Assembly: GCF_011762185.1 (NCBI RefSeq)
Contig: NZ_JAASQJ010000001.1
Coordinates: forward strand, 1,054,001 to 1,118,000
Length of the DNA stretch: 64,000 nt
Reading direction: 5' to 3'
Source: Dyadobacter arcticus
Lineage (GTDB): Bacteria; Bacteroidota; Bacteroidia; Cytophagales; Spirosomataceae
The notes under the pieces are model-generated. The model was not told the DNA's origin. It worked only from the letters and a program-made list of their open reading frames with translations, and made no database searches. This document shows, in pieces, positions 1-64,000 of this stretch (position 1 is the stretch's first letter; the number at the start of each line of letters is the position of its first letter). The position numbers and the translations under genes were made by a program.

Positions 1-209
1 ACGATCCCTGGGCATCTCGCGATCAGGTGGCAAAAGAGTACAAACTTTCAATGCTTGAACAGCCAACAGGAAAGTACGATGCCATATTGCTTACCGTCGC
101 ACACGATTTATTTCAAAATCTTGATCTTCAAAGTTTTATGAAAGATAAGTCGGTCGTTTTTGACTTAAAGTCAATTTTGCCGAGGGAATTGGTGGATTCC
201 AGATTATGA
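1..209 (+). CDS. Nucleotide-sugar dehydrogenase, C-terminal fragment (cut by window edge)
   Basis: The reading frame is open from base 3 and stops at the TGA at 207-209, so only about the last 68 residues are present. The piece starts with DPWASRDQ and continues through HDLFQ and a hydrophobic strand ending VVFDLKSILPRE. This pattern is typical of the C-terminal UDP-binding domain of UDP-glucose / UDP-N-acetylhexosamine 6-dehydrogenases (WbpA/TviB type), which oxidise a nucleotide sugar to its uronic acid with NAD. The neighbouring glycan genes, including UDP-GlcNAc 2-epimerase, fit a role in making precursors for a capsule or O-antigen-like polymer. The catalytic Cys and the NAD-binding Rossmann domain lie outside the window, so the exact substrate cannot be judged. 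Confidence 0.7.
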   Translation, partial: DPWASRDQVAKEYKLSMLEQPTGKYDAILLTVAHDLFQNLDLQSFMKDKSVVFDLKSILPRELVDSRL

Positions 210-213
210 AAGT

Positions 214-1020
214 CTATTCTCGCCAACCAAAAATATTTAACTGAAGATCCATTACATCGTTTGCCCTATAACGATGATTAATGAAAGGCCTGAGCCGATG
301 CTGGTTGGTATCGATAAAATAGCGAAAGCCGCTCTCTTCAAAAATGCTGACGACATTTGCTAATTCCTGCGGATGGTCAACATAAGAATGAAATTCGACA
401 AACAAGTTTTGAACATGTCCAAGCGCATATTGGCAATCGCTCAGTACCGCATTTTCTGCGCCTTCAATGTCGATTTTCAGAAAGTCAATATGCGTTTCCT
501 TTAACAGATAATCTTTCAGCCTCACAGAAGGAACTTTTCTCTTTTCGGAAACAGAATAAATGGAAGACGAATCGGCTGACTCACTACCGAATAAGATACC
601 ATTGTTGTCTGTCCATACTGCTTTGTCCACGATATCCACTCCCGTTATCGCATTTTCATGGAGATTTCTTTTGAGTAGTAATGCAATGTTTTGTTCTGCC
701 TCAAAGGCGACAACACGAGCGTTCGGATAAAGTTTTTTGAAATAAAGGACACTCATACCCACATTCGCACCGCAATCCAGGATAACAGGCGTGGAGTTAC
801 CTGCTTCAAAAAAATAAAATTCATCCGCAAAAATCTCTTTATGCTGCCATAAAAACGACATGGTATCAGGAACCTGTAAGCGGAAAGCGCCGAATTTTAC
901 GTGTTTTAACTGATGCCGCCGACTATTTCCATATTTAAATAGCAAACCCATAAACTCTCTGTTAGCAGGCGTGCTGAGGGAATGAAAAGGTTCTTTGAGC
1001 AAATAGCGAAGCCAATACAT
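214..1020 (-). CDS. FkbM-family SAM-dependent methyltransferase
   Basis: The 268-residue protein has a class I methyltransferase fold. The SAM-binding loop ILDCGANVG lies at about residues 80-88, the acidic end of strand 2 at FEAE (106-109), LKIDIEGAE at 181-189 and VEFH at 208-211. The DIEGAE block and the late EFH motif are typical of FkbM proteins, which methylate hydroxyls on sugars or small molecules. The stop lies 4 bp from the convergent dehydrogenase stop. It is the last gene of a minus-strand run (flippase, methyltransferase, glycosyltransferase, this gene) with short gaps, so it probably decorates the surface glycan. The acceptor cannot be read from sequence. Confidence 0.85.
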   Translation of the reverse strand: MYWLRYLLKEPFHSLSTPANREFMGLLFKYGNSRRHQLKHVKFGAFRLQVPDTMSFLWQHKEIFADEFYFFEAGNSTPVILDCGANVGMSVLYFKKLYPNARVVAFEAEQNIALLLKRNLHENAITGVDIVDKAVWTDNNGILFGSESADSSSIYSVSEKRKVPSVRLKDYLLKETHIDFLKIDIEGAENAVLSDCQYALGHVQNLFVEFHSYVDHPQELANVVSIFEESGFRYFIDTNQHRLRPFINHRYRANDVMDLQLNIFGWRE

Positions 1021-1034
1021 AGATTTAATTTCAG

Positions 1035-1937
1035 TCAGATCCGGTACTTGACCCAGTTCTTGATTTTTATTGCAAAAGGCAAATTATAGTATTTGCGAAA
1101 AGATGCGATCATTTCTGCATCAGGTTTCAACTCAGGATCCATTAAAACTTCTCCCTGGGACATTTCTTTGCCGTATTGCGCAGAAGTAAATGTGAAGTTG
1201 GTGCCACTTCCATCCGTTCCGATATTTTTTATTTTTGACCGCACGGGATACAAGCCGTAGGCCTGATGATTGAACTGAGAAAATGTCCATCGGATCGCCC
1301 ATGAATCGATGACGCCCCGCTGCTGTTTCACCAGCATTGGCCACAAATCATTACCACCGTTTTTTAATTCCCTCTGAGCGGCAGCTTTCTTTTTTATATC
1401 ATCAAAATTTTTGACATTCCAATCCGCCTTTTCCCATTTGTCCGCCCAGGTCCCCCAGCCCCATGAACTCGCACGGGGCGCAAGATATAAATCTGCTTGA
1501 TAATCCGGAGGAATAGTTAGTGGTGGTGTGTACCCGGATACGGAAAAGATATCCTGGCGAAATTCGTAAGCATTTAAGGTATCATTCATGAAATTGAGAA
1601 AATCCGGCGTACTGAGCATATCATCTTCCAGAACGATCACTTTTTTGTAGCGATTCACAATTTCACTTACCCCATCAATAACCGAAGCAGCGAGGCCTTT
1701 GTTTTTCGCAGATGTAATTAAAGTGATATTTTTGAATCCTTTAATCTCCTTGACATAATCCCGCACTTCCCTGACCAGCATCTGATCTGCATCCGTTTTC
1801 GGTCCGTCGGAATAAATGAATAATTCACTTTTGGAGGCGAGCAGACTGGATTGCAGCGATTCGACCGTCTGTTTTAAATGCCATGGACGGTTAAAGCAGA
1901 ACAATACAATAGGTGCAAGGTTACCATTTAAAGCCAT
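1035..1937 (-). CDS. Glycosyltransferase, GT-A fold (GT2 / GnT-I-like)
   Basis: This 300-residue cytoplasmic protein begins with the nucleotide-sugar-binding strand PIVLFCFNRP (residues 9-18), has YSDGPK at 42-47, and carries the metal-binding acidic motif LEDD at 103-106 within KKVIVLEDDM. A conserved Trp-rich acceptor-side motif, SSWGWGTW, lies at 157-164. These features fit the family often annotated as glycosyltransferase family 2 in Bacteroidota, related in layout to GnT-I. The ATG is separated by one base from the stop of the upstream methyltransferase gene, which indicates one transcript and probable coupling. The likely role is addition of one sugar to a lipid-linked glycan. Donor and acceptor are unknown. 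Confidence 0.82.
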   Translation of the reverse strand: MALNGNLAPIVLFCFNRPWHLKQTVESLQSSLLASKSELFIYSDGPKTDADQMLVREVRDYVKEIKGFKNITLITSAKNKGLAASVIDGVSEIVNRYKKVIVLEDDMLSTPDFLNFMNDTLNAYEFRQDIFSVSGYTPPLTIPPDYQADLYLAPRASSWGWGTWADKWEKADWNVKNFDDIKKKAAAQRELKNGGNDLWPMLVKQQRGVIDSWAIRWTFSQFNHQAYGLYPVRSKIKNIGTDGSGTNFTFTSAQYGKEMSQGEVLMDPELKPDAEMIASFRKYYNLPFAIKIKNWVKYRI

Positions 1938-1938
1938 T

Positions 1939-2553
1939 CTAATTTTTGAATGCGTCGATGATCAGCGATGTGTACACGAGCTTTCCATCGCGATTCCGTT
2001 CATCATGATCGGCGGAGCGGCGTATCATTCCGTCTTCCGGTTTCCAGGGGAATTTTTGAAACTTGCCATGCTCATCGTAATATTCCAAGGGACTTACTTT
2101 AAACCCGATTTCCTGCAAAAATCCGGACATCAACTCGTAATTATATAGTATCTTATGGTCATCGGCGCCATTACCGGTCCCGCCGGGTTTTACATAATCA
2201 ATGTACTCTTTGAAAGGATTGTAGCCATCCGGAACAGCAACCCTCAATAGTCCGCCTGATTTTAAATAGGTATAGCAGTTTCTGAATGCCAATTTTCCTT
2301 CTTCCGGCGTGAGATGTTCCCAAACATGCTCCGCTAAAATTTTATCAATGGAATTTTCATCAAAATATTTATTCCAGTCGCTTTTTTTCAATAGGTTAAG
2401 CGTTTCAATGTCCGAATGGATCCAGCCTTTGTATACAGAATACATGGAACCCACAACCATGTTTACAGGTTTGGTCCGGTCATAGTTAGTCAATTGAAAA
2501 AGGCTGTAAGGCTGTTTCAAAAGGCCGGCGACTATTTTTTGCTTTAAAGACAT
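1939..2553 (-). CDS. Class I SAM-dependent methyltransferase (type 11-like)
   Basis: The 204-residue protein has the late motifs of a Methyltransf_11-type enzyme: AEHVWEHL at residues 74-81 and LKSGGLLRVAVPDG at 97-110. The usual glycine-rich motif I near the N-terminus is degenerate: VVGSM is seen where a DxGxGxG loop would be expected. It belongs to a group of predicted methyltransferases common in glycan clusters. It overlaps no neighbour and sits 1 bp upstream of the glycosyltransferase gene on the same strand. A sugar-modifying role is inferred only from context. The weak SAM loop makes activity less certain than for the FkbM gene. Confidence 0.72.
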   Translation of the reverse strand: MSLKQKIVAGLLKQPYSLFQLTNYDRTKPVNMVVGSMYSVYKGWIHSDIETLNLLKKSDWNKYFDENSIDKILAEHVWEHLTPEEGKLAFRNCYTYLKSGGLLRVAVPDGYNPFKEYIDYVKPGGTGNGADDHKILYNYELMSGFLQEIGFKVSPLEYYDEHGKFQKFPWKPEDGMIRRSADHDERNRDGKLVYTSLIIDAFKN

Positions 2554-2623
2554 TAGTTATCTGAAATATTTTGGGCAATCATCCCAATACGATGTCGGTT
2601 TGTAAGCCAAAGATAGCCATTGC

Positions 2624-4144
2624 TCACTTCTTCCTCAGAATCCCCATCCTAAATAATTGCCAGCCTGACCTGAAACCTGCGGAGATGTCCTCAGAGATTT
2701 TCCAAAGCAAAATTCCCCCGCCAAACACGATAATCACGATCAGTGATCTTATAAGAATATTAGCAAGGGTTTCGAGTAAAATTTCGCTTTTGGAATCAGG
2801 GATAAATGAAATAATGAAATAGCAAAGGCCAGCAAGCAATAACACTTTCAAAGTGTCGACGGTAAAGGGCTGGATCCCTAACTTACTTTTTATAAAAAAC
2901 AGTTTTACAACATTATAAGTAACGGTTGCGAACAACGCTGCACCTGCCGCGCCGTTGTAACCATATAGTGGGATGAGATACTGGCTACTTAATAAGATCA
3001 AAACGGTGAAAAAAAGCATGAATACAATGTCATATCGGTAAAACCGGGAGTTCGTAAGGATCTCGGAATTCAGCCCCGTCACCATATCGGCGATCCTGGA
3101 AATCCCTACCATTAACACCACCCATTTTCCTTGTGAATAAATATCGGATTTTGGGATGATGCCAAAGATCGCATCTATGTTTGACCAGATTCCCAGAAAG
3201 AGAAAAGTGCCGATAATTAGGAGGTTCAAAGAGGATTTTTTGTAGATCGTGTCAATATGGGCAATGTCGTTTTTTGCATAAGCTTCGGAAATAATGGGCG
3301 CGCTGATCATTACAATGCTATTTCTAGGGATGGATATTACCAACGCAATGCGGGATGCAATGTCGAAAATTGCGGTATTTGCTAAACCACCTTTGAAGGC
3401 GGGTAATAGTACCTTTTCAATGTGCGGCAATAAAGCAGCGCTGGCACCGCCAAGTAATACCCAAAGCCCATAACGGTACATTTCCTTGAATGCAGGATGT
3501 TTTATAAAACCAAAATCCAGGGACGTGTACAACCTTTTTTGAAAATATAAATAAATCAGCATTGCAATGATGGCCACAGCGTAACTGACAACTGTGAGGT
3601 TCACCATGGTATCAAAGGAAATCACCTTCAGCCCGAAAAGAATGACTAGCAAACTGTTCAGCAGGCGAAGTCCCACTTCGCGAATGAGCGAGGGAACGGC
3701 AATGCGCAGGTTAATCCTTGAATAGGATTCCAGAGCAAGCAAGTATACCATTCCGACGGTCAGTGGTATAAAAACGTAGTAGTACCTGACTAGCAGGGGC
3801 GAATGGTCGAGATAAAATTTAAGGTATAAGGGTTTGAATAATAAATAGAGGGCGACAAAAGCCGTGAGGCCGACCAGCGGGGTAATGATAATAAATGTAA
3901 AAAGCTGTCTCCTTGATTCATGGTCCTGGAACCGGCTGTGAAAACGTACTGCAACGGACGGAACGCCAAGCAGTGCAAATGACATGTAAATGACGGGAAA
4001 TGTTAAGAGCGTAGAAGCATATAATCCCAACTGCTCCTGGGTCAGGAATTGGTTGTAGAGGATCAGAATGTTAAAAATTCCTATGATTACCCCAATGTAC
4101 GAAACAATCGAACTTTTAAATCCCTGACGAACAATGATCCCCAT
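2624..4144 (-). CDS. Polysaccharide biosynthesis / flippase-like membrane protein (Wzx-type)
   Basis: The 506-residue protein is almost entirely hydrophobic, with about 12-14 predicted membrane segments and short charged loops. It starts with an N-terminal RQGFKSSIVSYIGVIIGIFN segment, a common opening in Wzx/RfbX-type members of the MOP exporter superfamily. Such proteins flip undecaprenyl-linked sugar units across the inner membrane. It leads the minus-strand group of glycan genes and is divergent from the epimerase gene, with an 86 bp gap that must hold both promoters. A C-terminal cytoplasmic tail rich in Lys and Arg follows the last helix. Which unit is carried cannot be told from sequence. 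Confidence 0.82.
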   Translation of the reverse strand: MGIIVRQGFKSSIVSYIGVIIGIFNILILYNQFLTQEQLGLYASTLLTFPVIYMSFALLGVPSVAVRFHSRFQDHESRRQLFTFIIITPLVGLTAFVALYLLFKPLYLKFYLDHSPLLVRYYYVFIPLTVGMVYLLALESYSRINLRIAVPSLIREVGLRLLNSLLVILFGLKVISFDTMVNLTVVSYAVAIIAMLIYLYFQKRLYTSLDFGFIKHPAFKEMYRYGLWVLLGGASAALLPHIEKVLLPAFKGGLANTAIFDIASRIALVISIPRNSIVMISAPIISEAYAKNDIAHIDTIYKKSSLNLLIIGTFLFLGIWSNIDAIFGIIPKSDIYSQGKWVVLMVGISRIADMVTGLNSEILTNSRFYRYDIVFMLFFTVLILLSSQYLIPLYGYNGAAGAALFATVTYNVVKLFFIKSKLGIQPFTVDTLKVLLLAGLCYFIISFIPDSKSEILLETLANILIRSLIVIIVFGGGILLWKISEDISAGFRSGWQLFRMGILRKK

Positions 4145-4230
4145 TAAGGCTATTCTTGATTAACAGGACGAAATAAGAGAAAAAGGTTTAGATACCCTAG
4201 ATTTGTTTAAACAACTAAAAACCCCTCTTC

Positions 4231-5349
4231 TTGAAAATATTCATGGTTGTCGGTGCACGGCCCAATTTCATCAAAGTAGCCCCGCTGCATCGCGCACTTT
4301 CAAAGTGCAGCAACGTTGTCCCGCGTATTATCCACACCGGTCAACATTTTGATTTTGCAATGTCAGGTATTTTCTTCGAGCAGCTTGAATTGCCGACTCC
4401 AGACTATTTTTTAGGTGTCGGAGCAGGCACACACACGCAGCAGACCGCAGCCATTATGGTGGAATTTGAAAAAGTGATTCAAACGGAAAAGCCGGATCTG
4501 GTTATGGTGGTGGGTGACGTGAATTCAACATTGGCCTGTGCATTGGTTTGTGCCAAAGAGAACATTCCAGTGGCACATATAGAAGCCGGCCTGAGAAGCG
4601 GGGACCGAACGATGCCCGAAGAAATAAACCGCATTATTACCGATTCAATTTCTGATCAACTTTTTGTGACTGAAAAGGCAGGGGTCGAAAACCTGCTGAA
4701 AGAAAATATTGCTTCCGAAAGAATTCATTTCGTGGGCAATTTAATGATCGACACGCTTGCTCGCCATCTGCCGCAGATCGACCAAATGAATTTGATAGGG
4801 AAATTAGGACTGTGTTCAGGAGATTATATATTGATGACCATGCACAGGCCAGTCAATGTAGATGATCTGGCTGGCTTGACACGCATTCTTCAAATCATAA
4901 AAGCACTTTCCGCAGAGCAAACAATTGTCTTTCCAATGCATCCGAGGACCCGTAAAAACATTCTAATGCTTGGTTTGCTAAGGGATTTCGAGGAAGTTAA
5001 GGGACTAAAGATGCTGGAACCCCAGGGATATTTTGAATTTCTCAACCTGATAAAAAATTCCAGGATTGTACTGACGGATTCTGGCGGTATACAGGAGGAA
5101 ACTTCCTATCTCAGAGTTCCATGCATTACACTGCGTGAAACCACCGAGCGGCCTGTGACGGTGGAGGAAGGTACTAATTATCTCTTACCGGATTTTGATA
5201 CGCATTCCATATTAAATAAGGTAAATGAGATCAATGCTGTGAAATTAAAAAAAGGTCAGATCCCTGCATTTTGGGATGGAAATACGGCTGAGCGCATTGT
5301 AGCAATCTTGAGAGAAAAGTACTTTAATTCGTACGTTTGTGATAAATAA
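4231..5349 (+). CDS. wecB: UDP-N-acetylglucosamine 2-epimerase (non-hydrolysing)
   Basis: The 372-residue protein converts UDP-GlcNAc to UDP-ManNAc in the cytoplasm, feeding surface glycan synthesis. Family motifs are clear: GARPNFIK (8-15), VVGDVNST (93-100, catalytic Asp region), HIEAGLRS (116-123), PEEINR (129-134), MHRPVN (204-209), TDSGGIQEE (282-290) and LRETTERP (301-308). Length is normal. The frame begins with TTG at 4231, giving MKIFMVVGARPNF. The next ATG at 4243 would remove the first beta-strand, so the TTG start is preferred. It is followed after 21 bp by a methyltransferase-like gene. A dehydrogenase of the WbpA/TviB/WecC type lies at the left edge, and together they could make UDP-ManNAcA. 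Confidence 0.93.
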   Translation: MKIFMVVGARPNFIKVAPLHRALSKCSNVVPRIIHTGQHFDFAMSGIFFEQLELPTPDYFLGVGAGTHTQQTAAIMVEFEKVIQTEKPDLVMVVGDVNSTLACALVCAKENIPVAHIEAGLRSGDRTMPEEINRIITDSISDQLFVTEKAGVENLLKENIASERIHFVGNLMIDTLARHLPQIDQMNLIGKLGLCSGDYILMTMHRPVNVDDLAGLTRILQIIKALSAEQTIVFPMHPRTRKNILMLGLLRDFEEVKGLKMLEPQGYFEFLNLIKNSRIVLTDSGGIQEETSYLRVPCITLRETTERPVTVEEGTNYLLPDFDTHSILNKVNEINAVKLKKGQIPAFWDGNTAERIVAILREKYFNSYVCDK

Positions 5350-5370
5350 TACTCAAGGGTATCTCAGATA

Positions 5371-6015
5371 ATGCTCAAAAAAATAAAGAATGGCGTTTGG
5401 AATCTGTTGAATACGGCTGGTTTGGGAGGGAGCGTTCAGCTTTATCTGGACGGTGCCCTTAAACAATATGGATGGTTTCAAAGCTTTCATTCAAAACAGT
5501 CAGTTGATATTGATGGTAACCCGCTTCCCTGGTACACTTACCCCTTTATTTTATTTCTCAAACCGCGTTTGAAACCCATATTCATTGTTTTTGAGTATGG
5601 TTCAGGCAATTCTACCCGGTGGTATGCAGCGCAGATCAAGCATATTACAGCAGTGGAACATGACGGCGAATGGATTAAACAAATCAGCCCAAAGCTGCCT
5701 CCCAATGCGACTGTTTTGGAAAGACCTTTGGGAGAAACGTACGTACAGTCCGTTCGGGACACTGGTCAATTATATAACATTATTGTAGTGGATGGACGTA
5801 ATAGGGTCAAATGTGCAAACTTCGCCGTTGACTTTTTAGCTGAGAACGGCGTACTAATCCTGGATAACTCCGAACGCGAATGGTACCAAAAGGCCAAAGA
5901 TTACTTAAAAGAACGGGGATTTCGAAGATTGGATTTCATTGGAATGGCGCCGATCGTAGGAATCGAAACATGTACCAGCGTTTTCTACCGTGACGGAAAT
6001 TGCCTGGATATCTGA
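5371..6015 (+). CDS. Methyltransferase-like protein of the glycan locus
   Basis: This 214-residue protein shows a Rossmann-like methyltransferase layout. FEYGSGNST at 74-82 stands where the SAM-binding glycine loop is expected, VEHD at 95-98 gives the acidic residue after strand 2, IIVVDGRNR is at 137-145, and LILDNSER at 162-169. The GSGNST plus VDGR pattern occurs in small predicted methyltransferases of Bacteroidota glycan clusters. It follows wecB by 21 bp and is likely co-transcribed. Its TGA (6013-6015) directly abuts the TAA of the convergent gene (6016-6018) with no spacer. Function beyond a probable SAM-binding role is not known. Confidence 0.65.
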   Translation: MLKKIKNGVWNLLNTAGLGGSVQLYLDGALKQYGWFQSFHSKQSVDIDGNPLPWYTYPFILFLKPRLKPIFIVFEYGSGNSTRWYAAQIKHITAVEHDGEWIKQISPKLPPNATVLERPLGETYVQSVRDTGQLYNIIVVDGRNRVKCANFAVDFLAENGVLILDNSEREWYQKAKDYLKERGFRRLDFIGMAPIVGIETCTSVFYRDGNCLDI

Positions 6016-7020
6016 TTAGAAAACCAGTTCATAAGTAATCTTCTCACATTCAATACCACCTATATTTTTCTTGAAGCGGGCAAGCGATGGTTTGTTGTTT
6101 CCATGACGGTCAAGAGATGTTCCCAGATCCAGGATAGAAAAGTCATTTTGCTGACAAAATTCGTAAACATTTTTCAGCAAAAGTACCATGGGACTGTAAC
6201 TGCGGTATTGAGGGTCAAATGCTGAAAGAAAATAGTACAAAATATCAGAGGTAACCTTCACCATAATCGCCAAAGCAATCAATTGGCCCTTATTATTTAC
6301 GCTAAAAACAAGGAAATCCTCCGGGAAACGTGTTAGCAGTGTTCCCAGTTGACATTTTGAAAGAGATAATTCGTAACCATTTCGTTCAGCACATTTAAGC
6401 AAAAATGGATAGATCATGTCAATGGAATGCTCTTTACACAAATACGCTTGAAAATCAGCATCCTCGGATTTTCTCAACCTGCGGCGTTCCGAAGGATAAA
6501 TGGAATGTTCGAATTTCAAGGCATTTACTAAAATATGATGGTTAATGAGGGTACGAGTACTGATAAATTCGGTACTTAGGTAACATTGACGCAGAAGAGG
6601 ATGAAGGGTAGGGTTGTAGCAGGCGGCGGAAGTGGAGACGGTTAGTTTTTTGCCACCCAAATTGGCCATCCATTCTTTAATACAATTCAGAAAAAATTCA
6701 AGCTCATTTGCTTTGCAACCTTTTTCTGCGGTAATTCCTCCGAATGGAGCCTTCGGAGGCGATGACCATTGACCGGGAGCGTGTTGTGTGCAATGAAATT
6801 CTGCTATAACTGCCTTTGGGTTTTTCCGAAAAAGAATAAAAGAATAGATGATTCCTGTAGATTGCGTTCGAAGGTGGTCCGGCCTGAAATAAATTGTGGA
6901 AGTAGGGTCTGAAGGGCAATGCGGCACGTCTTTCAAGTTAAAAACCCTTACCTCAGTATCTGCCTGATTCCACTCAAATACGGAAGTGTGTATAAAAATG
7001 CTTTTGATGGTGGCTATCAA
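6016..7020 (-). CDS. GNAT / FemAB-like acyltransferase (Acetyltransf_6 type)
   Basis: The 334-residue protein has a weakly recognisable N-terminal half and a C-terminal GNAT-like half. In the latter, LIALAIMVKV (248-257), a YYFLSAFDPQY strand (262-272), a helix after SPMVLLLK and FSILDLGTS (294-302) are followed by GNNKPSLARFKKNIGG. This end pattern is typical of the FemAB/BioF2-like acetyltransferase group often found in capsule and exopolysaccharide loci. It probably transfers an acyl or aminoacyl group to a glycan precursor. The substrate is unknown. It is convergent with the preceding gene and monocistronic as far as can be seen. Confidence 0.65.
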   Translation of the reverse strand: MIATIKSIFIHTSVFEWNQADTEVRVFNLKDVPHCPSDPTSTIYFRPDHLRTQSTGIIYSFILFRKNPKAVIAEFHCTQHAPGQWSSPPKAPFGGITAEKGCKANELEFFLNCIKEWMANLGGKKLTVSTSAACYNPTLHPLLRQCYLSTEFISTRTLINHHILVNALKFEHSIYPSERRRLRKSEDADFQAYLCKEHSIDMIYPFLLKCAERNGYELSLSKCQLGTLLTRFPEDFLVFSVNNKGQLIALAIMVKVTSDILYYFLSAFDPQYRSYSPMVLLLKNVYEFCQQNDFSILDLGTSLDRHGNNKPSLARFKKNIGGIECEKITYELVF

Positions 7021-7271
7021 TTTTATAAATCCTGTACAAATGTCGGTTAATTGGTATGTTTGGTTAAATAAATGCTATACTAATTTGATATTTTTTATGT
7101 TTAATACAATGCCGATTGCTATTTTTGTTAATTGACCAGTTCAGTTCAAAACGCTACACTATTTGTTCTGGTTGGTGATCAGATTTCAGAAAATTGGCAA
7201 TAGAAACATTTGTGGATTGCTTAATTTAATTTATTCAAGAATTTTTACATTTAATTGGCCCCAACCCATCC

Positions 7272-7892
7272 ATGAAACACATACTCATTGCCGAAGACCA
7301 CGCCGTTGTTAGAATTGGCACTAAACACCTCCTCAAATCACTGATTCCTGAGTCGACAATCTCGGATGTAGATGACTTCGATAAAATATTGCAAGAGCTT
7401 GAAGTCAAGGCTTATGATCTTTTGATTCTGGATATCAACATTCCGGGCGGAAATACCACTAAGATGGTTGAAACAATCAGGCATAAATCGCCGGGTATCC
7501 GAATTCTGATGTTTTCTAGCTACGATGAACAGCTTTATGGCTTAATGTACCTGCAGGCTGGTGCTGACGGATATTTGTCAAAAGATGCTCCTGAGGAAGA
7601 GTTTAAAACTGCGGTTATGAGTGTTTTGAACAACAAAAAGTACATGAGCGATGATATGCAGCAGATGAATATCAATAGGCTGATCAATCCAAAGGAGTTT
7701 CTTCCAGATCCAATCGTAAGTCTTTCGCCTCGTGAAACGGACGTAATGAACCTACTGAAAGAGGGACTCGGAACAGCAAAAATTGCCGAAAAACTGAACC
7801 TGCAACTTTCAACGGTTAGTACTTATAAAGCTCGGATCTTTGAGAAATTGGGCGTTAAGAATATCGTTGAACTGATAACGAAAATTAAATAG
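7272..7892 (+). CDS. LuxR/NarL-family response regulator
   Basis: The 206-residue protein has a receiver domain (about 1-120) with acidic residues E8 and D9, phospho-acceptor D54 in LLILDINIPGG, S82 and K104 in YLSKDAP. A LuxR-type helix-turn-helix lies at about 150-206, with LSPRETDVMNLLKEG and the recognition-helix region STVSTYKARIFEKLGV. It should be a DNA-binding transcription factor controlled by phosphorylation. No histidine kinase is adjacent, so the partner is unknown. It stands alone between a 251 bp upstream gap and a strong terminator. Similar regulators in this phylum often control glycan or surface functions, but no target is visible here. Confidence 0.9.
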   Translation: MKHILIAEDHAVVRIGTKHLLKSLIPESTISDVDDFDKILQELEVKAYDLLILDINIPGGNTTKMVETIRHKSPGIRILMFSSYDEQLYGLMYLQAGADGYLSKDAPEEEFKTAVMSVLNNKKYMSDDMQQMNINRLINPKEFLPDPIVSLSPRETDVMNLLKEGLGTAKIAEKLNLQLSTVSTYKARIFEKLGVKNIVELITKIK

Positions 7893-7907
7893 CAAATTTT
7901 TAAATAA

Positions 7908-7948
7908 CAAAAAGGCTCCTGTACCATGTGTAGGAGCCTTTTTGTTGA
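7908..7948 (+). terminator. Intrinsic terminator of the LuxR-type regulator gene
   Basis: A 13-bp perfect stem pairs CAAAAAGGCTCCT (7908-7920) with AGGAGCCTTTTTG (7932-7944) around an 11-nt loop. The A- and T-rich ends mean it can work in both directions. It starts 16 bp after the regulator stop codon. Confidence 0.85.
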
Positions 7949-8015
7949 TTAAGCATTATCACAAAAATCTAACGGCAAGAGATTTTGCCTGTTGTTAACA
8001 ATTGGTTAAGCACCT

Positions 8016-8546
8016 ATGCGAAAGTTAGGTATTGAAGAAATCAACCGGCTGACGGTAGAAGAATTTAAAGGATCGGAAAAGTTTCCTTTTGTTATTGTAT
8101 TGGATAACATCCGCAGCCTAAACAATGTAGGCTCATTTTTCAGGACAGCGGATGCATTTAGGGCAAAGAAAATAATTTTATGCGGATACACGCCTTGCCC
8201 GCCACATCGGGAAATTACGAGAAGTGCACTAGGCGCCGAACTGTCTGTCGACTGGCAAAGTGACGTTGATACCATCGAAGTAGTAAGGGAATTAAAAGCG
8301 GAAGGTTTTAAGGTCTGGTGCGTAGAACAGGCGGAAGGAAGTATCTATTTGCAGAATTTTAATCCGGAACCTGGTATGCCGCACGCATTTGTTTTTGGGA
8401 ATGAAGTGGAAGGCGTTCAGGACGAAGTGATTGAATTATCAGATGGCTGTCTGGAAATTCCGCAGTTTGGAACGAAACATTCATTTAACGTTTCGGTATC
8501 CGCTGGAATAGTTCTCTGGGATTTTGTGAAAAAAGGTTTAACATAA
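8016..8546 (+). CDS. TrmH/SpoU-family RNA 2'-O-methyltransferase
   Basis: The 176-residue protein has the three knotted-fold (SPOUT) motifs. Motif 1 is NIRSLNNVGSFFRTADAF at 31-48, with the catalytic Arg in FRTAD. Motif 2 is FVFGNEVEGV at 125-134. Motif 3 is LEIPQFGTKHSFNVSVSAG at 146-164. It uses SAM to methylate a ribose 2'-OH in tRNA or rRNA. It lacks the N-terminal extension of the larger rRNA-specific RlmB type, so a tRNA target is likely but unproven. It stands alone, downstream of a terminator. Confidence 0.88.
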   Translation: MRKLGIEEINRLTVEEFKGSEKFPFVIVLDNIRSLNNVGSFFRTADAFRAKKIILCGYTPCPPHREITRSALGAELSVDWQSDVDTIEVVRELKAEGFKVWCVEQAEGSIYLQNFNPEPGMPHAFVFGNEVEGVQDEVIELSDGCLEIPQFGTKHSFNVSVSAGIVLWDFVKKGLT

Positions 8547-8680
8547 ATATAACACGAAAAATTTGGTTTTTGTAATTTATTAATCGGTAATTGCAGGTTA
8601 TTGCTGAGGTGGCAAATTAAGCATTTAAAGTGTTCAAGGAGTTGCCGATCAGTTTATTTATGTACTCTCAAGAACAGATT

Positions 8681-9121
8681 ATGAAATCCACAACGAAAAA
8701 ATTATCAACAGAAATTGCAGAAACCCTCGCCGTCAAAATAGATGCAATTTCAACGGGATCAAAAAAAATAAAGAAATCAATTGAGAAGGCTGCTTCGAAA
8801 CTGGCAAAAAAGGTTGCCAAATTTGAGAAGGAGACACTCAAAAAGAAGGAAAAGGACGAAAAGAACGCACTGAAAAAATTAAATCCTAAATCGAAGGACA
8901 AAAAGGAGGGTAAAAAAGAAAAGGCTGCAAAAACGGAGAAAATCGCTGCATTGGTAGCCGCCGCTTCTTCAAAGGCACCGGTTGCACCACCTGCTAAGCC
9001 TACTGTTGGTAAAGCTGCAAGTACCGCAAAGTCTTCAATTGCAAAACCAGAGGCAAAAACAGTCACTAAAACTACACAACCAGCATCTACGGGCGAGGTA
9101 GTAACTTCTGAGGAGGCTTAG
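8681..9121 (+). CDS. Lysine/alanine-rich basic protein, possibly histone H1-like
   Basis: The 146-residue product (start ATG 8681, MKSTTKKLS) begins with a short amphipathic segment (STEIAETLAVKIDAIS), then a Lys-rich stretch of about 60 residues. It ends with an Ala/Pro/Thr/Lys low-complexity tail. In-frame alternatives are ATG 8660 and GTG 8630. The first lysine-rich codons and the following terminator at 9147 support a real gene. The composition resembles bacterial histone H1-like or nucleoid-associated proteins, which bind DNA by charge. No defined domain is visible, so a role in binding nucleic acid is inferred only from composition. The long antisense frame here is a mirror of the biased codons. 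Confidence 0.6.
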   Translation: MKSTTKKLSTEIAETLAVKIDAISTGSKKIKKSIEKAASKLAKKVAKFEKETLKKKEKDEKNALKKLNPKSKDKKEGKKEKAAKTEKIAALVAAASSKAPVAPPAKPTVGKAASTAKSSIAKPEAKTVTKTTQPASTGEVVTSEEA

Positions 9122-9146
9122 GAATTTAAGAAATGGGATAAATTAG

Positions 9147-9175
9147 AATCAACTTCTCAGGAAGTTGATTTTTTT
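9147..9175 (+). terminator. Intrinsic terminator after the lysine-rich gene
   Basis: AATCAACTTC (9147-9156) pairs with GAAGTTGATT (9161-9170) around a TCAG loop and is followed by a T run. It lies between the lysine-rich gene and the convergent pgeF gene. Confidence 0.85.
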
Positions 9176-9177
9176 GT

Positions 9178-9942
9178 TTACGGACGTCTTCCAATTGTTG
9201 CCAGCATTCGACCAGTCAATCCTTTTTCCAACCTATATGAAAAGTAATCTTCGTTGTGCGTAACTGTCGAATAGCCGGAGATTTCTATATTTTGAAATTC
9301 GAGACCTGCATCCAATAGTTGATCTGCATTTGCTTGTTTGAGGTCCACAAAGAATTTGGCCTTTTGCTCATCCCATCGCTTATGTCTGGAATGGAAATGT
9401 TTGGAAACGTCTTCACCAACTTCAAATGAATATTTATCAATGCAGGTTCCAACATAAGCTATACAATCAACTGCTTTGGTTCCGTAAACCATTTCCATCT
9501 TTTTCACAGTCTTGAAAGTGATTTGGCTTACGGTGCCGCGCCAGCCTGCATGAATCGCGGCCATCGCGCCATGAACAGGGTCATATATCAACATGGGTGT
9601 GCAATCCGCAATGGTTACCGCCAGCTGAATGTTGGGGAGGTTGGTGATGAGCGCATCATAACCTTCAAATCGTCCGGGCGTGGTAACTGTCAGGATTTCG
9701 GATCCGTGAACCTGGTGAGATTTGGCAACACGATCCAGTTCAACATGGATAGAATTAAAGAAGCGCTTGCTGTTTTCGAGAACATTTTCAGGTGAATCCT
9801 GTGTGGAACCACCCAGGTTCAATGAATGGTATGGCGCAGGGCTTACACCTCCATGACGTGTGCTTTCTGCTGCAATCAGCTCTGGGAACCTGGTGGAAAT
9901 GTCAGGGATTCGGTATGGGGGCAGCTTTACGAAGGTTTCCAT
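9178..9942 (-). CDS. pgeF: Peptidoglycan editing factor PgeF (YfiH/DUF152, purine nucleoside phosphorylase-like)
   Basis: The 254-residue protein has the metal-site and core motifs of the family: SHQVHG at 75-80 (His79), ADCTPML at 112-118 (Cys114) and HAGWRGT at 131-137 (His131), then a CIDKYSFEVGEDV block near 167. Members were formerly called multicopper laccases. They have been shown to act as purine nucleoside phosphorylases/adenosine deaminases, and in E. coli to prevent L-Ser misincorporation into peptidoglycan. All three metal-ligand residues are present, and length is normal. It is a single gene; the upstream gap to the DinB-like gene contains a terminator reading the same way. Confidence 0.88.
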   Translation of the reverse strand: METFVKLPPYRIPDISTRFPELIAAESTRHGGVSPAPYHSLNLGGSTQDSPENVLENSKRFFNSIHVELDRVAKSHQVHGSEILTVTTPGRFEGYDALITNLPNIQLAVTIADCTPMLIYDPVHGAMAAIHAGWRGTVSQITFKTVKKMEMVYGTKAVDCIAYVGTCIDKYSFEVGEDVSKHFHSRHKRWDEQKAKFFVDLKQANADQLLDAGLEFQNIEISGYSTVTHNEDYFSYRLEKGLTGRMLATIGRRP

Positions 9943-9980
9943 TGTAATACTAAATTCTTTGAAACCCCTAAAATAGAAAT

Positions 9981-10005
9981 AAAAAAGGGACCGTTTCCGA
10001 TCCCT
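9981..10005 (-). terminator. Intrinsic terminator after the DinB-like gene
   Basis: Read on the minus strand, AGGGATC pairs with GGTCCCT (one G-T pair) around GGAAAC and is followed by a run of T. It lies just after the DinB-like stop codon and 39 bp before the pgeF start. Confidence 0.75.
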
Positions 10006-10010
10006 TACTT

Positions 10011-10526
10011 CTAGAACAATTTTTCTTTGGGAGGCGTGGCGCCTTTCAAACGGATGTAAACCGTAGACTGTCCTCGGTGGTGGGTCTGATGTTCGAATGC
10101 TTTCTCAAAAGCAACTCCTGCCTTCATATCCATACCGAAAACCTTCACGTCTTTCGCCATGTCGGCTTCTGTCATTCCTTTTAAGGCTGTAATTACGTAA
10201 TCGTAACTATCCATTGTAGCTTTGGAAATCGCAGCTTTTGACTGGTCGGCCATTTTTTCTACAGAGGCTTCCATTGGTTTGGCTTTTCCCGTTGCAGCAG
10301 ATATAAAGGCAAAATTTGCATCAGCAAGATGGCCCATTTGTTGCGCAAAAGTGCGGATCTCGGGAGTAGGTTTGAATGCATAACCATCGTCCGGCATAGC
10401 ATCCAGGTATTCTTTGGTGAAGACTTTTCCTCTTTCCCAATCGGCTGTCAATTTCGCGAGTTGGGTTTGGGCGAATGCTGATTGAACTGCAAACAGCATT
10501 AAACAGAGCATAGTAATTTTTTTCAT
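10011..10526 (-). CDS. Exported DinB-family protein
   Basis: The 171-residue product starts with a signal peptide (MKKITMLCLMLFAVQSAFAQ, cleavage probably after AFA). The rest is a four-helix-bundle DinB/YfiT-like domain. The metal-binding histidines are visible as MGHLADAN (H66) and FEHQTHHRGQ (H146, H149, H150), the usual His triad of the superfamily. Export of a DinB-like domain is recurrent in Bacteroidota. Family members include metal-dependent thiol transferases, but no substrate can be assigned. A terminator follows at once. It is divergent from the metallophosphoesterase gene. Confidence 0.82.
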   Translation of the reverse strand: MKKITMLCLMLFAVQSAFAQTQLAKLTADWERGKVFTKEYLDAMPDDGYAFKPTPEIRTFAQQMGHLADANFAFISAATGKAKPMEASVEKMADQSKAAISKATMDSYDYVITALKGMTEADMAKDVKVFGMDMKAGVAFEKAFEHQTHHRGQSTVYIRLKGATPPKEKLF

Positions 10527-10690
10527 TCGATTTTTGTTTTTGGTGATTGGGAATTTTTATAGAAAGTTAGTTCTAATGATATCCAATATCAACCTCGTTA
10601 AAAAAATATTAATGAAAGGATTGATTGCGCTTAGATGGGATATCCCTTTATTTACCAAAAACTATAATATCATTAGCAGAAGTCAAATTT

Positions 10691-11920
10691 ATGGCAGAGT
10701 CTTCTCGGGAGCGGGCAGAAAAGTATCTGGACTTAGGACATAGCGAGGCTGAAAACCATGCCAAAACCCAGCTGGAACTTTACGAGAAAAGGGTCAAACA
10801 GACTTCGTCGGTTACTAATATCATTACCGAGTTTTTTAAAACCAACCTCCTTGGCTTCGCGCGGCATTATCTGAGAAGCCGTTTCGGGGCGAAGCATCCC
10901 TACCAGGCTTATCCCAGGAATGGTGACAATGGCATTTATCCATTGCAATCCTCCATACCGTCAAGGGAAGAACTAAGCATTGCATTGCTTTCGGATTGGG
11001 CAAGCGATACCGCCGAGTCAGATGCGGTGGCCAACCTGGTATCCAGATATTCACCCGATTACACAATCCATCTTGGAGATGTATATTTTGTAGGTACGCC
11101 TCAGGAAATTGAATCAAATTTTACAGCTCCGCATGCATCCTGGTATTACGGGGCGTCTGGAAGCCTTGCACTTTCAGGTAATCACGAGATGTATTCCAAT
11201 GGAGGTGCGTTTTTTCAACATTTATTGCCTGCTATGTATGCATTGGATGGAGAAGTGAAAAAAACGCAGCAGGCGGGATTTTTCTGCATTGAAAATAGTC
11301 ATTGGCGCATTATTGGATTGGATACAGGATATACCTCAGTTGGAAAACCTTTTCTGGAAATCCTTTTTCCACCCGATTGCCATCTTAAGGACGAACAAAT
11401 AGCCTGGTTGCGTGACACAGTCAGACTGGGGGATCCCAACGACCACCGCGGGCTGGTGTTTTTGAGTCACCATCCTTATTTATCGGCGTTCAGGGAAGAG
11501 TATGTGAAACCTGGGGAGCAAATTCAGGAATTATTGGGCAACACAAATCGTCCGGTTATCTGGTTTTGGGGCCATGACCACAGGCTGGTTATTTACGATA
11601 AGTTCAAAAATGGGAACGGGCCACTTGCTTTCGGGAGGTGCATTGGACACGGAGGCCTGCCTGTGGAAATACAAATGCCCAATCCGGTTGACCTGAGTAA
11701 GGTTAGCTATTACGACAGGCGCGTAAAGAGTATTTTGAAAAAACATCCATTAGGTTATAATGGGTTTGTACGCCTGCTTATCAACAATGATATACTAACG
11801 GCAGAGTACAGGGATATCGAAGATACTTGTGTATATGAAGAAACCTGGACAGTAGACAAAAACAGCGGCCAGCTCATCTGGAAAGTCGTTCAGGCTATTC
11901 CGGAGCTGGCCGTTCGGTAA
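10691..11920 (+). CDS. Metallophosphoesterase
   Basis: With the ATG at 10691 (MAESSRERAEK) the protein has 409 residues. The frame extends back to a TTG at 10625, but the added residues do not look coding. All calcineurin-like phosphoesterase motifs are present in order: a leading Asp in LLSDW (D102), HLGDVYF (GD 129-130), SGNHEMY (GNHE 163-166), LSHHPYL (HH 260-261) and WGHDHRL (GHDH 294-297). These bind two metals and hydrolyse a phospho-ester. There is no signal peptide, so action in the cytoplasm is likely. An N-terminal helical region of about 90 residues precedes the domain and is not recognised. The substrate is unknown. Confidence 0.85.
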   Translation: MAESSRERAEKYLDLGHSEAENHAKTQLELYEKRVKQTSSVTNIITEFFKTNLLGFARHYLRSRFGAKHPYQAYPRNGDNGIYPLQSSIPSREELSIALLSDWASDTAESDAVANLVSRYSPDYTIHLGDVYFVGTPQEIESNFTAPHASWYYGASGSLALSGNHEMYSNGGAFFQHLLPAMYALDGEVKKTQQAGFFCIENSHWRIIGLDTGYTSVGKPFLEILFPPDCHLKDEQIAWLRDTVRLGDPNDHRGLVFLSHHPYLSAFREEYVKPGEQIQELLGNTNRPVIWFWGHDHRLVIYDKFKNGNGPLAFGRCIGHGGLPVEIQMPNPVDLSKVSYYDRRVKSILKKHPLGYNGFVRLLINNDILTAEYRDIEDTCVYEETWTVDKNSGQLIWKVVQAIPELAVR

Positions 11921-11945
11921 GCCGTTCCTGACGGCGTTGGGAAAG

Positions 11946-12134
11946 TCAGTGGTGCTCGTCGCCGTGACTGTCGTCTTTATAAAATGCTGCGAATGTGATG
12001 ACAAGGCCAATGGCTCCCACCACAAATGTGAACATATCTCCAAAAACAGCCAGAATGGCGAAAAGGATAAGGAATGCTGCAATGTAAGCGAAGGTTGACA
12101 AGCCTTTGGATTCGCTATGTGTTGTTTGAGACAT
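11946..12134 (-). CDS. Small two-helix membrane protein with His-rich tail
   Basis: The 62-residue product has a polar N-terminus (MSQTTHSESKG), two hydrophobic segments (about 12-30 and 34-52) and the acidic, His-rich tail DDSHGDEHH. Hydrophobicity, a clear ATG and its own space support a gene. No family was recognised. The tail could bind metal, but this is speculation from composition. It is convergent with the metallophosphoesterase gene, 25 bp away. Confidence 0.6.
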   Translation of the reverse strand: MSQTTHSESKGLSTFAYIAAFLILFAILAVFGDMFTFVVGAIGLVITFAAFYKDDSHGDEHH

Positions 12135-12515
12135 TTTCAGGATAATTAGATCGTAATCGTTTGTTCTGCGAAAATAATGATTACAGGTTAAGTTTCTTCC
12201 ATACAGCCGGTTTTTTTAACATAATCAGCATTAATAGCTGGTCCTTCCAAATCCGCGAATTGCTCAATCACGTCAGCCTTTAAGTCCAAAGCACAACTTA
12301 TAGGATTTTTTAAACAATGTGCATAGCGCAAAATATAATCATGTCACCATTCGAAGATTCGTAATTGTTATTTAAATAACTTTTAATCAGCACTATATTT
12401 GGTTCTTGACATTGATTTCAGGATAATCTATTTTTAATAAGTCAACTAGCGAAATATAATTTTTTGTATTCCGCTATCCGAACTATTACTAACGTTCATC
12501 ACTCAATTCAACATT
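12135..12515. other. 381-bp gene-free stretch
   Basis: This AT-rich gap separates the divergent small membrane protein and the secreted protein. It holds a perfect 14-bp palindrome, GTTATTTAAATAAC, at 12367-12380 and a promoter candidate at 12406-12436. No coding frame, tRNA or repeat was recognised in the rest. Confidence 0.5.
12406..12436 (+). promoter_or_regulatory. Candidate Bacteroidota promoter (-33/-7)
   Basis: TTG at 12406-12408 and TATTTTTA at 12429-12436 are separated by 20 bp. They resemble the phylum's TTTG - N19-21 - TAnnTTTG promoter with one mismatch in each box. Transcription would start near 12443 and leave a leader of about 70 nt before the ATG at 12516. Confidence 0.4.
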
Positions 12516-12884
12516 ATGAAAATCCTGTACACCATTATTTGCCTCCTACTTATTAATCTGATCAGCGTCAAAGCTCAAACTATTACCGAAGTTGATCATG
12601 GTGCCTACTTCGCAGACTTTTACGTCATGCAGGTGAAACCTATGCAATTTGAAATCAATTATAAATTCCCAAAAACTGACCGGGTGCTTGTGCGGATTAA
12701 GGATGCAGAACAGAACATCATCTTTGCGGAGAAAACATTGGTTTACAAAAAATACCATAAGTATTTTGATCTTTCAACCATGCAGGACGGTCAATATACC
12801 TTCGAGCTGACGGACGGAGATGAGAAATTTGTCCAATCGTTTACGGTATCAACCAAAACCGAGCGTGTCGCGAGGGCACTGTAA
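12516..12884 (+). CDS. Small secreted protein of unknown function
   Basis: The 122-residue product has a signal peptide (MKILYTIICLLLINLISVKAQ) and a mature part of about 100 residues with alternating hydrophobic and polar strands. It includes FEINYKFP, VLVRIKDAE and a closing GQYTFELTDGDEKFVQSFTV. The beta-rich pattern resembles an Ig-like or sorting-type beta-sandwich, but no family was identified. The gene stands alone after a promoter candidate. It ends about 100 bp before the start of the sugar kinase gene. Confidence 0.65.
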   Translation: MKILYTIICLLLINLISVKAQTITEVDHGAYFADFYVMQVKPMQFEINYKFPKTDRVLVRIKDAEQNIIFAEKTLVYKKYHKYFDLSTMQDGQYTFELTDGDEKFVQSFTVSTKTERVARAL

Positions 12885-12985
12885 TGTGCCTTGTTCGTTA
12901 TCTCAAATTCCATACATTTGTTTTAGTATATTTCGCAGCACAGCCGGCCGTAAAACGTCTCTCACTGCTACTAAAACAACTTCCA

Positions 12986-14446
12986 ATGCCTTACATTATT
13001 GGTTGTGATATCGGCACAACAAATGTTAAATCCGTTGCCTTCAATTCTGTTTCGGGAGAGATCCTATCGTCGCACAGTGAGAGTTACGACATGCAGCATC
13101 CGCATCCCGATTGGAGCGAACAGGACCCGGATGAAATTTTTGAAGCCGCCTGTAAGACCATCACGCATGTCACTGATTCCATAAAAGACAAAGATAAGTT
13201 GCTGGGAATCAGTTTCAGCGCCGCCATGCATGGTGTTTTGGCCTTGGATAAAAAAGGAAAGCAACTCACTGCTCTGATCATTTGGGCGGATAACCGCAGT
13301 TCCGACATTGCCCTCAAGCTGCGCGCTTCAAGGGTTGGTAAAAAAATATATGTTAACAATGGCACGCCGATTCATGCTATGACACCGGTATGTAAGCTAT
13401 TGTGGCTGAAACTCCATCAGCCGGATATTTATGCGAAAACCAGCCGTTTCGTAGGCATAAAGGAGTACATCATTTATCGTCTCACAGGAAAGTTTCTGGT
13501 AGATTATTCCATTGCGTCCGCAACCGGAATGTTCAACATGAGGGAATTGACCTGGGATGCTTACACGCTCAAGAAGCTGGGTTTGAGGCCAGAAAAGCTG
13601 TCTGAGGCAGTATCTCCCTATCATATTGAAAAAGCACCAGCGGGTAATCCTGCAAAACTGCCCGAAGGCACCCCTCTGATCATGGGAGCCAGCGACGGCT
13701 GTCTGGCAAATCTGGGTAGCGGTGCGATTACAGCCGGCTCTATGGCCGTGACGATAGGAACCAGCGCTGCTGTACGAATTTGTTCCAACAGGCCCTACTC
13801 AGATCCGTCGATGCAGACGTTTTGTTATGTGCTGGATGAAAAAACTTATATCGTAGGTGGGCCTTCGAACAATGGAGCGGTAATTTTTGAATGGCTTATG
13901 GATTCATTTTTTCCAAAAGAAGAATACGATGCTGTGTTTGAAGAAGCCTCCAAAATTGAAGCCGGATCGGATGGTCTGCTTTTTTATCCCTACCTGTTAG
14001 GAGAGCGGGCACCTTTATGGAGTTCTACCGTCCGTGGCGGTTTTTCGGGTCTGGACATCCGCCATACCCGTGCGCATTTTGCGAGGGCTGTGATGGAAGG
14101 CATCTTATTAAACCTGTATAGCATTGGCAAGATCCTGATGGAAAAGCAGGATATTAATATAATTTATGCAAATGGAGGGTTTGCAAGAAGCCCCGTTTGG
14201 GTGCAAATGCTTTCCGATATTTTTGGTAAAAAAGTCAGGCTCAATGAAACCGTGGAAACAGGCGCAGTTGGAGCGGCGATGATGGGTTTAAAGGCATTGG
14301 GAATAAACAAAGACTTTTCAGAATTGAAATCTTTCACGACAGTTGGGCAGGAATTCGACCCAAAGGATACCGTTCACAAAGTATATGAAACGTTATCCGA
14401 GAGATTCATACGAGGGGCAAAGATTATGATGGCCCACGAAGTCTGA
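12986..14446 (+). CDS. FGGY-family carbohydrate kinase (gluconokinase-like)
   Basis: The start is taken at ATG 12986 (MPYIIGCDIGTTNVKS), giving 486 residues. The frame reaches back to GTG/ATG codons at 12884, but the added 34 residues precede the conserved phosphate-1 loop and are not family-like. Motifs are the N-terminal GCDIGTTNVKS loop, an ADNRS block, the catalytic-Asp region MGASDGCLANLGSG, the adenosine loop TIGTSAAVR, and the C-terminal YANGGFARSPVW nucleotide motif. FGGY kinases phosphorylate sugars in the cytoplasm. The overall pattern is nearest to gluconate kinases, with xylulokinase as the main alternative. Confidence 0.83.
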   Translation: MPYIIGCDIGTTNVKSVAFNSVSGEILSSHSESYDMQHPHPDWSEQDPDEIFEAACKTITHVTDSIKDKDKLLGISFSAAMHGVLALDKKGKQLTALIIWADNRSSDIALKLRASRVGKKIYVNNGTPIHAMTPVCKLLWLKLHQPDIYAKTSRFVGIKEYIIYRLTGKFLVDYSIASATGMFNMRELTWDAYTLKKLGLRPEKLSEAVSPYHIEKAPAGNPAKLPEGTPLIMGASDGCLANLGSGAITAGSMAVTIGTSAAVRICSNRPYSDPSMQTFCYVLDEKTYIVGGPSNNGAVIFEWLMDSFFPKEEYDAVFEEASKIEAGSDGLLFYPYLLGERAPLWSSTVRGGFSGLDIRHTRAHFARAVMEGILLNLYSIGKILMEKQDINIIYANGGFARSPVWVQMLSDIFGKKVRLNETVETGAVGAAMMGLKALGINKDFSELKSFTTVGQEFDPKDTVHKVYETLSERFIRGAKIMMAHEV

Positions 14447-14480
14447 CAAAAAAAGTCCCGGCTCGTAAAAACCGGGACTT
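14446..14480 (-). terminator. Intrinsic terminator for the siderophore-type receptor gene
   Basis: AAGTCCCGG (14453-14461) pairs with CCGGGACTT (14472-14480). Read on the minus strand, the stem is followed by seven T residues. It touches the kinase stop codon on the other strand and probably ends both transcripts, with the better T run on the minus strand. Confidence 0.85.
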
Positions 14481-14500
14481 AAAGAATCAACTTCTAAGAC

Positions 14501-16897
14501 TTAAAATTTATAGGCAAGGCTCAACCTGTAATTCCTTGGTGCCTCGGCTTGCCAGTAGTAGGACGTGACCGGATCTCCGTCGGCGGTATTAAAGCCGTAA
14601 GTGCCACCGCTGTACAGGTATTTGTCCAGAATGTTAAACACATTGAGCGTCAGACGGATTTTGTCTTTTTCCCAAAATACGCCACCATCCAATTTGAAAT
14701 AATCGGGTAAGTTGTAAGTGTTGTCCGTGTCGCTCCATGTAGAGGTGGCGCGGTTGCCGAGGTAGGTGAAGCCTCCTGAAATTCCCGTGCCTTTCAGCGC
14801 ACCATTCTGGACTTTATAGCTCAACCATCCGTTGGCAGTATGTTTCGCAAATCCCGGAATTGGATCTCCTACCTTCGCAACGATAACGCCCTCAGTCACT
14901 TTGGTCACTTCGGATTTGGTAAAAGCATAGTTCGCCGTCAGGTTCAGGCCCGGCAAAAGGGAACCACGAACATCAAACTCGACCCCCTGTGCTCTTTTTT
15001 GGCCTAATTCTACACTGAAACCTGAGCTGGGACGGGTCGGGTCACCAGTAAGCTCGTTGTTTTTCAGGATGCGGTAAAAGGAAAGGGTTGTGTTCCAGCG
15101 ACCTTCGGCCCAGTCTCTTTTAAAACCGAATTCAGTATTGTTTCCTGTGACAGGCCGTACTTTTTTACCGCTGGTCAGGCGTCCCGATTGTGGCAGGAAT
15201 GCCTGGTCATACAAGGCGTACACGGAGGTGCTTTTATCAATTGAAACGCTGAGTCCGAGACGAGGCGTGAAGTGGTCTGCCTTGTCGGGTGCCGCGCCCC
15301 ATTGTGCCTGACTCAGATGGGTATAGCGTCCCGCGATCGTCAGCCTGATCTTGTTGTCCAAAAATCCGAGTTCGTCCTGCAGGTAAAGGCCTGTATATTT
15401 CTGGTCCATCAGACCACCGGCGCCCACAGCCCGCGCTTCTAGGTTCAGTGAGCGGTCAAAAACGGGGTAGCCATTGTTTGGCGTTCCGTAGACCGGGTTT
15501 TTTGGATTAAAAAGGCCACCCAATGTATCCAGGGCGTGCGACTGCGACCAGTCGGCAAAATATTCTTTTGTACCTACATCAATACCTCCCAGCAGGCGGT
15601 GAACTACGCCTCCGGTAGTGATTTTGCCATTTACAAATACCTGGCCGAGTGTCATCTCGCTTTTCGCATCCCATAAGCCTACGCCGCGCTGCATGGTCCC
15701 GTCGGCATTAATCATCCATGGCCACATGCTGCTTCCTGCCATTTTGTAGTTCAGGTACGCAAGCTGCGCAGTCAGTTTCCAGTCCGGGTTTATCTGGTGC
15801 TGCAAATTGACAAACAGGCTGTTATCCTTAATTTTTGTGGGAGAAAGTCCCGGAGGCATTAAGGTGAAATCTCTTGGCAAAGTCGCATATCCTCCGGGAG
15901 AAAAAACGTAAAACGAGCCTACGTCTGTCATTTTAGCATATTGCAGCGTGTATTCAGCAGTCAGTTTCGTTTTTTCATCGATCTGATAAGTGATGACGGG
16001 AGCAACGCTATATCGGTTGTTGTATTCAAAAGGGCGGAACGATCCTTTATTTTGTCCCGCAAGGTTCAGGCGGTAAAGGAATTTGCCGTCTTTGGTCAGT
16101 TTACCGTCAAGATCCAGCGTGGTACGGTAAAGGTCGAAGCTGCCCATTGTGAATGAAGCTTCACCCTTTGTTTCGCCGGTAGGCTTCTTGGTAACTACAT
16201 TATATAACCCGCTTGGGTCTCCATTGGCGAGCATAAATCCTGCCGGACCTTTTACAAATTCGATGTGGTCTACAAAGCTCATATCCTCAGTTAATGGTCC
16301 CCAAAAAGAGTTTACAACATTGAATCCGTTCCTGAAAGCCTGGATCTGCGAACCGCGCATGCTGATGTTGGCATACATATCACCCCAATGTTCGAGGCGG
16401 GTTGCGCCACTTACATTGCGTATCAAACCATCGCTCATACTGATGATTTGCTGATCAGACAATACTTTTGATGTTACCACCTGCACATTCTGCGGAGTTT
16501 CAAGAATGGGCGTCATCAATTTAAGGCTCGGTGATAGCTGATCATTCTTATAGAGGTTACCGCCTCGCACGATTACTTCCTGAAATTGGGTGGCACTTTC
16601 AGAAAGTGTGAAAGAAATGGTAGCAGTTTCACCAGCAACAATGTCGACGGATCGTTCAAGCGTTTCTGATCCCACGTAGCTTACAAGCAGCACGTAGCTT
16701 CCAGCCTTAATTCTTTCAATTGTGAATTTTCCTTGAGTATCGGAGACTGCGCCTTTCGAAGAGCCTTTGATACCAATTGAAACTTGCTCGGCGGGTTGGC
16801 CGTCAGAGCTTAGTATCTGACCTGTTACTCTGCCATTTTGGGCAAAGGCTGCCAGCGACGACGCGATAAAGAGAATGAGTATATAAATCTTTTTCAT
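14501..16897 (-). CDS. TonB-dependent siderophore-type outer-membrane receptor
   Basis: The 798-residue product, starting at ATG 16897, has a signal peptide (MKKIYILILFIASSLAAFAQ). A carboxypeptidase-like regulatory beta-sandwich follows (GRVTGQILSSDGQPAE... , about 22-105). Then comes a TonB plug with TPQNVQVVTSKVLSDQQ, VSGATRLEHWG and IEFVKGPAGFMLANGDPSGLYN, and a long beta-barrel ending in aromatic residues (LAYKF). The plug sequence follows the FhuE/FoxA-like siderophore receptor pattern. It should import ferric siderophores with TonB-ExbBD energy. No siderophore synthesis or permease genes are near, so scavenging of foreign siderophores is likely. A terminator follows. Confidence 0.9.
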   Translation of the reverse strand: MKKIYILILFIASSLAAFAQNGRVTGQILSSDGQPAEQVSIGIKGSSKGAVSDTQGKFTIERIKAGSYVLLVSYVGSETLERSVDIVAGETATISFTLSESATQFQEVIVRGGNLYKNDQLSPSLKLMTPILETPQNVQVVTSKVLSDQQIISMSDGLIRNVSGATRLEHWGDMYANISMRGSQIQAFRNGFNVVNSFWGPLTEDMSFVDHIEFVKGPAGFMLANGDPSGLYNVVTKKPTGETKGEASFTMGSFDLYRTTLDLDGKLTKDGKFLYRLNLAGQNKGSFRPFEYNNRYSVAPVITYQIDEKTKLTAEYTLQYAKMTDVGSFYVFSPGGYATLPRDFTLMPPGLSPTKIKDNSLFVNLQHQINPDWKLTAQLAYLNYKMAGSSMWPWMINADGTMQRGVGLWDAKSEMTLGQVFVNGKITTGGVVHRLLGGIDVGTKEYFADWSQSHALDTLGGLFNPKNPVYGTPNNGYPVFDRSLNLEARAVGAGGLMDQKYTGLYLQDELGFLDNKIRLTIAGRYTHLSQAQWGAAPDKADHFTPRLGLSVSIDKSTSVYALYDQAFLPQSGRLTSGKKVRPVTGNNTEFGFKRDWAEGRWNTTLSFYRILKNNELTGDPTRPSSGFSVELGQKRAQGVEFDVRGSLLPGLNLTANYAFTKSEVTKVTEGVIVAKVGDPIPGFAKHTANGWLSYKVQNGALKGTGISGGFTYLGNRATSTWSDTDNTYNLPDYFKLDGGVFWEKDKIRLTLNVFNILDKYLYSGGTYGFNTADGDPVTSYYWQAEAPRNYRLSLAYKF

Positions 16898-17033
16898 TTT
16901 AGAAAATAGGACAAAAGTGTTAACAGGTCGCAAATATGAACGCCGTAACTTTCGGATCCTAATTTTTATTTAGATTTATTTCAAATAGTGTAGCACGTTA
17001 ATTGGTCTTCGGGATAACCGGAATGCAATACAT

Positions 17034-17068
17034 TAAAAAAGCCACATGATCTACCAGGATCATGCGGC
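17034..17068 (-). terminator. Intrinsic terminator after the cytochrome c gene
   Basis: GCCACATGATC (17041-17051) and GATCATGCGGC (17058-17068) form an 11-bp stem with one mismatch or wobble. On the minus strand it is followed by six T residues. It closes the reductase - dehydrogenase - cytochrome group. Confidence 0.85.
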
Positions 17069-17089
17069 TCTGCAATGAATGCTTATTAA

Positions 17090-17497
17090 CTACTTTTTCT
17101 CCTTGGTTTCTTCAACCATTTCCGGGGTAACTATCTTTTTATCAGATGAATTACCCCATGAATTCATGATATAATTGAGCACATCTGCTATCTCATCATT
17201 AGCTAAACCAGGGTTGGGCATCATGTTATCATAATCCACACCATTTACTTTAATCTTTCCGATCAAACCAAATTTGACGGCTTTGATTGCGTTTTCATGG
17301 CTTTGTAAATAGTCAGCTTTCGCAAGTGGCGGAAATGTTGCCGTCACCCCTTCGCCGGTCCCCATATGGCAGGTAATGCAGTTTTCGGAGTAAATCATCT
17401 TTCCTCTTTGAATGCTCTTGGCCAGCTCATCGTCCTGATGAGGTAAAATGGCCGAGCAAAAGAGAAATGTTGTGAGTATTGCGATTACGCTTTTCAT
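17090..17497 (-). CDS. Periplasmic c-type cytochrome
   Basis: The product from ATG 17497 has 135 residues; a TTG at 17506 would add three. It has a signal peptide (MKSVIAILTTFLFCSAILPHQ), one haem-binding motif CITCH within SENCITCHMGTGEG, and a downstream Met in NMMPNPG, which is probably the sixth haem ligand. This is a small class I cytochrome c. It follows the PQQ sugar dehydrogenase gene within about 10 bp on the same strand. It is therefore the probable electron acceptor for that enzyme in the periplasm. The tail after the haem domain is Lys/Glu-rich. Confidence 0.9.
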   Translation of the reverse strand: MKSVIAILTTFLFCSAILPHQDDELAKSIQRGKMIYSENCITCHMGTGEGVTATFPPLAKADYLQSHENAIKAVKFGLIGKIKVNGVDYDNMMPNPGLANDEIADVLNYIMNSWGNSSDKKIVTPEMVEETKEKK

Positions 17498-17506
17498 TCG
17501 CGCCAA

Positions 17507-18673
17507 TTAACTTTTTGGGCTGATGCGTACAACTTTTCCTGAGTTTTCAAGAACAACATAAACATTACCATCAGTGCCCTGACGTACATCGCGAACCCGA
17601 CCAATTTTGTCAAAAATGATCTCGCGCTTCGTCACCTTATTGCCTTTTACGGTTAGATGTTGCAGGTACATGAATTTCAGCGACCCTACCAGCAAATCTC
17701 CTTTCCAATCCTTGTATTTATCGCCGGTCAGGAATGTCATTCCGCATGGCGCGATAGAAGGCCTCCAATAAATAACAGGCTGTTCCATACCGGCAAGCGC
17801 GGTATCTTTTGAAATAATACTGTTGTCATAATCAATTCCAAAGGTAATCTTCGGCCAGCCGTAATTCTTGCCCTTTTCGACGATATTCAATTCATCTCCA
17901 CCTTGTGGGCCATGTTCCGTTTCCCAAATCACCCCGGTTGCAGGGTTGATGATCATTCCTTGTGGGTTACGGTGTCCATAGGACCAGATTTCCGGTTTTG
18001 CGCCTTCTGTTTTTACGAAAGGGTTATCGGTAGGGATTTTGCCGTCTTCATGCAGTCTCACTACTTTTCCTTGATCTCTTGATAAGCTTTGTGAATTTTC
18101 TTTCTGACCACGCTCGCCCAGAGAAAGAAATACATATCCCTTTTTATCAAAAACAATGCGTCCGCCAAAGTGTACATTGGCTTTTACATTCGGCAGCGCT
18201 TTGAATATTTGCTGAATGTCAGTCAGCGCATGGTCTTTGAGTTTGGCACGCATCAATCCGGTGTTGGCCCCGTCGTCGTCACCTTCTTCTCCAGCTGCTT
18301 TTGGAGACGAGTAACTGATGTAAATCCAGCCATTGGTCTTATAATCCGGATGCAGCGCAATGTCAAGCAGTCCACCCTGGCCTTTGTAATAAACAGCTGG
18401 AATTCCGGAAATTTCTTGTGGATCAAGCTTTCCGCCGGTTACCAGACGCAATTTTCCGCCACGCTCTGTTACTAGCAGATCGCCGTTTGGCAACAATGCG
18501 GAGGCCCATGGCATTGTGAGGCCTGTGGCAACGGTGTCTACCTGCAAATTTGCTTCCGCAAACGCCTCCGGATTGGTTTTGCTGTTACTCATTAAGCCAA
18601 TAGAGGCTGTAAACAATAAACCTCCAAGCGCAATCGGGAGGTATTTTTTTAGTAAAGGAATGTTTTGGTTCAT
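17507..18673 (-). CDS. PQQ-dependent sugar dehydrogenase (soluble, beta-propeller)
   Basis: The 388-residue product has an N-terminal hydrophobic export segment (about 12-28), then the glucose/sorbosone dehydrogenase propeller. Seen motifs are MPWASALLPNGDLLVTERGG (53-73), VHFGGRIVFD with the probable catalytic His168, YGHRNPQG at 232-239 (PQQ-binding Arg, Asn and Gln) and EHGPQGGDELN at 253-263. It oxidises aldose sugars to lactones in the periplasm using PQQ and calcium. No PQQ synthesis genes are in the window. The gene lies between an aldo/keto reductase gene (39 bp upstream) and a cytochrome c gene (downstream), consistent with one operon. Confidence 0.9.
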   Translation of the reverse strand: MNQNIPLLKKYLPIALGGLLFTASIGLMSNSKTNPEAFAEANLQVDTVATGLTMPWASALLPNGDLLVTERGGKLRLVTGGKLDPQEISGIPAVYYKGQGGLLDIALHPDYKTNGWIYISYSSPKAAGEEGDDDGANTGLMRAKLKDHALTDIQQIFKALPNVKANVHFGGRIVFDKKGYVFLSLGERGQKENSQSLSRDQGKVVRLHEDGKIPTDNPFVKTEGAKPEIWSYGHRNPQGMIINPATGVIWETEHGPQGGDELNIVEKGKNYGWPKITFGIDYDNSIISKDTALAGMEQPVIYWRPSIAPCGMTFLTGDKYKDWKGDLLVGSLKFMYLQHLTVKGNKVTKREIIFDKIGRVRDVRQGTDGNVYVVLENSGKVVRISPKS

Positions 18674-18712
18674 AGTAATAAAAGGTGAATAAAGGCTTGG
18701 TTTTATAATTGA

Positions 18713-19708
18713 CTATTTAACTAATTCAAGTTTTTCTAAATGTTTCGAGATGAGGCTGATCTCTTCCGGACTCAAAACGACATCCGCAGCAGCAGCATTT
18801 TGCAATGCTTGTTTAGCGTCTCTCGCTCCTGCCAGCGCAATGGTGATACCAGGTTGTTCAATAGTCCATTTCAGGACGAGTTGACCAATGCTCACATTTT
18901 TTTCTTCTGCCAGAGGCTTGATCTGATCCAGGTAGTTGCTAACCCTCGACAGGTTTTCGTCTTTGTAAAAATAAAGTGAGGCACGGTGATCATCAGCAGC
19001 GAATTGATGGCCAGGTTTCATTTTTCCTGTCAGCAATCCGCGTTCCAGAGGACTGTAAGCCAGGATTGATTTATTATTTTCAATGCAATATGGTAGTAGC
19101 TCCTTTTCAATGTCGCGCTTCACCATACTATAAGGAACCTGATCGGAAACAAGACTAATGTACTTAGCTGCCTCCTGCATTAAATCAGCACTGTAATTGC
19201 ACACACCGGCATAACGAACTTTTCCTTGTTCTATCAACCTGGAAACGGCCTCCATGGTTTCTTCGATGGGCGTTGTTTTGTCATGCCAATGAATCTGGTA
19301 AAGATCAATGTAGTCAGTTCCGAGTCGGGTCAGGCTTTCCTCGCATTCTTTGATAATGCTGTCCTTAGCGGCATATTTATAGATGTCAATCTCTTCGCCA
19401 TCATTATTCTTGCTATGCATGGCAAAGTCACCTTTTGCAAGATCCCAGCGCATTCCATACTTCGTCAGGATTTGCACTTTATCACGCGGCAAATCCTTAA
19501 TGGCTTCCCCAACAATTTCTTCACTCAATCCTTGACCATAAACCGGTGCAGTATCTATGGAAGTAACACCCGCATCAAATGATTCGCGGATTGCTTTCAC
19601 GGCTTCACTTCTTTCTGTACCACCCCACATCCAGCCGCCTGCTGCCCAGGCGCCGAAAGTGATCACAGACAATTCAAGGTCGGAGTTTCCTAATTTGCGG
19701 TATTTCAT
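18713..19708 (-). CDS. Aldo/keto reductase
   Basis: The 331-residue protein is a TIM-barrel NADPH-dependent oxidoreductase. The catalytic tetrad is visible: D52 and Y57 in SIDTAPVYGQG, K83 in ILTKYG and H140 in LYQIHWHD. It ends with a typical helix KHLEKLELVK. It likely reduces an aldehyde or ketone in the cytoplasm. It is first in a minus-strand group with the PQQ sugar dehydrogenase and cytochrome c genes, so a role in sugar metabolism is suggested but unproven. A heptad-repeat element fills the gap to the GH92 gene upstream. Confidence 0.9.
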   Translation of the reverse strand: MKYRKLGNSDLELSVITFGAWAAGGWMWGGTERSEAVKAIRESFDAGVTSIDTAPVYGQGLSEEIVGEAIKDLPRDKVQILTKYGMRWDLAKGDFAMHSKNNDGEEIDIYKYAAKDSIIKECEESLTRLGTDYIDLYQIHWHDKTTPIEETMEAVSRLIEQGKVRYAGVCNYSADLMQEAAKYISLVSDQVPYSMVKRDIEKELLPYCIENNKSILAYSPLERGLLTGKMKPGHQFAADDHRASLYFYKDENLSRVSNYLDQIKPLAEEKNVSIGQLVLKWTIEQPGITIALAGARDAKQALQNAAAADVVLSPEEISLISKHLEKLELVK

Positions 19709-19713
19709 GTTGG

Positions 19714-19824
19714 TTTAGCTTTTAGCTATTGGCTTTTAGCTCTTAGCTTTTATTATTTAAAAATTATGAATTTCTCATTTACATCCGAACTAGCTAACAG
19801 CTAACAGCTAACAGCTAACAGCTA
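19714..19824. repeat. Inverted heptad-repeat element B1 (TTAGCTN arrays)
   Basis: The left arm (about 19714-19751) consists of five 7-bp units, TTAGCTT, TTAGCTA, TTGGCTT, TTAGCTC and TTAGCTT. An AT-rich centre of about 40 bp follows. The right arm (about 19790-19824) is the reverse complement of five TTAGCTG/A units (four GCTAACA copies in the + reading). The transcript could fold into a long hairpin. The right arm supplies the TAG stop codon of the GH92 gene. The same architecture recurs at 59465-59558. Confidence 0.8.
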
Positions 19825-22104
19825 TTTCGTCAGCGAAAACGGCGCTTCTTCCGGCTTCGTTCCCCATGTTTTCGACGGTTTACTCGCCATATTGAACTGC
19901 ACTGAACCGCCTTTCTGAATGTCACCATGTTCCAGAAAGGTATTGCTGTATGGTTTTCCATTAAGTGTTGCTCCTTGGATATACATGTTTGCATCATTGC
20001 TGGCGGGCGCCTGAATTGTGAACTTATTGCCATTTTCGAGCGTCAAAGTGGCCTTTTTAAACAGTGGGGAGCCAATAACATATTGGGTAGTACCTGGGGT
20101 AACCGGGTAAAAACCCAGGGAAGAAAAGACATACCAGGCAGAGGTCTGACCATTGTCTTCATCACCGCAATAACCGTCCGGAGTAGGTAGGTATAATTTA
20201 CGCATTACTTCGCGGGACCAATATTGGGCCTTATCCGGTGCGCCTGCGTAGTTGTACAGGTAAATCATATGCTGGATCGGCTGGTTGCCATGCGCGTAAT
20301 TCCCCATATTCATGATCTGCATTTCACGGATTTCATGGATTGGGAAACCATAATAACTGTCGTCAAAGATTGGCGGCAAGGTAAAAACCGTATCCAACTT
20401 TTGGACAAAAGCTTCGCGTCCACCCATCAAACCGATTAATCCTTTTACATCCTGAAAAACAGACCAGGTGTAGTGAATGCTGTTACCTTCGGTGAATGCA
20501 TCTCCCCATTTAAATGGATTAAAGGGTTTCTGAAACTGGCCATCCTTATTTTTACCACGCATCCATTTTGTTTCAGGATCAAAGACATTCTTATAGTTCT
20601 GGCTTCTTTTTAAATAAAGATCAATTTCCTTTTGCGGCTTTTTCAGCTCTTTGCCTAATTGGGAAATGCAAAAATCGGCATAAGCATATTCCAGTGTCCT
20701 GGCCGCATTCTCATTGACTTTTACATCATAAGGTACAAAACCCAACTCATTATAATATTCATGCCCAAAACGCCCCACAGAACTTACCGGCCCGGCGTTT
20801 TCTGTGTTTTTAATAATGGCATCGTACAGTTTGTTGATATCATAGCCCCTGATGCCTTTTACATAGGAATCTGCAATCAGCGAAGCGGAGTTGGAACCGA
20901 TCATACAATCGCGATGGCCGGGACTGGCCCATTCTGGCAGATAGCCGCTTTCATCGTATGCATTGGCCAAACCTTCCATGATGTGCGCATTGAGGGTCGG
21001 GTACATTAAAGTAAAAAACGGAAATACTGCACGGAATGTATCCCAAAAGCCATTATCGGTGAACATATAGCCGGTTTTGACCTCACCATTATAAGGACTG
21101 TAATGCACAACTTTGTTGGCTTTATCCATTTCATAAAACTTCCTGGGAAACAGCAGCACCCGGTAAAGGCACGAATAGAAAGTACGGATCTGATCCACAT
21201 TATCGCCTTCTACCTGAATGCGCGAAAGTTCCTGGTTCCAAGCTGTTCTGCCTTTCTCTTTTGTAACCTCAAAACCATCCTTACCCACTTCACGCTGCAA
21301 ATTAAGTTCTGCCTGCTCCGGACTGATGAATGAAGAAGCGACTTTCACGCCGACCTGCTCACCTTTATTTGTTTTGAAACCGATCACAGCACCAACATGC
21401 GCAGCTTTCAGTTCCAGCGTGTCTTTTGCAAGCTGTTTGCCACGAAATGTTGAAGAAAAAGTAAATGCTTTATCAAAAATAAGGACAAAGTAATTTTTGA
21501 AATTGGAAGGAACGCCCCCGCTGTTTTTGGTGGTATAACCAATGATTTTGCGTTCCGCAGGGATAATTTTGATATAAGACCCACGATCAAAAGCGTCAAC
21601 CAATACAAAGGAGCTGTCGGCTTTTGGAAATGTAAACCGGAACTGCACAGCGCGTTCGGTGGGAGCAATTTCGGTGGTAACATCGTAGTCAGCTAGATAT
21701 ACCTTATAATAATGCGGCTTCACAGTTTCCGCCTTATGCGAAAACCAGCTTGCGCGGCTATCTTCATCAATTTTCAATTTTCCGGTTATGGGCATGATCG
21801 AAAATTGACCATAATCATTAATCCAGGGGCTTGGCTGATGGGTTTGCTTGAAGCCACGGATTTTTTCAGCGTCATACATATAGCTCCAACCGTCACCCAT
21901 TTTACCGGTTTGCGGCATCCAGAAGTTCATGCCCCAGGGTAATGCAATGGCCGGGTAAGTGTTACCCGCAGAAAGGCTGAATTTGGATTGCGTGCCCATC
22001 AATGGATTAACAAGGTCAACGAGGTTCGTTTGGGCCGATGTCTGTCCGAAAAGTAAAGTGGTATGTATTAACAGGAATAAAAGGCAGTAAAGGCTTTTTT
22101 TCAT
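19822..22104 (-). CDS. GH92 family alpha-mannosidase
   Basis: The 760-residue product has a signal peptide (about 1-20, ending LLFG-Q) and the two-domain GH92 pattern. VNPLMGT (32-38) and GNTYPAIALPWGM (47-59) lie in the N-terminal beta-sandwich; FTEGNSIHYTW (537-547) and GDEDNGQTSAWYVFSSLGF (647-665) in the helical barrel. By comparison with characterised Bacteroides enzymes, E539 and D648/D650 are the probable catalytic acid and base; both are present. The family removes alpha-mannose from N-glycans or mannans in a calcium-dependent inverting reaction. It has no polysaccharide-utilisation neighbours (SusCD), so the substrate is unclear. Its stop codon lies in a repeat arm. Confidence 0.93.
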   Translation of the reverse strand: MKKSLYCLLFLLIHTTLLFGQTSAQTNLVDLVNPLMGTQSKFSLSAGNTYPAIALPWGMNFWMPQTGKMGDGWSYMYDAEKIRGFKQTHQPSPWINDYGQFSIMPITGKLKIDEDSRASWFSHKAETVKPHYYKVYLADYDVTTEIAPTERAVQFRFTFPKADSSFVLVDAFDRGSYIKIIPAERKIIGYTTKNSGGVPSNFKNYFVLIFDKAFTFSSTFRGKQLAKDTLELKAAHVGAVIGFKTNKGEQVGVKVASSFISPEQAELNLQREVGKDGFEVTKEKGRTAWNQELSRIQVEGDNVDQIRTFYSCLYRVLLFPRKFYEMDKANKVVHYSPYNGEVKTGYMFTDNGFWDTFRAVFPFFTLMYPTLNAHIMEGLANAYDESGYLPEWASPGHRDCMIGSNSASLIADSYVKGIRGYDINKLYDAIIKNTENAGPVSSVGRFGHEYYNELGFVPYDVKVNENAARTLEYAYADFCISQLGKELKKPQKEIDLYLKRSQNYKNVFDPETKWMRGKNKDGQFQKPFNPFKWGDAFTEGNSIHYTWSVFQDVKGLIGLMGGREAFVQKLDTVFTLPPIFDDSYYGFPIHEIREMQIMNMGNYAHGNQPIQHMIYLYNYAGAPDKAQYWSREVMRKLYLPTPDGYCGDEDNGQTSAWYVFSSLGFYPVTPGTTQYVIGSPLFKKATLTLENGNKFTIQAPASNDANMYIQGATLNGKPYSNTFLEHGDIQKGGSVQFNMASKPSKTWGTKPEEAPFSLTK

Positions 22105-22314
22105 GGTTAGGAACGAATCTTGGGTAGAGTAATGAAATTGCGAAAGAACAAATGTAATGTAAGGTCAGATAACAAAAACCAATCGGTCAAAAGTTTTACA
22201 ATCGCGTCATTCAACCTGACATTTTGTACCGGCATAGTTCTTTACGGGCTTGAAACAATAAGAATACCCACCAATTGAAATTTTAATAATAAGTTACGTA
22301 TTGATATAAATCAC

Positions 22315-23709
22315 ATGACTGAACACTTAGATCGCCTGACCCCCCGCCAGATCGTTTTCGAACTTGACCAATACATTATCGGACAAAATGACGCGAAACG
22401 TAATGTTGCAATTGCTTTGAGGAACAGGTGGAGGCGCATGAATAGTCCGGCCGACATTCAGAAAGAAATCATACCGAACAACATATTAATGATAGGGGCG
22501 ACAGGTGTTGGTAAAACCGAAATTGCCAGACGTCTGGCTAAGATAGCAGATGCGCCCTTTGTGAAAGTGGAAGCCTCAAAATTTACAGAAGTGGGTTACG
22601 TCGGACGCGACGTGGAAAGCATGGTTCGCGACCTGGTAGAACAAGCCGTGGGAATGGTGCGGACGCAGAAAAAGGAAGAGGTGAAGATTAAAGCCGAGCA
22701 GGCTGTTGAAGATATTATTTTGGATGCGTTGATACCTCCTGTTCATGGAGCGGGAGTTGCAAAGGTAAAAAATGATAATGGTTCTGATGAAATGCCCGAG
22801 GATGATGCGGAGCTAAACCAGCGAACCAGAGAACGTTTTAGGGAAAAAATTCGCAATGGAGAACTGGACAACCGCAAGATTGAAATTGAAATCCAGCAAA
22901 ACCAGGCGCCTAGTGTGGGGATGATTGGTGGATCGGTGGACGATGTTTCCATGATGAATATCCAGGAAATGATCGGTAATATGATGCCGAGACGTGGTAA
23001 GAAGAGAAAGGTGACTGTGGAAGAAGCCAGGAAAATTTTGCTAGATGAAGAAGCTTTGAAGCTGATCGATATGGATGAGGTGAAGATGGAGGCGATCAGG
23101 AAGGCTGAAAACCTTGGGATTATATTTATTGATGAGATTGATAAGGTTGCATCCAGCAGATCGGGTGGCGGCGGCGGTCCGGATGTGAGCCGGGAAGGTG
23201 TGCAACGCGATTTGCTTCCAATTGTCGAAGGCAGCGCGGTGAATACCAAACATGGCGTAATCAACACAGACCATATTCTTTTTGTCGCGGCAGGCGCATT
23301 TCACGTTTCAAAGCCTTCGGACCTTATTCCGGAATTACAGGGACGTTTCCCGATCCGAGTTGAATTGAGTAGCCTGACGGAAAGTGATTTTTATCAAATC
23401 CTGAAAACGCCGAAAAACGCGCTGACCAAGCAGTACGTAGCAATGATGGAAGCGGAGGGCGTAAAACTGGAATTTGAAGACGGCGCAATCAAGGAAATTG
23501 CTAAAATTGCTTTTGAAGTCAACGGCGAGGTCGAAAACATTGGCGCCCGCCGTTTGCAAACGGTTATGAGTTTACTTCTCAACGATTTTATGTTCGATAT
23601 CCCTGACGTGATCGGACCAGATTCAAACCTGAAGGTAACAGCTGATATGGTTCATGAAAAACTGTCCCATCTGGTTAAGAATCGGGATTTGAGCCAGTAT
23701 ATTCTTTGA
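22315..23709 (+). CDS. hslU: HslU (ClpY) ATPase subunit of the HslUV protease
   Basis: The 464-residue protein has the N-terminal TPRQIVFELDQYIIGQ block, Walker A GATGVGKT (61-68) and the substrate-gripping pore loop GYVG (94-97). It also has a variable I-domain with acidic and Met-rich stretches, Walker B FIDEIDK, and sensor regions with QGRFPIRVE. The tail ends SQYIL, which docks on HslV. Length is normal. The hexamer unfolds proteins and feeds them to the HslV peptidase in the cytoplasm. No hslV is visible next to it, so the two genes are separated in this genome. It ends at the edge of a repeat element. Confidence 0.96.
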   Translation: MTEHLDRLTPRQIVFELDQYIIGQNDAKRNVAIALRNRWRRMNSPADIQKEIIPNNILMIGATGVGKTEIARRLAKIADAPFVKVEASKFTEVGYVGRDVESMVRDLVEQAVGMVRTQKKEEVKIKAEQAVEDIILDALIPPVHGAGVAKVKNDNGSDEMPEDDAELNQRTRERFREKIRNGELDNRKIEIEIQQNQAPSVGMIGGSVDDVSMMNIQEMIGNMMPRRGKKRKVTVEEARKILLDEEALKLIDMDEVKMEAIRKAENLGIIFIDEIDKVASSRSGGGGGPDVSREGVQRDLLPIVEGSAVNTKHGVINTDHILFVAAGAFHVSKPSDLIPELQGRFPIRVELSSLTESDFYQILKTPKNALTKQYVAMMEAEGVKLEFEDGAIKEIAKIAFEVNGEVENIGARRLQTVMSLLLNDFMFDIPDVIGPDSNLKVTADMVHEKLSHLVKNRDLSQYIL

Positions 23710-23883
23710 AAGGGAGGAAGGGAGGAAGGGGAGAAATGGAGGAAGGGGAGAAATGGAGGAAGGGGAGAAAGGGAGGAAGGGGAGAAATGGAGAAAGGGGA
23801 GAGAAATCTTCTCCCTTTCGTCCCTCATCCCTTTCCTCCCTTTTCCTTTCCTTTCCTCCCTTTTCCTTTTCTCCCTTTTTTTC
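23708..23883. repeat. Polypurine/polypyrimidine inverted element A1
   Basis: A purine-only arm (about 23708-23806) is followed by a pyrimidine arm (about 23807-23883) that is its imperfect reverse complement. The purine arm holds four 17-bp tandem units of the type GGAGAAATGGAGGAAGG at 23730-23797. The element starts at the hslU TGA and ends at the stop of the convergent esterase gene. It could form a hairpin in RNA and a triplex-prone tract in DNA, and it probably ends both transcripts. The same architecture appears at 58232-58763 and 62418-62549. Confidence 0.8.
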
Positions 23884-24973
23884 ATTCCAAAAACAACCAT
23901 TTCATAGCAAGCGGAAACTCTTGGCTCCATTGCTTTTCTTCGTGTTTGCCTTTGGGGTCGATGGAAGATTTGATTTTTACGCGGTCATAGCCAAATGCCT
24001 GGGTTTCCAGCGTTTCCTGCAATTTCTTGAAGTTGGGCAGCATATTCGCACCTTCTTTTCCTCCGGCGTACAGATAAATACGACTTTCGAAAGGCTCGAA
24101 GAAGTGGATTACGTCAAAATATACACGTTGTGAAATCCACAGCGATGGTGAAAAGATCATCATCTTTCCGAACACCTGCGGGAACATTAAGGCAGCATAG
24201 AGGCTAAGCAACCCACCTACGGAACTACCACCAATACCTGTATTCAGCCTTTCCGGCTTCGTTCTGTATTTTTTGTCAATATGTGGCTTTAACGTCGTTG
24301 CAATAAACCGCAAAAACAATTCACCTTGCCCTTTGCCCAGCTTCGGGTTGGTGTATGGAGAAAATTCCAGGATACGATCTTCGCCGCCGTGATCAATAGC
24401 GACGATAATTACACCCGTTTTGTGTTCTTTTGCGAGTTTAGTCAGACTTTGATCAATTTCCCAATTGCCATAGGGCGAACCTTCACCAAATAGATTCTGC
24501 GCATCATTCATGTAAAGCACTGGAAAGCTAAGGTCTGGCCTCTCGTAATAATCATGCGGCAGTAACACCTGGATACGGCGGGTTTTATTAAACTGGGGTA
24601 TTTCAAAAGTGTCCGAAACCAGTTCGACGATCGGGGAGAAATCGGTTTTTTCTGAATTGTCAATCTGCCAGCGTGCCACCGTATCTTGAACGATTCCATC
24701 TCCTTTAACGGCGACACGATTGCCATAAGGTTTGCCAAATCGGTCCAGCTCTACCTGGTCCCAGCCACCTCTGGTATATTTATATTCCAATGGATCAGGT
24801 AGTTCCATTGTTTCAGGGAACTGAAACTGATATTTGCCTGAGCTAACATTAATCATCTGAAATTCCTGCAGATCAGGAAGCCATTTGCAAAAATTGCCGG
24901 TGATGTATACGGGGCGTTTATCGAAGGCAGGTGTGCTTAATTCAATAATAAGGGTTTCTACTACTACTTGCAT
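23882..24973 (-). CDS. Esterase-like alpha/beta hydrolase with N-terminal beta-sandwich
   Basis: From ATG 24973 the protein has 363 residues; a GTG at 24988 would add five. The first about 115 residues resemble a carbohydrate-binding or enterochelin-esterase-like N-domain (PVYITGNFCKWLPD, LEYKYTRGGWDQVELD). The C-domain is a putative-esterase fold with RIQVLLPHDYY, VLYMNDAQNLF and the nucleophile elbow GGSSVGG (248-254, likely Ser251). A His lies near residue 342 (GKHEEKQW). No signal peptide is seen. It probably hydrolyses an ester of unknown type. It lies downstream of folA, in the same direction as fmt and folA. Confidence 0.8.
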   Translation of the reverse strand: MQVVVETLIIELSTPAFDKRPVYITGNFCKWLPDLQEFQMINVSSGKYQFQFPETMELPDPLEYKYTRGGWDQVELDRFGKPYGNRVAVKGDGIVQDTVARWQIDNSEKTDFSPIVELVSDTFEIPQFNKTRRIQVLLPHDYYERPDLSFPVLYMNDAQNLFGEGSPYGNWEIDQSLTKLAKEHKTGVIIVAIDHGGEDRILEFSPYTNPKLGKGQGELFLRFIATTLKPHIDKKYRTKPERLNTGIGGSSVGGLLSLYAALMFPQVFGKMMIFSPSLWISQRVYFDVIHFFEPFESRIYLYAGGKEGANMLPNFKKLQETLETQAFGYDRVKIKSSIDPKGKHEEKQWSQEFPLAMKWLFLE

Positions 24974-25017
24974 TCTTGTTCGAGTCACTGAGAGTTACGT
25001 GGCATCAAAAGTACTCA

Positions 25018-25515
25018 TTATTCTTCTTTCTTAAAATATTTTACAAATTCAAATTCGACTGTATGCCGCTCATCTGTTTTATGAACAATGCGTTCTGTCT
25101 CAATCCAGGCATCAGGATCGGCTATTTCAAAGTAAGTGTCGCCTTCGATTTGCAATTTGACCTCAGTTACGTAGAGTCGGTCGGAGATAGGTTGAGCCAA
25201 TCTGTAAATTTCTCCTCCCCCAATTACAAACACTTCATTAGTCTGCAATTCGCGTGCCAGCCGGATGGCTTCCTCCAGAGAATGTGCGACGACAACACCT
25301 TCGAAAGAGAAGGCCGGATTTTTGGTAACAACAATAGAAACCCGACCGGGCAAAGGCTTTCCGATGGATTCAAATGTTTTTCTTCCCATGATCATCGGAT
25401 GATTCAGGGTAAGTTGTTTGAAACGCTTTAAATCATCAGGTAATCTCCACAAAAGTTGATTATCTCTTCCAATAACGCCATTTTCTGAAACGGCAACAAT
25501 GATTGATATGAGCAT
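25018..25515 (-). CDS. folA: Dihydrofolate reductase
   Basis: The 165-residue protein reduces dihydrofolate to tetrahydrofolate with NADPH. The family signature is intact: SIIVAVSENGVIG (4-16), LLWRLPDDLKRF with the catalytic Asp27 at 21-32, MGRKTFESIG (43-52), LPGR (55-58) and EVFVIGGGEIY around residue 101. Length is normal for a bacterial enzyme. It follows fmt by 24 bp on the same strand. The two share one-carbon metabolism: fmt uses 10-formyl-tetrahydrofolate, so co-transcription makes sense. Confidence 0.97.
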   Translation of the reverse strand: MLISIIVAVSENGVIGRDNQLLWRLPDDLKRFKQLTLNHPMIMGRKTFESIGKPLPGRVSIVVTKNPAFSFEGVVVAHSLEEAIRLARELQTNEVFVIGGGEIYRLAQPISDRLYVTEVKLQIEGDTYFEIADPDAWIETERIVHKTDERHTVEFEFVKYFKKEE

Positions 25516-25539
25516 GAAATAATGTTAATCTGATGTCTG

Positions 25540-26460
25540 TTAAAACTTATAACCACGGAGGAATTCGATGGTACTCATGCGTTTTTTACCTTCCAATTGC
25601 AATTCCTCGATAGCCAGCCAGCCCTCGGAAGCTTTAAAATAGAGGTAAGTCTTATTATCGGTTTTAATGTCCCCCGGATTCCCTGGATCTTCAATGGTGA
25701 TCAGGATAGTTTTAAAGATCTTACAGGAGAGTGCGTCTAAAATCATCCATGCGGCAGGGTAGGGAGACAGGCCTCTTACGAAATTATGGATCTGCTCAGC
25801 AGGCTTACTCCAAACAATTTGACAGGTTTCGCGGAAAATTTTTGGTGCTGATTTGAATTCTTCCGGCTCCTGCTGCCGTTCCTGTGGATAGTTTCCTTCC
25901 TCAATCGCCTTTACGGTTTTTACAACCAGTCCCGCGCCTTTTTTCATAAGTCGTTCATAGAGCGAACCTGCATTGTCATCTGGATAAATAGGCTCTTTTT
26001 CCTGGAAAATAATTTTGCCGGTATCAATGTCTTTTTCTATAAAGAAAGTGGTAACGCCCGTTTCCGTTTCGCCGTTGATGACTGCCCAATTGATCGGTGC
26101 GGCGCCCCGGTATTGAGGCAAAAGCGAGCTATGCAAATTGAATGTTCCCCTTGACGGCATGCCCCAAACCACCTCGGGCAGCATGCGGAAGGCAACTACC
26201 ACCTGTAGGTCCGCCTCGTAGGATCTCAGATGTTCCAGAAACGCAGGGTCCTTCAATTTTTCGGGTTGCAAAACGGGTATCCCCTGGGCTTCTGCATATA
26301 CTTTTACAGGTGAAGCAGTTTGCTTCTGACCCCGACCGGAAGGCTTATCAGGCACAGTAATTACGGCGACAACATTAGATTTGTTTTCGACCAGGCTTTG
26401 TAAACTTGGGACCGCGAATTCCGGTGTTCCCATAAAAATGATTCTTAATGGATTTGACAT
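25540..26460 (-). CDS. fmt: Methionyl-tRNA formyltransferase
   Basis: The 306-residue protein formylates initiator Met-tRNA using 10-formyl-THF. It has RIIFMGTPEFAVPSL (6-20) and the catalytic set N108, H110 and D146, seen in TFNLHSSLLPQYRGAAPINW and DIDTGKI. The C-terminal OB-like RNA-binding domain follows, including FVRGLSPYPAAW. Length is close to the family norm. It is first in the fmt-folA run and divergent from greA. The 228 bp between the two genes holds the greA leader. Confidence 0.97.
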   Translation of the reverse strand: MSNPLRIIFMGTPEFAVPSLQSLVENKSNVVAVITVPDKPSGRGQKQTASPVKVYAEAQGIPVLQPEKLKDPAFLEHLRSYEADLQVVVAFRMLPEVVWGMPSRGTFNLHSSLLPQYRGAAPINWAVINGETETGVTTFFIEKDIDTGKIIFQEKEPIYPDDNAGSLYERLMKKGAGLVVKTVKAIEEGNYPQERQQEPEEFKSAPKIFRETCQIVWSKPAEQIHNFVRGLSPYPAAWMILDALSCKIFKTILITIEDPGNPGDIKTDNKTYLYFKASEGWLAIEELQLEGKKRMSTIEFLRGYKF

Positions 26461-26510
26461 ACAGCTTGCCGCTTTTGGATAAAAATGGTGTTACCATTCA
26501 CAAATATTAT

Positions 26511-26518
26511 TATTTTTG
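26511..26518 (+). promoter_or_regulatory. Candidate -7 box of the greA leader promoter
   Basis: TATTTTTG matches the Bacteroidota TAnnTTTG -7 consensus exactly. No good TTTG box is found at the expected distance upstream, so the call rests on the -7 box and on the position in front of the leader ORF. Confidence 0.35.
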
Positions 26519-26537
26519 CTGTTCTTAACAGAAAATT

Positions 26538-26585
26538 ATGCTCAGTATGAAGTCACATAGCAACCGAAAAGACAAGGTCTTCTAG
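26538..26585 (+). CDS. Candidate leader peptide upstream of greA (15 aa)
   Basis: ATG at 26538 opens a 15-codon frame (MLSMKSHSNRKDKVF) that ends at TAG 26583-26585; a second in-frame ATG lies at 26547. The frame sits between a -7-like box and a hairpin plus terminator that precede greA. A small stem (AAGAC / GTCTT) overlaps its last codons and stop. The position is typical of attenuator leader peptides. Translation is not shown by the sequence alone. Confidence 0.4.
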   Translation: MLSMKSHSNRKDKVF

Positions 26586-26590
26586 CCTTC

Positions 26591-26645
26591 TACTACGAGT
26601 GGTATTACTCTTGTAGAGCGGTCTTAGAGCCGTTCTTTTTTTTTA
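26591..26645 (+). promoter_or_regulatory. Hairpin plus intrinsic terminator (attenuator) in the greA leader
   Basis: CTACGAGT (26593-26600) pairs with ACTC..GTAG (26607-26616, two-base bulge). It is followed by the stem GAGCGG (26616-26621) / CCGTTC (26630-26635) and nine T residues. This is a convincing intrinsic terminator located 45 bp upstream of greA and reading towards it, so it should reduce greA transcription unless it is overcome. A product of about 120 nt would be released as a small RNA. In E. coli, greA also has a leader terminator that gives GraL RNA. Confidence 0.65.
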
Positions 26646-26688
26646 TCTGGATTGTCAAAATTTTAATGGATTATAAACTAAATGCGTC

Positions 26689-27171
26689 ATGGCTAAAATT
26701 TCATACTATACGGAAGAAGGATTCAATAAGCTGAAGAATGAGCTGAATGATATGAAAACCAAAGGCCGCACGGAGATTGCACGTCAGATTGCAGAAGCGC
26801 GGGATAAAGGGGATTTAAGTGAAAATGCGGAATATGATGCGGCAAAGGATGCGCAGGGAATGCACGAAATGAAAATTGCCAAGCTGGAAGAAATTCTTTC
26901 CATTGCCCGTGTGATCGACGAGTCTTCCATAGACAATTCTCAGGTTTCGGTGCTTTCCAAGGTGAAGATTAAAAACCGTAAAAATGGAATGGAAGTTACC
27001 TATACATTGGTGTCGGAAGAAGAGGCAGATCTTAAAACTGGGAAAATCTCGGTTGGCTCACCCATTGGCAAAGGCTTATTGGGTAAAAAAGTGGGAGAGA
27101 CCACAGAAATCAAAGTGCCGGCCGGTATGATGGAGTTTGAAGTGCTGAATATCAGCAGGTTTCTGGAATAA
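26689..27171 (+). CDS. greA: Transcription elongation factor GreA
   Basis: The 160-residue protein has the N-terminal antiparallel coiled coil. Its tip carries acidic residues, GDLSENAEYDAAKDAQ (about 42-57), which reach the RNA polymerase active site to stimulate cleavage of backtracked transcripts. The C-terminal FKBP-like domain includes ISVGSPIGKGLLGKKVGE. Length and motifs are normal. It stands alone, between its own leader attenuator and a strong terminator. Confidence 0.97.
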   Translation: MAKISYYTEEGFNKLKNELNDMKTKGRTEIARQIAEARDKGDLSENAEYDAAKDAQGMHEMKIAKLEEILSIARVIDESSIDNSQVSVLSKVKIKNRKNGMEVTYTLVSEEEADLKTGKISVGSPIGKGLLGKKVGETTEIKVPAGMMEFEVLNISRFLE

Positions 27172-27192
27172 GGCATATATACTTCAAAATCA

Positions 27193-27238
27193 TGTTGGAT
27201 TGCAGAATGATTTTTCATTTCGCAATCCAACATTTTTA
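27193..27238 (+). terminator. Intrinsic terminator of greA
   Basis: TGTTGGATTGC (27193-27203) pairs perfectly with GCAATCCAACA (27222-27232). The loop has 18 nt and a T run follows. Confidence 0.88.
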
Positions 27239-27257
27239 TTTTAAAATTAAGTGAGAA

Positions 27258-27295
27258 ACGAGTGCTGTCAGCCGACGGCCGATAGCTGAAAGCCA
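27258..27295. repeat. Single-arm heptad repeat B3
   Basis: Read on the minus strand, the segment divides into 7-bp units TTGGCTT, TCAGCTA, TCGGCCG, TCGGCTG and ACAGCAC. This is a diverged form of the TTAGCTN units at 19714 and 59465. No matching second arm is seen. It abuts the ATG of the following small gene, so it forms that gene's 5' leader. Confidence 0.5.
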
Positions 27296-27625
27296 ATGAA
27301 ATTTAAAGGTTTCTTATTCATCTTATCGTTTCTTCGGGTCGAAGGCATTGCATTGTTTCCATTCATTTTTATAAAGCGAGAATCGCCTGGTCCATTTCTT
27401 ATCAATCACGAACGCATCCATATCAGACAGCAATTGGAGATGGGTATCATCATCTTTTACATCTGGTATCTGGTCGAATATTTTATCAGATTGGTCCAGC
27501 ACAGAAATCATTATTTAGCCTATCTTCATATTTCCTTTGAACGGGAAGCCTACCAAAATCAGTTTAATCTCGACTATCTCCAAAACAGAAGTTTCTGGGC
27601 ATTCTGGCGATATCTGAAAGGGTAA
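27296..27625 (+). CDS. Small membrane-associated protein with HExxH motif
   Basis: The 109-residue protein has an N-terminal hydrophobic stretch (GFLFILSFLRVEGIALFPFIFI). It then has the zincin-type motif NHERIHIRQQ (H38, E39, H42), a second hydrophobic segment (IIIFYIWYLVEYFI, about 51-64) and a FEREAY motif (E82/E84) that could supply a third metal ligand. The arrangement resembles a minimal gluzincin fold or the metal-binding core of M48/M56-like peptidases. It is small for any known peptidase family. No partner gene is adjacent. It should be regarded as an uncharacterised conserved-type protein. Confidence 0.65.
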   Translation: MKFKGFLFILSFLRVEGIALFPFIFIKRESPGPFLINHERIHIRQQLEMGIIIFYIWYLVEYFIRLVQHRNHYLAYLHISFEREAYQNQFNLDYLQNRSFWAFWRYLKG

Positions 27626-27682
27626 TCGTGTTTTGAGATGAAGAATTTCAGCATCAGTATTTCAGGCAATTAAACAATTAAT

Positions 27683-28753
27683 ATGGCAGATCAGAGCACA
27701 GATTTTCTTTACAAGTATTTAAATAATGCCTCTCCGACCGGATTTGAATCGACCGGGCAACAGATATGGCTTGACTACCTAAAACCTTACATTGAGGAAC
27801 ACATCATCGACACTTACGGAACGGTCGTGGGCGTGATAGGTCCTGGCCAGGATTATAAAGTGGTGATCGAAGCGCATTCCGATGAAATTTCCTGGTTTGT
27901 AAATTACATTTCCGATGACGGCTACATTCACGTTCGCAGAAACGGCGGATCGGATGCCGCCATCGCTCCGTCCATGAGGGTGAATCTGCATACGGCAAAA
28001 GGTGTTGTAAAAGGCGTTTTCGGCTGGCCAGCTATCCATGTTCGTGATGTTGCCAAAGATCAGGTTCCCAAAGTCCATGAATTGTTTATTGATGTAGGTG
28101 CCGCCAAAAAAGAAGAGGTTGTTGAAATGGGCATTCATGTGGGGACGGTTGTCACTTTTGCGGATGGTTTGGACGAATTGAATGAGAAATATTATGTAGG
28201 TCGTGCCCTGGATAACAGGATGGGCGGATTCATGATTGCAGAAGTTGCGCGTATGCTGCATGAAAGTAATGTGCAGTTGCCCTTTACCTTATATATAGTG
28301 AATGCAGTTCAGGAAGAAATTGGTTTGCGGGGAGCGGAAATGATATCCCGCAGATTGAAACCACACCTGGCGATTTGTACCGACGTTACCCACGACACGC
28401 AGTCGCCGATGTACAATAAAAAAGAGCAGGGCGACCTGAAAAGTGGCAGCGGTCCGGTGATTTGTTACGGTCCGGCAGTGCAAAATAATTTACGCGACAT
28501 GCTGATTCGGATTGCCGACGAGAAAAAAATCCCTTTCCAGCGTCAGGCCGTGAGCCGTTCGACAGGTACGGACACCGACTCATTTGCCTACTCAACAGAA
28601 GGAGTTGCTTCTGCGCTAATCTCACTTCCGCTAAAATACATGCATACCACCGTTGAAATGGTGCATAAAGAAGATGTTAAAAATGTCATTCAACTGATGT
28701 ATGACGTGTTGCTCTCTTTGAAAGGCGACGAAGATTTTCGATATATTAAATAA
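27683..28753 (+). CDS. M42-family aminopeptidase
   Basis: The 356-residue protein is a dinuclear-metal aminopeptidase of the M42 (glutamyl aminopeptidase/FrvX/TET) family. Expected ligands and catalytic residues appear in order: H65 and D67 in VVIEAHSDEI, D177 in GRALDNRMGG, E211/E212 in AVQEEIGLRG, D234 in CTDVTHD and a late His in KYMHTTVEM. It trims N-terminal residues from peptides in the cytoplasm, normally as a large tetrahedral complex. It is monocistronic. Its stop codon overlaps the first base of a palindromic repeat. Confidence 0.93.
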   Translation: MADQSTDFLYKYLNNASPTGFESTGQQIWLDYLKPYIEEHIIDTYGTVVGVIGPGQDYKVVIEAHSDEISWFVNYISDDGYIHVRRNGGSDAAIAPSMRVNLHTAKGVVKGVFGWPAIHVRDVAKDQVPKVHELFIDVGAAKKEEVVEMGIHVGTVVTFADGLDELNEKYYVGRALDNRMGGFMIAEVARMLHESNVQLPFTLYIVNAVQEEIGLRGAEMISRRLKPHLAICTDVTHDTQSPMYNKKEQGDLKSGSGPVICYGPAVQNNLRDMLIRIADEKKIPFQRQAVSRSTGTDTDSFAYSTEGVASALISLPLKYMHTTVEMVHKEDVKNVIQLMYDVLLSLKGDEDFRYIK

Positions 28754-28785
28754 GACTTGCCAGGTTTTCCAAACCTGGCAAGTCT
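28753..28785. repeat. Palindromic element C1 (AGACTTGCCAGG)
   Basis: AGACTTGCCAGGTTT (28753-28767) and AAACCTGGCAAGTCT (28771-28785) are perfect 15-bp inverted repeats around TCC. The first base belongs to the TAA stop of the M42 peptidase gene. The related copy at 44748-44780 shows that this is a dispersed repeat. It could act as a terminator or as an mRNA 3'-end structure. Confidence 0.8.
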
Positions 28786-28823
28786 AAAAACAACTTCATC
28801 AACAATAATGAAATCATCAACAA

Positions 28824-29876
28824 ATGGACAACAGGGCAAGAGGACGTGGCGCTGCCATCAATCCCCACAACAAATTTACCAAGCATGAATTAGAGTATAC
28901 TTCGGAAGACTGGCAACAATGGGAAGAGCAGGAGGTTAATCCCAAAACGCAATTTATTGAGGAGCAATCCAATACATTGATGAGCATTTCGGACAGTCCG
29001 GACCTCCCTAATTTTCATTCGATCAACCCTTACCGGGGTTGTGAGCATGGTTGCATTTATTGCTATGCAAGAAATTCGCACGAATATTGGGGCTTTTCGG
29101 CCGGTCTTGATTTTGAGACCAAGATTATGGTGAAAAAAAATGCCCCGCAGCTTCTTGAAAAGCTTTTTAGTTCCAAAAAATGGGAGCCAACGGTTATTCA
29201 CATCTCTGGAAATACAGATTGCTATCAGCCGGGAGAGAAAAAGTATAGACTAACGCGACAGCTGCTGGAAATATGCCTCAGATATCGCAACCCCGTCAGC
29301 GTTTTAACAAAAAATGCATTGGTATTGCGGGACATTGATGTGCTTGAAAAGCTCGCGAAACTGAATTTGGTGCATGGAGCGGTATCCATTACTTCCTTAA
29401 ACGAGGATTTGAGAAGTGCCCTCGAACCAAGAACGGTTACCGGAAAACGCCGCCTGCAGATCGTGAAAACTTTGCATGAAGCGGGCGTTCCCATGGGCGT
29501 GATGACCGCGCCGATTATTCCCGGACTGAATGACCATGAAATTCCAGCACTGGTGCAAGCTGCTGCTGAGCATGGTGCCGTTTGGGCGCATTATACGGTG
29601 GTAAGGCTTAATGGTGCTATTGCCAAGCTTTTCGAAGAGTGGATCGAGCATCATTTTCCAGACCGGGCAGCTAAGGTCTTGAATCAGATCAAAGAATGTC
29701 ATGGTGGACAGGTGAATGATTCGCGGTTTGGGACTAGAATGGTGGGAGAAGGAATATTCGCTGAAAACATTCGCCAGCTGCACGATATGGCCTGCCGGAA
29801 ATATCTGAAAGATAGGGTATGGCCCGAGCTGGATACTTCGCAATTTATGCGGGGAGGACAGATGAAGTTATTTTAG
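28824..29876 (+). CDS. PA0069-family radical SAM protein
   Basis: The 350-residue protein has the radical SAM cluster motif CEHGCIYCY at 73-81 (C73, C77, C80). This is followed by YARNSHEYWGF, typical of the PA0069/Rv2578c group, which is related to spore photoproduct lyase. A TIM-barrel pattern follows, with HISGNTDCYQPGEKKY and MGVMTAPIIPGLND. The enzyme binds a 4Fe-4S cluster and cleaves SAM. The natural reaction of this group is unknown. It is a single gene about 70 bp downstream of the M42 peptidase gene, separated from it by a palindrome. Confidence 0.88.
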   Translation: MDNRARGRGAAINPHNKFTKHELEYTSEDWQQWEEQEVNPKTQFIEEQSNTLMSISDSPDLPNFHSINPYRGCEHGCIYCYARNSHEYWGFSAGLDFETKIMVKKNAPQLLEKLFSSKKWEPTVIHISGNTDCYQPGEKKYRLTRQLLEICLRYRNPVSVLTKNALVLRDIDVLEKLAKLNLVHGAVSITSLNEDLRSALEPRTVTGKRRLQIVKTLHEAGVPMGVMTAPIIPGLNDHEIPALVQAAAEHGAVWAHYTVVRLNGAIAKLFEEWIEHHFPDRAAKVLNQIKECHGGQVNDSRFGTRMVGEGIFAENIRQLHDMACRKYLKDRVWPELDTSQFMRGGQMKLF

Positions 29877-29918
29877 TGGCATGAAACCTTTACTTTTATT
29901 TAAATCATCCTAAATCAA

Positions 29919-31184
29919 ATGAAACTGCTTTCTGCCATTTTCTGTATCATTGCTTCTATTTCTCTCCTTATCACTTGCGTAAAGTCATCTTCCCAGAAGA
30001 GCCCGCAACTAGCTGGCAATGATTCCATCAGCACATTGTCCAAAAACGGATCTGCGCAGAAGCTGATGACTGGCGCCGACCAAATTCCAGCTTACCTCGA
30101 TTATCTAAAAGGGAAAAAGGTGGGCATTGTTGTCAATCAAACTTCTATTATCGGCAGCACGCCCATGGTGGATAGCCTTGTGGCGCTCGGCGTAAACATT
30201 GTAACGATTTTCGGTCCGGAACATGGTTTTCGAGGAACTGCAAGCAATGGCGACAAGGTAAGTGACAGTGCGGACCCAAAAACAGGAATTCCCGCGATTT
30301 CTTTATACGGAAAGCTGAAACGCCCTACCAAAGAGCAGATGGCAAATTTGGATCTCATAATATTTGATATACAGGATGTGGGCGCCAGATTTTACACATA
30401 TATTAATACGCTGGGACATGTTATGGAATCCTGCGCGGAAAGTAATAAGGAAATGATGATCCTGGACAGGCCAAATCCAAACGGCTTTTTGGTCGACGGT
30501 CCGATCCTGGAAGATCATTTACAGTCGGGGATCGGCATGTACAGGATACCCATTTCTCACGGACTTACCATTGCAGAATTCGCTCAGATGATCAATGGTG
30601 AAGGCTGGCTGCCGAACAAACTGCAGTGTAAACTTAAAATCATCAAAGTCGCAAATTATGCGCATGATATGCCATATACCCTTCCCGCGATGCCATCCCC
30701 CAATCTGAATACACAACAATCTGTAATGCTTTATCCGCATATCTGCATGTTTGAAGGCACCATCCTAAGTCAGGGACGGGGGACTTATATGCCGTTTACG
30801 GTATTGGGAGCGCCAAAATTAAAAGGAAAGTACGACTTTACCTTTACGCCAAAAAGTATTAAGGGAATGAGCGAAACCCCGCTGCACATGGATACGGAAT
30901 GTTACGGATTGGATTTACGTAAATACGATGTAGCTCGTCTTCAGAAATCCGGACGCCTCAACCTGGGCTGGCTCATGGAGATGTACAAAGCATATCCCGA
31001 GAAAGAACGGTTTTTCGATATGACGCAGAGTAAGCAAATGGGCAATTTCGATAAGCTCGTGGGTACAGAAAACTTAAAAAAGCAGATCGTCGCCGGAGTT
31101 TCCGAGGAGGAGATCAGAAAAAGCTGGGAGCCAGGATTATCAAATTATAAGGAAGCAAGGAAAAAGTATCTTCTGTATCCCTGA
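29919..31184 (+). CDS. NamZ-like (DUF1343, GH171) lipoprotein, probable exo-N-acetylmuramidase
   Basis: The 421-residue product has a lipoprotein signal (MKLLSAIFCIIASISLLITC; lipobox LITC, Cys20) and the DUF1343 domain. Motifs are VGIVVNQTS (68-76), FGPEHGFRG (98-106), DSADPKTGIP and IIFDIQDVGARFYTY (147-161). The family's characterised member, Bacillus NamZ, removes MurNAc from the non-reducing end of peptidoglycan fragments. The lipid anchor suggests a periplasmic, outer-membrane-attached enzyme for cell-wall turnover or scavenging. No muropeptide uptake genes are adjacent. A terminator follows. Confidence 0.85.
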   Translation: MKLLSAIFCIIASISLLITCVKSSSQKSPQLAGNDSISTLSKNGSAQKLMTGADQIPAYLDYLKGKKVGIVVNQTSIIGSTPMVDSLVALGVNIVTIFGPEHGFRGTASNGDKVSDSADPKTGIPAISLYGKLKRPTKEQMANLDLIIFDIQDVGARFYTYINTLGHVMESCAESNKEMMILDRPNPNGFLVDGPILEDHLQSGIGMYRIPISHGLTIAEFAQMINGEGWLPNKLQCKLKIIKVANYAHDMPYTLPAMPSPNLNTQQSVMLYPHICMFEGTILSQGRGTYMPFTVLGAPKLKGKYDFTFTPKSIKGMSETPLHMDTECYGLDLRKYDVARLQKSGRLNLGWLMEMYKAYPEKERFFDMTQSKQMGNFDKLVGTENLKKQIVAGVSEEEIRKSWEPGLSNYKEARKKYLLYP

Positions 31185-31603
31185 CAGAAGCATTGTGCCT
31201 TCGGGCGGTATTTATTATCAGAAACCCGAAACACAAAACATCCCTGGAAAAGTCTTCCAGGGATGTTTAATTATTCTCAACGATATTTAATTCAAAACTT
31301 ATAATGGACTTAGTTTAGGTTTTATATGCTAAATAATGTGTGCATAATGCCAATTCTTTGCAAAATGCAGATACAATATCAAATACGAATTTTGAGAACA
31401 ATTGGATGCCTGGGTTAAAAAAATATCTTAGTACAAAAAACCCAGGATCCTAGTGCTAATCAGAATAAAAAAATAGAGGAGGAATGTTACGTGGTATGAA
31501 ATTAGTTCGATGTCCGGGTTTGGGCAAATCAATGGGGTGAAGTACAAAATTCTGGGGGTGAATGATAGAATTTTGTGGGTCAGACAGATTGGGAGCCGAC
31601 GTC
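31185..31603. other. 419-bp gene-free stretch
   Basis: The gap begins with the terminator at 31236. Two further inverted repeats follow. GGAT-CCTGGGTT / AACCCAGG-ATCC spans 31404-31450, and ACAAAATTCT / AGAATTTTGT spans 31544-31576, just after the LytTR gene's 3' end. No frame or RNA gene was recognised in the rest. Confidence 0.5.
31236..31272 (+). terminator. Intrinsic terminator of the NamZ-like gene
   Basis: AAACATCCCTGGAA (31236-31249) and TTCCAGGGATGTTT (31255-31268) form a perfect 14-bp stem with a 5-nt loop, ending in a T-rich tail. The A-rich 5' side means it can also work in the other direction. Confidence 0.85.
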
Positions 31604-32338
31604 TCAGGAGAATGTTTTAATCCGACTCAACAGTTCATTCCTGTTGTCATTCGTGATGGGGATCTCAATATCATTGATCATTACATGGACATAATCGATC
31701 GCAGTGATTGAGTTGAGATTGATTATGAATGACTTATGTACCCGAAAGAAGAAGTTGACGGGCAGCTGCTGGATCATATTTTTAAGCGTCTCCCGTATTG
31801 TATATTTTTTTTTGTTGGTATGCAATTCTAGGTAGTTGTCATCGCTGCGAATGTAAAGGATATCCGACAACATTATTTTGGTGAACATATGCTTCTCTTT
31901 GATAAACAAAGCATCCTTGATCACAGTAGTATCCTCTTTTTCCTGCATTTCCGTTTCTCCCGCAAGTGCTGCAAGGCGATAATTTTTCAAAGCCAGCTTT
32001 ACGGCTGTGTAAACCGTAATTTTTTGAAATGGTTTCTGTAAAAAAGCATGCGGCGCCGATTGCAATGCAGCATTGACCACCGCAATGTCGTCGTGAGCAG
32101 ACAGAAAAAGAAACGGAATCCCCAGATTTTCACGGATGTAGTCGGCCAGATCGATGCCTGTCTGGTAACCGTTGAGATTAATGTCCAGAACAGCCAGATG
32201 AAAAACTTTGTTGGCAAGCAATTCAACAGCCGTGGGATAGTCGGTGGCTATGTCGTGGGCTTCGTATCCGAAACCATTGAGCAGGAATTGTAAATGTTTT
32301 GCAATGATAAAATCGTCTTCAACAATGAGAATGTTCAT
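31604..32338 (-). CDS. LytTR-type response regulator
   Basis: The 244-residue protein has a receiver domain (about 1-120; D8 and D9, phospho-acceptor D52 in LAVLDINLNG, Lys in FLQKPF). A C-terminal LytTR DNA-binding domain follows (about 140-244), with DILYIRSDDNYLELHT, RETLKNMIQQLP and FFRVHKSFIINLNSI. It should regulate transcription in response to a histidine kinase, which is not present nearby. It is divergent from the DUF4331 operon across a 616-bp gap. It may control that operon, but no direct evidence for this is visible. Confidence 0.93.
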   Translation of the reverse strand: MNILIVEDDFIIAKHLQFLLNGFGYEAHDIATDYPTAVELLANKVFHLAVLDINLNGYQTGIDLADYIRENLGIPFLFLSAHDDIAVVNAALQSAPHAFLQKPFQKITVYTAVKLALKNYRLAALAGETEMQEKEDTTVIKDALFIKEKHMFTKIMLSDILYIRSDDNYLELHTNKKKYTIRETLKNMIQQLPVNFFFRVHKSFIINLNSITAIDYVHVMINDIEIPITNDNRNELLSRIKTFS

Positions 32339-32535
32339 CTTAAAATGTAAATATCCAACCCGGCGGTTGAACAGTGACTGGATGGGATATACGAAAGCTT
32401 AGGATCAGTGTTCGCTGATGTAAATAAATGCATGAAAATATACGAACTAATTGCTTTACAATATTATTCAAAAATGGATATAACGTAACCGTTTGTGACT
32501 AAAAAAGTAATTAAGCCAAACGTAAAAGCTCTTGT

Positions 32536-32553
32536 AACACAAGTACTTGTGTT
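32536..32553. promoter_or_regulatory. 18-bp perfect palindrome, possible operator
   Basis: AACACAAGTACTTGTGTT is its own reverse complement. Its length and symmetry suit a dimeric regulator. It lies roughly 200 bp upstream of the LytTR gene start and 400 bp upstream of the DUF4331 gene. Confidence 0.4.
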
Positions 32554-32690
32554 TTCGGTAGAGATTGTTCTATAAATTCCCGATTGTTGGCTAACTTTGT
32601 AGTTAACTGTCTACAATTATTTTGTTCTCCCTCTTGAACTTCGACTAGTCTACTCCAATCAGGAGTGAAAACAAATTAATATAAATATGT

Positions 32691-32718
32691 TTCTATAAAA
32701 TTATATAATTTTATAGAA
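32691..32718. promoter_or_regulatory. 28-bp perfect AT-rich palindrome
   Basis: TTCTATAAAATTAT (32691-32704) is followed at once by its reverse complement ATAATTTTATAGAA (32705-32718). The adjacent ACTCCGGTGGAGT (32718-32730) is a second small inverted repeat. It could be a protein-binding site or a hairpin-forming site. Confidence 0.5.
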
Positions 32719-32954
32719 CTCCGGTGGAGTCTAAAGTTTGACGCCTGTAATCGGATTAGCGTATACTTACGTATATTAAGCAAGATTAGAAGAATAGGGT
32801 TACAGTTACTGCCTTATCCCTAAGCTATTTTTTGACGGCGAGCCATTTCCACGTTTTGTATTTACCCCGATGAATACAATTATCCACTGCGTAAGACTAT
32901 TTTCCTTTATCTGTTTTTAGCAAAAATTTTTTCACTATTTCAAACAATTTACCC

Positions 32955-34712
32955 ATGCAAGTTTCTATGATGAACCTGTGTAGGCTCCGGTATTGTATCC
33001 TGAGCTTCGTAACCCTGCTGTGCTCGCTGGCCAGCTATGCCTCCAGTCACAGGGAGGCGCCTCTGATTTCCAATGATCCGCTGGCTGACAATACGGATTT
33101 GTATGCGTTCAAAAGCCCGGATGATCCCAATTCAATCACCATTATTGCCAATTACATTCCGTTTGAATCTCCCGACGGTGGTCCCAATTACTATAATTTC
33201 GGCCCGAATGTTCGCTACGAGATTCACATCAAAAACAAAACCACAACTGCCGGAGACGATATCACTTATCGGTTTACATTTTCCAGCATTAATGAAGACC
33301 CAACCACTTTTTTCAACATTCGTTTGGGCAAGCAAAATCTCAAAACAACTTACAAATGCGAAAAAAGCATGGACGGCGGCATGACCTTCTCGACGATTGT
33401 TGCGGAAGGCATTGTGCCTCCAAATAATATTGGCCCGCGCTCTATTGAAGGGAAAACGGTAGGCCTGGAAGCGCCTGACTATAATTCTCTTGTTGAAGGT
33501 GCCATTAACACTGCAACCAGTGGAGAAAAAGTTTTTTGCGGCCCTGTCGACGATCCGTTTTTCGTAGACCTGGCTGGCGCTTTCGATGTTGGAAACTTTC
33601 GTCCGGAAGGGAATACAACCAACGCGCCCAAAGGAACTTTAAACCGCTTCAATGTACATACCATTGCTCTTAAGATACCTGTAAGTATGTTGCAAAAAGA
33701 AGGTAGGGGTGTCAGTCAGGCAGAAAACATTCTTGACGCTGACTTTGTGATCGGTGTATGGGCATCTGCCAGCAGACAAATGATCAAAACACTGGGCACA
33801 GACGGAGAAGTAGGTTACGAAGGAAAATATGTACAGGTTTCACGTTTGGGAATGCCGCTTACCAATGAAGCAGTGATTCCAATAGGCATGAAAGACCTTT
33901 GGAATTCTCTTACACCTTATGAAGGTCATGATCTGCAATTCGCAAAATATTTTGTGAATCCTGAGCTGGCTTTGTACATGGATGATTCAAAGTTCGGAGC
34001 AGCGGTTCCTTCATTGAATGCGTTGCGTATCCAATCCAACTCATTAGGGGCGTTTGATTTCCGTAACGGCAGATCAGGTTTGTTCGGATTGAAAGGCTCT
34101 TCGGCATTGGTGGGTACAGCGCTTGACGATGCGATATTCGGCACCCTGCTGTTACCAGATATCGCAAGCCCAAGGGCTGTGGATTTGTTACCCATATTTT
34201 ATACTGGTGTACCTAACCTGGCTCCTTACCAACTTGCGACTGGCAAAAACAACAATCCGCTGGCAAAAGGAAAACCTTTTATCAACAACTTTCTGCCAAC
34301 GCTCGGCGACATGTTGCGGTTGAACATGGCAGTACCTGCTACTCCACGTGACGATAGCAAATTCAGCTCGCTAGGCCTGGTTCAGGCGGCAGTTTTGGGT
34401 ATTACTGATCCTGCTTACAATGCGAATAAAGATCTGCAATGGATCCCAAATATGGATGGTTTCCCGAACGGACGTCGCCTCGAAGACGATGTGACTACCA
34501 TCGAATTACAGGCGGTTTCAGGCATTGTTCTTGCGGCGATAGGCTTGTTTTATGATGATGCAACGCCGGAAGCACCAGTTTCGCCACAATTGCTGAGGGT
34601 GTTGACATTCAACTCAGGGCCTACTAAAAACGATACTTCTTTGAAAGGCACATTTCCATATGTCGCCAATCCATGGAGAGGTTTTGATTATCCTGAAAAA
34701 GCCAGATTCTGA
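32955..34712 (+). CDS. DUF4331 protein, copy 1 (exported)
   Basis: The 585-residue product has an export signal (CILSFVTLLCSLASYA, cleavage before SSHREAP). It then has the DUF4331 domain, which opens with SSHREAPLI, DPLADNTDLYAF and YIPFESPDGGPN. Other conserved blocks are CGPVDDPFFVDL and NMDGFPNGRRLEDDVTTIE. Starts at codons 1, 5 or 6 are all possible. The biochemical role of DUF4331 is unknown. It is followed after 29 bp by a second, closely similar copy, then by TPR and TonB-receptor genes. It differs from copy 2 by lacking a C-terminal sorting domain. Confidence 0.85.
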   Translation: MQVSMMNLCRLRYCILSFVTLLCSLASYASSHREAPLISNDPLADNTDLYAFKSPDDPNSITIIANYIPFESPDGGPNYYNFGPNVRYEIHIKNKTTTAGDDITYRFTFSSINEDPTTFFNIRLGKQNLKTTYKCEKSMDGGMTFSTIVAEGIVPPNNIGPRSIEGKTVGLEAPDYNSLVEGAINTATSGEKVFCGPVDDPFFVDLAGAFDVGNFRPEGNTTNAPKGTLNRFNVHTIALKIPVSMLQKEGRGVSQAENILDADFVIGVWASASRQMIKTLGTDGEVGYEGKYVQVSRLGMPLTNEAVIPIGMKDLWNSLTPYEGHDLQFAKYFVNPELALYMDDSKFGAAVPSLNALRIQSNSLGAFDFRNGRSGLFGLKGSSALVGTALDDAIFGTLLLPDIASPRAVDLLPIFYTGVPNLAPYQLATGKNNNPLAKGKPFINNFLPTLGDMLRLNMAVPATPRDDSKFSSLGLVQAAVLGITDPAYNANKDLQWIPNMDGFPNGRRLEDDVTTIELQAVSGIVLAAIGLFYDDATPEAPVSPQLLRVLTFNSGPTKNDTSLKGTFPYVANPWRGFDYPEKARF

Positions 34713-34741
34713 TCCCAATCACTTTATAACAATAGTATAAT

Positions 34742-37045
34742 ATGAAAAATCTTTTATACCTGATTGGGTTAGTGGCGCTTACTTGTGTCATGCCTTATCA
34801 ATCGAAAGCGTCTTCGCACCGCGAAGCTCCGCTGATTTCAACGGATCCGTTGGCTGATAATACCGACGTTTATGCTTTCAAAAGCACAACAGATAAAGAG
34901 AACATTGTTCTTATCGCAAACTATATTCCGTTTGAGCATCCTGCTGGCGGTCCTAACTGGTATACTTTCGGTGAAAACATCCGCTACGAGATCCATGTGG
35001 ATAATAATGCAGGGACCCCTGGTTCTGATATCGTTTATCGCTTTACTTTCAGCAAAAAGAATGAGGATCCTACCACTTTCTTCCTGATCCGTCTTGGAAA
35101 AGAAAACCTGAAAACAACCTATGTTTGCGAACGCAGCGTGGATGGGGGCAAAACTTTCGAAGTAGTAATCAATAATGGAACTGTGCCTCCACCAAATATT
35201 GGTCCAAGATCGATTGAGAGCGGAGTAGGCCTTGGTAAAACGTATAACCAACTTGTTTCTGATGCGGTTATGCTGGCTCGGACTGGCGAAAGGGTTTTCT
35301 GTGGTCCTGTTGATGATCCATTCTTTGTGGATCTGGGCGGTATATTCGACCTTGGAAACATTCGCAAATCAGCAGGAAGAGATGCAGTTGCTAAATTCAA
35401 CTGTCATTCCATCGTCATCGAAGTTCCGGTTTCGACATTGCAAAAAGAAAACAAGTCCGTTGCAATGGCGTCCAACATCCTTGATCCGGATTATGTAATA
35501 GGTGTGTATGCATCTTCAAGCCGCAGAAAAATCACTACTTTGAATTCTGGCAGTGATATCGGTTATAGCGGAGATTGGGTACAGGTATCCCGTCTTGGAA
35601 TGCCATTAACCAACGAAGCGATCATTCCAATCGGTATGAAAGACAAATGGAATGCAACTTCGCCTGCAAACGACCTTCAATTCGCCAAATATTTTACTAA
35701 TCCTGAATTGGCGTTGTATATGGATGACGAAGCGTTTGGTAAAGCCGTACCAGGCCTGGCCGATCTCCGGATTCAAACCAAATCACTGGGTTCTTTTGAT
35801 TTCCGGAACGGAAAAGCAGGTCTTTTTGGCCTAAAAGGAAACCCGGCATTGGATGGAACGGCTTTATCAGAAGCTGCATTTGGAGCCATACTGCTACCGG
35901 ACGCTACAAGCCCGAGAGCTGTTGACATTTTGCCAATATTCTACACAGGAGTTCCAAACCTACCTCCTTATCAGCTTGCAACTGGCAAAGAAGGGAACCC
36001 ACTGGCACCAGGTAAGCCTTTTATCAACAACTTTTTACCTACTTTGGGTGACTGGTTGAGGCTTAATATGGCTGTTCCGGCTACCCCAAGGGATGACGAA
36101 AATTTCAGTTCGCTGGGTTTAGTTCAAGCGGCTGTATTAGGTTTGACAAATCCTGCATATGCTTCCAACAAAGACTTGCAATGGATTCCTAACATGGACG
36201 GTTTTCCAAACGGACGTCGCCTGGAAGACGATGTTACAACCATTGAATTACAAGCAGTTGGTGGTGTCGTTCTGGCAGCAATTGGTTTGTGGTACGACGA
36301 TTTCAAAATGGGTGAAAGCCCTGTTACGCCAAACCTGCTTAGCGTTCTGACTTTTAATGCTGGTGTTACCAAAAATGACACGACATTGAAGAAAACGTTC
36401 CCTTATCTGCAAAATCCATGGCCTGGATTCCGTGGCCCGAGCTACGAAGGCAATGATCCGATTGATGCGAACCCTCTTGCGTTCTCGATTACTGGTTTCG
36501 ACTGTCTCAATGGCGGCTTCTCGCTGACCCGCACGGGTGGTGATGCGTCCAAACAAGTTGAGTTTTCCGTAACAGGAGTAATCGACGGTGATTGGTCAAC
36601 CAACACAAACCGCACGATTGAGCCTATGTTCTTCAAAGACAACACCAATACCGGGGATATTTTCGCAAAAGCAAGGTATGTTAATGAACCTTCTTCCGAA
36701 GTAACCATTAAGTATAATTTCCGGATAGGTTGCGGTTTTATCCAAAATTCAATGGCGCGCCAAGGCGTTGCTGAGGCTGAGGGGAAAAATGTTCCGCTCT
36801 CTGCCGTTGTGATGGGTAACCCAAGTTCAAATGACGAGGTGATCGTTGAGATTAGAGGTGCATTTGGTAAGCGCGTGCAGCTTGACCTTGCGAATAGCAA
36901 AGGCCAGGTATTTGGTCAGCAGATCATTGGAAAAGCAGGTGAAAACGAACGCAGAGCTATTAAACTGAGCGGACAGACTGGTATTTATTATCTGAGGGTG
37001 GTAACACCAGGAGAAAAGTACACTGTTAAAATTCTTCGTAAATAA
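34742..37045 (+). CDS. DUF4331 protein, copy 2, with type IX secretion-like C-terminal domain
   Basis: The 767-residue product has a signal peptide (MKNLLYLIGLVALTCVMPYQSKA), then the same DUF4331 domain as copy 1, with long identical blocks such as NMDGFPNGRRLEDDVTTIE. About 180 further residues follow. The last about 85 look like a type A Por/T9SS sorting domain: VVMGNPSSNDEVIVEIRG, a GQVFGQQIIG strand, GIYYLRVVTPGEKYTVKILRK at the end. The protein should therefore be secreted to the cell surface or medium by T9SS. Copies 1 and 2 arose by tandem duplication. A terminator follows. Confidence 0.87.
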   Translation: MKNLLYLIGLVALTCVMPYQSKASSHREAPLISTDPLADNTDVYAFKSTTDKENIVLIANYIPFEHPAGGPNWYTFGENIRYEIHVDNNAGTPGSDIVYRFTFSKKNEDPTTFFLIRLGKENLKTTYVCERSVDGGKTFEVVINNGTVPPPNIGPRSIESGVGLGKTYNQLVSDAVMLARTGERVFCGPVDDPFFVDLGGIFDLGNIRKSAGRDAVAKFNCHSIVIEVPVSTLQKENKSVAMASNILDPDYVIGVYASSSRRKITTLNSGSDIGYSGDWVQVSRLGMPLTNEAIIPIGMKDKWNATSPANDLQFAKYFTNPELALYMDDEAFGKAVPGLADLRIQTKSLGSFDFRNGKAGLFGLKGNPALDGTALSEAAFGAILLPDATSPRAVDILPIFYTGVPNLPPYQLATGKEGNPLAPGKPFINNFLPTLGDWLRLNMAVPATPRDDENFSSLGLVQAAVLGLTNPAYASNKDLQWIPNMDGFPNGRRLEDDVTTIELQAVGGVVLAAIGLWYDDFKMGESPVTPNLLSVLTFNAGVTKNDTTLKKTFPYLQNPWPGFRGPSYEGNDPIDANPLAFSITGFDCLNGGFSLTRTGGDASKQVEFSVTGVIDGDWSTNTNRTIEPMFFKDNTNTGDIFAKARYVNEPSSEVTIKYNFRIGCGFIQNSMARQGVAEAEGKNVPLSAVVMGNPSSNDEVIVEIRGAFGKRVQLDLANSKGQVFGQQIIGKAGENERRAIKLSGQTGIYYLRVVTPGEKYTVKILRK

Positions 37046-37077
37046 GCGCATAGCAGCCTGACTATTTGAAATAGTAA

Positions 37078-37132
37078 AAGGCCGGAGTTGATCATGATGA
37101 TTTATCTAAATGACAACTCCGGCCTTATTTTT
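37078..37132 (+). terminator. Intrinsic terminator after the second DUF4331 gene
   Basis: AAGGCCGGAGTTG (37078-37090) pairs perfectly with CAACTCCGGCCTT (37114-37126) and a T-rich tail follows. It lies before the TPR gene start at 37175, so it may separate or attenuate expression of the downstream pair. Confidence 0.85.
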
Positions 37133-37174
37133 AAATACAAGATCCCTTCATTAAAGTCTTGGTTAACATTTATC

Positions 37175-38464
37175 ATGAAAAACATCATTACGCTTTCACT
37201 AGCCTTTTTACTCCTTGCCCAATTGGGTTGTAACGAGAAGAAAAAAACGGAAGCTACCCAGAACAATGTTGCTAGCACAGACTTACCAGGCCTCTTTGAA
37301 CGTCATGGTGAGCTCGCAACAGCCACAGAATGGCAAAAAACAAAGGAGAAGGTTGAAGAGCTTAAACTTAAAGTCAAAAAAGACCCCAAGGATGTGAAGC
37401 CACGTTTACAGTTGGTCGTCATTTACATGGCAGAAGCCCGGATAACCGGAGAACACCCCTATTATTATCCCGCTGTACTGAATATTCTGGACGGTGTACT
37501 GGCTATTGAGCCACAGAATTTTGAGGCAACCACTTTTAAAGCCTCTGTAAAAATGTCGCAGCACCAATTTGCGGAAGCCAGGGATCTAGCCGAAAAAGCC
37601 CGCAAAATCAATCCGGACAATGCTTATGTGTATGGCGTTCTGGTGGATGCCAATGTGGAATTGGGCAACTACGAGGAAGCAGTGGCCATGTCCGACAAAA
37701 TGCAACAGTTGAAACCTTCATTGGAATCGTATTCACGCGCTTCTTATCTGCGTGAAATTTATGGAAATTATCCTGGCGCGATTGCCGCAATGCAATTGGC
37801 TGTGCAGGCTGGTTTGCCAGGCTCCGAGCCGCAATGCTGGAGTAAAAACACACTCGGACATTTATATGAAACAACCGGCAAACTTAAAGAAGCCGAGGGC
37901 GAATACCAGCAAATACTAGCCATGCGCCCGAGTTACGCATTTGCACTGCGCGGACAAGCGCAGATATTGAAAACGCAAAAACAATATGATAAGGCTTTGG
38001 CTACATTAGAAAAAGCCGCCGCCATTATGCCTGAATTTTCTTTTCATGAGGAAATGGCCGATATATACAGCTTGCAGGGGCAACAGGAAAAAGCCATGAA
38101 AAAATATGCAGAAGTGGTAACCATGCTGGACGAAGATGCAAAGTCAGGACACGCAGTGGATTTGGAACTTTGCAAACTATATACCAAAACCGGCCAGCTC
38201 GATTCAGCGATATTTTATGGATTGAAGGAATATGGCAACAGGCCCAAGAACATTGATGTAAACCATGCCCTGGCATCCGCGTACTTTAAAGAAAAGAACA
38301 ATGAAAAGGCGATGCAGCATATGAAAATTGCTTTAGGTACAGGTACCAAAGATCCTGAGGTATTGCAAATTGCGAGCGCGATTGAAGTGGCAATGGGGAA
38401 TAAGGTCCAAGGGGACAAGTTGTTGGCTCAGGCAAAAAAGACCAACCCTAAATTTGCGCTGTAA
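37175..38464 (+). CDS. TPR-repeat lipoprotein
   Basis: The start is placed at ATG 37175, which begins an export signal (MKNIITLSLAFLLLAQLGC). The longer frame from 37088 runs through the upstream terminator. Cys19 of this 429-residue product is the probable lipidation site, although the LGC box is not ideal. The mature part has several tetratricopeptide repeats, seen as ALATLEKAAAIMP, AEGEYQQILAMRP, EAVAMSDKMQQLKP and repeated A/G/Y/F positions. TPRs bind protein partners. It sits between the DUF4331 genes and the TonB receptor gene, 9 bp before the latter, so a shared function is likely. Confidence 0.82.
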   Translation: MKNIITLSLAFLLLAQLGCNEKKKTEATQNNVASTDLPGLFERHGELATATEWQKTKEKVEELKLKVKKDPKDVKPRLQLVVIYMAEARITGEHPYYYPAVLNILDGVLAIEPQNFEATTFKASVKMSQHQFAEARDLAEKARKINPDNAYVYGVLVDANVELGNYEEAVAMSDKMQQLKPSLESYSRASYLREIYGNYPGAIAAMQLAVQAGLPGSEPQCWSKNTLGHLYETTGKLKEAEGEYQQILAMRPSYAFALRGQAQILKTQKQYDKALATLEKAAAIMPEFSFHEEMADIYSLQGQQEKAMKKYAEVVTMLDEDAKSGHAVDLELCKLYTKTGQLDSAIFYGLKEYGNRPKNIDVNHALASAYFKEKNNEKAMQHMKIALGTGTKDPEVLQIASAIEVAMGNKVQGDKLLAQAKKTNPKFAL

Positions 38465-38473
38465 GCTAAAAGC

Positions 38474-40732
38474 ATGAAGACACTTCTATTACTATCTTTT
38501 CTGGTTTTGACAAACCTTTGCGCCTACGCCCACCTGGGCAGCATTTCAGGTGTTGTCAAAGACCAGGCAACGAATCTTCCGCTTAAAGGAGTAACGGTTC
38601 AGCTTTCCGGGCAAGGAAAGACGACGGTGACCAATGAACTTGGACAGTACAGACTTGAGGGCTTGGTAGCTTCAAAATACAAGGTTGAATTGTCTTATGT
38701 AGGTTTCAAATCGCTGGTGTTAGAAGTGTCGGTATTGGATGATAAAACGGAGTTTGTCAAGACGTTGCTTTCCAATGCGGATGTTGAATTGAGTGAGGTA
38801 GTGGTTTCTGCGCAAAGAGCTCATGACCAGCAGTTGATCAACGGCGTCGACATTAAACTCCGTCCTATCAATAATTCACAGGAAATTTTACGGATGGTAC
38901 CTGGCCTTTTTATTGGACAACATGCCGGTGGCGGCAAGGCAGAACAGATTTTTCTCCGGGGTTTCGACCTGGACCATGGAACGGATATCAGGCTTACCGT
39001 TGATGGAATGCCGGTTAATATGGTGTCGCATGCGCACGGACAAGGTTATGCCGATCTGCATTTCGTTATTCCAGAGCTCGTACAGGGTGTTGATTTTAAA
39101 AAAGGTCCTTACACGACCGATAAAGGCAATTTTACAACTGCAGGGTGGGCCAATTTTCGTACGAAAGATGCATTGGACAAATCGTTTGTAAAACTTGAAG
39201 CCGGACAATACGATTCGTTCCGGGCAGTTGCAGGAGTTGATTTATTGGGTCAAAAAGGAAGGGACAAAAGCCAGTCGGCTTACATTGCTTCCGAGTATTC
39301 CTTTACCAATTCTTATTTTGATAACCCACAGAATTTCAATAGGTTAAACATTGTTGGTAAGTATCACGGACACGTTGCACCGAATACTAATCTCACATTA
39401 ACGGGCTCGACTTTTTGGAGTAAATGGAATCACTCGGGCCAAATCCCGGACCGTGCTATTGAATCCGGGATGATCGGTTTTTATGGTTCAGTAGATCCAA
39501 CGGAAGGAGGGGAGACCAGCCGCACCAATTTCAATGCGCAGCTGGTGACGGTTACGCCTTCCAATTATGTGATCAAGAACCAGTTTTATTACAGTAATTA
39601 TAATTTTGAGCTGTATTCGAATTTTACTTTTTTCCTGGAAGATTCCCTATACGGGGATCAGATGCGCCAAAAGGAGAAACGTAATTTGTTTGGGTACAAC
39701 GGAAGCATTTCCAAACAACATTACTTCGGCAAATCAAGCTGGACCACAACGCTGGGCATTCAATATCGTCACGATCTTACAAACCGGACGGAATTGTCTC
39801 ATACCGTAAATCGGTCGTTAACATTGGATCCATACAAGTTGGGGAATGTGAATGAATTGAATGCATCTTTTTATGCCGACGAACTTATCCTGGTGAATGA
39901 CCGATTTACCGTCAATGCAGGGCTGCGGCTGGATTATTTCCGTAACCAATATGAAGATTTGCTGGCAAATCCTGTCAATACGCGACGTGCCAATGACGCG
40001 ATCCTCTCCCCCAAACTGAACCTTTATTATACATTCAATCCCCGGGTGCAATTGTACCTCAATACTGGAAAGGGTTTTCACTCCAATGACACCCGTGTGG
40101 TGGTTCCGCAGGGCGGCAAGCAGATTCTTCCCGGAGCTTATGGTTCGGATCTTGGAGTGATTTTCAAACCTTTCCCAAAAATGCTGATCAATGTGGCTGC
40201 CTGGTATCTTTGGATGCAACAGGAGTTTGTGTATGTGGGCGACGCCGGTGTGATTGAGCCAAGCGGGAAATCGAAAAGACAAGGATTGGATTTGTCCGTA
40301 AGATATCAGATTACAAAAACACTTTATGCCGATATGGACGTCAGCTCTGCAAAACCCAGGGCGATAGGTGAGCTGGAAGGAATGAATTACCTGCCTCTGG
40401 CGCCTCTTTTCACTTCAACAGGCGGGCTCTCGCTTCAAATGTCCAATGGATTGAGCGGATCGCTGCGATATAGGTACCTGGCCAACCGGCCTGCCAATGA
40501 AGATAATTCCATTGTTGCCAAAGGATATGTAGTAGCCGACGCGCAGATCAATTATGCTAAAAAGAGATATAATGTCGGCCTTTCCCTTCAAAATCTGCTG
40601 AATACTAAATGGAAGGAAACCCAGTTTGCCACATTAAGCCGGCTTAAAAACGAAATTGAGCCAGTTGAAGAAATTCATTTTACACCTGGAACACCTTTCT
40701 TTGCCAAGTTAAGCCTCACATTGTTTTTCTGA
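38474..40732 (+). CDS. TonB-dependent outer-membrane receptor linked to DUF4331
   Basis: The 752-residue product has a signal peptide (about 1-20), then a carboxypeptidase-like regulatory beta-sandwich (GSISGVVKDQATNLPLKGV...). The TonB plug has SEVVVSAQR, ILRMVPGLFIGQHAGGGKAEQIFLRGFDLDHGTD and the His-rich VNMVSHAHGQGYADLHFVIPEL. The beta-barrel ends in LSLTLFF. It should import a small ligand using TonB energy. The His/Asp-rich plug and the DUF4331/TPR neighbours suggest a specific but unknown ligand, possibly a metal complex. It is convergent with the ethanolamine-type permease gene, with only 5 bp between stop codons. Confidence 0.9.
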   Translation: MKTLLLLSFLVLTNLCAYAHLGSISGVVKDQATNLPLKGVTVQLSGQGKTTVTNELGQYRLEGLVASKYKVELSYVGFKSLVLEVSVLDDKTEFVKTLLSNADVELSEVVVSAQRAHDQQLINGVDIKLRPINNSQEILRMVPGLFIGQHAGGGKAEQIFLRGFDLDHGTDIRLTVDGMPVNMVSHAHGQGYADLHFVIPELVQGVDFKKGPYTTDKGNFTTAGWANFRTKDALDKSFVKLEAGQYDSFRAVAGVDLLGQKGRDKSQSAYIASEYSFTNSYFDNPQNFNRLNIVGKYHGHVAPNTNLTLTGSTFWSKWNHSGQIPDRAIESGMIGFYGSVDPTEGGETSRTNFNAQLVTVTPSNYVIKNQFYYSNYNFELYSNFTFFLEDSLYGDQMRQKEKRNLFGYNGSISKQHYFGKSSWTTTLGIQYRHDLTNRTELSHTVNRSLTLDPYKLGNVNELNASFYADELILVNDRFTVNAGLRLDYFRNQYEDLLANPVNTRRANDAILSPKLNLYYTFNPRVQLYLNTGKGFHSNDTRVVVPQGGKQILPGAYGSDLGVIFKPFPKMLINVAAWYLWMQQEFVYVGDAGVIEPSGKSKRQGLDLSVRYQITKTLYADMDVSSAKPRAIGELEGMNYLPLAPLFTSTGGLSLQMSNGLSGSLRYRYLANRPANEDNSIVAKGYVVADAQINYAKKRYNVGLSLQNLLNTKWKETQFATLSRLKNEIEPVEEIHFTPGTPFFAKLSLTLFF

Positions 40733-40737
40733 TCTTT

Positions 40738-42039
40738 TTATAACGTTTTATGGCGACCGGTAGAAACAAAGAAAACGGTAATAACGATCAGTCCCCCGAA
40801 AAACCAGACGCTCATCAAAAAGTTATAGTAAACGATCGCGATCAGGCAAATGGACGATAAGATCAATGCGATTGCAGGGAAATAGGGAAAAAGCGGCACG
40901 GAAAAAGGACGTTCCAGTTCAGGTTCTTTTTTTCTCAAAACAAATAAAGCTACCATACTGATCATATACATCACTACCGCTCCCAATGCAGCGAGAATAA
41001 TCACCTGATCGGTAGTTCCAAGCATCAATGCTGCACATCCCACAATCCCGCCAGCCAGAAGCGACCAATGAGGTGTCTGAAATTTAGCGTTTACCTGGCC
41101 CAGAAAGGAGGGGAGATACCCGTTTCTTGCCAAACCATAAATCTGCCTCGAATACCCGATCACCGTTCCGTGAAACGAGGCTATCAAACCAAAAAGGCCC
41201 AGGCTGGCAAAAAGGTGGGTAAGGCCGCTGTCCCGTCCCAATACGATGCCCAATGCTGCTGGTAGGGGATAATCTATTGTACTTAAAACCTTCCAGTCCG
41301 TAACGCCGCCTGTGAAAATCATTACCGCCAATGCCAAAACAACCAATGTCAAAATGCCGTAAATGTATCCGAGTGATATGGTGCGCTTGGGATCTTCCAC
41401 TTCTTCGGCTACCATAGCCACGCCTTCAATAGCCAGGTAAAACCAGATGGCAAACGGTAATGCTGCAAATACACCCGGCCAGCCAAAAGGCATCGGGTCG
41501 GTCACGAATGTCTGATAAGAAAAATGCGGTGCTACGATTCCAATGTAGATGAGTAGTTCGACCACCGCGAGTAAGGTAACTACCAATGAAAACATGGCAG
41601 ACTCCTTGATACCCAATAAATTAATTACAATAAAAATGGCGTAACAAGCGAATGCGACGTGGAGCACTTCGAGAGAAGGATATAAAAAGTGAGAGTAACT
41701 GCCAAGTGCAAATGCAATCGCTGGCGGCGTCACTAAAAACTCAATTAACGTAGCATAACCTGCAATCAGCCCTCCCCACCAGCCAAATGCGCGGTGCGCG
41801 TAAGAGAATGGCCCGCCGGCCTGGGGAATTGATGTGGTCAATTCTGTAAAACTGAAAATAAATGTGACATACATCAGCGTAACAACCAGCGTGGCGATCA
41901 GGAAACCAATTGTGCCGGAAACACCCCACCCGTAATTCCAGCCAAAATATTCGCCTGAAATAACCAGCCCTACGGCAATGGCCCAAAGATGGATTGGTTT
42001 TAAGACTTTTTTAAGCGCAGCAGATTGTTCAGCGGACAT
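40738..42039 (-). CDS. Ethanolamine permease-like APC transporter
   Basis: The 433-residue protein has about 12 membrane segments. It carries the APC-family pattern nearest to ethanolamine permeases: HLWAIAVGLVISGEYFGWNYGW near the N-terminus, a TTSIPQAGGPFSYAHRAFG block at about 67-85, YLAIEGVAMVAEEVEDPKRT (about 212-231) and GYSRQIYGLARNGYLP. It likely imports ethanolamine or a related small amine with a proton. It lies 35 bp downstream of a phosphodiesterase gene on the same strand, which suggests use of glycerophosphodiester head groups. No ethanolamine ammonia-lyase genes are visible. Confidence 0.8.
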   Translation of the reverse strand: MSAEQSAALKKVLKPIHLWAIAVGLVISGEYFGWNYGWGVSGTIGFLIATLVVTLMYVTFIFSFTELTTSIPQAGGPFSYAHRAFGWWGGLIAGYATLIEFLVTPPAIAFALGSYSHFLYPSLEVLHVAFACYAIFIVINLLGIKESAMFSLVVTLLAVVELLIYIGIVAPHFSYQTFVTDPMPFGWPGVFAALPFAIWFYLAIEGVAMVAEEVEDPKRTISLGYIYGILTLVVLALAVMIFTGGVTDWKVLSTIDYPLPAALGIVLGRDSGLTHLFASLGLFGLIASFHGTVIGYSRQIYGLARNGYLPSFLGQVNAKFQTPHWSLLAGGIVGCAALMLGTTDQVIILAALGAVVMYMISMVALFVLRKKEPELERPFSVPLFPYFPAIALILSSICLIAIVYYNFLMSVWFFGGLIVITVFFVSTGRHKTL

Positions 42040-42074
42040 GAAAAAATAATTATTTGCCGTAATTAATTTGGCGT

Positions 42075-42857
42075 TTAGCGGGGTGCAGTTCTTAGGTAAT
42101 CACCCATTTCCTTCACTTTGTCCGTGTTAAGGTAATCCACCCCCAATGCCATCATGGTTTTCCAGGAATTGATATTGTCAGGAGTAGCCCATATCCGTAC
42201 TTTTTTGCCCTGCTTGTGAGTCTCCTCGATCATTTTAAGAATATTTTTCTTGTCTTTTTCAGGCAGAGGCCCTTCACCATTCCAGCGGGAATATCTCTGA
42301 AACGCCTGGCTAATCAACCCGATATGGGCCAACTGGTCAGCCGTGTACGTGTTTTCCGGACGACCATCAAAGGAAATGTAAGGAGGATATTTTTCAAATA
42401 AGGTCGGATCAGGGACATTGCCGCTGATCACAATCGTTACCTGACCCTTTGGCGCCAAAACCTCCTGATATGGCTCCAATTCTTTCATCAATGCAGCAAG
42501 CGTCTCCTCTCCTGAAGTTTTAAGATCGATCAACAATTGCAGCGGGACATCTTTTTGGGGATAAATGTTGCCGCTATTCTTTTCAACTTGTTGGAGGATG
42601 GGTTTGAGGTAAAGGGCCGAGAAAGTTTTGGCTGGCGTAATATCTTTCAAGTCGTGCGCCACAAAAAGCGTGTCCCTTACCAGGTACAGATCCGCTTCAA
42701 TGGAGCCAAACTGTTGGTCATATGCATCGAAAAATGCCCGGGGCCTCACATAATCGTTGTGAGAATGTGCCTGGGCCGTTGTGTATGCCTTGATGTTCTG
42801 AGCAGTGGCATATCCGCCGAAAAACAGCGTAATGAGAATGGTAAAGCGGTATTTCAT
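42075..42857 (-). CDS. Exported glycerophosphodiester phosphodiesterase / PI-PLC-like protein
   Basis: The product from ATG 42857 has 260 residues and a signal peptide (MKYRFTILITLFFGGYATAQ). The longer frame back to 42947 lacks support. It shows a TIM-barrel phosphodiesterase pattern: AHSHNDY near the start, GSIEADLYLVRDTLFVAHD giving the metal Glu/Asp and the catalytic His, then IDLKTSGEETL and WATPDNINSWKTMMALGVDYLNTD at the end. The HN and E-D-H residues fit the GDPD/PLC superfamily. It probably cleaves a phosphodiester in the periplasm and shares a transcript with the ethanolamine-type permease. Confidence 0.78.
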   Translation of the reverse strand: MKYRFTILITLFFGGYATAQNIKAYTTAQAHSHNDYVRPRAFFDAYDQQFGSIEADLYLVRDTLFVAHDLKDITPAKTFSALYLKPILQQVEKNSGNIYPQKDVPLQLLIDLKTSGEETLAALMKELEPYQEVLAPKGQVTIVISGNVPDPTLFEKYPPYISFDGRPENTYTADQLAHIGLISQAFQRYSRWNGEGPLPEKDKKNILKMIEETHKQGKKVRIWATPDNINSWKTMMALGVDYLNTDKVKEMGDYLRTAPR

Positions 42858-43053
42858 ATTCTGTGGTAAGGATAAAGTAACGTATAGGCGCCCTGATAAC
42901 GCAATTCTGACCTGTTTGATTTCAGAAATAAGAATTTTGTATGGCATTTTTGAGAATTGCAGAACAAATTTTTATTGAATGGGAAGATAACTTAGGAATA
43001 TCGCTATTTTAGCCAAACTAACTTCACGGTTACCCTGAAAATCAGCCCGCTTA

Positions 43054-44766
43054 ATGAAACCAAATTCCTCTTTATTCCGCAAGAAAACGGTCGGACAAAT
43101 TCTCAAAGATGCCCAATCGGTAGAAGGCAGTGGATTGGCCAAAATACTGGGCGTCCGGGATCTTGTTTCACTGGGAATCGCGGCAATTGTTGGGGCGGGA
43201 ATATTTAGCACAATTGGCGTCGCCAGTTACAATGGCGGCCCCGCAGTATCATTGCTTTTCATGTTTACAGCGATTGCGTGCGTATTCACAGCCTTATCGT
43301 ACGCGCAGTTTGCGAGCACAGTACCCGTATCCGGTAGTGCGTACACGTATGCATATGTTGCCTTCGGGGAGCTCTTCGCCTGGATCATCGGATGGTCGCT
43401 GATTTTGGAATATGCAGTTTCCAATATGGTAGTTGCCATTTCCTGGTCGGAATATTTCACAGGTATGTTAAAAGGTTTCGGAATAGTCCTGCCCGGCTGG
43501 CTTACTGTTAATCAGGAAACAGGATCAGAAGCATTTGCCAAATTGCAATTGGGCGCGGAAAAGCTGGGTACCTATGAAAGTTTCGCCGCCGAGGCGTACC
43601 GGTCGGCGCCAAGCATCGGCGATTTTCACATTATGCTTAATCTTCCCGCCGGGTTAGTGACTCTGCTGATTACGGCATTGGTGTATATAGGTATCCGTGA
43701 ATCGCGGACTGCAAGCAACATTATGGTGGTTTTGAAAATCGGCGTTGTGTTGCTGGTGATCATTGCGGGTGCTTTTTATGTAAAGCCGGAGAACTGGTCG
43801 CCATTTGCACCTAATGGGATCAAAGGGGTTATGGGCGGCGTCGCTTCCGTTTTCTTCGCATTCATTGGTTTTGATTCGATTTCTACGACGGCGGAAGAAT
43901 GTAAAAACCCGCAGCGGGATATGCCCAAGGCGATGATCTACTGTCTGATCATTTGCACGGTTTTATATGTGCTTATCACATTGGTATTGACCGGAATGGT
44001 GAATTATACCGAACTAAAAGTCAGCGATCCGCTGGCTTTTGTTTTTGAAAAAAATGGCCTTGATTTTATGGCAGGGGTGATTTCAGTAAGTTCCGTGATT
44101 GCAATCACCAGTGCATTGCTGGTGTATCAGCTTGGCCAGCCGAGGATCTGGATGACCATGAGCCGCGACGGGCTCTTATGGAAACGCTTTTCTAAAATCC
44201 ATCCCAAATACCAGACACCTTCTTTCGCTACCATTGTTACCGGGTTTGTTGTAGGTATCCCCGCATTGTTCTTCAAAATGGATTTTTTCGTGGATCTGAC
44301 CAGTGTAGGGACGTTTTTTGCCTTTATCCTGGTTTGTGGGGGAGTTCTCTATCTCGATCACACAGGAATTTCGGCACAATCTAAATTTCGCGTGCCTTAT
44401 TTCAATGGGAAGTATGTGATTGGGATACTTTTTATCCTGGCTATTGTAGGACTTTCAATCTACGGACAAAGTGTAATTGCCGAATGGAAGGAGCTAAGCT
44501 TTATGGGAATCGTGGAGCACAAGCTCCTCACGATTATATTCTGGATTGTTTGGGCGATACTTGCAGTCCTGGCTTACAAACATAATTTCTCAATTCTTCC
44601 AGTCGCTGGTATCCTAACGAATCTATACCTGATGACCGAACTAGGCTCCTCCAACTGGCTCATCTTCGTAATCTGGCTGGCAATCGGCCTGGTTATCTAT
44701 TTCAGCTACGGCTACCGAAAAAGTAAATTGGCGGGTTTGGCCGGGTCAGACTTACAAGGTCTTTAA
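43054..44766 (+). CDS. APC-family amino acid permease (cationic amino acid type)
   Basis: The 570-residue protein has about 14 hydrophobic segments. Its opening is typical of CAT/YfnA-type permeases: KILGVRDLVSLGIAAIVGAGIFSTIG at about 29-54, YAQFASTVPVSGSAYTYAYVAFGE and FFAFIGFDSISTTAEECKNPQRDMP. It should carry amino acids across the inner membrane by proton symport. A long loop between helices 4 and 5 is somewhat larger than usual. The last codons and the TAA stop lie inside a palindromic repeat (44748-44780). It is divergent from the phosphodiesterase gene and convergent with the small lipoprotein gene. Confidence 0.9.
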   Translation: MKPNSSLFRKKTVGQILKDAQSVEGSGLAKILGVRDLVSLGIAAIVGAGIFSTIGVASYNGGPAVSLLFMFTAIACVFTALSYAQFASTVPVSGSAYTYAYVAFGELFAWIIGWSLILEYAVSNMVVAISWSEYFTGMLKGFGIVLPGWLTVNQETGSEAFAKLQLGAEKLGTYESFAAEAYRSAPSIGDFHIMLNLPAGLVTLLITALVYIGIRESRTASNIMVVLKIGVVLLVIIAGAFYVKPENWSPFAPNGIKGVMGGVASVFFAFIGFDSISTTAEECKNPQRDMPKAMIYCLIICTVLYVLITLVLTGMVNYTELKVSDPLAFVFEKNGLDFMAGVISVSSVIAITSALLVYQLGQPRIWMTMSRDGLLWKRFSKIHPKYQTPSFATIVTGFVVGIPALFFKMDFFVDLTSVGTFFAFILVCGGVLYLDHTGISAQSKFRVPYFNGKYVIGILFILAIVGLSIYGQSVIAEWKELSFMGIVEHKLLTIIFWIVWAILAVLAYKHNFSILPVAGILTNLYLMTELGSSNWLIFVIWLAIGLVIYFSYGYRKSKLAGLAGSDLQGL

Positions 44767-44780
44767 GACCTGGCAAGTCT
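44748..44780. repeat. Palindromic element C2 overlapping the permease stop codon
   Basis: AGACTTACAAGGTCTT (44748-44763) and AAGACCTGGCAAGTCT (44765-44780) are inverted repeats with two mismatches. They share AGACTT..AGG with the perfect copy at 28753-28785. The element encodes the permease tail (SDLQGL) and its TAA. A CCGGCCGG palindrome and a T run follow at 44783. Confidence 0.75.
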
Positions 44781-44793
44781 CTCCGGCCGGTTT

Positions 44794-45222
44794 TTATTTT
44801 TTTTCAATTTTCAAGAGGATCGTATAATCTTCTTTTGTCTTTGGCTCCGATAATTTGGGATAAGGTTTTACTTCCTGAAGAATAAGCCGGTATTCCTCTC
44901 CTGCAAATTTTTTGATTAAAGTATCGGGTTCAAAATTTTTCTTGCACGCCCCGATGCACATCTTTACGTGCTCGTTTAAACCACCTTCCACAGTTACACC
45001 CGATAGTAACAGATCAACCGTTGCAGCGCCTGCCCATATGCATTGTCCGCCTTCGGGACACCGGCTGTCTTCAACTTCAAAGAACGTCAGAGAAGCCTTT
45101 GGAACATCATTGAGTACAACTGTCTCTTTGTATTTGATCCCCTCTTCCTTCTTATCTACCCCGGAATTCTTGCAACACAATGCGCCAACAGCCACCAGAC
45201 CAAACAACAGATATTTTTTCAT
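44794..45222 (-). CDS. Small lipoprotein with SRCP...CIWAG motif
   Basis: From ATG 45222 the product has 142 residues with a lipoprotein-type signal (MKKYLLFGLVAVGALCC; two adjacent Cys at the cleavage site). The mature part has DSRCPEGGQCIWAGAATVDLLL near residue 55, then a pair of cysteines in CIGACKKNF and a beta-rich tail. The SRCP-x-CxWAG block recurs in uncharacterised Bacteroidota exported proteins. The four cysteines after the anchor could form disulfides in the periplasm. No function is known. It is convergent with the APC permease gene. Confidence 0.68.
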   Translation of the reverse strand: MKKYLLFGLVAVGALCCKNSGVDKKEEGIKYKETVVLNDVPKASLTFFEVEDSRCPEGGQCIWAGAATVDLLLSGVTVEGGLNEHVKMCIGACKKNFEPDTLIKKFAGEEYRLILQEVKPYPKLSEPKTKEDYTILLKIEKK

Positions 45223-45329
45223 ATTGATTAAGATTATTTTCCCCAAAGACGGTAATGACCCTCTTATGGTTGTAAGATATACGGATCTGGGAAAACGAAG
45301 GATTGAGAATGCTTAAATAATATATTGAA

Positions 45330-46670
45330 TCAGATAATCAGCGTAAAAATCGTGCCTTTCCCAACTTGTGATGACACATTCAATTGGCCATTATGCTGTT
45401 GCAGAATCTGGCGCGAAAGGCTGAGCCCGATACCTGATCCTGTTTTTTTTGTGGTATAAAATGGAATAAAGATATTTTCAATAGCCTCAGGCTCAATACC
45501 GTCGCCATTGTCTTCCACTTCAATCATTACTATGCTATCAGTCTGATAAGCCGAAATGGTAATAAGCCGGTTCGTTTGGTTTGAAAAAGACTCAGAAGCA
45601 TTTTTGACCAGGTTAATTAAAACCTGCTGGATTTGGCTTCCATCTGCTTTCACTTGCAATGTTTCAGGTTTTACCGATAATTTCCAGAGTACACCCGATT
45701 GCGTCAAGTCGGTTTGTAGTAATTGCAACACTTCCTGTAAAAGCTCGGCAACGCTAAGGGTTGCAAAAACAGGTTTCGGTAATGTGGTAAAATCGCGGTA
45801 GGCATTCACAAACTGCATCATGCCCTTGCTCCTTTTCTCCAAAGTGGCCAAAGCTTCCTTCAGATCCTTTACCGCTTCCTGGTCGCTGGTCGATTTTTCA
45901 ATATCCTCATTGACGATCAGTCGCATGGTACCTACTAATGACACAATCGGTGTCATCGAATTCATGATCTCGTGACGTAAAACGCGGGTAAGGTTTTGCC
46001 ACGACTCTACTTCCTGCTGCTGTAATTCTGTCTGGATATTTTGTAAAACGACAATCCTGACCCACATTCCCCGCAACTGAATAGCGGCGCCCTGCAATGC
46101 GAGCGGCTGATCGGATGGGGTACGGTACAATTCCCGGACGCCGGAATTTAACTCGGAAAGTAATTCAAAAAGGCGCGGGTGTTTGTCCTTCAATTCGCTC
46201 AGTTGATGCAGCCTGTAAATGCCCAGCATCCGGAGGGCTGCATTGTTTATGAGGTTAACCTGCCCGGTGCTGTCAAAAGTGATAAGCCCTGTTCCAATGT
46301 GTTGTACAATGGTATTGAGGTATTGCAAATTGGCTTCTTTCTCGGCCCTGGCCTGGCGAAATGCATGCAAAACTTCATTAAACTGCTGGTTAAGCTCCTT
46401 AAATGTCCGACCCATCTTATTATCCGACCGAAAATTGATCGTAAAATCGGAATAGCGTACGGATTCTAAAAAGTAAGTGAGTTTACGGTTGACATTGGTA
46501 ACATATTGATACAACAGAGAGCCCTGGATAAAAATAAAGATCGTTCCCAGGATATATACCAGCATTTCATTGGTGTGCTTGTTGGCCAGCCAGGCCAACG
46601 CAAGTACACTCAAGATAATGGCAATTATCCTGATCATGATCATAATACTGAAATGTCGTAGTCCTACCAT
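45330..46670 (-). CDS. Sensor histidine kinase with PAS-like domain (NtrB/NtrY type)
   Basis: The 446-residue protein has two N-terminal membrane segments (about 13-28 and 35-56), a linker coiled coil, a PAS-like region (ITFDSTGQVNLINNAALRMLG, about 130-150) and a HisKA box with phospho-acceptor His233 in VLRHEIMNSMTPI. The HATPase domain has the N box QVLINLVKNASE, VEDNGDGIE and GSGIGLSLS. In Bacteroidota this class usually pairs with NtrC-type sigma-54 regulators. The only such regulator here is 8.6 kb away at 55262, so the pairing is an inference. It lies 21 bp downstream of the HAD phosphatase gene on the same strand. Confidence 0.88.
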   Translation of the reverse strand: MVGLRHFSIMIMIRIIAIILSVLALAWLANKHTNEMLVYILGTIFIFIQGSLLYQYVTNVNRKLTYFLESVRYSDFTINFRSDNKMGRTFKELNQQFNEVLHAFRQARAEKEANLQYLNTIVQHIGTGLITFDSTGQVNLINNAALRMLGIYRLHQLSELKDKHPRLFELLSELNSGVRELYRTPSDQPLALQGAAIQLRGMWVRIVVLQNIQTELQQQEVESWQNLTRVLRHEIMNSMTPIVSLVGTMRLIVNEDIEKSTSDQEAVKDLKEALATLEKRSKGMMQFVNAYRDFTTLPKPVFATLSVAELLQEVLQLLQTDLTQSGVLWKLSVKPETLQVKADGSQIQQVLINLVKNASESFSNQTNRLITISAYQTDSIVMIEVEDNGDGIEPEAIENIFIPFYTTKKTGSGIGLSLSRQILQQHNGQLNVSSQVGKGTIFTLII

Positions 46671-46691
46671 GAAGGCTGCTCAAAAAGAGGA

Positions 46692-47372
46692 TTAGCGTTC
46701 ATTATTTAGCAAATTTTGGGGAACTCCTGACATTTCGCTCAAAATGTATTTTTCCAGTGAATCAATCTTATAATCTGCCATGTCAAATTTGGGATCATCA
46801 AAAACTTCCATCGTCGGCACCGAAATAGTGATCATTCCTGCCGCATGTGCGGAACGCAGCCCCGCGTGCGAGTCTTCAAAAGCTATACACTCTTCTGGTA
46901 ACATGCCCAGTTTTTTAGCAGTAGTCAGGTAAACGGCCGGATGGGGTTTGGTGAATTTTTCCAGTTCCCCCGAATGCCAGGTGTCAAAATAGTCGATAAT
47001 GTCCAATCTTTTTAACACACCCTCAATCAACTCCATATGCGATGCCGAGGCAACAGCAAGTTTTAATCCCTGCGATTTTAATTCCTTTACTAAAGCAATA
47101 GCGCCAGGCAAGGCTACTGCATGGGCAAGAATATTGGTATGCGCTATTTCGAGGATCTCCTTTTCCAGTTCTTCAAAGCTGGGTGTGTTCCAGGGTTGGA
47201 TCTGATGGCAAAAATCCAGGAAAAGCTTGATTGATAAGCCTGTGGTCTGCAATTTAAGCGAATCAGTAATTTCGAAATTCACTTTTTGCATCACTTCACG
47301 GGCGGCGTCGGTCCAGATCGGTTCAGAGTCGATCAGCAATCCATCCATGTCAAATATCGCAGCCTTAATCAT
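46692..47372 (-). CDS. HAD-superfamily hexose-phosphate phosphatase (HxpB/2-deoxyglucose-6-phosphatase type)
   Basis: The 226-residue protein has HAD motif I FDMDGLLIDSEP (D8, D10), motif II SAS near residue 115, a conserved Lys in KFTKPHPAVY, and motif III/IV FEDSHAGLRSAHAAGM. The cap domain of about 80 residues is typical of subfamily IA beta-phosphoglucomutase-like enzymes. It most likely removes phosphate from sugar phosphates such as 2-deoxyglucose-6-phosphate in the cytoplasm. The nucleophile Asp8 and acid Asp10 are present. It is followed closely by the histidine kinase gene. Confidence 0.88.
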   Translation of the reverse strand: MIKAAIFDMDGLLIDSEPIWTDAAREVMQKVNFEITDSLKLQTTGLSIKLFLDFCHQIQPWNTPSFEELEKEILEIAHTNILAHAVALPGAIALVKELKSQGLKLAVASASHMELIEGVLKRLDIIDYFDTWHSGELEKFTKPHPAVYLTTAKKLGMLPEECIAFEDSHAGLRSAHAAGMITISVPTMEVFDDPKFDMADYKIDSLEKYILSEMSGVPQNLLNNER

Positions 47373-47607
47373 TTTCCAGTCAATGAAATTTTCTAAATAA
47401 ACACCCCAAAACTACTACATTCAAAGCTAAAAAAGGCTTTTGGGATTTTTAAAAGGGGTCGAGAAAATAACATTCATATGCTTACTCTCATCGCGACAAG
47501 ATTGTAATATGTGTTTGGGATAGTGCTCATCGGTTGGGGAAGTGGGTTGTTTGATACCCGGGAGAAATTTGATATCTATTTAGTAAATTTGTTTAAACAA
47601 CAAGAAT

Positions 47608-47814
47608 ATGACGGATCTAAAATTATATACCAAGATATCAATGCTTCCTGCTCAGCAGAAATCGGAATTGGTTCGTATAATCGATTCGTTAAATCCAGAT
47701 TTGATTGGTAAAAAGCGTAAAACTAATAAAAGAGTTGCTGGGAAGGCGAAAGGCCTTATCGAAATGAAGGATAATTTTGATGAACCATTTTCGGAATTTC
47801 ATATTTATAAATAG
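47608..47814 (+). CDS. VapB-like antitoxin (DUF2281 type) of a decayed TA pair
   Basis: The 68-residue product has the features of DUF2281 antitoxins. There is a LPAQQKSELVRIIDSL helix, a Lys/Arg-rich middle (GKKRKTNKR) and a C-terminal toxin-neutralising motif, AKGLIEMKDNFDEPFSEF. The TAG stop overlaps the GTG of the toxin remnant by one base, the usual coupling in vapBC pairs. The toxin gene is deleted internally, so the antitoxin is now without its partner. It may persist as a remnant or a scavenging antitoxin. Confidence 0.75.
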   Translation: MTDLKLYTKISMLPAQQKSELVRIIDSLNPDLIGKKRKTNKRVAGKAKGLIEMKDNFDEPFSEFHIYK

Positions 47815-47974
47815 TGAACCTACTTCTTGACACACACGCTATTCTTTGGTTCTCCAGTTCCATCATCACGATCCTTTTGATAGAATTTTTATTGCCCAGT
47901 CATTTCAAGAAGACCTGATCATTGTAACGAAGGATGACAAATTTGGCAGCTACAATGCGGCCATAACCTGGTAA
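47814..47974 (+). pseudogene. VapC-like PIN-domain toxin remnant, internally deleted
   Basis: Frame 1 from GTG 47814 gives VNLLLDTHAILWFSS, the classic PIN-domain start with the first catalytic Asp. After the deletion junction, a second frame reads HHDPFDRIFIAQSFQ and DLIIVTKDDKFGSYNAAITW, the PIN C-terminus. About 70 central codons are missing and the join shifts frame, so frame 1 stops after 34 codons at 47916. The gene cannot make an active ribonuclease. The preserved ends show recent decay. Confidence 0.8.
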
Positions 47975-48040
47975 TGATTGCTCCCAACAAAAATAATTTC
48001 CCCCAAAAAACTAGGGTAACCCATGGCTTAGTTGTCAGAA

Positions 48041-50374
48041 ATGAAACAACTAGCTATGAGAAAGATTATTTTAACATTACTGGCCGGGGCTTATAGTGCC
48101 CTGACCTACGCACAGCAGCCAACCCAACTTGTGAAAGGACGGGTTATCGACACGGAATCGCAGCAGCCCATTATTGGTGCAAACATTATCACCACCACCG
48201 TGAACCCGATTGCCGGAGGCGCTACTGACGCGCAAGGTCATTTCAGGATCGAAAAAGTGCCTGTCGGCAGGCATTCATTTAAGATCACCTGTATCGGTTA
48301 CGACGACGCATTCTTGCAGGAAATTACCGTAGGTTCGGGTAAGGAAGTGGAATTAAATATCAAACTCTCAGAATCGTTCAAGTCGCTGGACGAAGTGGTG
48401 ATTAAGGCGCAAACCGAAAATGGTGCGCCTCTGAACGAGATGGTCAGTGTGAGCGGTAGGTCGTTTACGGTCGACCAGACGAAGCGTTTTGCGGCTGCGG
48501 TAAATGATCCGGCACGGATGGCGCTGTCTTTCGCGGGCGTTGCGACCAATGATGATGGTAACAACCAGATCATTATCCGCGGAAACAGTCCGAAAGGGCT
48601 GTTGTGGAGAATGGAAGGCGTTGAGATTCCAAATCCTAATCACTTTGCCTCGGAAGGTTCCAGCGGGGGTGGCATCAGTGCATTGAGCGCCAATGTGTTG
48701 AGTAACTCTGATTTCCTGACAGGCGCATTTCCTGCGGAATATGGCAACGCTACCTCAGGTGTATTTGATCTCAAACTCAGAAAGGGGAATGATGAAAAGC
48801 GGGAATATGCTTTGCAAGCGGGTGTCTTGGGGCTTGATTTCGCCGCGGAAGGCCCGATAGGAGCAAAAGGCGGCGCCTCTTACCTGGCCAATTATCGATA
48901 TTCAACCCTTTCTGTTTTAAACAAAATTGGGATAAACATTGTAGGCGACGCCACGACGGATTTCCAGGATGGCGCGTTCAAAGTGTACCTTCCTTATGAT
49001 GAAAAATCGGTGGTTTCTGTCTGGGGCATGGGTGGATTAAGCACTTCTAAATTCGATGATGAGGATGAAAAAGAGCTATTTAAGTCGAACCGGGGTATGG
49101 TGGGCGTGAACTACCTGCGCTATTTGAACAGTAAATCCTACCTGGAAAACATTGTCTCGTATTCGGCGACATTGCAGAGCGATGAGTCTTTTGATAAAGA
49201 AGACAATACCAGCCAGAGTCAAAATTTCCTGAACCAGGCGCTCAGGCTTTCATCTTTGTACAATTATAAACTGAATGCGAGGAATACGGTAAGGCTAGGC
49301 GTAATTATCAACCACCTCGATTTCAATCTGTTCGATCGGAACAATGATGGAGGGCAGGTAAAGACCAATGTGGATCAGGAAGGCAATACGCAGCTTTTCC
49401 AGGCATATGGTCAGTGGAAGGCGCGTTTAACCCCTACCGTAACCATGAATGTGGGGCTTCACGGCATGCTTTTAGAATTGAATAATCAGTTTTCCATAGA
49501 ACCAAGAGCCGGTTTGAAATGGTCGGTGGCACCGAAATCTACGATCAGTCTTGGTGCGGGGCTGCATAGTAAAACGGAATCTATTTCGACTTACTTCGCA
49601 CGGGTCAACACCAGCGATGGCAAGACAGGGCTTTTAAATAAAAACCTGAAGCTGATGAAATCGGCGCATTTTGTAGCCGGTTATGAATTACGGCCTTCTG
49701 CGAGCTGGCGCATCATGACGGAAACTTATTATCAGCACCATTATAATGTACCTATCGGACCTCCAAACACGACTACGCCTTATTTGCTGTACGATTCTCA
49801 AATTAATGAAGTAGAAGGTTTTGGTAGCGATACATTAACAAGTGATGGAAAAGGCCGCAGTTATGGATTGGAACTGACCGTCGAAAAGTCTCTGACTAAT
49901 GGCATTTATTTCATGAGCACCACATCCTTATATCAATCTTTGTACACAGCCCGCGACGGTGTGGAGAGGGACAGTCGTTTCAATGGGAAGTTTGTACAGA
50001 ATGTGCTTGCAGGAAAGGAATGGAAGGTTGGGAAAAATAAAACCAACATTTTTGCAGCAAACATTAAGGTACTTGCTGCGGGTGGAAACAGGGTAACACC
50101 TATCGATCTGGATAAATCCAGGGAGGCTGGCCACACGGTTCGCGATTGGACGAAAAGCTATTCTGAGCAGCTGCCACACTATTTCCGTACTGATTTGCGA
50201 GTGAGTTATACCAAAAACAAAAAGCGAACGACGTCCACCATCTCGCTGGACATTCAGAACGTTACCAATCGTTTGAATGCATTTAACCAGGCTTACGATC
50301 CAAGAAGTGACAGGGTTAGGATTACGACACAAACCGGCCTGTTGCCCATTTTAAATTATCGTTTAGAATTCTGA
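48041..50374 (+). CDS. TonB-dependent receptor with carboxypeptidase-like domain
   Basis: The 777-residue product (ATG 48041; ATG 48056 is also possible) has a signal peptide ending ALTYAQ. A regulatory beta-sandwich follows (GRVIDTESQQPIIGANIITTT...). The plug has DEVVIKAQTENGAPLNEMVSVSGRSF, NQIIIRGNSPKGLLWRMEGVEIPNPNHF and a barrel ending in LNYRLEF. The PNPNHF plug pattern is common in Bacteroidota receptors of unknown ligand. No SusD-like partner or hydrolase is adjacent. It begins about 65 bp after the vapC remnant. Confidence 0.88.
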   Translation: MKQLAMRKIILTLLAGAYSALTYAQQPTQLVKGRVIDTESQQPIIGANIITTTVNPIAGGATDAQGHFRIEKVPVGRHSFKITCIGYDDAFLQEITVGSGKEVELNIKLSESFKSLDEVVIKAQTENGAPLNEMVSVSGRSFTVDQTKRFAAAVNDPARMALSFAGVATNDDGNNQIIIRGNSPKGLLWRMEGVEIPNPNHFASEGSSGGGISALSANVLSNSDFLTGAFPAEYGNATSGVFDLKLRKGNDEKREYALQAGVLGLDFAAEGPIGAKGGASYLANYRYSTLSVLNKIGINIVGDATTDFQDGAFKVYLPYDEKSVVSVWGMGGLSTSKFDDEDEKELFKSNRGMVGVNYLRYLNSKSYLENIVSYSATLQSDESFDKEDNTSQSQNFLNQALRLSSLYNYKLNARNTVRLGVIINHLDFNLFDRNNDGGQVKTNVDQEGNTQLFQAYGQWKARLTPTVTMNVGLHGMLLELNNQFSIEPRAGLKWSVAPKSTISLGAGLHSKTESISTYFARVNTSDGKTGLLNKNLKLMKSAHFVAGYELRPSASWRIMTETYYQHHYNVPIGPPNTTTPYLLYDSQINEVEGFGSDTLTSDGKGRSYGLELTVEKSLTNGIYFMSTTSLYQSLYTARDGVERDSRFNGKFVQNVLAGKEWKVGKNKTNIFAANIKVLAAGGNRVTPIDLDKSREAGHTVRDWTKSYSEQLPHYFRTDLRVSYTKNKKRTTSTISLDIQNVTNRLNAFNQAYDPRSDRVRITTQTGLLPILNYRLEF

Positions 50375-50546
50375 TTGAAGCCATAAAATGTTTTATCCGG
50401 ACAATTCAATACTTCATCCTGCTATTTCTAAACTCCGTCGCCGCTGATTCGTAAAAGTGCGGGCAAAGCTGATATATTTGAATAACTGATTAGCTGTTAA
50501 GCGATTAAATATTCAAAAACCTCAACTAAATAAAATACTGGAAATC

Positions 50547-50822
50547 ATGGAAACTCCCCGTAACGAACAACTTTGGAGAAAAGCAAAGAAAAGAGCTGCA
50601 TTCAAAATGCATTTACGGACTTATGTAATTGTAATTGCAGGATTGTGGTTGCTTTATGCGATCATCAATTTCAACGATTTAGGTCGTGACAATTTTCCAT
50701 GGCCCTTATTTCCAATGCTTGGCTGGGGAATCGGGTTGACGTCCCACTATTTTGCGGCTTACAAAAATTATGATGAGCATTCGCTGACGCAGAAGGAATA
50801 TGAGAAGTTAACGCGTCAATAA
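50547..50822 (+). CDS. 2TM-domain small membrane protein
   Basis: The 91-residue product has a basic N-terminus (RKAKKRAAFKMHLRTY) and two hydrophobic segments (YVIVIAGLWLLYAIINF and WPLFPMLGWGIGLTSHYF). This is the layout of the 2TM family in Bacteroidota. Such proteins occur alone or fused to histidine-kinase N-termini. The role is unknown. It lies 76 bp before the pyridoxamine-oxidase-like gene and could share its transcript. Confidence 0.78.
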   Translation: METPRNEQLWRKAKKRAAFKMHLRTYVIVIAGLWLLYAIINFNDLGRDNFPWPLFPMLGWGIGLTSHYFAAYKNYDEHSLTQKEYEKLTRQ

Positions 50823-50898
50823 GAATCCATCTCCTCTTTTTTGGAACGGTTGTTTTAGGATCTTTTGAGAAATAGTTATTCAAAAGATTCAACAAATA

Positions 50899-51405
50899 AT
50901 GATTATGGAAAAGGACTTGGCGCGCGTAGAAGCGATTAATAAACTGATATCATTGGCAGAAGACATTCGTTTTTGTATGTACACGACCTATGAAAACGGC
51001 AGGATCGAATCCAGGCCAATGACTACACTTGATATTGATGCAGATGGAAATGCATGGTTTTTCACAAGCCGCGAAACGGAGATAGGGAGTGACACAAATT
51101 CGGGTGAAGCGGTAACATTGATTTACTCTGACCCGAAAAATAATTCTTACATGAGCGTCTCGGGTACTGCGGCAATTGTAGACAGCGAAAGTAAGAAAGA
51201 AGAATTGTGGAATCTGATGTCCAAGGCTTGGTTTCCGAAAGGTAAGGATGATCCGAATTTGGTTATGTTAAAGGTGACGACAGAAGAGGCTGCATATTGG
51301 GATAGCACTTCGTCGACCATGGTTGTGTTTTTCTCGATGTTAAAAGCAGTTTTAACCGGTACAACGCCGGATGGAGGTGACCATGGAAAGTTAAACCTGG
51401 CCTAA
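50899..51405 (+). CDS. General stress protein 26-like flavin-binding protein (PNPOx fold)
   Basis: The 168-residue protein has a split-barrel PNPOx-like fold. Seen strands include RFCMYTTYENGRIESRPM, DADGNAWFFTSRETE and NNSYMSVSGTAAIVDS, followed by WNLMSKAWFPKGKDDPNLV. This WFP-KG pattern is typical of the Bacillus GSP26-like group, which binds FMN or FAD. Its catalytic role is unclear, with stress response the usual link. The start may be 50899 or the ATG at 50905. A terminator follows. Confidence 0.85.
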   Translation: MIMEKDLARVEAINKLISLAEDIRFCMYTTYENGRIESRPMTTLDIDADGNAWFFTSRETEIGSDTNSGEAVTLIYSDPKNNSYMSVSGTAAIVDSESKKEELWNLMSKAWFPKGKDDPNLVMLKVTTEEAAYWDSTSSTMVVFFSMLKAVLTGTTPDGGDHGKLNLA

Positions 51406-51421
51406 TTACAGCGTATTGACG

Positions 51422-51456
51422 AAAAAAAGCCGACTGGTTTAACCAGTCGGCTTTTC
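51422..51456. terminator. Bidirectional terminator between GSP26-like and YciE-like genes
   Basis: AAAAGCCGACTGG (from 51425) and CCAGTCGGCTTTT (to 51455) form a perfect stem around TTTAA. A run on one side and T run on the other let it stop transcripts from both convergent genes. Confidence 0.88.
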
Positions 51457-51472
51457 TATGTATTAGCGTGCA

Positions 51473-52012
51473 TTATTCAGCGCTAGCTTCTTCGTTAACA
51501 TAAGATTCTGCTAACTCAGTCAATTTGTGGTCGGTTTCACCTTCCTGATTCAATGTGATCTGGAGCATATCAGCTACATCAGAATGGCCTAAGGTTCTGG
51601 CAATGTTGCGCAAGGTACCATACGACGCAATTTCATAATGCTCCACCTTTTGCGCTGCCATGATCAGTCCGCAATCGCGCACCATCGTCCCTTTGTCGGT
51701 ACTTTCGATGATCTCGTTTGCTTCCTCAATTAATCCTTCCATAGCTGCACATTTCTTCGCCTGGGCTTTTTCTCCAATCATACCAAAAATTTCTTCCAAA
51801 CGCGCCGAGTGATCTTCGGTTTCAGTTGTGTGTTGTTCAAATGCAGCTTTTAATTCTTGGGAAGTTGCGTTTTTCGACATTTTAGTCAGTGCTTTTGCCA
51901 AATGCTTTTCTGCCCAGTAAATGTCTTTTAAGCCATCTACGAAAAGTTCTCTTAATTTTTCGCTATCTGATTCTGTGATTTGATTGGTCAATTTACTTTT
52001 AGTCGCTTTCAT
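51473..52012 (-). CDS. YciE/DUF892 ferritin-like protein
   Basis: The 179-residue protein has the DUF892 four-helix bundle: LRELFVDGLKDIYWAEKHL near residue 22, AFEQHTTETEDHSARLEEIF around 58-77, then IMAAQKVEHYEIASYGTL and EGETDHKLTEL. The Glu and His residues at ferritin-type positions (E36, H39, E66, H69, E130, H131) could bind a di-iron site. Members are linked to stress and stationary phase. It is near the GSP26-like gene, which fits a stress cluster. A direct reaction is not known. Confidence 0.88.
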   Translation of the reverse strand: MKATKSKLTNQITESDSEKLRELFVDGLKDIYWAEKHLAKALTKMSKNATSQELKAAFEQHTTETEDHSARLEEIFGMIGEKAQAKKCAAMEGLIEEANEIIESTDKGTMVRDCGLIMAAQKVEHYEIASYGTLRNIARTLGHSDVADMLQITLNQEGETDHKLTELAESYVNEEASAE

Positions 52013-52259
52013 AATCGTTATTGATTAACTGTAATGGTTAGTGGAAAGAATTAATCATTCTGCAACGGTCATTCTAAAAATCATACCAAAAAAGCAATGC
52101 GCGGGAAACACGGTTTTCTGAACTATATGAAGATTAAAGTCCACACATCAGAGATTATCTAGACAATACCACAAGCTATAAGTGAGGAAATTCACGCTTC
52201 ACTAACGGAATGATTTTTTCACCCAAAACTGAAATATTCTGACACTAATCAACTTTCCT

Positions 52260-53180
52260 ATGAACAAGGCACCGTCGAAACTGGTATGGATAATTTTGGT
52301 TTTATTGCTGTTGGCCGGTGCGGGGTTTTATTTTTTCAACGCTTATAAAAAGAAGAATAGTAACCCGGTTTCCGATTTAAAACCACGGGTGGAAATGGGG
52401 ATTGGGCACATTACCAACATCACTGACAGTACCATTGATCTTTCCATCAAGTTGCTTGTAGATAACCCGTTACCTGTCGAATTGGACATTAAAGGGTTTA
52501 ATTATTTTGTTCAAATGAATGGGGTTAAGATCATTGAGAATGAATACACAGAACCCCTGCTCATTAAATCACGAGACAGCACAATTGTAAGTTTGCCTTC
52601 GCAACTCAAAATAAAAAAGCTAAAAAAAGAGGGAGAAGCCGAGGCAGCTGAGGGAGAGGATAGTGCTAACTACCATTTCGAAGGTCATTTTATCCTGAAT
52701 AAACCTTTGCTGGGGAAAGATTCAATTACGCTTTCCAAAGACAAACGTTTGCCGCTTTATCGCTTACCTCGGGTTGAAATTGTCGATTACGATATGACCA
52801 GGTTTCGGTTAAGCAAATCGGAGATTGTATTGAAACTGAAATTTTCAAATCAAAATCCCTTTCCTGTCCAATTCAAAAATCCATCTTATGTAGTGGATCT
52901 TGGTAAGCAAAAAAGGTTGGCGGAAGGGGCTGTGGAAGGTTTCACAAAGATAAAGGGTAAGAGCAGTGAAACTTATGATATTCCGCTTGCTATCGACATG
53001 GGGAAGATTTTAAAGGCAATGGGACAAGTAATTGTCAAAGGAAAATCCATTCCATTTACGCTCTATTTTAAAAGCAAGCTGGTTTCGGAGAATGATATGT
53101 TCAAAAACAGCGTTGTAAACATTGTCGTGGATGGCGAGTTAAAAGATTTGGATACGGTTAAAAAGAACCTGGCTAAATAA
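52260..53180 (+). CDS. LEA14-like (water-stress / LEA type 2) anchored protein
   Basis: The 306-residue product has an N-terminal membrane anchor (about 8-28, LVWIILVLLLLAGAGFYFF). Two beta-sandwich repeats of the LEA14/WHy type follow. The first includes HITNITDSTIDLSIKLLVDNPLPVELDIKGFNY; the second includes RFRLSKSEIVLKLKFSNQNPFPVQFKNPSY. A charged linker lies between them at about 120-138. The domains likely face the periplasm. LEA14-like proteins are linked to desiccation or stress tolerance. The molecular role is unknown. Confidence 0.82.
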   Translation: MNKAPSKLVWIILVLLLLAGAGFYFFNAYKKKNSNPVSDLKPRVEMGIGHITNITDSTIDLSIKLLVDNPLPVELDIKGFNYFVQMNGVKIIENEYTEPLLIKSRDSTIVSLPSQLKIKKLKKEGEAEAAEGEDSANYHFEGHFILNKPLLGKDSITLSKDKRLPLYRLPRVEIVDYDMTRFRLSKSEIVLKLKFSNQNPFPVQFKNPSYVVDLGKQKRLAEGAVEGFTKIKGKSSETYDIPLAIDMGKILKAMGQVIVKGKSIPFTLYFKSKLVSENDMFKNSVVNIVVDGELKDLDTVKKNLAK

Positions 53181-53216
53181 AAACCGCGTCGGTATTTTCC
53201 CAAACGTTTGCAAACT

Positions 53217-55160
53217 CTAATTGCCAACATCAAACCAAATCGTCATTTCCGATGCGCCACGGTTTGCCCAGGCGTAATAGGGGATTAATGTTACACTTTC
53301 CGATTTTAATGTATTTATTCCTCCCAACATTCCTTTTTCAAATTGGGAAGTAAATGATTGGGCCGGTTTAATGATAATCCCAAGCGCCTTTCCATGATTA
53401 TCATGTCCCTCGGCGCAATAAAGCACCGGGCCTTTTTCAATAGCGACTTTACCTTTGTCGGCTGCAATGTTTTCATTGGGTAGTACCTGGTGAACAGGCA
53501 TATCTAAAATCAAACTGATAACATCTCCTTTTTTCCATGCACGAGATAATTTCAGGTAACCTTTGTCTAATATAGCTTCTGTTTTCTTTCCGTTGATTGA
53601 AACCAAAACCGGTTTGATTTTCTTGTCTGCATAAGTATATAGTCCTCCGGGAATAGCCTCACCAGTTGCCCAGCCAGGAATGCGGATTGCGATGGGAAAA
53701 GTGGCCGTTTTTTCAGGCACTACCGAGATTTTGATATTTCCATCCCAAGGGTAATTCGTATCCTGATCTATTTTTACCGGAACATTATTGACATTCAATG
53801 TCGCTTCATTGTCGGCAAACAGGTTGATAAACAACTCATTTTCCCTTATTGCATAGATATACGCAGGCATGGATGGTAAAAAACGGGATACATTGGTCGG
53901 GCAGCAGGCGGTACCAAACCAGTCATGTCTCACAGCACCCGAACCACGGCCAAAATCATTGACTCCATTCGATGCCATGGGATTTACATAAAAGAATTCA
54001 TTTCCTTTCACTGACATTCCTCCCAGAAACCCATTGTAAAGTACCCGTTCAAAAACATCCATATATTTGGATTCGCCCGTATAGAGGTACATTTTATGGT
54101 TCCAAAGCATATTGGCGACTGCAGCACAAGTTTCGGCATATGCATTATCGTTTGGCAAAACATAGGCTTTATCAAATGCCTCTCCATCCTCACGGGCACC
54201 CACGCCGCCTGTGATGTATTGCTTTTTATAAGTAGCATCTTCCCAGATCCGATGAACGGCGGCACTGTATTGCGGATCATGTTGCAAGGGCAACATATCC
54301 GCGACCGCCGCATAGAGATATTGCGCCCTCACTGCGTGCCCCGCCGCTTCTTTTTGCCACACAAAAGGTACCTGATCCTGAAAATAGGAGGGTCCAAGTT
54401 TGTGTTCATCGAGATATAAAGTGCGCTTGTCGGACCGGCCGCGCATATCTATGAAAAATTTGGCGAGATCCAGATAATCTTTCTTGCCTGTTACCCGGTG
54501 CAAACGGATCAGTGCAGTTTCGATTTCTTCATGTCCTGGAACCACTACTAATTGGCCGGGTTTTGTTCCAAAAGTTTTAACAAGATGATCGGCATTCTTG
54601 ATTGCAACGTCTAGCAAAGTCTTTTTGCCGGTCGCTTCGTAATGGGCAATGGCTGCTTCATAAAGGTGCCCCACATTGTAGAGCTCATGGCTGCCGTTTT
54701 CGAAAGAATAGCGATAGGGGCCTGCAATCCAATCATATGCACCGGTTGTGTCTTTATTAATAGTCCGGATTGTGTACAAATAGCCATCCGGTTCTTGGGC
54801 TGCTGCAAATAAAATGATCAGACTGTCGAGATAACGATCGAGTTTGGGATCGTACTGATTTTGAAGCACATATGCGGCTCCTTCCACCACTTTGAAGACA
54901 TCGGAATCATTAAATCGCACCCCTTCAAATTTGCCTTTCTTCAATCCGCCTGCCACCGCAAAATTGTTTATCCTGCCGGACTCTTCGCAATGATGAAGTA
55001 CGTGGGGAATCATCACGGTCCGGGCTGTTTCCAGCCTGTCATGCCAGAAACCTTGTGTCGTTTTTACATTTTTAAGCGGAATTGGCGTGATCTGGTCTTG
55101 TTGTGCAGAAAGAAATTGAGAATGAATGCAGAATAAAAACAGGATCAGGTATGGACGCAT
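53217..55160 (-). CDS. GH127 family beta-L-arabinofuranosidase-like protein (DUF1680)
   Basis: The 647-residue product has a signal peptide (about 1-19, ending LSA-Q). The GH127 (alpha/alpha)6 barrel and beta domains follow. The zinc and catalytic cysteines of the family are seen: E343 and C345 in YAETCAAVANM, and C419/C420 in TACCPTN. By comparison with characterised Bifidobacterium HypBA1, C420 is the probable nucleophile. Other motifs are ITGGVGAREDGEAF and HELYNVGHLYEAA. It would remove beta-L-arabinofuranose from plant glycans in the periplasm. No other arabinan genes are nearby. Confidence 0.9.
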   Translation of the reverse strand: MRPYLILFLFCIHSQFLSAQQDQITPIPLKNVKTTQGFWHDRLETARTVMIPHVLHHCEESGRINNFAVAGGLKKGKFEGVRFNDSDVFKVVEGAAYVLQNQYDPKLDRYLDSLIILFAAAQEPDGYLYTIRTINKDTTGAYDWIAGPYRYSFENGSHELYNVGHLYEAAIAHYEATGKKTLLDVAIKNADHLVKTFGTKPGQLVVVPGHEEIETALIRLHRVTGKKDYLDLAKFFIDMRGRSDKRTLYLDEHKLGPSYFQDQVPFVWQKEAAGHAVRAQYLYAAVADMLPLQHDPQYSAAVHRIWEDATYKKQYITGGVGAREDGEAFDKAYVLPNDNAYAETCAAVANMLWNHKMYLYTGESKYMDVFERVLYNGFLGGMSVKGNEFFYVNPMASNGVNDFGRGSGAVRHDWFGTACCPTNVSRFLPSMPAYIYAIRENELFINLFADNEATLNVNNVPVKIDQDTNYPWDGNIKISVVPEKTATFPIAIRIPGWATGEAIPGGLYTYADKKIKPVLVSINGKKTEAILDKGYLKLSRAWKKGDVISLILDMPVHQVLPNENIAADKGKVAIEKGPVLYCAEGHDNHGKALGIIIKPAQSFTSQFEKGMLGGINTLKSESVTLIPYYAWANRGASEMTIWFDVGN

Positions 55161-55261
55161 CAGGAGCGGAAATTGAATGAAATGCTAACTACTTAAGTGA
55201 CTCGCTTCCAAAAAATATGCCAAATGAGCGTCTGATGGCATTGACCGGAATAATGTTCGAT

Positions 55262-56629
55262 TTACAAGCCGTATTTTTCCATTCTTCTGTAAAGCGCCGC
55301 GCGACTTAGCCCCAATTCCCGGGCAGCATCGGTAATGTTACCATTGAAACGTTTCATGGCTTTCAAGATCATTGTCTTTTCCATGTCTTCCAAGTCAAAA
55401 CCAGTTGCAGTGGTAGGCTGGCCACCGGAACTTTTGAGGAACAGGTCGTCGGGTTGCAGCGTCCTTTCCTGCGAAAGGATCACGGCGCGTTCAATGGCAT
55501 GCTGCAATTCGCGGATATTGCCAGGCCAGTTGTATTGCTGCATTTTCTTGATCAATGCGCTGCTAATATCGTTGACAGGCCGGTTGTACTTTTTTGCGTA
55601 TTGTTTTAGATAGAAGTCGGCCAATGCGCCAATGTCCTCCGGGCGCTCACGTAAAGGAGGTAAGTCGAGTTCGATGGTATTAATGCGATAAAGTAAATCC
55701 TGGCGGAAGACCTTTTCAGCTACCATTTTTTCAATGTTCATATTGGTCGCGCAGATCAGCCGCACGTCCAGCGCAATGGGCTTATTGGATCCAACGCGTG
55801 TCACTTTTCTTTCCTGAATAACTGTCAGCAGTTTGGCTTGCAGGGATAATGTTAGGTTTCCAATCTCGTCCAAAAATATAGTACCGCCTTTTGCTTCTTC
55901 AAATCTGCCCGCGCGGTCTTCCTTGGCATCGGTGAATGCGCCTTTCACATGCCCGAAAAGCTCACTTTCAAAAAGTGATTCGCTCAATGCACCCAAGTCG
56001 ACAACGACAAATGGTTTATCAGAGCGTTTTGAATGTTGGTGTAAGTGTTTGGCTAGCTGCGTTTTACCAGTTCCATTTTCGCCCAAAACCAGCACATTGG
56101 CGTCAGTTGAAGCGACTCGCTCGGCCGTTGCCAGCACTTGACGCATGATATCGCTGGAAGCTACAATGGTATCTGAGGTGGATTTGCTTTTCTTTCCGTC
56201 GTCTTTGGACTTTTCTTCCTGCACCACGGCCACCTTATCCTTTCCTCCTTCGAGGGCCACACTGATCGTCGCCAGCAGCTTGTCATTTTCCCAGGGCTTT
56301 AAGACGAAATCAATCGCTCCCGATTTTATCGCACGGATCGCCATTTCGATATCTCCATAAGCCGTGATCATGATCACTTTTGCCAGCGGGTTGATATCCA
56401 GAATGCGGTCGAGCCAATGAAAACCCTCCCGGCCGCTGTTGACATCACGGGTAAAGTTCATGTCCAGCAAAATCAGGTTATAGTCGCCGTTTGTGACCAG
56501 AAATGGCAGTTTTTGAGGGTTTTTCTCAATGTCCACCGCTTTTGCATGACGCTTTAAAAGGAGTTTTGCGGCGCTGAGAACGTCCACATCATCATCAATG
56601 ATCAGGATTTTGGCTTCGGAAAGTTGCAT
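55262..56629 (-). CDS. NtrC-family sigma-54-dependent response regulator
   Basis: With start ATG 56629 the protein has 455 residues. The receiver domain (about 1-125) has D12-D14 and phospho-acceptor D56 in LILLDMNFT. The AAA+ domain has GENGTGKT (Walker A), the sigma-54 contact loop as GAFTDA (canonical GAFTGA), GGTIFLDEIGN and RLICATN. A Fis-type helix-turn-helix closes the protein (NITDAARELGLSRAALYRR). It hydrolyses ATP to open sigma-54 promoters. It is divergent from the membrane-fusion/ABC transporter operon, and likely enhancer sites lie in the gap. Confidence 0.95.
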   Translation of the reverse strand: MQLSEAKILIIDDDVDVLSAAKLLLKRHAKAVDIEKNPQKLPFLVTNGDYNLILLDMNFTRDVNSGREGFHWLDRILDINPLAKVIMITAYGDIEMAIRAIKSGAIDFVLKPWENDKLLATISVALEGGKDKVAVVQEEKSKDDGKKSKSTSDTIVASSDIMRQVLATAERVASTDANVLVLGENGTGKTQLAKHLHQHSKRSDKPFVVVDLGALSESLFESELFGHVKGAFTDAKEDRAGRFEEAKGGTIFLDEIGNLTLSLQAKLLTVIQERKVTRVGSNKPIALDVRLICATNMNIEKMVAEKVFRQDLLYRINTIELDLPPLRERPEDIGALADFYLKQYAKKYNRPVNDISSALIKKMQQYNWPGNIRELQHAIERAVILSQERTLQPDDLFLKSSGGQPTTATGFDLEDMEKTMILKAMKRFNGNITDAARELGLSRAALYRRMEKYGL

Positions 56630-56763
56630 GGCTGTTTTAGAATTGCCGCTGCCTTCAGGCAACGGTTATAGAATAAGTGGTAAGATAGCAGATATGATTT
56701 GAAGTTTATTTTATAACAAGCTAAAAAGTGACTATTTTACCTCTTCGGGACATAAAAAAATCC

Positions 56764-56799
56764 TGTCCGCCGCCGAACAAAATTGTCCGATAACGAACA
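56764..56799. promoter_or_regulatory. Tandem palindromic boxes, probable NtrC-type enhancer
   Basis: Two 16-bp boxes, TGTCCGCCGCCGAACA (56764-56779) and TGTCCGATAACGAACA (56784-56799), share TGTCCG-N4-CGAACA exactly. They are spaced 20 bp apart, about two helix turns, so a regulator would bind both on one face. They lie about 65-115 bp upstream of the -24/-12-like promoter. A weaker half site, TTCGGGACA, is at 56744. Confidence 0.7.
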
Positions 56800-56864
56800 T
56801 TACAGGCGGTTTTAAATTCAGTAAACGAATTGATTTTCAAGCTTTTATACGCTAACCATGACTT

Positions 56865-56879
56865 TGGCATAAGGATTGG
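56865..56879 (+). promoter_or_regulatory. Sigma-54-like (-24/-12) promoter of the ABC transporter operon
   Basis: TGGCAT-N5-TTGG closely matches the TGGCAC-N5-TTGC consensus, with the GG and second-box G separated by the required 10 bp. It ends 46 bp before the ATG at 56926. The neighbouring NtrC-type gene and the upstream paired boxes support the call. Confidence 0.6.
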
Positions 56880-56925
56880 ATAAACATTAGCAAAGTATAA
56901 AAGCGAAATCAATTACGAACATATA

Positions 56926-58233
56926 ATGGAAGTCAAGACACCTAACACAACAAGCAGCAACGGGTTCACCCCCGGCTCTTCGTCTATGGACAAAATTAAA
57001 CCGAAGAAATTCTGGACTACTCAGCGAATTGGTATTATTGCTGGTAGCACATTACTGGTCGCTTTTTTAGTATATCAATTCTTTTTTGCCGATAAACGCA
57101 GCAAGCTCAACGTAGAGCAGGACAAGCTAACGGTATCGACTGTGGCACAGGGCAAATTCGACGAATTCATTGTAGTTACCGGGGTAGTTCAGCCTTTGAA
57201 AACAATTCAGCTGGATGCGATCGTAGGTGGATATGTTACCGAGAAATTGATAGAAGGTGGTAACATGGTTAAACAAGGCGACATTCTGCTGCGTCTTGAA
57301 AACCAGAATCTGAAATTAAGCTTCCTCCAATCAGAAACGGAAGCGAGCCGACTGGTTAATGACTTGCAAAATACTCGTCAAAGTCTGAAAATAGCCCGTT
57401 TTACGCTGCAAAAGACATTAAGCGATCTCGATTTTCAGATTGATCAGGCAAAAGATGCGCATGATCGTAATACCAAGCTTTATAAAGATAAAGTGATCCC
57501 TGATGCGGATTACCTGAAAACCAAACGTGATTACGAGAAACTGGTAAAACAGCGCGAAATCGAAATCGAATCGCAGAAATATCAGGAGGAGAATGCTAAA
57601 ATGCAGATCACGCAATTGGAGAAAACATTGCTCAGCACGCAGAAAAACGTTGCGCTTTGGAGACAAACATTGGATAACCTTGTGGTTAAGGCACCGGTTT
57701 CAGGATTACTGTCATCCATGAATGTAGAGGTAGGATCGAATATCAATCAGGGCCAGAATATTGGTCAGATCGATGATTTGAATGGTTTCAAAATGCGTGT
57801 CAGTGTGGATGAACACTATATTTCAAGGATATTCTCCGGCCTCACAGGTTCCATGGAATTCAATGGCAAAGACTACGCCCTTAAAATCATCAAAATTTAT
57901 CCTGAGGTACTGAGCGGCAGATTCGAAGTTGATATGGATTTCGACAAAGGAGCGCCAGAATTGATCAAAAGAGGCCAGTCGGCACCGATCCGTGTGCAGC
58001 TTGGACAACCTTCGCAGGCAACATTGCTTCCCGTTGGCGGATTCTTCTCTGAAACAGGCGGTAACTGGGTATATGTACTCTCGGAAGACGGAAAACGCGC
58101 TTCGAAACGCACCATCACCCTCGGCCGCAAAAACCCAGAATTCTTCGAAGTCCTCGAAGGCCTGAAACCCGGCGAAAAAGTCATCACAAGCTCATATGAG
58201 AACTTTGGGGATAATGAGGTGCTTGAATTTTAG
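56926..58233 (+). CDS. Membrane fusion (periplasmic adaptor) protein of an ABC efflux system
   Basis: The 435-residue protein has an N-terminal membrane anchor (about 34-54). The first half of a lipoyl/barrel domain follows (VVTGVVQPLKTIQLDAIVGG and GGNMVKQGDILLRLEN, about 80-125). Next is a long alpha-helical hairpin (about 130-245) with Gln/Lys-rich heptads. The returning half has VVKAPVSGLLSSMNVEVGS and IDDLNGFKMRVSVDE, and a beta-barrel and tail ends the protein. This is the HlyD/MacA-type adaptor that links an inner-membrane ABC pump to an outer-membrane channel. It is the first gene of the operon. Its TAG lies at the edge of repeat element A2. Confidence 0.92.
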   Translation: MEVKTPNTTSSNGFTPGSSSMDKIKPKKFWTTQRIGIIAGSTLLVAFLVYQFFFADKRSKLNVEQDKLTVSTVAQGKFDEFIVVTGVVQPLKTIQLDAIVGGYVTEKLIEGGNMVKQGDILLRLENQNLKLSFLQSETEASRLVNDLQNTRQSLKIARFTLQKTLSDLDFQIDQAKDAHDRNTKLYKDKVIPDADYLKTKRDYEKLVKQREIEIESQKYQEENAKMQITQLEKTLLSTQKNVALWRQTLDNLVVKAPVSGLLSSMNVEVGSNINQGQNIGQIDDLNGFKMRVSVDEHYISRIFSGLTGSMEFNGKDYALKIIKIYPEVLSGRFEVDMDFDKGAPELIKRGQSAPIRVQLGQPSQATLLPVGGFFSETGGNWVYVLSEDGKRASKRTITLGRKNPEFFEVLEGLKPGEKVITSSYENFGDNEVLEF

Positions 58234-58688
58234 ATGAAGGGAGAAAAGGGATTAAAGGGGGAGAAAGGGACGATGGGGAGGAAAGGGAAGGAGGAGCGTT
58301 GAGTGAGTTGGCTTTCCTGGGAGAGAATATTAGAAGTTTGATTCCCTTGTTTGATTAGGTTTTGAATCATCGCTGATAAAAGACGGCTTTTGGATATTAA
58401 TTCATTCCCTTTTTCAGAAGTAACTAAGCCTATACCGATGGCAATATAGATTTGAGTTCTTAATTCACCTGACGATCCTTTTGCAATTCTAAGAAACCTG
58501 ATAAACTCCTTATTGGAATGACGTTCAAAACCCTCGGCAATATTGGAAGGAACAGAAACAGAGGCTCGACACATTTGGTCTTTGATGCCAAAATCTTTAC
58601 AGCCGCTAAGCATGTCATATACAAGGATGGATAATGATAGGCCATCCTGCCAAACTTTTAAATCTTCAAATTTTTCAACTTTTGACAT
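58230..58688 (-). CDS. Four-helix-bundle protein (23S rRNA intervening-sequence protein family), inside element A2
   Basis: From ATG 58688 (MSKVEKFEDLKVWQD) the frame gives 152 residues. The first about 118 match the four-helix-bundle family: FEDLKVWQDGLSL, KDQMCRASVSVPSNIAEGF, SNKEFIRFLRIAKGSSGELRTQ. The last about 20 residues (SSFPFLPIVPFSPFNPFSPF) are encoded by the polypurine repeat arm, so they are probably not part of the ancestral protein. The gene is antisense to the transporter operon and sits between inverted A2 arms. The family is known from rRNA intervening sequences and scattered genomic copies, and its function is unknown. Confidence 0.82.
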   Translation of the reverse strand: MSKVEKFEDLKVWQDGLSLSILVYDMLSGCKDFGIKDQMCRASVSVPSNIAEGFERHSNKEFIRFLRIAKGSSGELRTQIYIAIGIGLVTSEKGNELISKSRLLSAMIQNLIKQGNQTSNILSQESQLTQRSSFPFLPIVPFSPFNPFSPFI

Positions 58689-58763
58689 AACAAATTGGAT
58701 TGGTGATAGAATAAGGGTAATGATATAAAATTTATCCCTTTCCTCCTTCCCCCCTTTCCTCCC
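58232..58763. repeat. Inverted element A2 carrying a four-helix-bundle gene
   Basis: The left arm (about 58232-58296) is purine-rich with GGGAGAAA and GGGGAGGAAAGGGAAGGAGGAG. The right arm (about 58736-58763) is its pyrimidine-rich inverted counterpart, CCCTTTCCTCC and CCCCCCTTTCCTCCC. The four-helix-bundle gene lies between them in reverse orientation to the operon. The element starts at the adaptor gene stop codon and ends 15 bp before the ATPase ATG. Elements at 23708 and 62418 have the arms without cargo. Confidence 0.7.
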
Positions 58764-58778
58764 AAACTTTAAAAAACA

Positions 58779-59456
58779 ATGATTAAAATTGCCAACATGC
58801 ATAAGGTATTTTCTACGGAAGAAGTAGAGACCACGGCCTTGAATGGGATTGACATGGATGTCAGAGATGGCGAGTTTGTAGCGATAATGGGTCCTTCCGG
58901 TTGCGGAAAATCCACATTGCTGAACATCCTCGGATTATTGGATAATCCAAGCGAAGGTTCGTACGAGTTCTACGGGACCGAAGTTGCTAAAATGTCCGAG
59001 CGCCAGCGCGCCCAGATCCGTAAGGGAAACATTGGTTTTGTGTTTCAGAGCTTTAACCTGATCGACGAGCTGACAGTTTATGAAAACGTGGAACTTCCAT
59101 TGCTGTATCTGAAAACCCCTCCGGCTGAAAGAAAAGAAAAAGTAGAAGCTGCGTTGACGCGCATGAATATGATGCACCGCCGCAACCACTTTCCACAGCA
59201 ACTTTCAGGTGGTCAGCAGCAACGTACTGCCATTGCACGGGCCGTTGTAGCTACACCAAAAACAATACTTGCGGATGAGCCAACAGGTAACCTTGACTCT
59301 AAAAACGGGGAAGAAGTTATGAACCTGCTCAGCCAACTGAACGCAGCCGGGACCACCATTTTAATGGTAACGCACTCACCATACGATGCAGGTTTCGCCC
59401 ACAGAATTGTTAATTTGTTTGATGGTAAGATCGTTACTGAGAAAGTGCATGTTTAG
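58779..59456 (+). CDS. ABC transporter ATPase (MacB/LolD-like)
   Basis: The 225-residue protein has Walker A GPSGCGKST (38-46), the Q-loop FVFQSFNLIDELTVYENV, the signature LSGGQQQR (about 140), Walker B ILADEPTGNLDS and a switch His in MVTHS. The sequence class is that of MacB/LolD/FtsE ATPases. It energises the FtsX-type permeases encoded downstream and works with the adaptor encoded upstream, although element A2 now separates it from that gene. Length is normal. Confidence 0.95.
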   Translation: MIKIANMHKVFSTEEVETTALNGIDMDVRDGEFVAIMGPSGCGKSTLLNILGLLDNPSEGSYEFYGTEVAKMSERQRAQIRKGNIGFVFQSFNLIDELTVYENVELPLLYLKTPPAERKEKVEAALTRMNMMHRRNHFPQQLSGGQQQRTAIARAVVATPKTILADEPTGNLDSKNGEEVMNLLSQLNAAGTTILMVTHSPYDAGFAHRIVNLFDGKIVTEKVHV

Positions 59457-59464
59457 GAGGTGAC

Positions 59465-59558
59465 AAGCTTTTAGCTGTTAGCTATTAGCTTTTTTTGCTG
59501 ATATAGAACTTATATTATGTAATCGGAAACAGCTAACTGCTAACAGCTCAAAACAGCT
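59465..59558. repeat. Inverted heptad-repeat element B2 (TTAGCTN arrays)
   Basis: The left arm (about 59465-59493) holds units TTAGCTG, TTAGCTA and TTAGCTT. A centre of about 35 bp follows. The right arm (about 59527-59558), read on the minus strand, has TTAGCTG, TTAGCAG and TTAGCTG-like units. It starts 8 bp after the ATPase stop and ends directly at the ATG of the secreted protein gene. It therefore replaces that gene's leader. Confidence 0.75.
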
Positions 59559-60020
59559 ATGAAAAAAATCCTTACTATTCTGCTGGTTGGCGTTGGTACG
59601 CTGGCCATTGCCCAAAAGAAAAATAATCCAAGCAGGAGCATTGACGACGACGGGAAGACTTTATCCATTCGGGTTACGGGTACGACCAATGGTAAGATTG
59701 CGCAGCCCTGTCCGCCAAAACCTTGTTCAGCAGCGGCGGCTGTTTTTTATTCGGACGAAAACGAGTCTCAGTTGGTTTCGGTCGAACGGGAGTATCAACC
59801 CAGCAAGTCTTCTGCGGAAATAAAAGAGTTCGTTAAGCAGGTCAAAGTGAATGCGGATGCAGGTGAGATGTACCTGCGATACAGTTTTATCAGGAATAAT
59901 GAGGAATTTATTTTTGAGAAAACCGCGGATATATCCGGCAAATCAGAGGCTCAGCGCCAGCGCATTGTCGATAATTTCGAAAGTGAAATAGAGCTGCCTG
60001 GTAAAGGGATTGAAATGTAA
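59559..60020 (+). CDS. Small secreted protein within the ABC transporter operon
   Basis: The 153-residue product has a signal peptide (MKKILTILLVGVGTLAIAQ) and a mature part with a CPPKPCSAAAAVFYSDENE motif. This CxxxxC pair could form a disulfide or bind metal. Strand-rich and Lys-rich segments and the helix SEAQRQRIVDNFE follow. No known family was recognised. It lies between the ATPase and permease genes and ends 11 bp before the permease ATG, so it is likely part of the operon and may be a periplasmic partner or cargo. Confidence 0.65.
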   Translation: MKKILTILLVGVGTLAIAQKKNNPSRSIDDDGKTLSIRVTGTTNGKIAQPCPPKPCSAAAAVFYSDENESQLVSVEREYQPSKSSAEIKEFVKQVKVNADAGEMYLRYSFIRNNEEFIFEKTADISGKSEAQRQRIVDNFESEIELPGKGIEM

Positions 60021-60031
60021 CTGACAACAAA

Positions 60032-62410
60032 ATGCTGAAAAACTATTTGAAGATAGCGTGGAGGAACCTTGCCAAAAACAAGGTTTTTTCTTTCATCAAC
60101 ATTCTCGGCCTGACCATCGGGACTACCTGTTGTATGATGATTTTTCTTTATATCATGAATGAATTTGGGGTCGACAAATTCCATGCTGATAAAAAGAACA
60201 TTTACCGGGTAATGCGCGGTTTTGATATGAATGGGACTAAATTATCAGTCCCTTATTTGTCCGGCCCCTATGCTCCCGCACTTCTGAACGATTATGCAGG
60301 GTCTATCAAAAAGGCGGTCCGGGTGATGCACAATTATGGGCTTGTTACATTGGGGAATAATTCTTTCAATGAAAAGAAACTATACGTAGTTGACTCTAAC
60401 TTCTTTTCATTTTTTACATTCCCGCTTGTTTCCGGCAACGCCGCTACGGTTTTAAAAGACCCGGCCAGCGTCGTTTTGACGGAGACAGCAGCAAAGAAAT
60501 ATTTTGGTAACCAGGATCCGATCGGCAAGATAGTGGAACTGGATAAATCGCTGAAATTAAAGGTTACTGGTATTGCAAAAGATGTCCCGTCCAACTCCCA
60601 TCTTGACTTTGACATGGTCGTTCCGATTTCAAATTACGCGAACGAGGAATGGATCAAGATCTGGATCAATAACAACAATTTTACTTATGTCTTGCTGAAC
60701 GACAATGTTCAGAAAGCGTCTTTGGAAAAAAGCTTTCCAAAATTCATGGATAAGTATATGGGGAAAGACTTGGCGCGTTTCGGTGCAAAAATGGATCTCT
60801 CGCTCACACCCATGTCTGATATTTATTTCGAACCACATTCTGCTTTTGACAATGTCAAACACGGCGACAAGAAAGTGGTTTACATTTTCCTTTCCATTGC
60901 AGCCCTAATCCTGCTGATCGCCTGTATCAATTTCACCAACCTATCTACCATCCGGGCGGTTGAACGGTCGAAGGAAGTTGGATTGAGAAAAGTGATGGGT
61001 GCCTTACGGAACCATTTGGTATATCAATTCATTGGAGAATCTGTGCTGATCACGCTGATATCATGCTTGCTTTCATTGGGCCTTTTGAAAGTGCTCATGC
61101 CTGTTTATAATCACTTACTAGGTTATAGCCTTACCATTTCCTGGAATGCTGCGCCGCTTTACTTATTCCTGGTCGGGGTGATCATTTGTGTTGGCTTTCT
61201 GGCTGGTAGCTATCCTGCCGTTTTCCTTTCCGGATTTACCCCCATACAAGCTTTAAAAGGCAAGCTGAAGCTGGGAAAAGGAGGATCTTTTTTCAGACAG
61301 ACGCTTGTGGTGGTACAATTTAGCATCTCGGTTTTTCTGGTCATTGGAACGATCATTATCATGAGCCAAATGCGCTATGTCAAAAATATGGAACTGGGTT
61401 ATAACCAGGAACATAGTATCGTTCTGCCGGTTAATAATGATATGTATAATAACAGGCAGGCGTTTAAAAACGAACTTGAGAACCTGGGCAGTGTAGCCTC
61501 GGTGTCGTATATGTCGGGAGAACCCGGTGGGTTTTTTGACATGCATACATTAAAAGCGGAAGGACGGAACGATCTGGTCTGGAAGACGCGTACTGAGTTT
61601 ACAGATTTTGATTATGTCAAAACGTTAGGACTGAAAATAATAGCGGGTAGGGATTTTTCAGGAGCATTTTCTACGGATACCACCGAAGCCGCATTGATCA
61701 ACCGCACCGCTGCAAAATCGCTGGGTTTCACGCCTGAACAAGCCATTGGTAAATGGGTGCAAAATACGATCCGCGATGACAAAAAAAGGCGGATTGTAGG
61801 TGTCATAGAAGATTTTAATTTTCTGTCATTAAAAGAAAAAATGGATGCGCTTGTCATTACGCCAAATGATGATCATCGGGTAGTTGTGATCCGGCTGAAA
61901 TCGGGAAATGTCACTGCGGCACTGGCGGAAGTCAAATCCGCTTTTGCCAAAATTTCAGCTTCCTATCCTTTTGAATACACATTTCTTGATCAGAAATTCG
62001 ATGAGCTTTATAAAACGGATATTCGGCAGCAGACCATTCTGAGCATTTTTGCCGGACTGGCCATCTTCATCGCTTGCCTGGGATTATTTGGTCTGGCATC
62101 ATTCACGGCCACCAAGCGTACCAAAGAGATCGGCGTAAGAAAAGTATTGGGATCTTCGACTCAAGGCATTGTTGTGCTGCTGTCCAGGGAATTATTGAAA
62201 CCAGTGATTTTGGCTACCTGCGTGGCGATTCCGGCTGGTTATTTTGCTATGAACAGCTGGCTGCAAAATTTTTCATACCGTACGCCGATGCACTGGTGGA
62301 TTTTCGCCGTTGCGGCAAGTCTTACAATAGGAATCGCATTGTTCACCATCAGTTTCAAAGCAATCAGGGCCGCATTGATGAATCCAGTGACGTCGTTGAG
62401 GAGCGAATAA
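60032..62410 (+). CDS. FtsX/MacB-type ABC transporter permease, first copy
   Basis: The 792-residue protein has an N-terminal NYLKIAWRNLAKNKVFSFINILGL motif and first membrane helix (about 20-42). A large periplasmic MacB_PCD domain (about 45-285) follows, then a helix group with VYIFLSIAALILLIACINFTNLSTI and SYPAVFLSGFTPIQALKG. A second periplasmic domain comes next, and a second helix group with ERTKEIGVRKVLG-type sequence (TKRTKEIGVRKVLGSS) ends at AALMNPVTSLRSE. The double FtsX layout is the Bacteroidota type. With the ATPase and adaptor it probably forms an efflux or lipoprotein-handling system. Confidence 0.93.
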   Translation: MLKNYLKIAWRNLAKNKVFSFINILGLTIGTTCCMMIFLYIMNEFGVDKFHADKKNIYRVMRGFDMNGTKLSVPYLSGPYAPALLNDYAGSIKKAVRVMHNYGLVTLGNNSFNEKKLYVVDSNFFSFFTFPLVSGNAATVLKDPASVVLTETAAKKYFGNQDPIGKIVELDKSLKLKVTGIAKDVPSNSHLDFDMVVPISNYANEEWIKIWINNNNFTYVLLNDNVQKASLEKSFPKFMDKYMGKDLARFGAKMDLSLTPMSDIYFEPHSAFDNVKHGDKKVVYIFLSIAALILLIACINFTNLSTIRAVERSKEVGLRKVMGALRNHLVYQFIGESVLITLISCLLSLGLLKVLMPVYNHLLGYSLTISWNAAPLYLFLVGVIICVGFLAGSYPAVFLSGFTPIQALKGKLKLGKGGSFFRQTLVVVQFSISVFLVIGTIIIMSQMRYVKNMELGYNQEHSIVLPVNNDMYNNRQAFKNELENLGSVASVSYMSGEPGGFFDMHTLKAEGRNDLVWKTRTEFTDFDYVKTLGLKIIAGRDFSGAFSTDTTEAALINRTAAKSLGFTPEQAIGKWVQNTIRDDKKRRIVGVIEDFNFLSLKEKMDALVITPNDDHRVVVIRLKSGNVTAALAEVKSAFAKISASYPFEYTFLDQKFDELYKTDIRQQTILSIFAGLAIFIACLGLFGLASFTATKRTKEIGVRKVLGSSTQGIVVLLSRELLKPVILATCVAIPAGYFAMNSWLQNFSYRTPMHWWIFAVAASLTIGIALFTISFKAIRAALMNPVTSLRSE

Positions 62411-62417
62411 AAATGTA

Positions 62418-62549
62418 AGTAGGGAAGAAGGGGAAGAAAGGAGGAAAAGGAGGAGGGATAAAAGAAAAAGAATAAAAAACCTCCCTCCTCCCACTCCTCC
62501 CTCCTCCCTTTTCTCCCTCCTCCCTTTTCTCCCTTTTTTCCCTTTTTTA
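62418..62549. repeat. Polypurine/polypyrimidine inverted element A3
   Basis: A purine arm (about 62418-62479, with GGGAAGAAGGGGAAGAAAGG) is followed directly by a pyrimidine arm (about 62480-62549, with CTCCCTCCTCCC repeats). It starts about 8 bp after the first permease stop and ends 3 bp before the ATG of the second permease. The strong potential hairpin may limit read-through between the two permease genes. Confidence 0.8.
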
Positions 62550-62552
62550 TCC

Positions 62553-64000
62553 ATGCTAAAAAACTACCTAAAAATCGCCTGGCGGAACATTCGTAAACAG
62601 AAATTTTACTCGTTCCTGAACATTTTCGGCCTTTCACTGGGATTGGCCAGTTGTCTGCTCATTACGCTTTATGTGGTGGATGAGTTAAGTTTCGACCGCT
62701 CGTTTGATCATGCTGATAGGATTTACCGCGTTAATTCCGACATCAGGTTTGGCGGGGCGGATATGAAACTGGCCGTTGCGCCTGATCCGCTGGCGTTCAC
62801 GATGATGAAGGATTATCCGCAAGTCGAAGCTGCTACCCGGTTGCGGGAAGATGGCAGCGCGCTGGTCAGGCGTAATGGCTCGACGGAAAATTTAAAGGAA
62901 GAATTGGTCGCCTATGCAGATTCAACCTTTTTCAAAGTCTTTTCCGTCCCGCTCGTTTCGGGTGATGCCAGAACGGCTTTGACAAATCCGAATACGATGG
63001 TCATTTCCGAACGGGATGCCAAAAAATATTTCGGTTCAGAAAACCCAATGGGGAAGACGTTGCTGCTTGATAATGAGAGGACTTTCACGATTACCGGGGT
63101 GATGAAGAACATTCCTGATCACTCCCATCTGTCCGACCTGCATATGATGCTGTCCATGAGTACCAATCCGGATAGCAGGGATAATAATTGGGGGAGCCAT
63201 AATTTTCTGACATATTTTCTTTTGAAGGAAGGTGTTGACCAGGCGTCGTTTGAAAAGCATTTTGATACGGTGATTGAAAAATATACCAGTCTTTGGGTGC
63301 GACAGATCATGAACGCTACCATGGCAGAAATGAGGAAATCGGGTAGCTATATCAAATATTCGCTCATTCCTTTGACAGATATCCATCTTCATTCCGATCG
63401 TTCCGCAGAGATCAGTACCAACGGGAACGTTCAGTATGTCTATATTTTTGGCGTCGTTGCGATTTTTCTTCTGGGCATCGCCTGTGTCAATTTTATGAAC
63501 CTGGCAACAGCGCGGTCCGCCAACCGTGCCAAAGAAGTAGGCGTCCGGAAAGCATTGGGCTCGAAACGTTCATATCTGGTCGGGCAGTTTTTGACGGAAG
63601 CCGTTATGCTGAGCTTTTTGTCGCTGATTTTTGGAATTATACTGGCGTACGCTACTTTACCGCTTTTTAATAATCTCGCCAGCAAACAGATCATCTTTCC
63701 ATTTGGAAGCGGCATATTCTGGGCTATTGCGGTATTGACAGGTATTTGCGTCGGCTTATTGGCCGGGAGCTATCCTGCATTTTTCTTGTCGGCTTTCAAA
63801 CCGTTAACGGTATTAAGGGGAGCCATTGAACACAATGGCAAAGGTGGTTATCTGCGTAACTCGCTGGTTGTCTTCCAGTTTATGGTCTCCGTCATGCTGA
63901 TTATCGGTACCGGTGTGATTTATAATCAATTGAATTACATTCAGACAAAAAAACTGGGTTTTGAAAAAGATCAGGTTTTGATCGTGAAAAACGCATACGC
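62553..64000 (+). CDS. FtsX/MacB-type ABC transporter permease, second copy (cut by window edge)
   Basis: The frame opens at ATG 62553 (MLKNYLKIAWRNIRKQK) and remains open to the window end, giving 482 residues of a protein expected to be near 800. It has the same opening as the first copy and a first membrane helix (SFLNIFGLSLGLASCLLITLY). A periplasmic MacB_PCD domain follows, then the helix block VYIFGVVAIFLLGIACVNFMNLATARSANRAKEVGVRKALGS and SYPAFFLSAFKPLTVLRG. It is a diverged tandem paralogue of the first permease. Confidence 0.93.
   Translation, partial: MLKNYLKIAWRNIRKQKFYSFLNIFGLSLGLASCLLITLYVVDELSFDRSFDHADRIYRVNSDIRFGGADMKLAVAPDPLAFTMMKDYPQVEAATRLREDGSALVRRNGSTENLKEELVAYADSTFFKVFSVPLVSGDARTALTNPNTMVISERDAKKYFGSENPMGKTLLLDNERTFTITGVMKNIPDHSHLSDLHMMLSMSTNPDSRDNNWGSHNFLTYFLLKEGVDQASFEKHFDTVIEKYTSLWVRQIMNATMAEMRKSGSYIKYSLIPLTDIHLHSDRSAEISTNGNVQYVYIFGVVAIFLLGIACVNFMNLATARSANRAKEVGVRKALGSKRSYLVGQFLTEAVMLSFLSLIFGIILAYATLPLFNNLASKQIIFPFGSGIFWAIAVLTGICVGLLAGSYPAFFLSAFKPLTVLRGAIEHNGKGGYLRNSLVVFQFMVSVMLIIGTGVIYNQLNYIQTKKLGFEKDQVLIVKNAY

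Follow-up and report, generated by a model that had tools for sequence, protein, structure and literature searches.

The intervening sequences (IVSs) of 23S rRNA genes are the closest described relatives of the element reported here. According to the available part of its description, the IVS of Coxiella burnetii contains an S23p gene within terminal inverted repeats and is cut by RNase III in vitro, tandem heptamers (GACAGAT) are found directly upstream of the gene in a number that varies among strains, and mobility is put forward as a hypothesis (PMC4990558). In the literature found so far, elements with such a gene inside inverted repeats have been described only as 23S rRNA IVSs. Heptamer repeats have also been reported: in the sections available, GGGAATC in Xanthomonas and GGGGAYT in Nostoc form arrays of mostly four units, with 70 and 75 convergent pairs in the two genomes (PMC4692102), and TAACTGA in Beggiatoaceae forms direct repeats that are mostly intergenic and for which a regulatory role is hypothesised (PMC4679880). 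The literature searched gives no function for S23p proteins or rRNA IVSs, and the heptamer repeats of several phyla have no agreed cause. None of the titles and abstract openings searched connects dispersed heptamer repeats with S23p genes; coverage of subscription journals and preprints was thin, and thus this is weak evidence of novelty.

The observation made in our window, i.e., the whole 64 kb stretch of DNA analysed (genome G000), is one instance of a widespread element made up of a gene and its arms, in which the gene family stays constant and the repeat unit varies. Most of the relatives sampled, from many phyla, likewise lie between such repeat arrays, which suggests that gene and repeats form a single working element.

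The element in the HlyD-ABC junction and repeats elsewhere in the genome

The gene, its arms and the flanking genes are located in the window as follows.

56926..58233, + strand: HlyD-type adaptor gene, left flank
58230..58688, - strand: S23p/IVP four-helix-bundle gene of lineage A, a 152-codon frame with sequence profile matches
58362-58667, - strand: PF05635 domain of this gene, by profile match
58232..58296, + strand: downstream arm, with its purines on the + strand, beginning at the HlyD stop codon
58735..58763, - strand: upstream arm, reading GGGAGGAAAGGGGGGAAGGAGGAAAGGGA along the strand of the gene
58779..59456, + strand: ABC ATPase gene, right flank

The initial annotation had assigned the gene to a family known from rRNA intervening sequences, which the profiles confirm: the protein scores 110 bits against PF05635 (cut-off 33.8; 8e-32), its sole Pfam match, and 104.5 bits against TIGR02436 (cut-off 24; 3e-30). 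Its predicted structure has four helices (mean pLDDT 91.6) and corresponds to the four-helix-bundle fold of 2gsc. One solved relative is a homopentamer, a ring of five subunits. The gene is antisense to the operon, as had been noted, lying on the minus strand in the junction between the + strand HlyD and ABC ATPase genes. It does stand between mutual inverted purine/pyrimidine arms, which have in common the exact inverted 12-mer GGGAGGAAAGGG, with an overall inverted match that is marginal against dinucleotide shuffles of the flanks (17 versus 16 for the best of 50), shuffles that preserve the purine-rich composition. Arm-like polypurine runs had been claimed at two gene-less places, and the count agrees: with a minimum score of 22, they are found at three places in the 64 kb (23708-23883; 58236-58296 with 58735-58763; 62421-62548) and in none of five mononucleotide shuffles of the window.

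Two features had been overlooked, the GCTNTTAGC element at about 59467-59558 and the position of the downstream arm. Compared with related genes, this one is out of frame at its 3' end, and thus the arm is part of the reading frame, which reads through it to give a Ser/Pro/Phe-rich tail (58230-58300). No clean heptamer period is found in the arms of the window copy, an RNA hairpin of the whole element is unsupported against shuffles in this copy (fold z -0.53), and an Rfam search of the window at gathering score gave no match.

Four gene-less inverted elements accompany this copy in the window.

19718..19822, no strand: inverted GCTNTTAGC element, folding with about one mismatch per 7 bp; z -6.51
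23708..23883, no strand: inverted polypurine element; RNA fold of 23706-23845, z -1.36
59467..59558 (approximate), no strand: inverted repeat of the unit GCTNTTAGC in the junction between the ABC gene and the next gene of the same operon; RNA fold z -5.65
62421..62548, no strand: inverted polypurine element in the FtsX-FtsX junction of the same operon; RNA fold z -1.53

The short GCTNTTAGC hairpins fold far better than their shuffles and the polypurine elements do not. Across G000, five unit patterns mark 110 places (46, 22, 20, 14, and 8), a count in which places with two units appear twice and which takes in two places that belong to the arms of the genome's other two S23p genes; the pattern set overlooks some elements, such as the one at 62421-62548. 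Both orientations occur at most 350 nt apart (positions entered manually) at 29 of the 110 places, and all 29 have convergent polarity, so that repeats of the flank type recur in G000 dispersed as inverted pairs. Of the 20 places of the window's polypurine unit, just one is two-sided at the strictness of that pattern. When 264 kb of G000 were read directly, 12 places matched a unit pattern: five lay between two + strand frames and four within predicted frames, two of the latter being the window element's own arms.

Repeats inside host frames were observed as well. A polypurine/polypyrimidine inverted repeat (L039, G000:C2 near 908143-908162) stands in frame within an 803-codon frame (stop to stop), presumably of a leucyl-tRNA synthetase, to which it adds a low-complexity stretch that leaves the host frame unbroken; a polypurine unit (L045, G000:C4 near 456249-456268) is in frame within a 455-codon frame that we take to be a sulfatase. 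The junction between the ABC gene and the next gene, compared in 30 genus genomes (L106-L135), is bare (1-37 bp) in some species and in others carries long hairpins of regular heptamers (G014 and G012, for instance, have nine perfect repeats each).

G000 has three PF05635 genes, and all three are flanked by inverted low-complexity arms by reading, each with a different unit (polypurine, GTTCGGNNTN, and GAATGANT). Genes of this kind lacking arms elsewhere in the genome would have refuted the initial annotation, and by this reading G000 has none. Against shuffles the arms of L003 are clear (40 versus 18), the window copy is marginal (17 versus 16), and L002 ties with its best shuffle (19, 19). 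We have extended the comparison to 93 loci: the three of G000, 30 from a search of 59 genomes, G000 included (48 of the 59 have a family match), and 60 picked from a longer table with preference for genus members and full-length matches. The inverted-repeat score exceeded all 50 dinucleotide shuffles in 76 of the 90 testable loci, with a mean of 23.4 compared with 11.6 for shuffles, 11.8 for arms swapped between sites, and 11.1 for farther flanks. Arm similarity averages 0.05 between sites and 0.44-0.73 within a locus, where the choice of arms by alignment favours the latter. Periods of 7, 8, and 10 nt are all present in the genus arms, and the arm upstream of the gene has more G than C in 70 of 76 loci of the genus set.

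A distinct repeat unit accompanies each protein lineage, and the correspondence between gene and repeat numbers is loose. Genomes with lineage A have higher polypurine counts (p 2e-4); phylogenetic pairing, of little power with six pairs, gave averages of 1.3 in the same direction and 0.0 in the opposite one. G059, G062, and G012 lack an A gene and have many polypurine hits, in G014 and G022 the gene is present with only 0 and 1 hits, and G000 itself has 102 GCTNTTRG hits without a B gene. The unit GATAGAATGAGTGAATGATAG, expected only where the site-2 arms have that form (G019, G023, G025, G026), gives 3-10 hits there, together with nine in G004 and one to three in six other genomes. The GTTCGG unit has 14 hits in G000, is present in six other genomes, and has none in G015 despite GTTCGG-like arms.

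The HlyD-ABC junction across the genus

The ABC gene has a single match at E <= 1e-80 in 40 of 41 genus genomes, and we have assigned the state of the junction by eye in 40 of them, G000 included. The S23p gene is found there in 20: lineage A, that of the window, with polypurine arms, in 10; lineage B, with GCTNTTRG arms, in seven; a third type in two; and a broken B gene in one (G030). Two of the 20 copies are out of frame near the start (G035, lineage A, L065; G024, lineage B, L105), suggesting that the gene decays often. The other 20 genomes lack the gene, and 15 of these hold gene-less inverted repeats: a GCTNTCGG inverted repeat in nine, an AACCGC inverted repeat in two, and in four both ends of the B element kept without the gene, one of these (G025) being aligned against G016. 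The remaining five junctions, of 57-91 bp and in some cases with a one-sided remnant, are nearly bare.

For the initial annotation, conservation of the gene at this operon position in distant species would have been a refutation, and the comparison, which covered the genus, points that way: the gene is present in 20 of 40 genomes, so that it is old at this junction, and a recent lone insertion was rejected. The proposal of an inserted cargo-bearing repeat stands insofar as gene and arms behave as a unit, as judged from the difference between sister species described below, the gene-less ends, and the separate lineages at the junction; it falls as regards the recent pick-up of a gene by a polypurine repeat, given that the gene family is constant and the repeat unit varies.

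Comparison of flanks yielded recurrent sites, of which site 0 is the HlyD-ABC junction (18 loci). In the protein tree (91 rows), every site with at least two rows is split off by a single branch, site 0 being the exception and taking two changes; the ten site groups together need nine changes, the minimum possible. A single clade for site 0 was rejected (AU p 0.0007, ten long rows excluded), and site 0 may be the ancestral place rather than one occupied twice independently. On the tree of the two flanking genes, the eight junction states require at least 19 changes, and lineage A alone requires seven, six of which are imposed by branches with good support. L051 and L054, the closest relatives of lineage A, are located about 11 kb apart in one genome (G013), have GGTTAA-like arms, and adjoin frames that read as FtsX permease-like; the arms of L051 fail to beat shuffles.

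The sister species G006 and G021 have flanking genes that are 95.7% and 96.3% identical, whereas their A genes are only 69.7% identical over 300 nt, that of G006 being closer to those of G035 and G018 (80.3%). The divergence extends from the HlyD stop codon to the A-run before the ABC start, which indicates that the element differs as a unit. This change may have taken place via transposition or via recombination in the flanks. The two arms of one locus also match each other better than they match same-site arms of other species (Wilcoxon p 5e-7, n = 70), in a test that used unselected flanks instead of alignment-chosen arms; the coupling is clear at sites 0, 1, 3, and 5, with almost no difference at sites 2 and 4.

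Heptamer arrays beyond the genus

A wider set was composed of the best 80 of 543 relatives on GTDB contigs and 31 loci from IMG/VR contigs that carry S23p genes (L170-L200; their viral source is the database label). The arms beat all shuffles in 52 of the 77 testable loci among those best 80 and in 21 of the 28 testable IMG/VR loci. Passing arms from the best 80 have a sharp 7-nt period (identity 0.59 at lag 7 and 0.56 at lag 14; controls 0.25), which is found likewise in the viral arms (0.55 and 0.50). The excess of G over C in the upstream arm was observed in 18 of 21 viral and 38 of 52 genome loci. No Rfam match was obtained for 20 weak-arm loci of this set, which speaks against those being rRNA IVSs.

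We have counted cores, defined as AG or GG at unbroken 7-nt steps within 250 nt upstream of the gene, in the 105 testable loci from the best 80 relatives and IMG/VR, irrespective of the shuffle test. At least four cores are present in 84 of the 105 upstream flanks, with exactly five in 40, four in 13, and six in 16. The controls gave at least four cores in 11 of 187 farther windows (exactly five in three), in eight of 105 mononucleotide shuffles (exactly five in one), and in 13, 11, and 9 of 105 flanks at steps of 6, 8, and 9 nt. The wrong strand of the same flanks reached at least four in 35 of 105 and exactly five in seven, partly because AGCT is palindromic. Among downstream arms, 57 of 105 have at least four cores, 29 exactly five, and 48 three or fewer. 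Upstream arrays of at least four cores end a median of 30.5 nt before the gene match. The most frequent form of arm among the phyla spans about 31 nt and has five AG (or GG) cores spaced at 7-nt steps. When arms are aligned, matching is lowest at the middle position of the spacer (0.57; expected 0.27) and peaks at the core G (0.97; expected 0.86).

Protein similarity and arm similarity are correlated in 73 wide-set loci (Spearman 0.36; 0 of 1000 permutations) and over all 149 loci (0.12; 0 of 500 permutations), both figures being confounded by relatedness and base composition. Of 24 plasmid records that bear such a gene, ten were examined, all of them cyanobacterial; all ten have an inverted match, by alignment alone, and most of the ten have arms that look heptamer-like by eye. 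Two such armed genes (L281 and L286) are found inside CRISPR gene clusters, one between cas6 and cas4 and the other between cas10 and a Cmr3 family gene, and two others (L283 and L289) are near annotated conjugation proteins (TraM recognition domain, TrbI/VirB10). A search with one lineage B protein against 50,697 phage records gave no match.

Possible explanations and known systems

The element most likely works through a protein that recognises its own arms, where both binding and mobility are inferred. We lean, with modest confidence, toward an IVS-like element outside rRNA. A pentameric ring would bind one strand of an arm, as single-stranded RNA or DNA, with one core contacted per subunit, and the two arms could also pair into a stem, which might then be cleaved. 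The transcript would thereby be self-recognising, and the element and its gene-less copies with the same arms could persist and spread via enzymes of the host cell. A broader proposal seems to us possible, if on the doubtful side: S23p proteins may be the missing partners of the heptamer repeats scattered through bacterial genomes, a pentamer reading five AG cores at 7-nt steps in its own arms, so that rRNA IVSs would be simply the copies inserted into rRNA, and the arrays without a gene in cyanobacteria, xanthomonads, Beggiatoaceae, and Bacteroidota would be non-autonomous offspring.

The observations could also be read without mobility, the protein binding RNA to regulate its own transcript as well as operons whose junctions have the same repeats as hairpins, and the species differences being ordinary turnover or recombination. 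The near coincidence of site and protein clade agrees with this, as do the five of 12 unit-bearing places (264 kb) between two + strand frames, the two short gene-less hairpins well above shuffles (z -5.65 and -6.51), and the median of 30.5 nt between arrays and gene match. We find it rather unlikely, however, because the window element is antisense to its operon, neighbours at other sites (which we take to be prfB, a sugar isomerase, leuD, and argC) seem functionally unrelated by eye, close relatives have junctions nearly devoid of the element, and one element is in frame inside a coding gene. Nearer to the initial annotation is the view that an unrelated transposase moves MITE-like repeats with the four-helix-bundle gene as a passenger, which would account for the gene-less inverted copies, the gene-less versions that keep both B-element ends, and the insertion-like presence and absence among close species. 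Yet no single terminal inverted repeat is conserved among the copies; the unit varies per locus while the same gene family sits inside the arms in many phyla, among loci that were retrieved via the gene, arms around other genes lying outside this sampling. Moreover, arm similarity tracks protein similarity, though relatedness confounds it, and we give this view little credence.

Equally improbable in our opinion is that junctions expand simple repeats by replication slippage and fold-back copying, with S23p genes merely inserting there. Very regular long arrays (nine perfect heptamers in G014; 30 cores in L182) and the joint change of both arms at several sites are what slippage would produce, but the core number peaks at five with no fall-off with length, polarity is convergent in 29 of 29 two-sided places, and the heptamer rule is present in many phyla.

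Among known systems, the rRNA IVS class fails on location, and the RAYT/REPIN, MITE, and retroelement classes each fail a defining feature. For the Avd proteins of diversity-generating retroelements (PMC10053308), the feature in question is a reverse transcriptase in the genome: no PF00078 match was found in G000, G006, G012, G014, G021, or G033, nor in 18 of 41 genus genomes counted overall, so that spread by a resident reverse transcriptase is not needed at present. The Xanthomonas and Nostoc study differs in that it concerns quadruplex folding, and the term "four helix" is absent from the text available (PMC4692102). The reverse complement of the Beggiatoaceae unit TAACTGA, TCAGTTA, is the AGTTATC heptamer of arms such as those of L236; the main text, as available, contains none of "four helix bundle", "intervening sequence", or "S23" (PMC4679880).

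The likeness to 23S rRNA IVSs, judged from the available part of PMC4990558, comprises the same protein family, a gene within terminal inverted repeats (marginal against shuffles in the window copy), and heptamers just upstream; in contrast, the present element lies between protein genes (HlyD and ABC) instead of inside a 23S rRNA gene, its unit varies by lineage, and gene-less copies are dispersed. Read in register, the Coxiella heptamers GACAGAT also place AG at 7-nt steps, and with the features above this makes the rRNA element look like one case of a wider class. RAYT/REPIN systems, as far as the available part of PMC3116915 describes them, resemble ours in having a gene flanked by repeats that are also dispersed as inverted pairs and an association of gene lineage with repeat type. 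They differ in that the present protein belongs to PF05635 and is not a tyrosine (IS200-like) transposase, the repeats are arrays of short units and not palindromic REPs, and the gene lies inside the arms. If gene and repeats are one system, both could be tested through a defined protein, a site of about 31 nt, and countable cores, with natural variation that couples changes of lineage to changes of repeat unit. It would then be a second bacterial partnership of a gene with dispersed repeats beside RAYT/REPIN, built on a protein without a recognised transposase domain.
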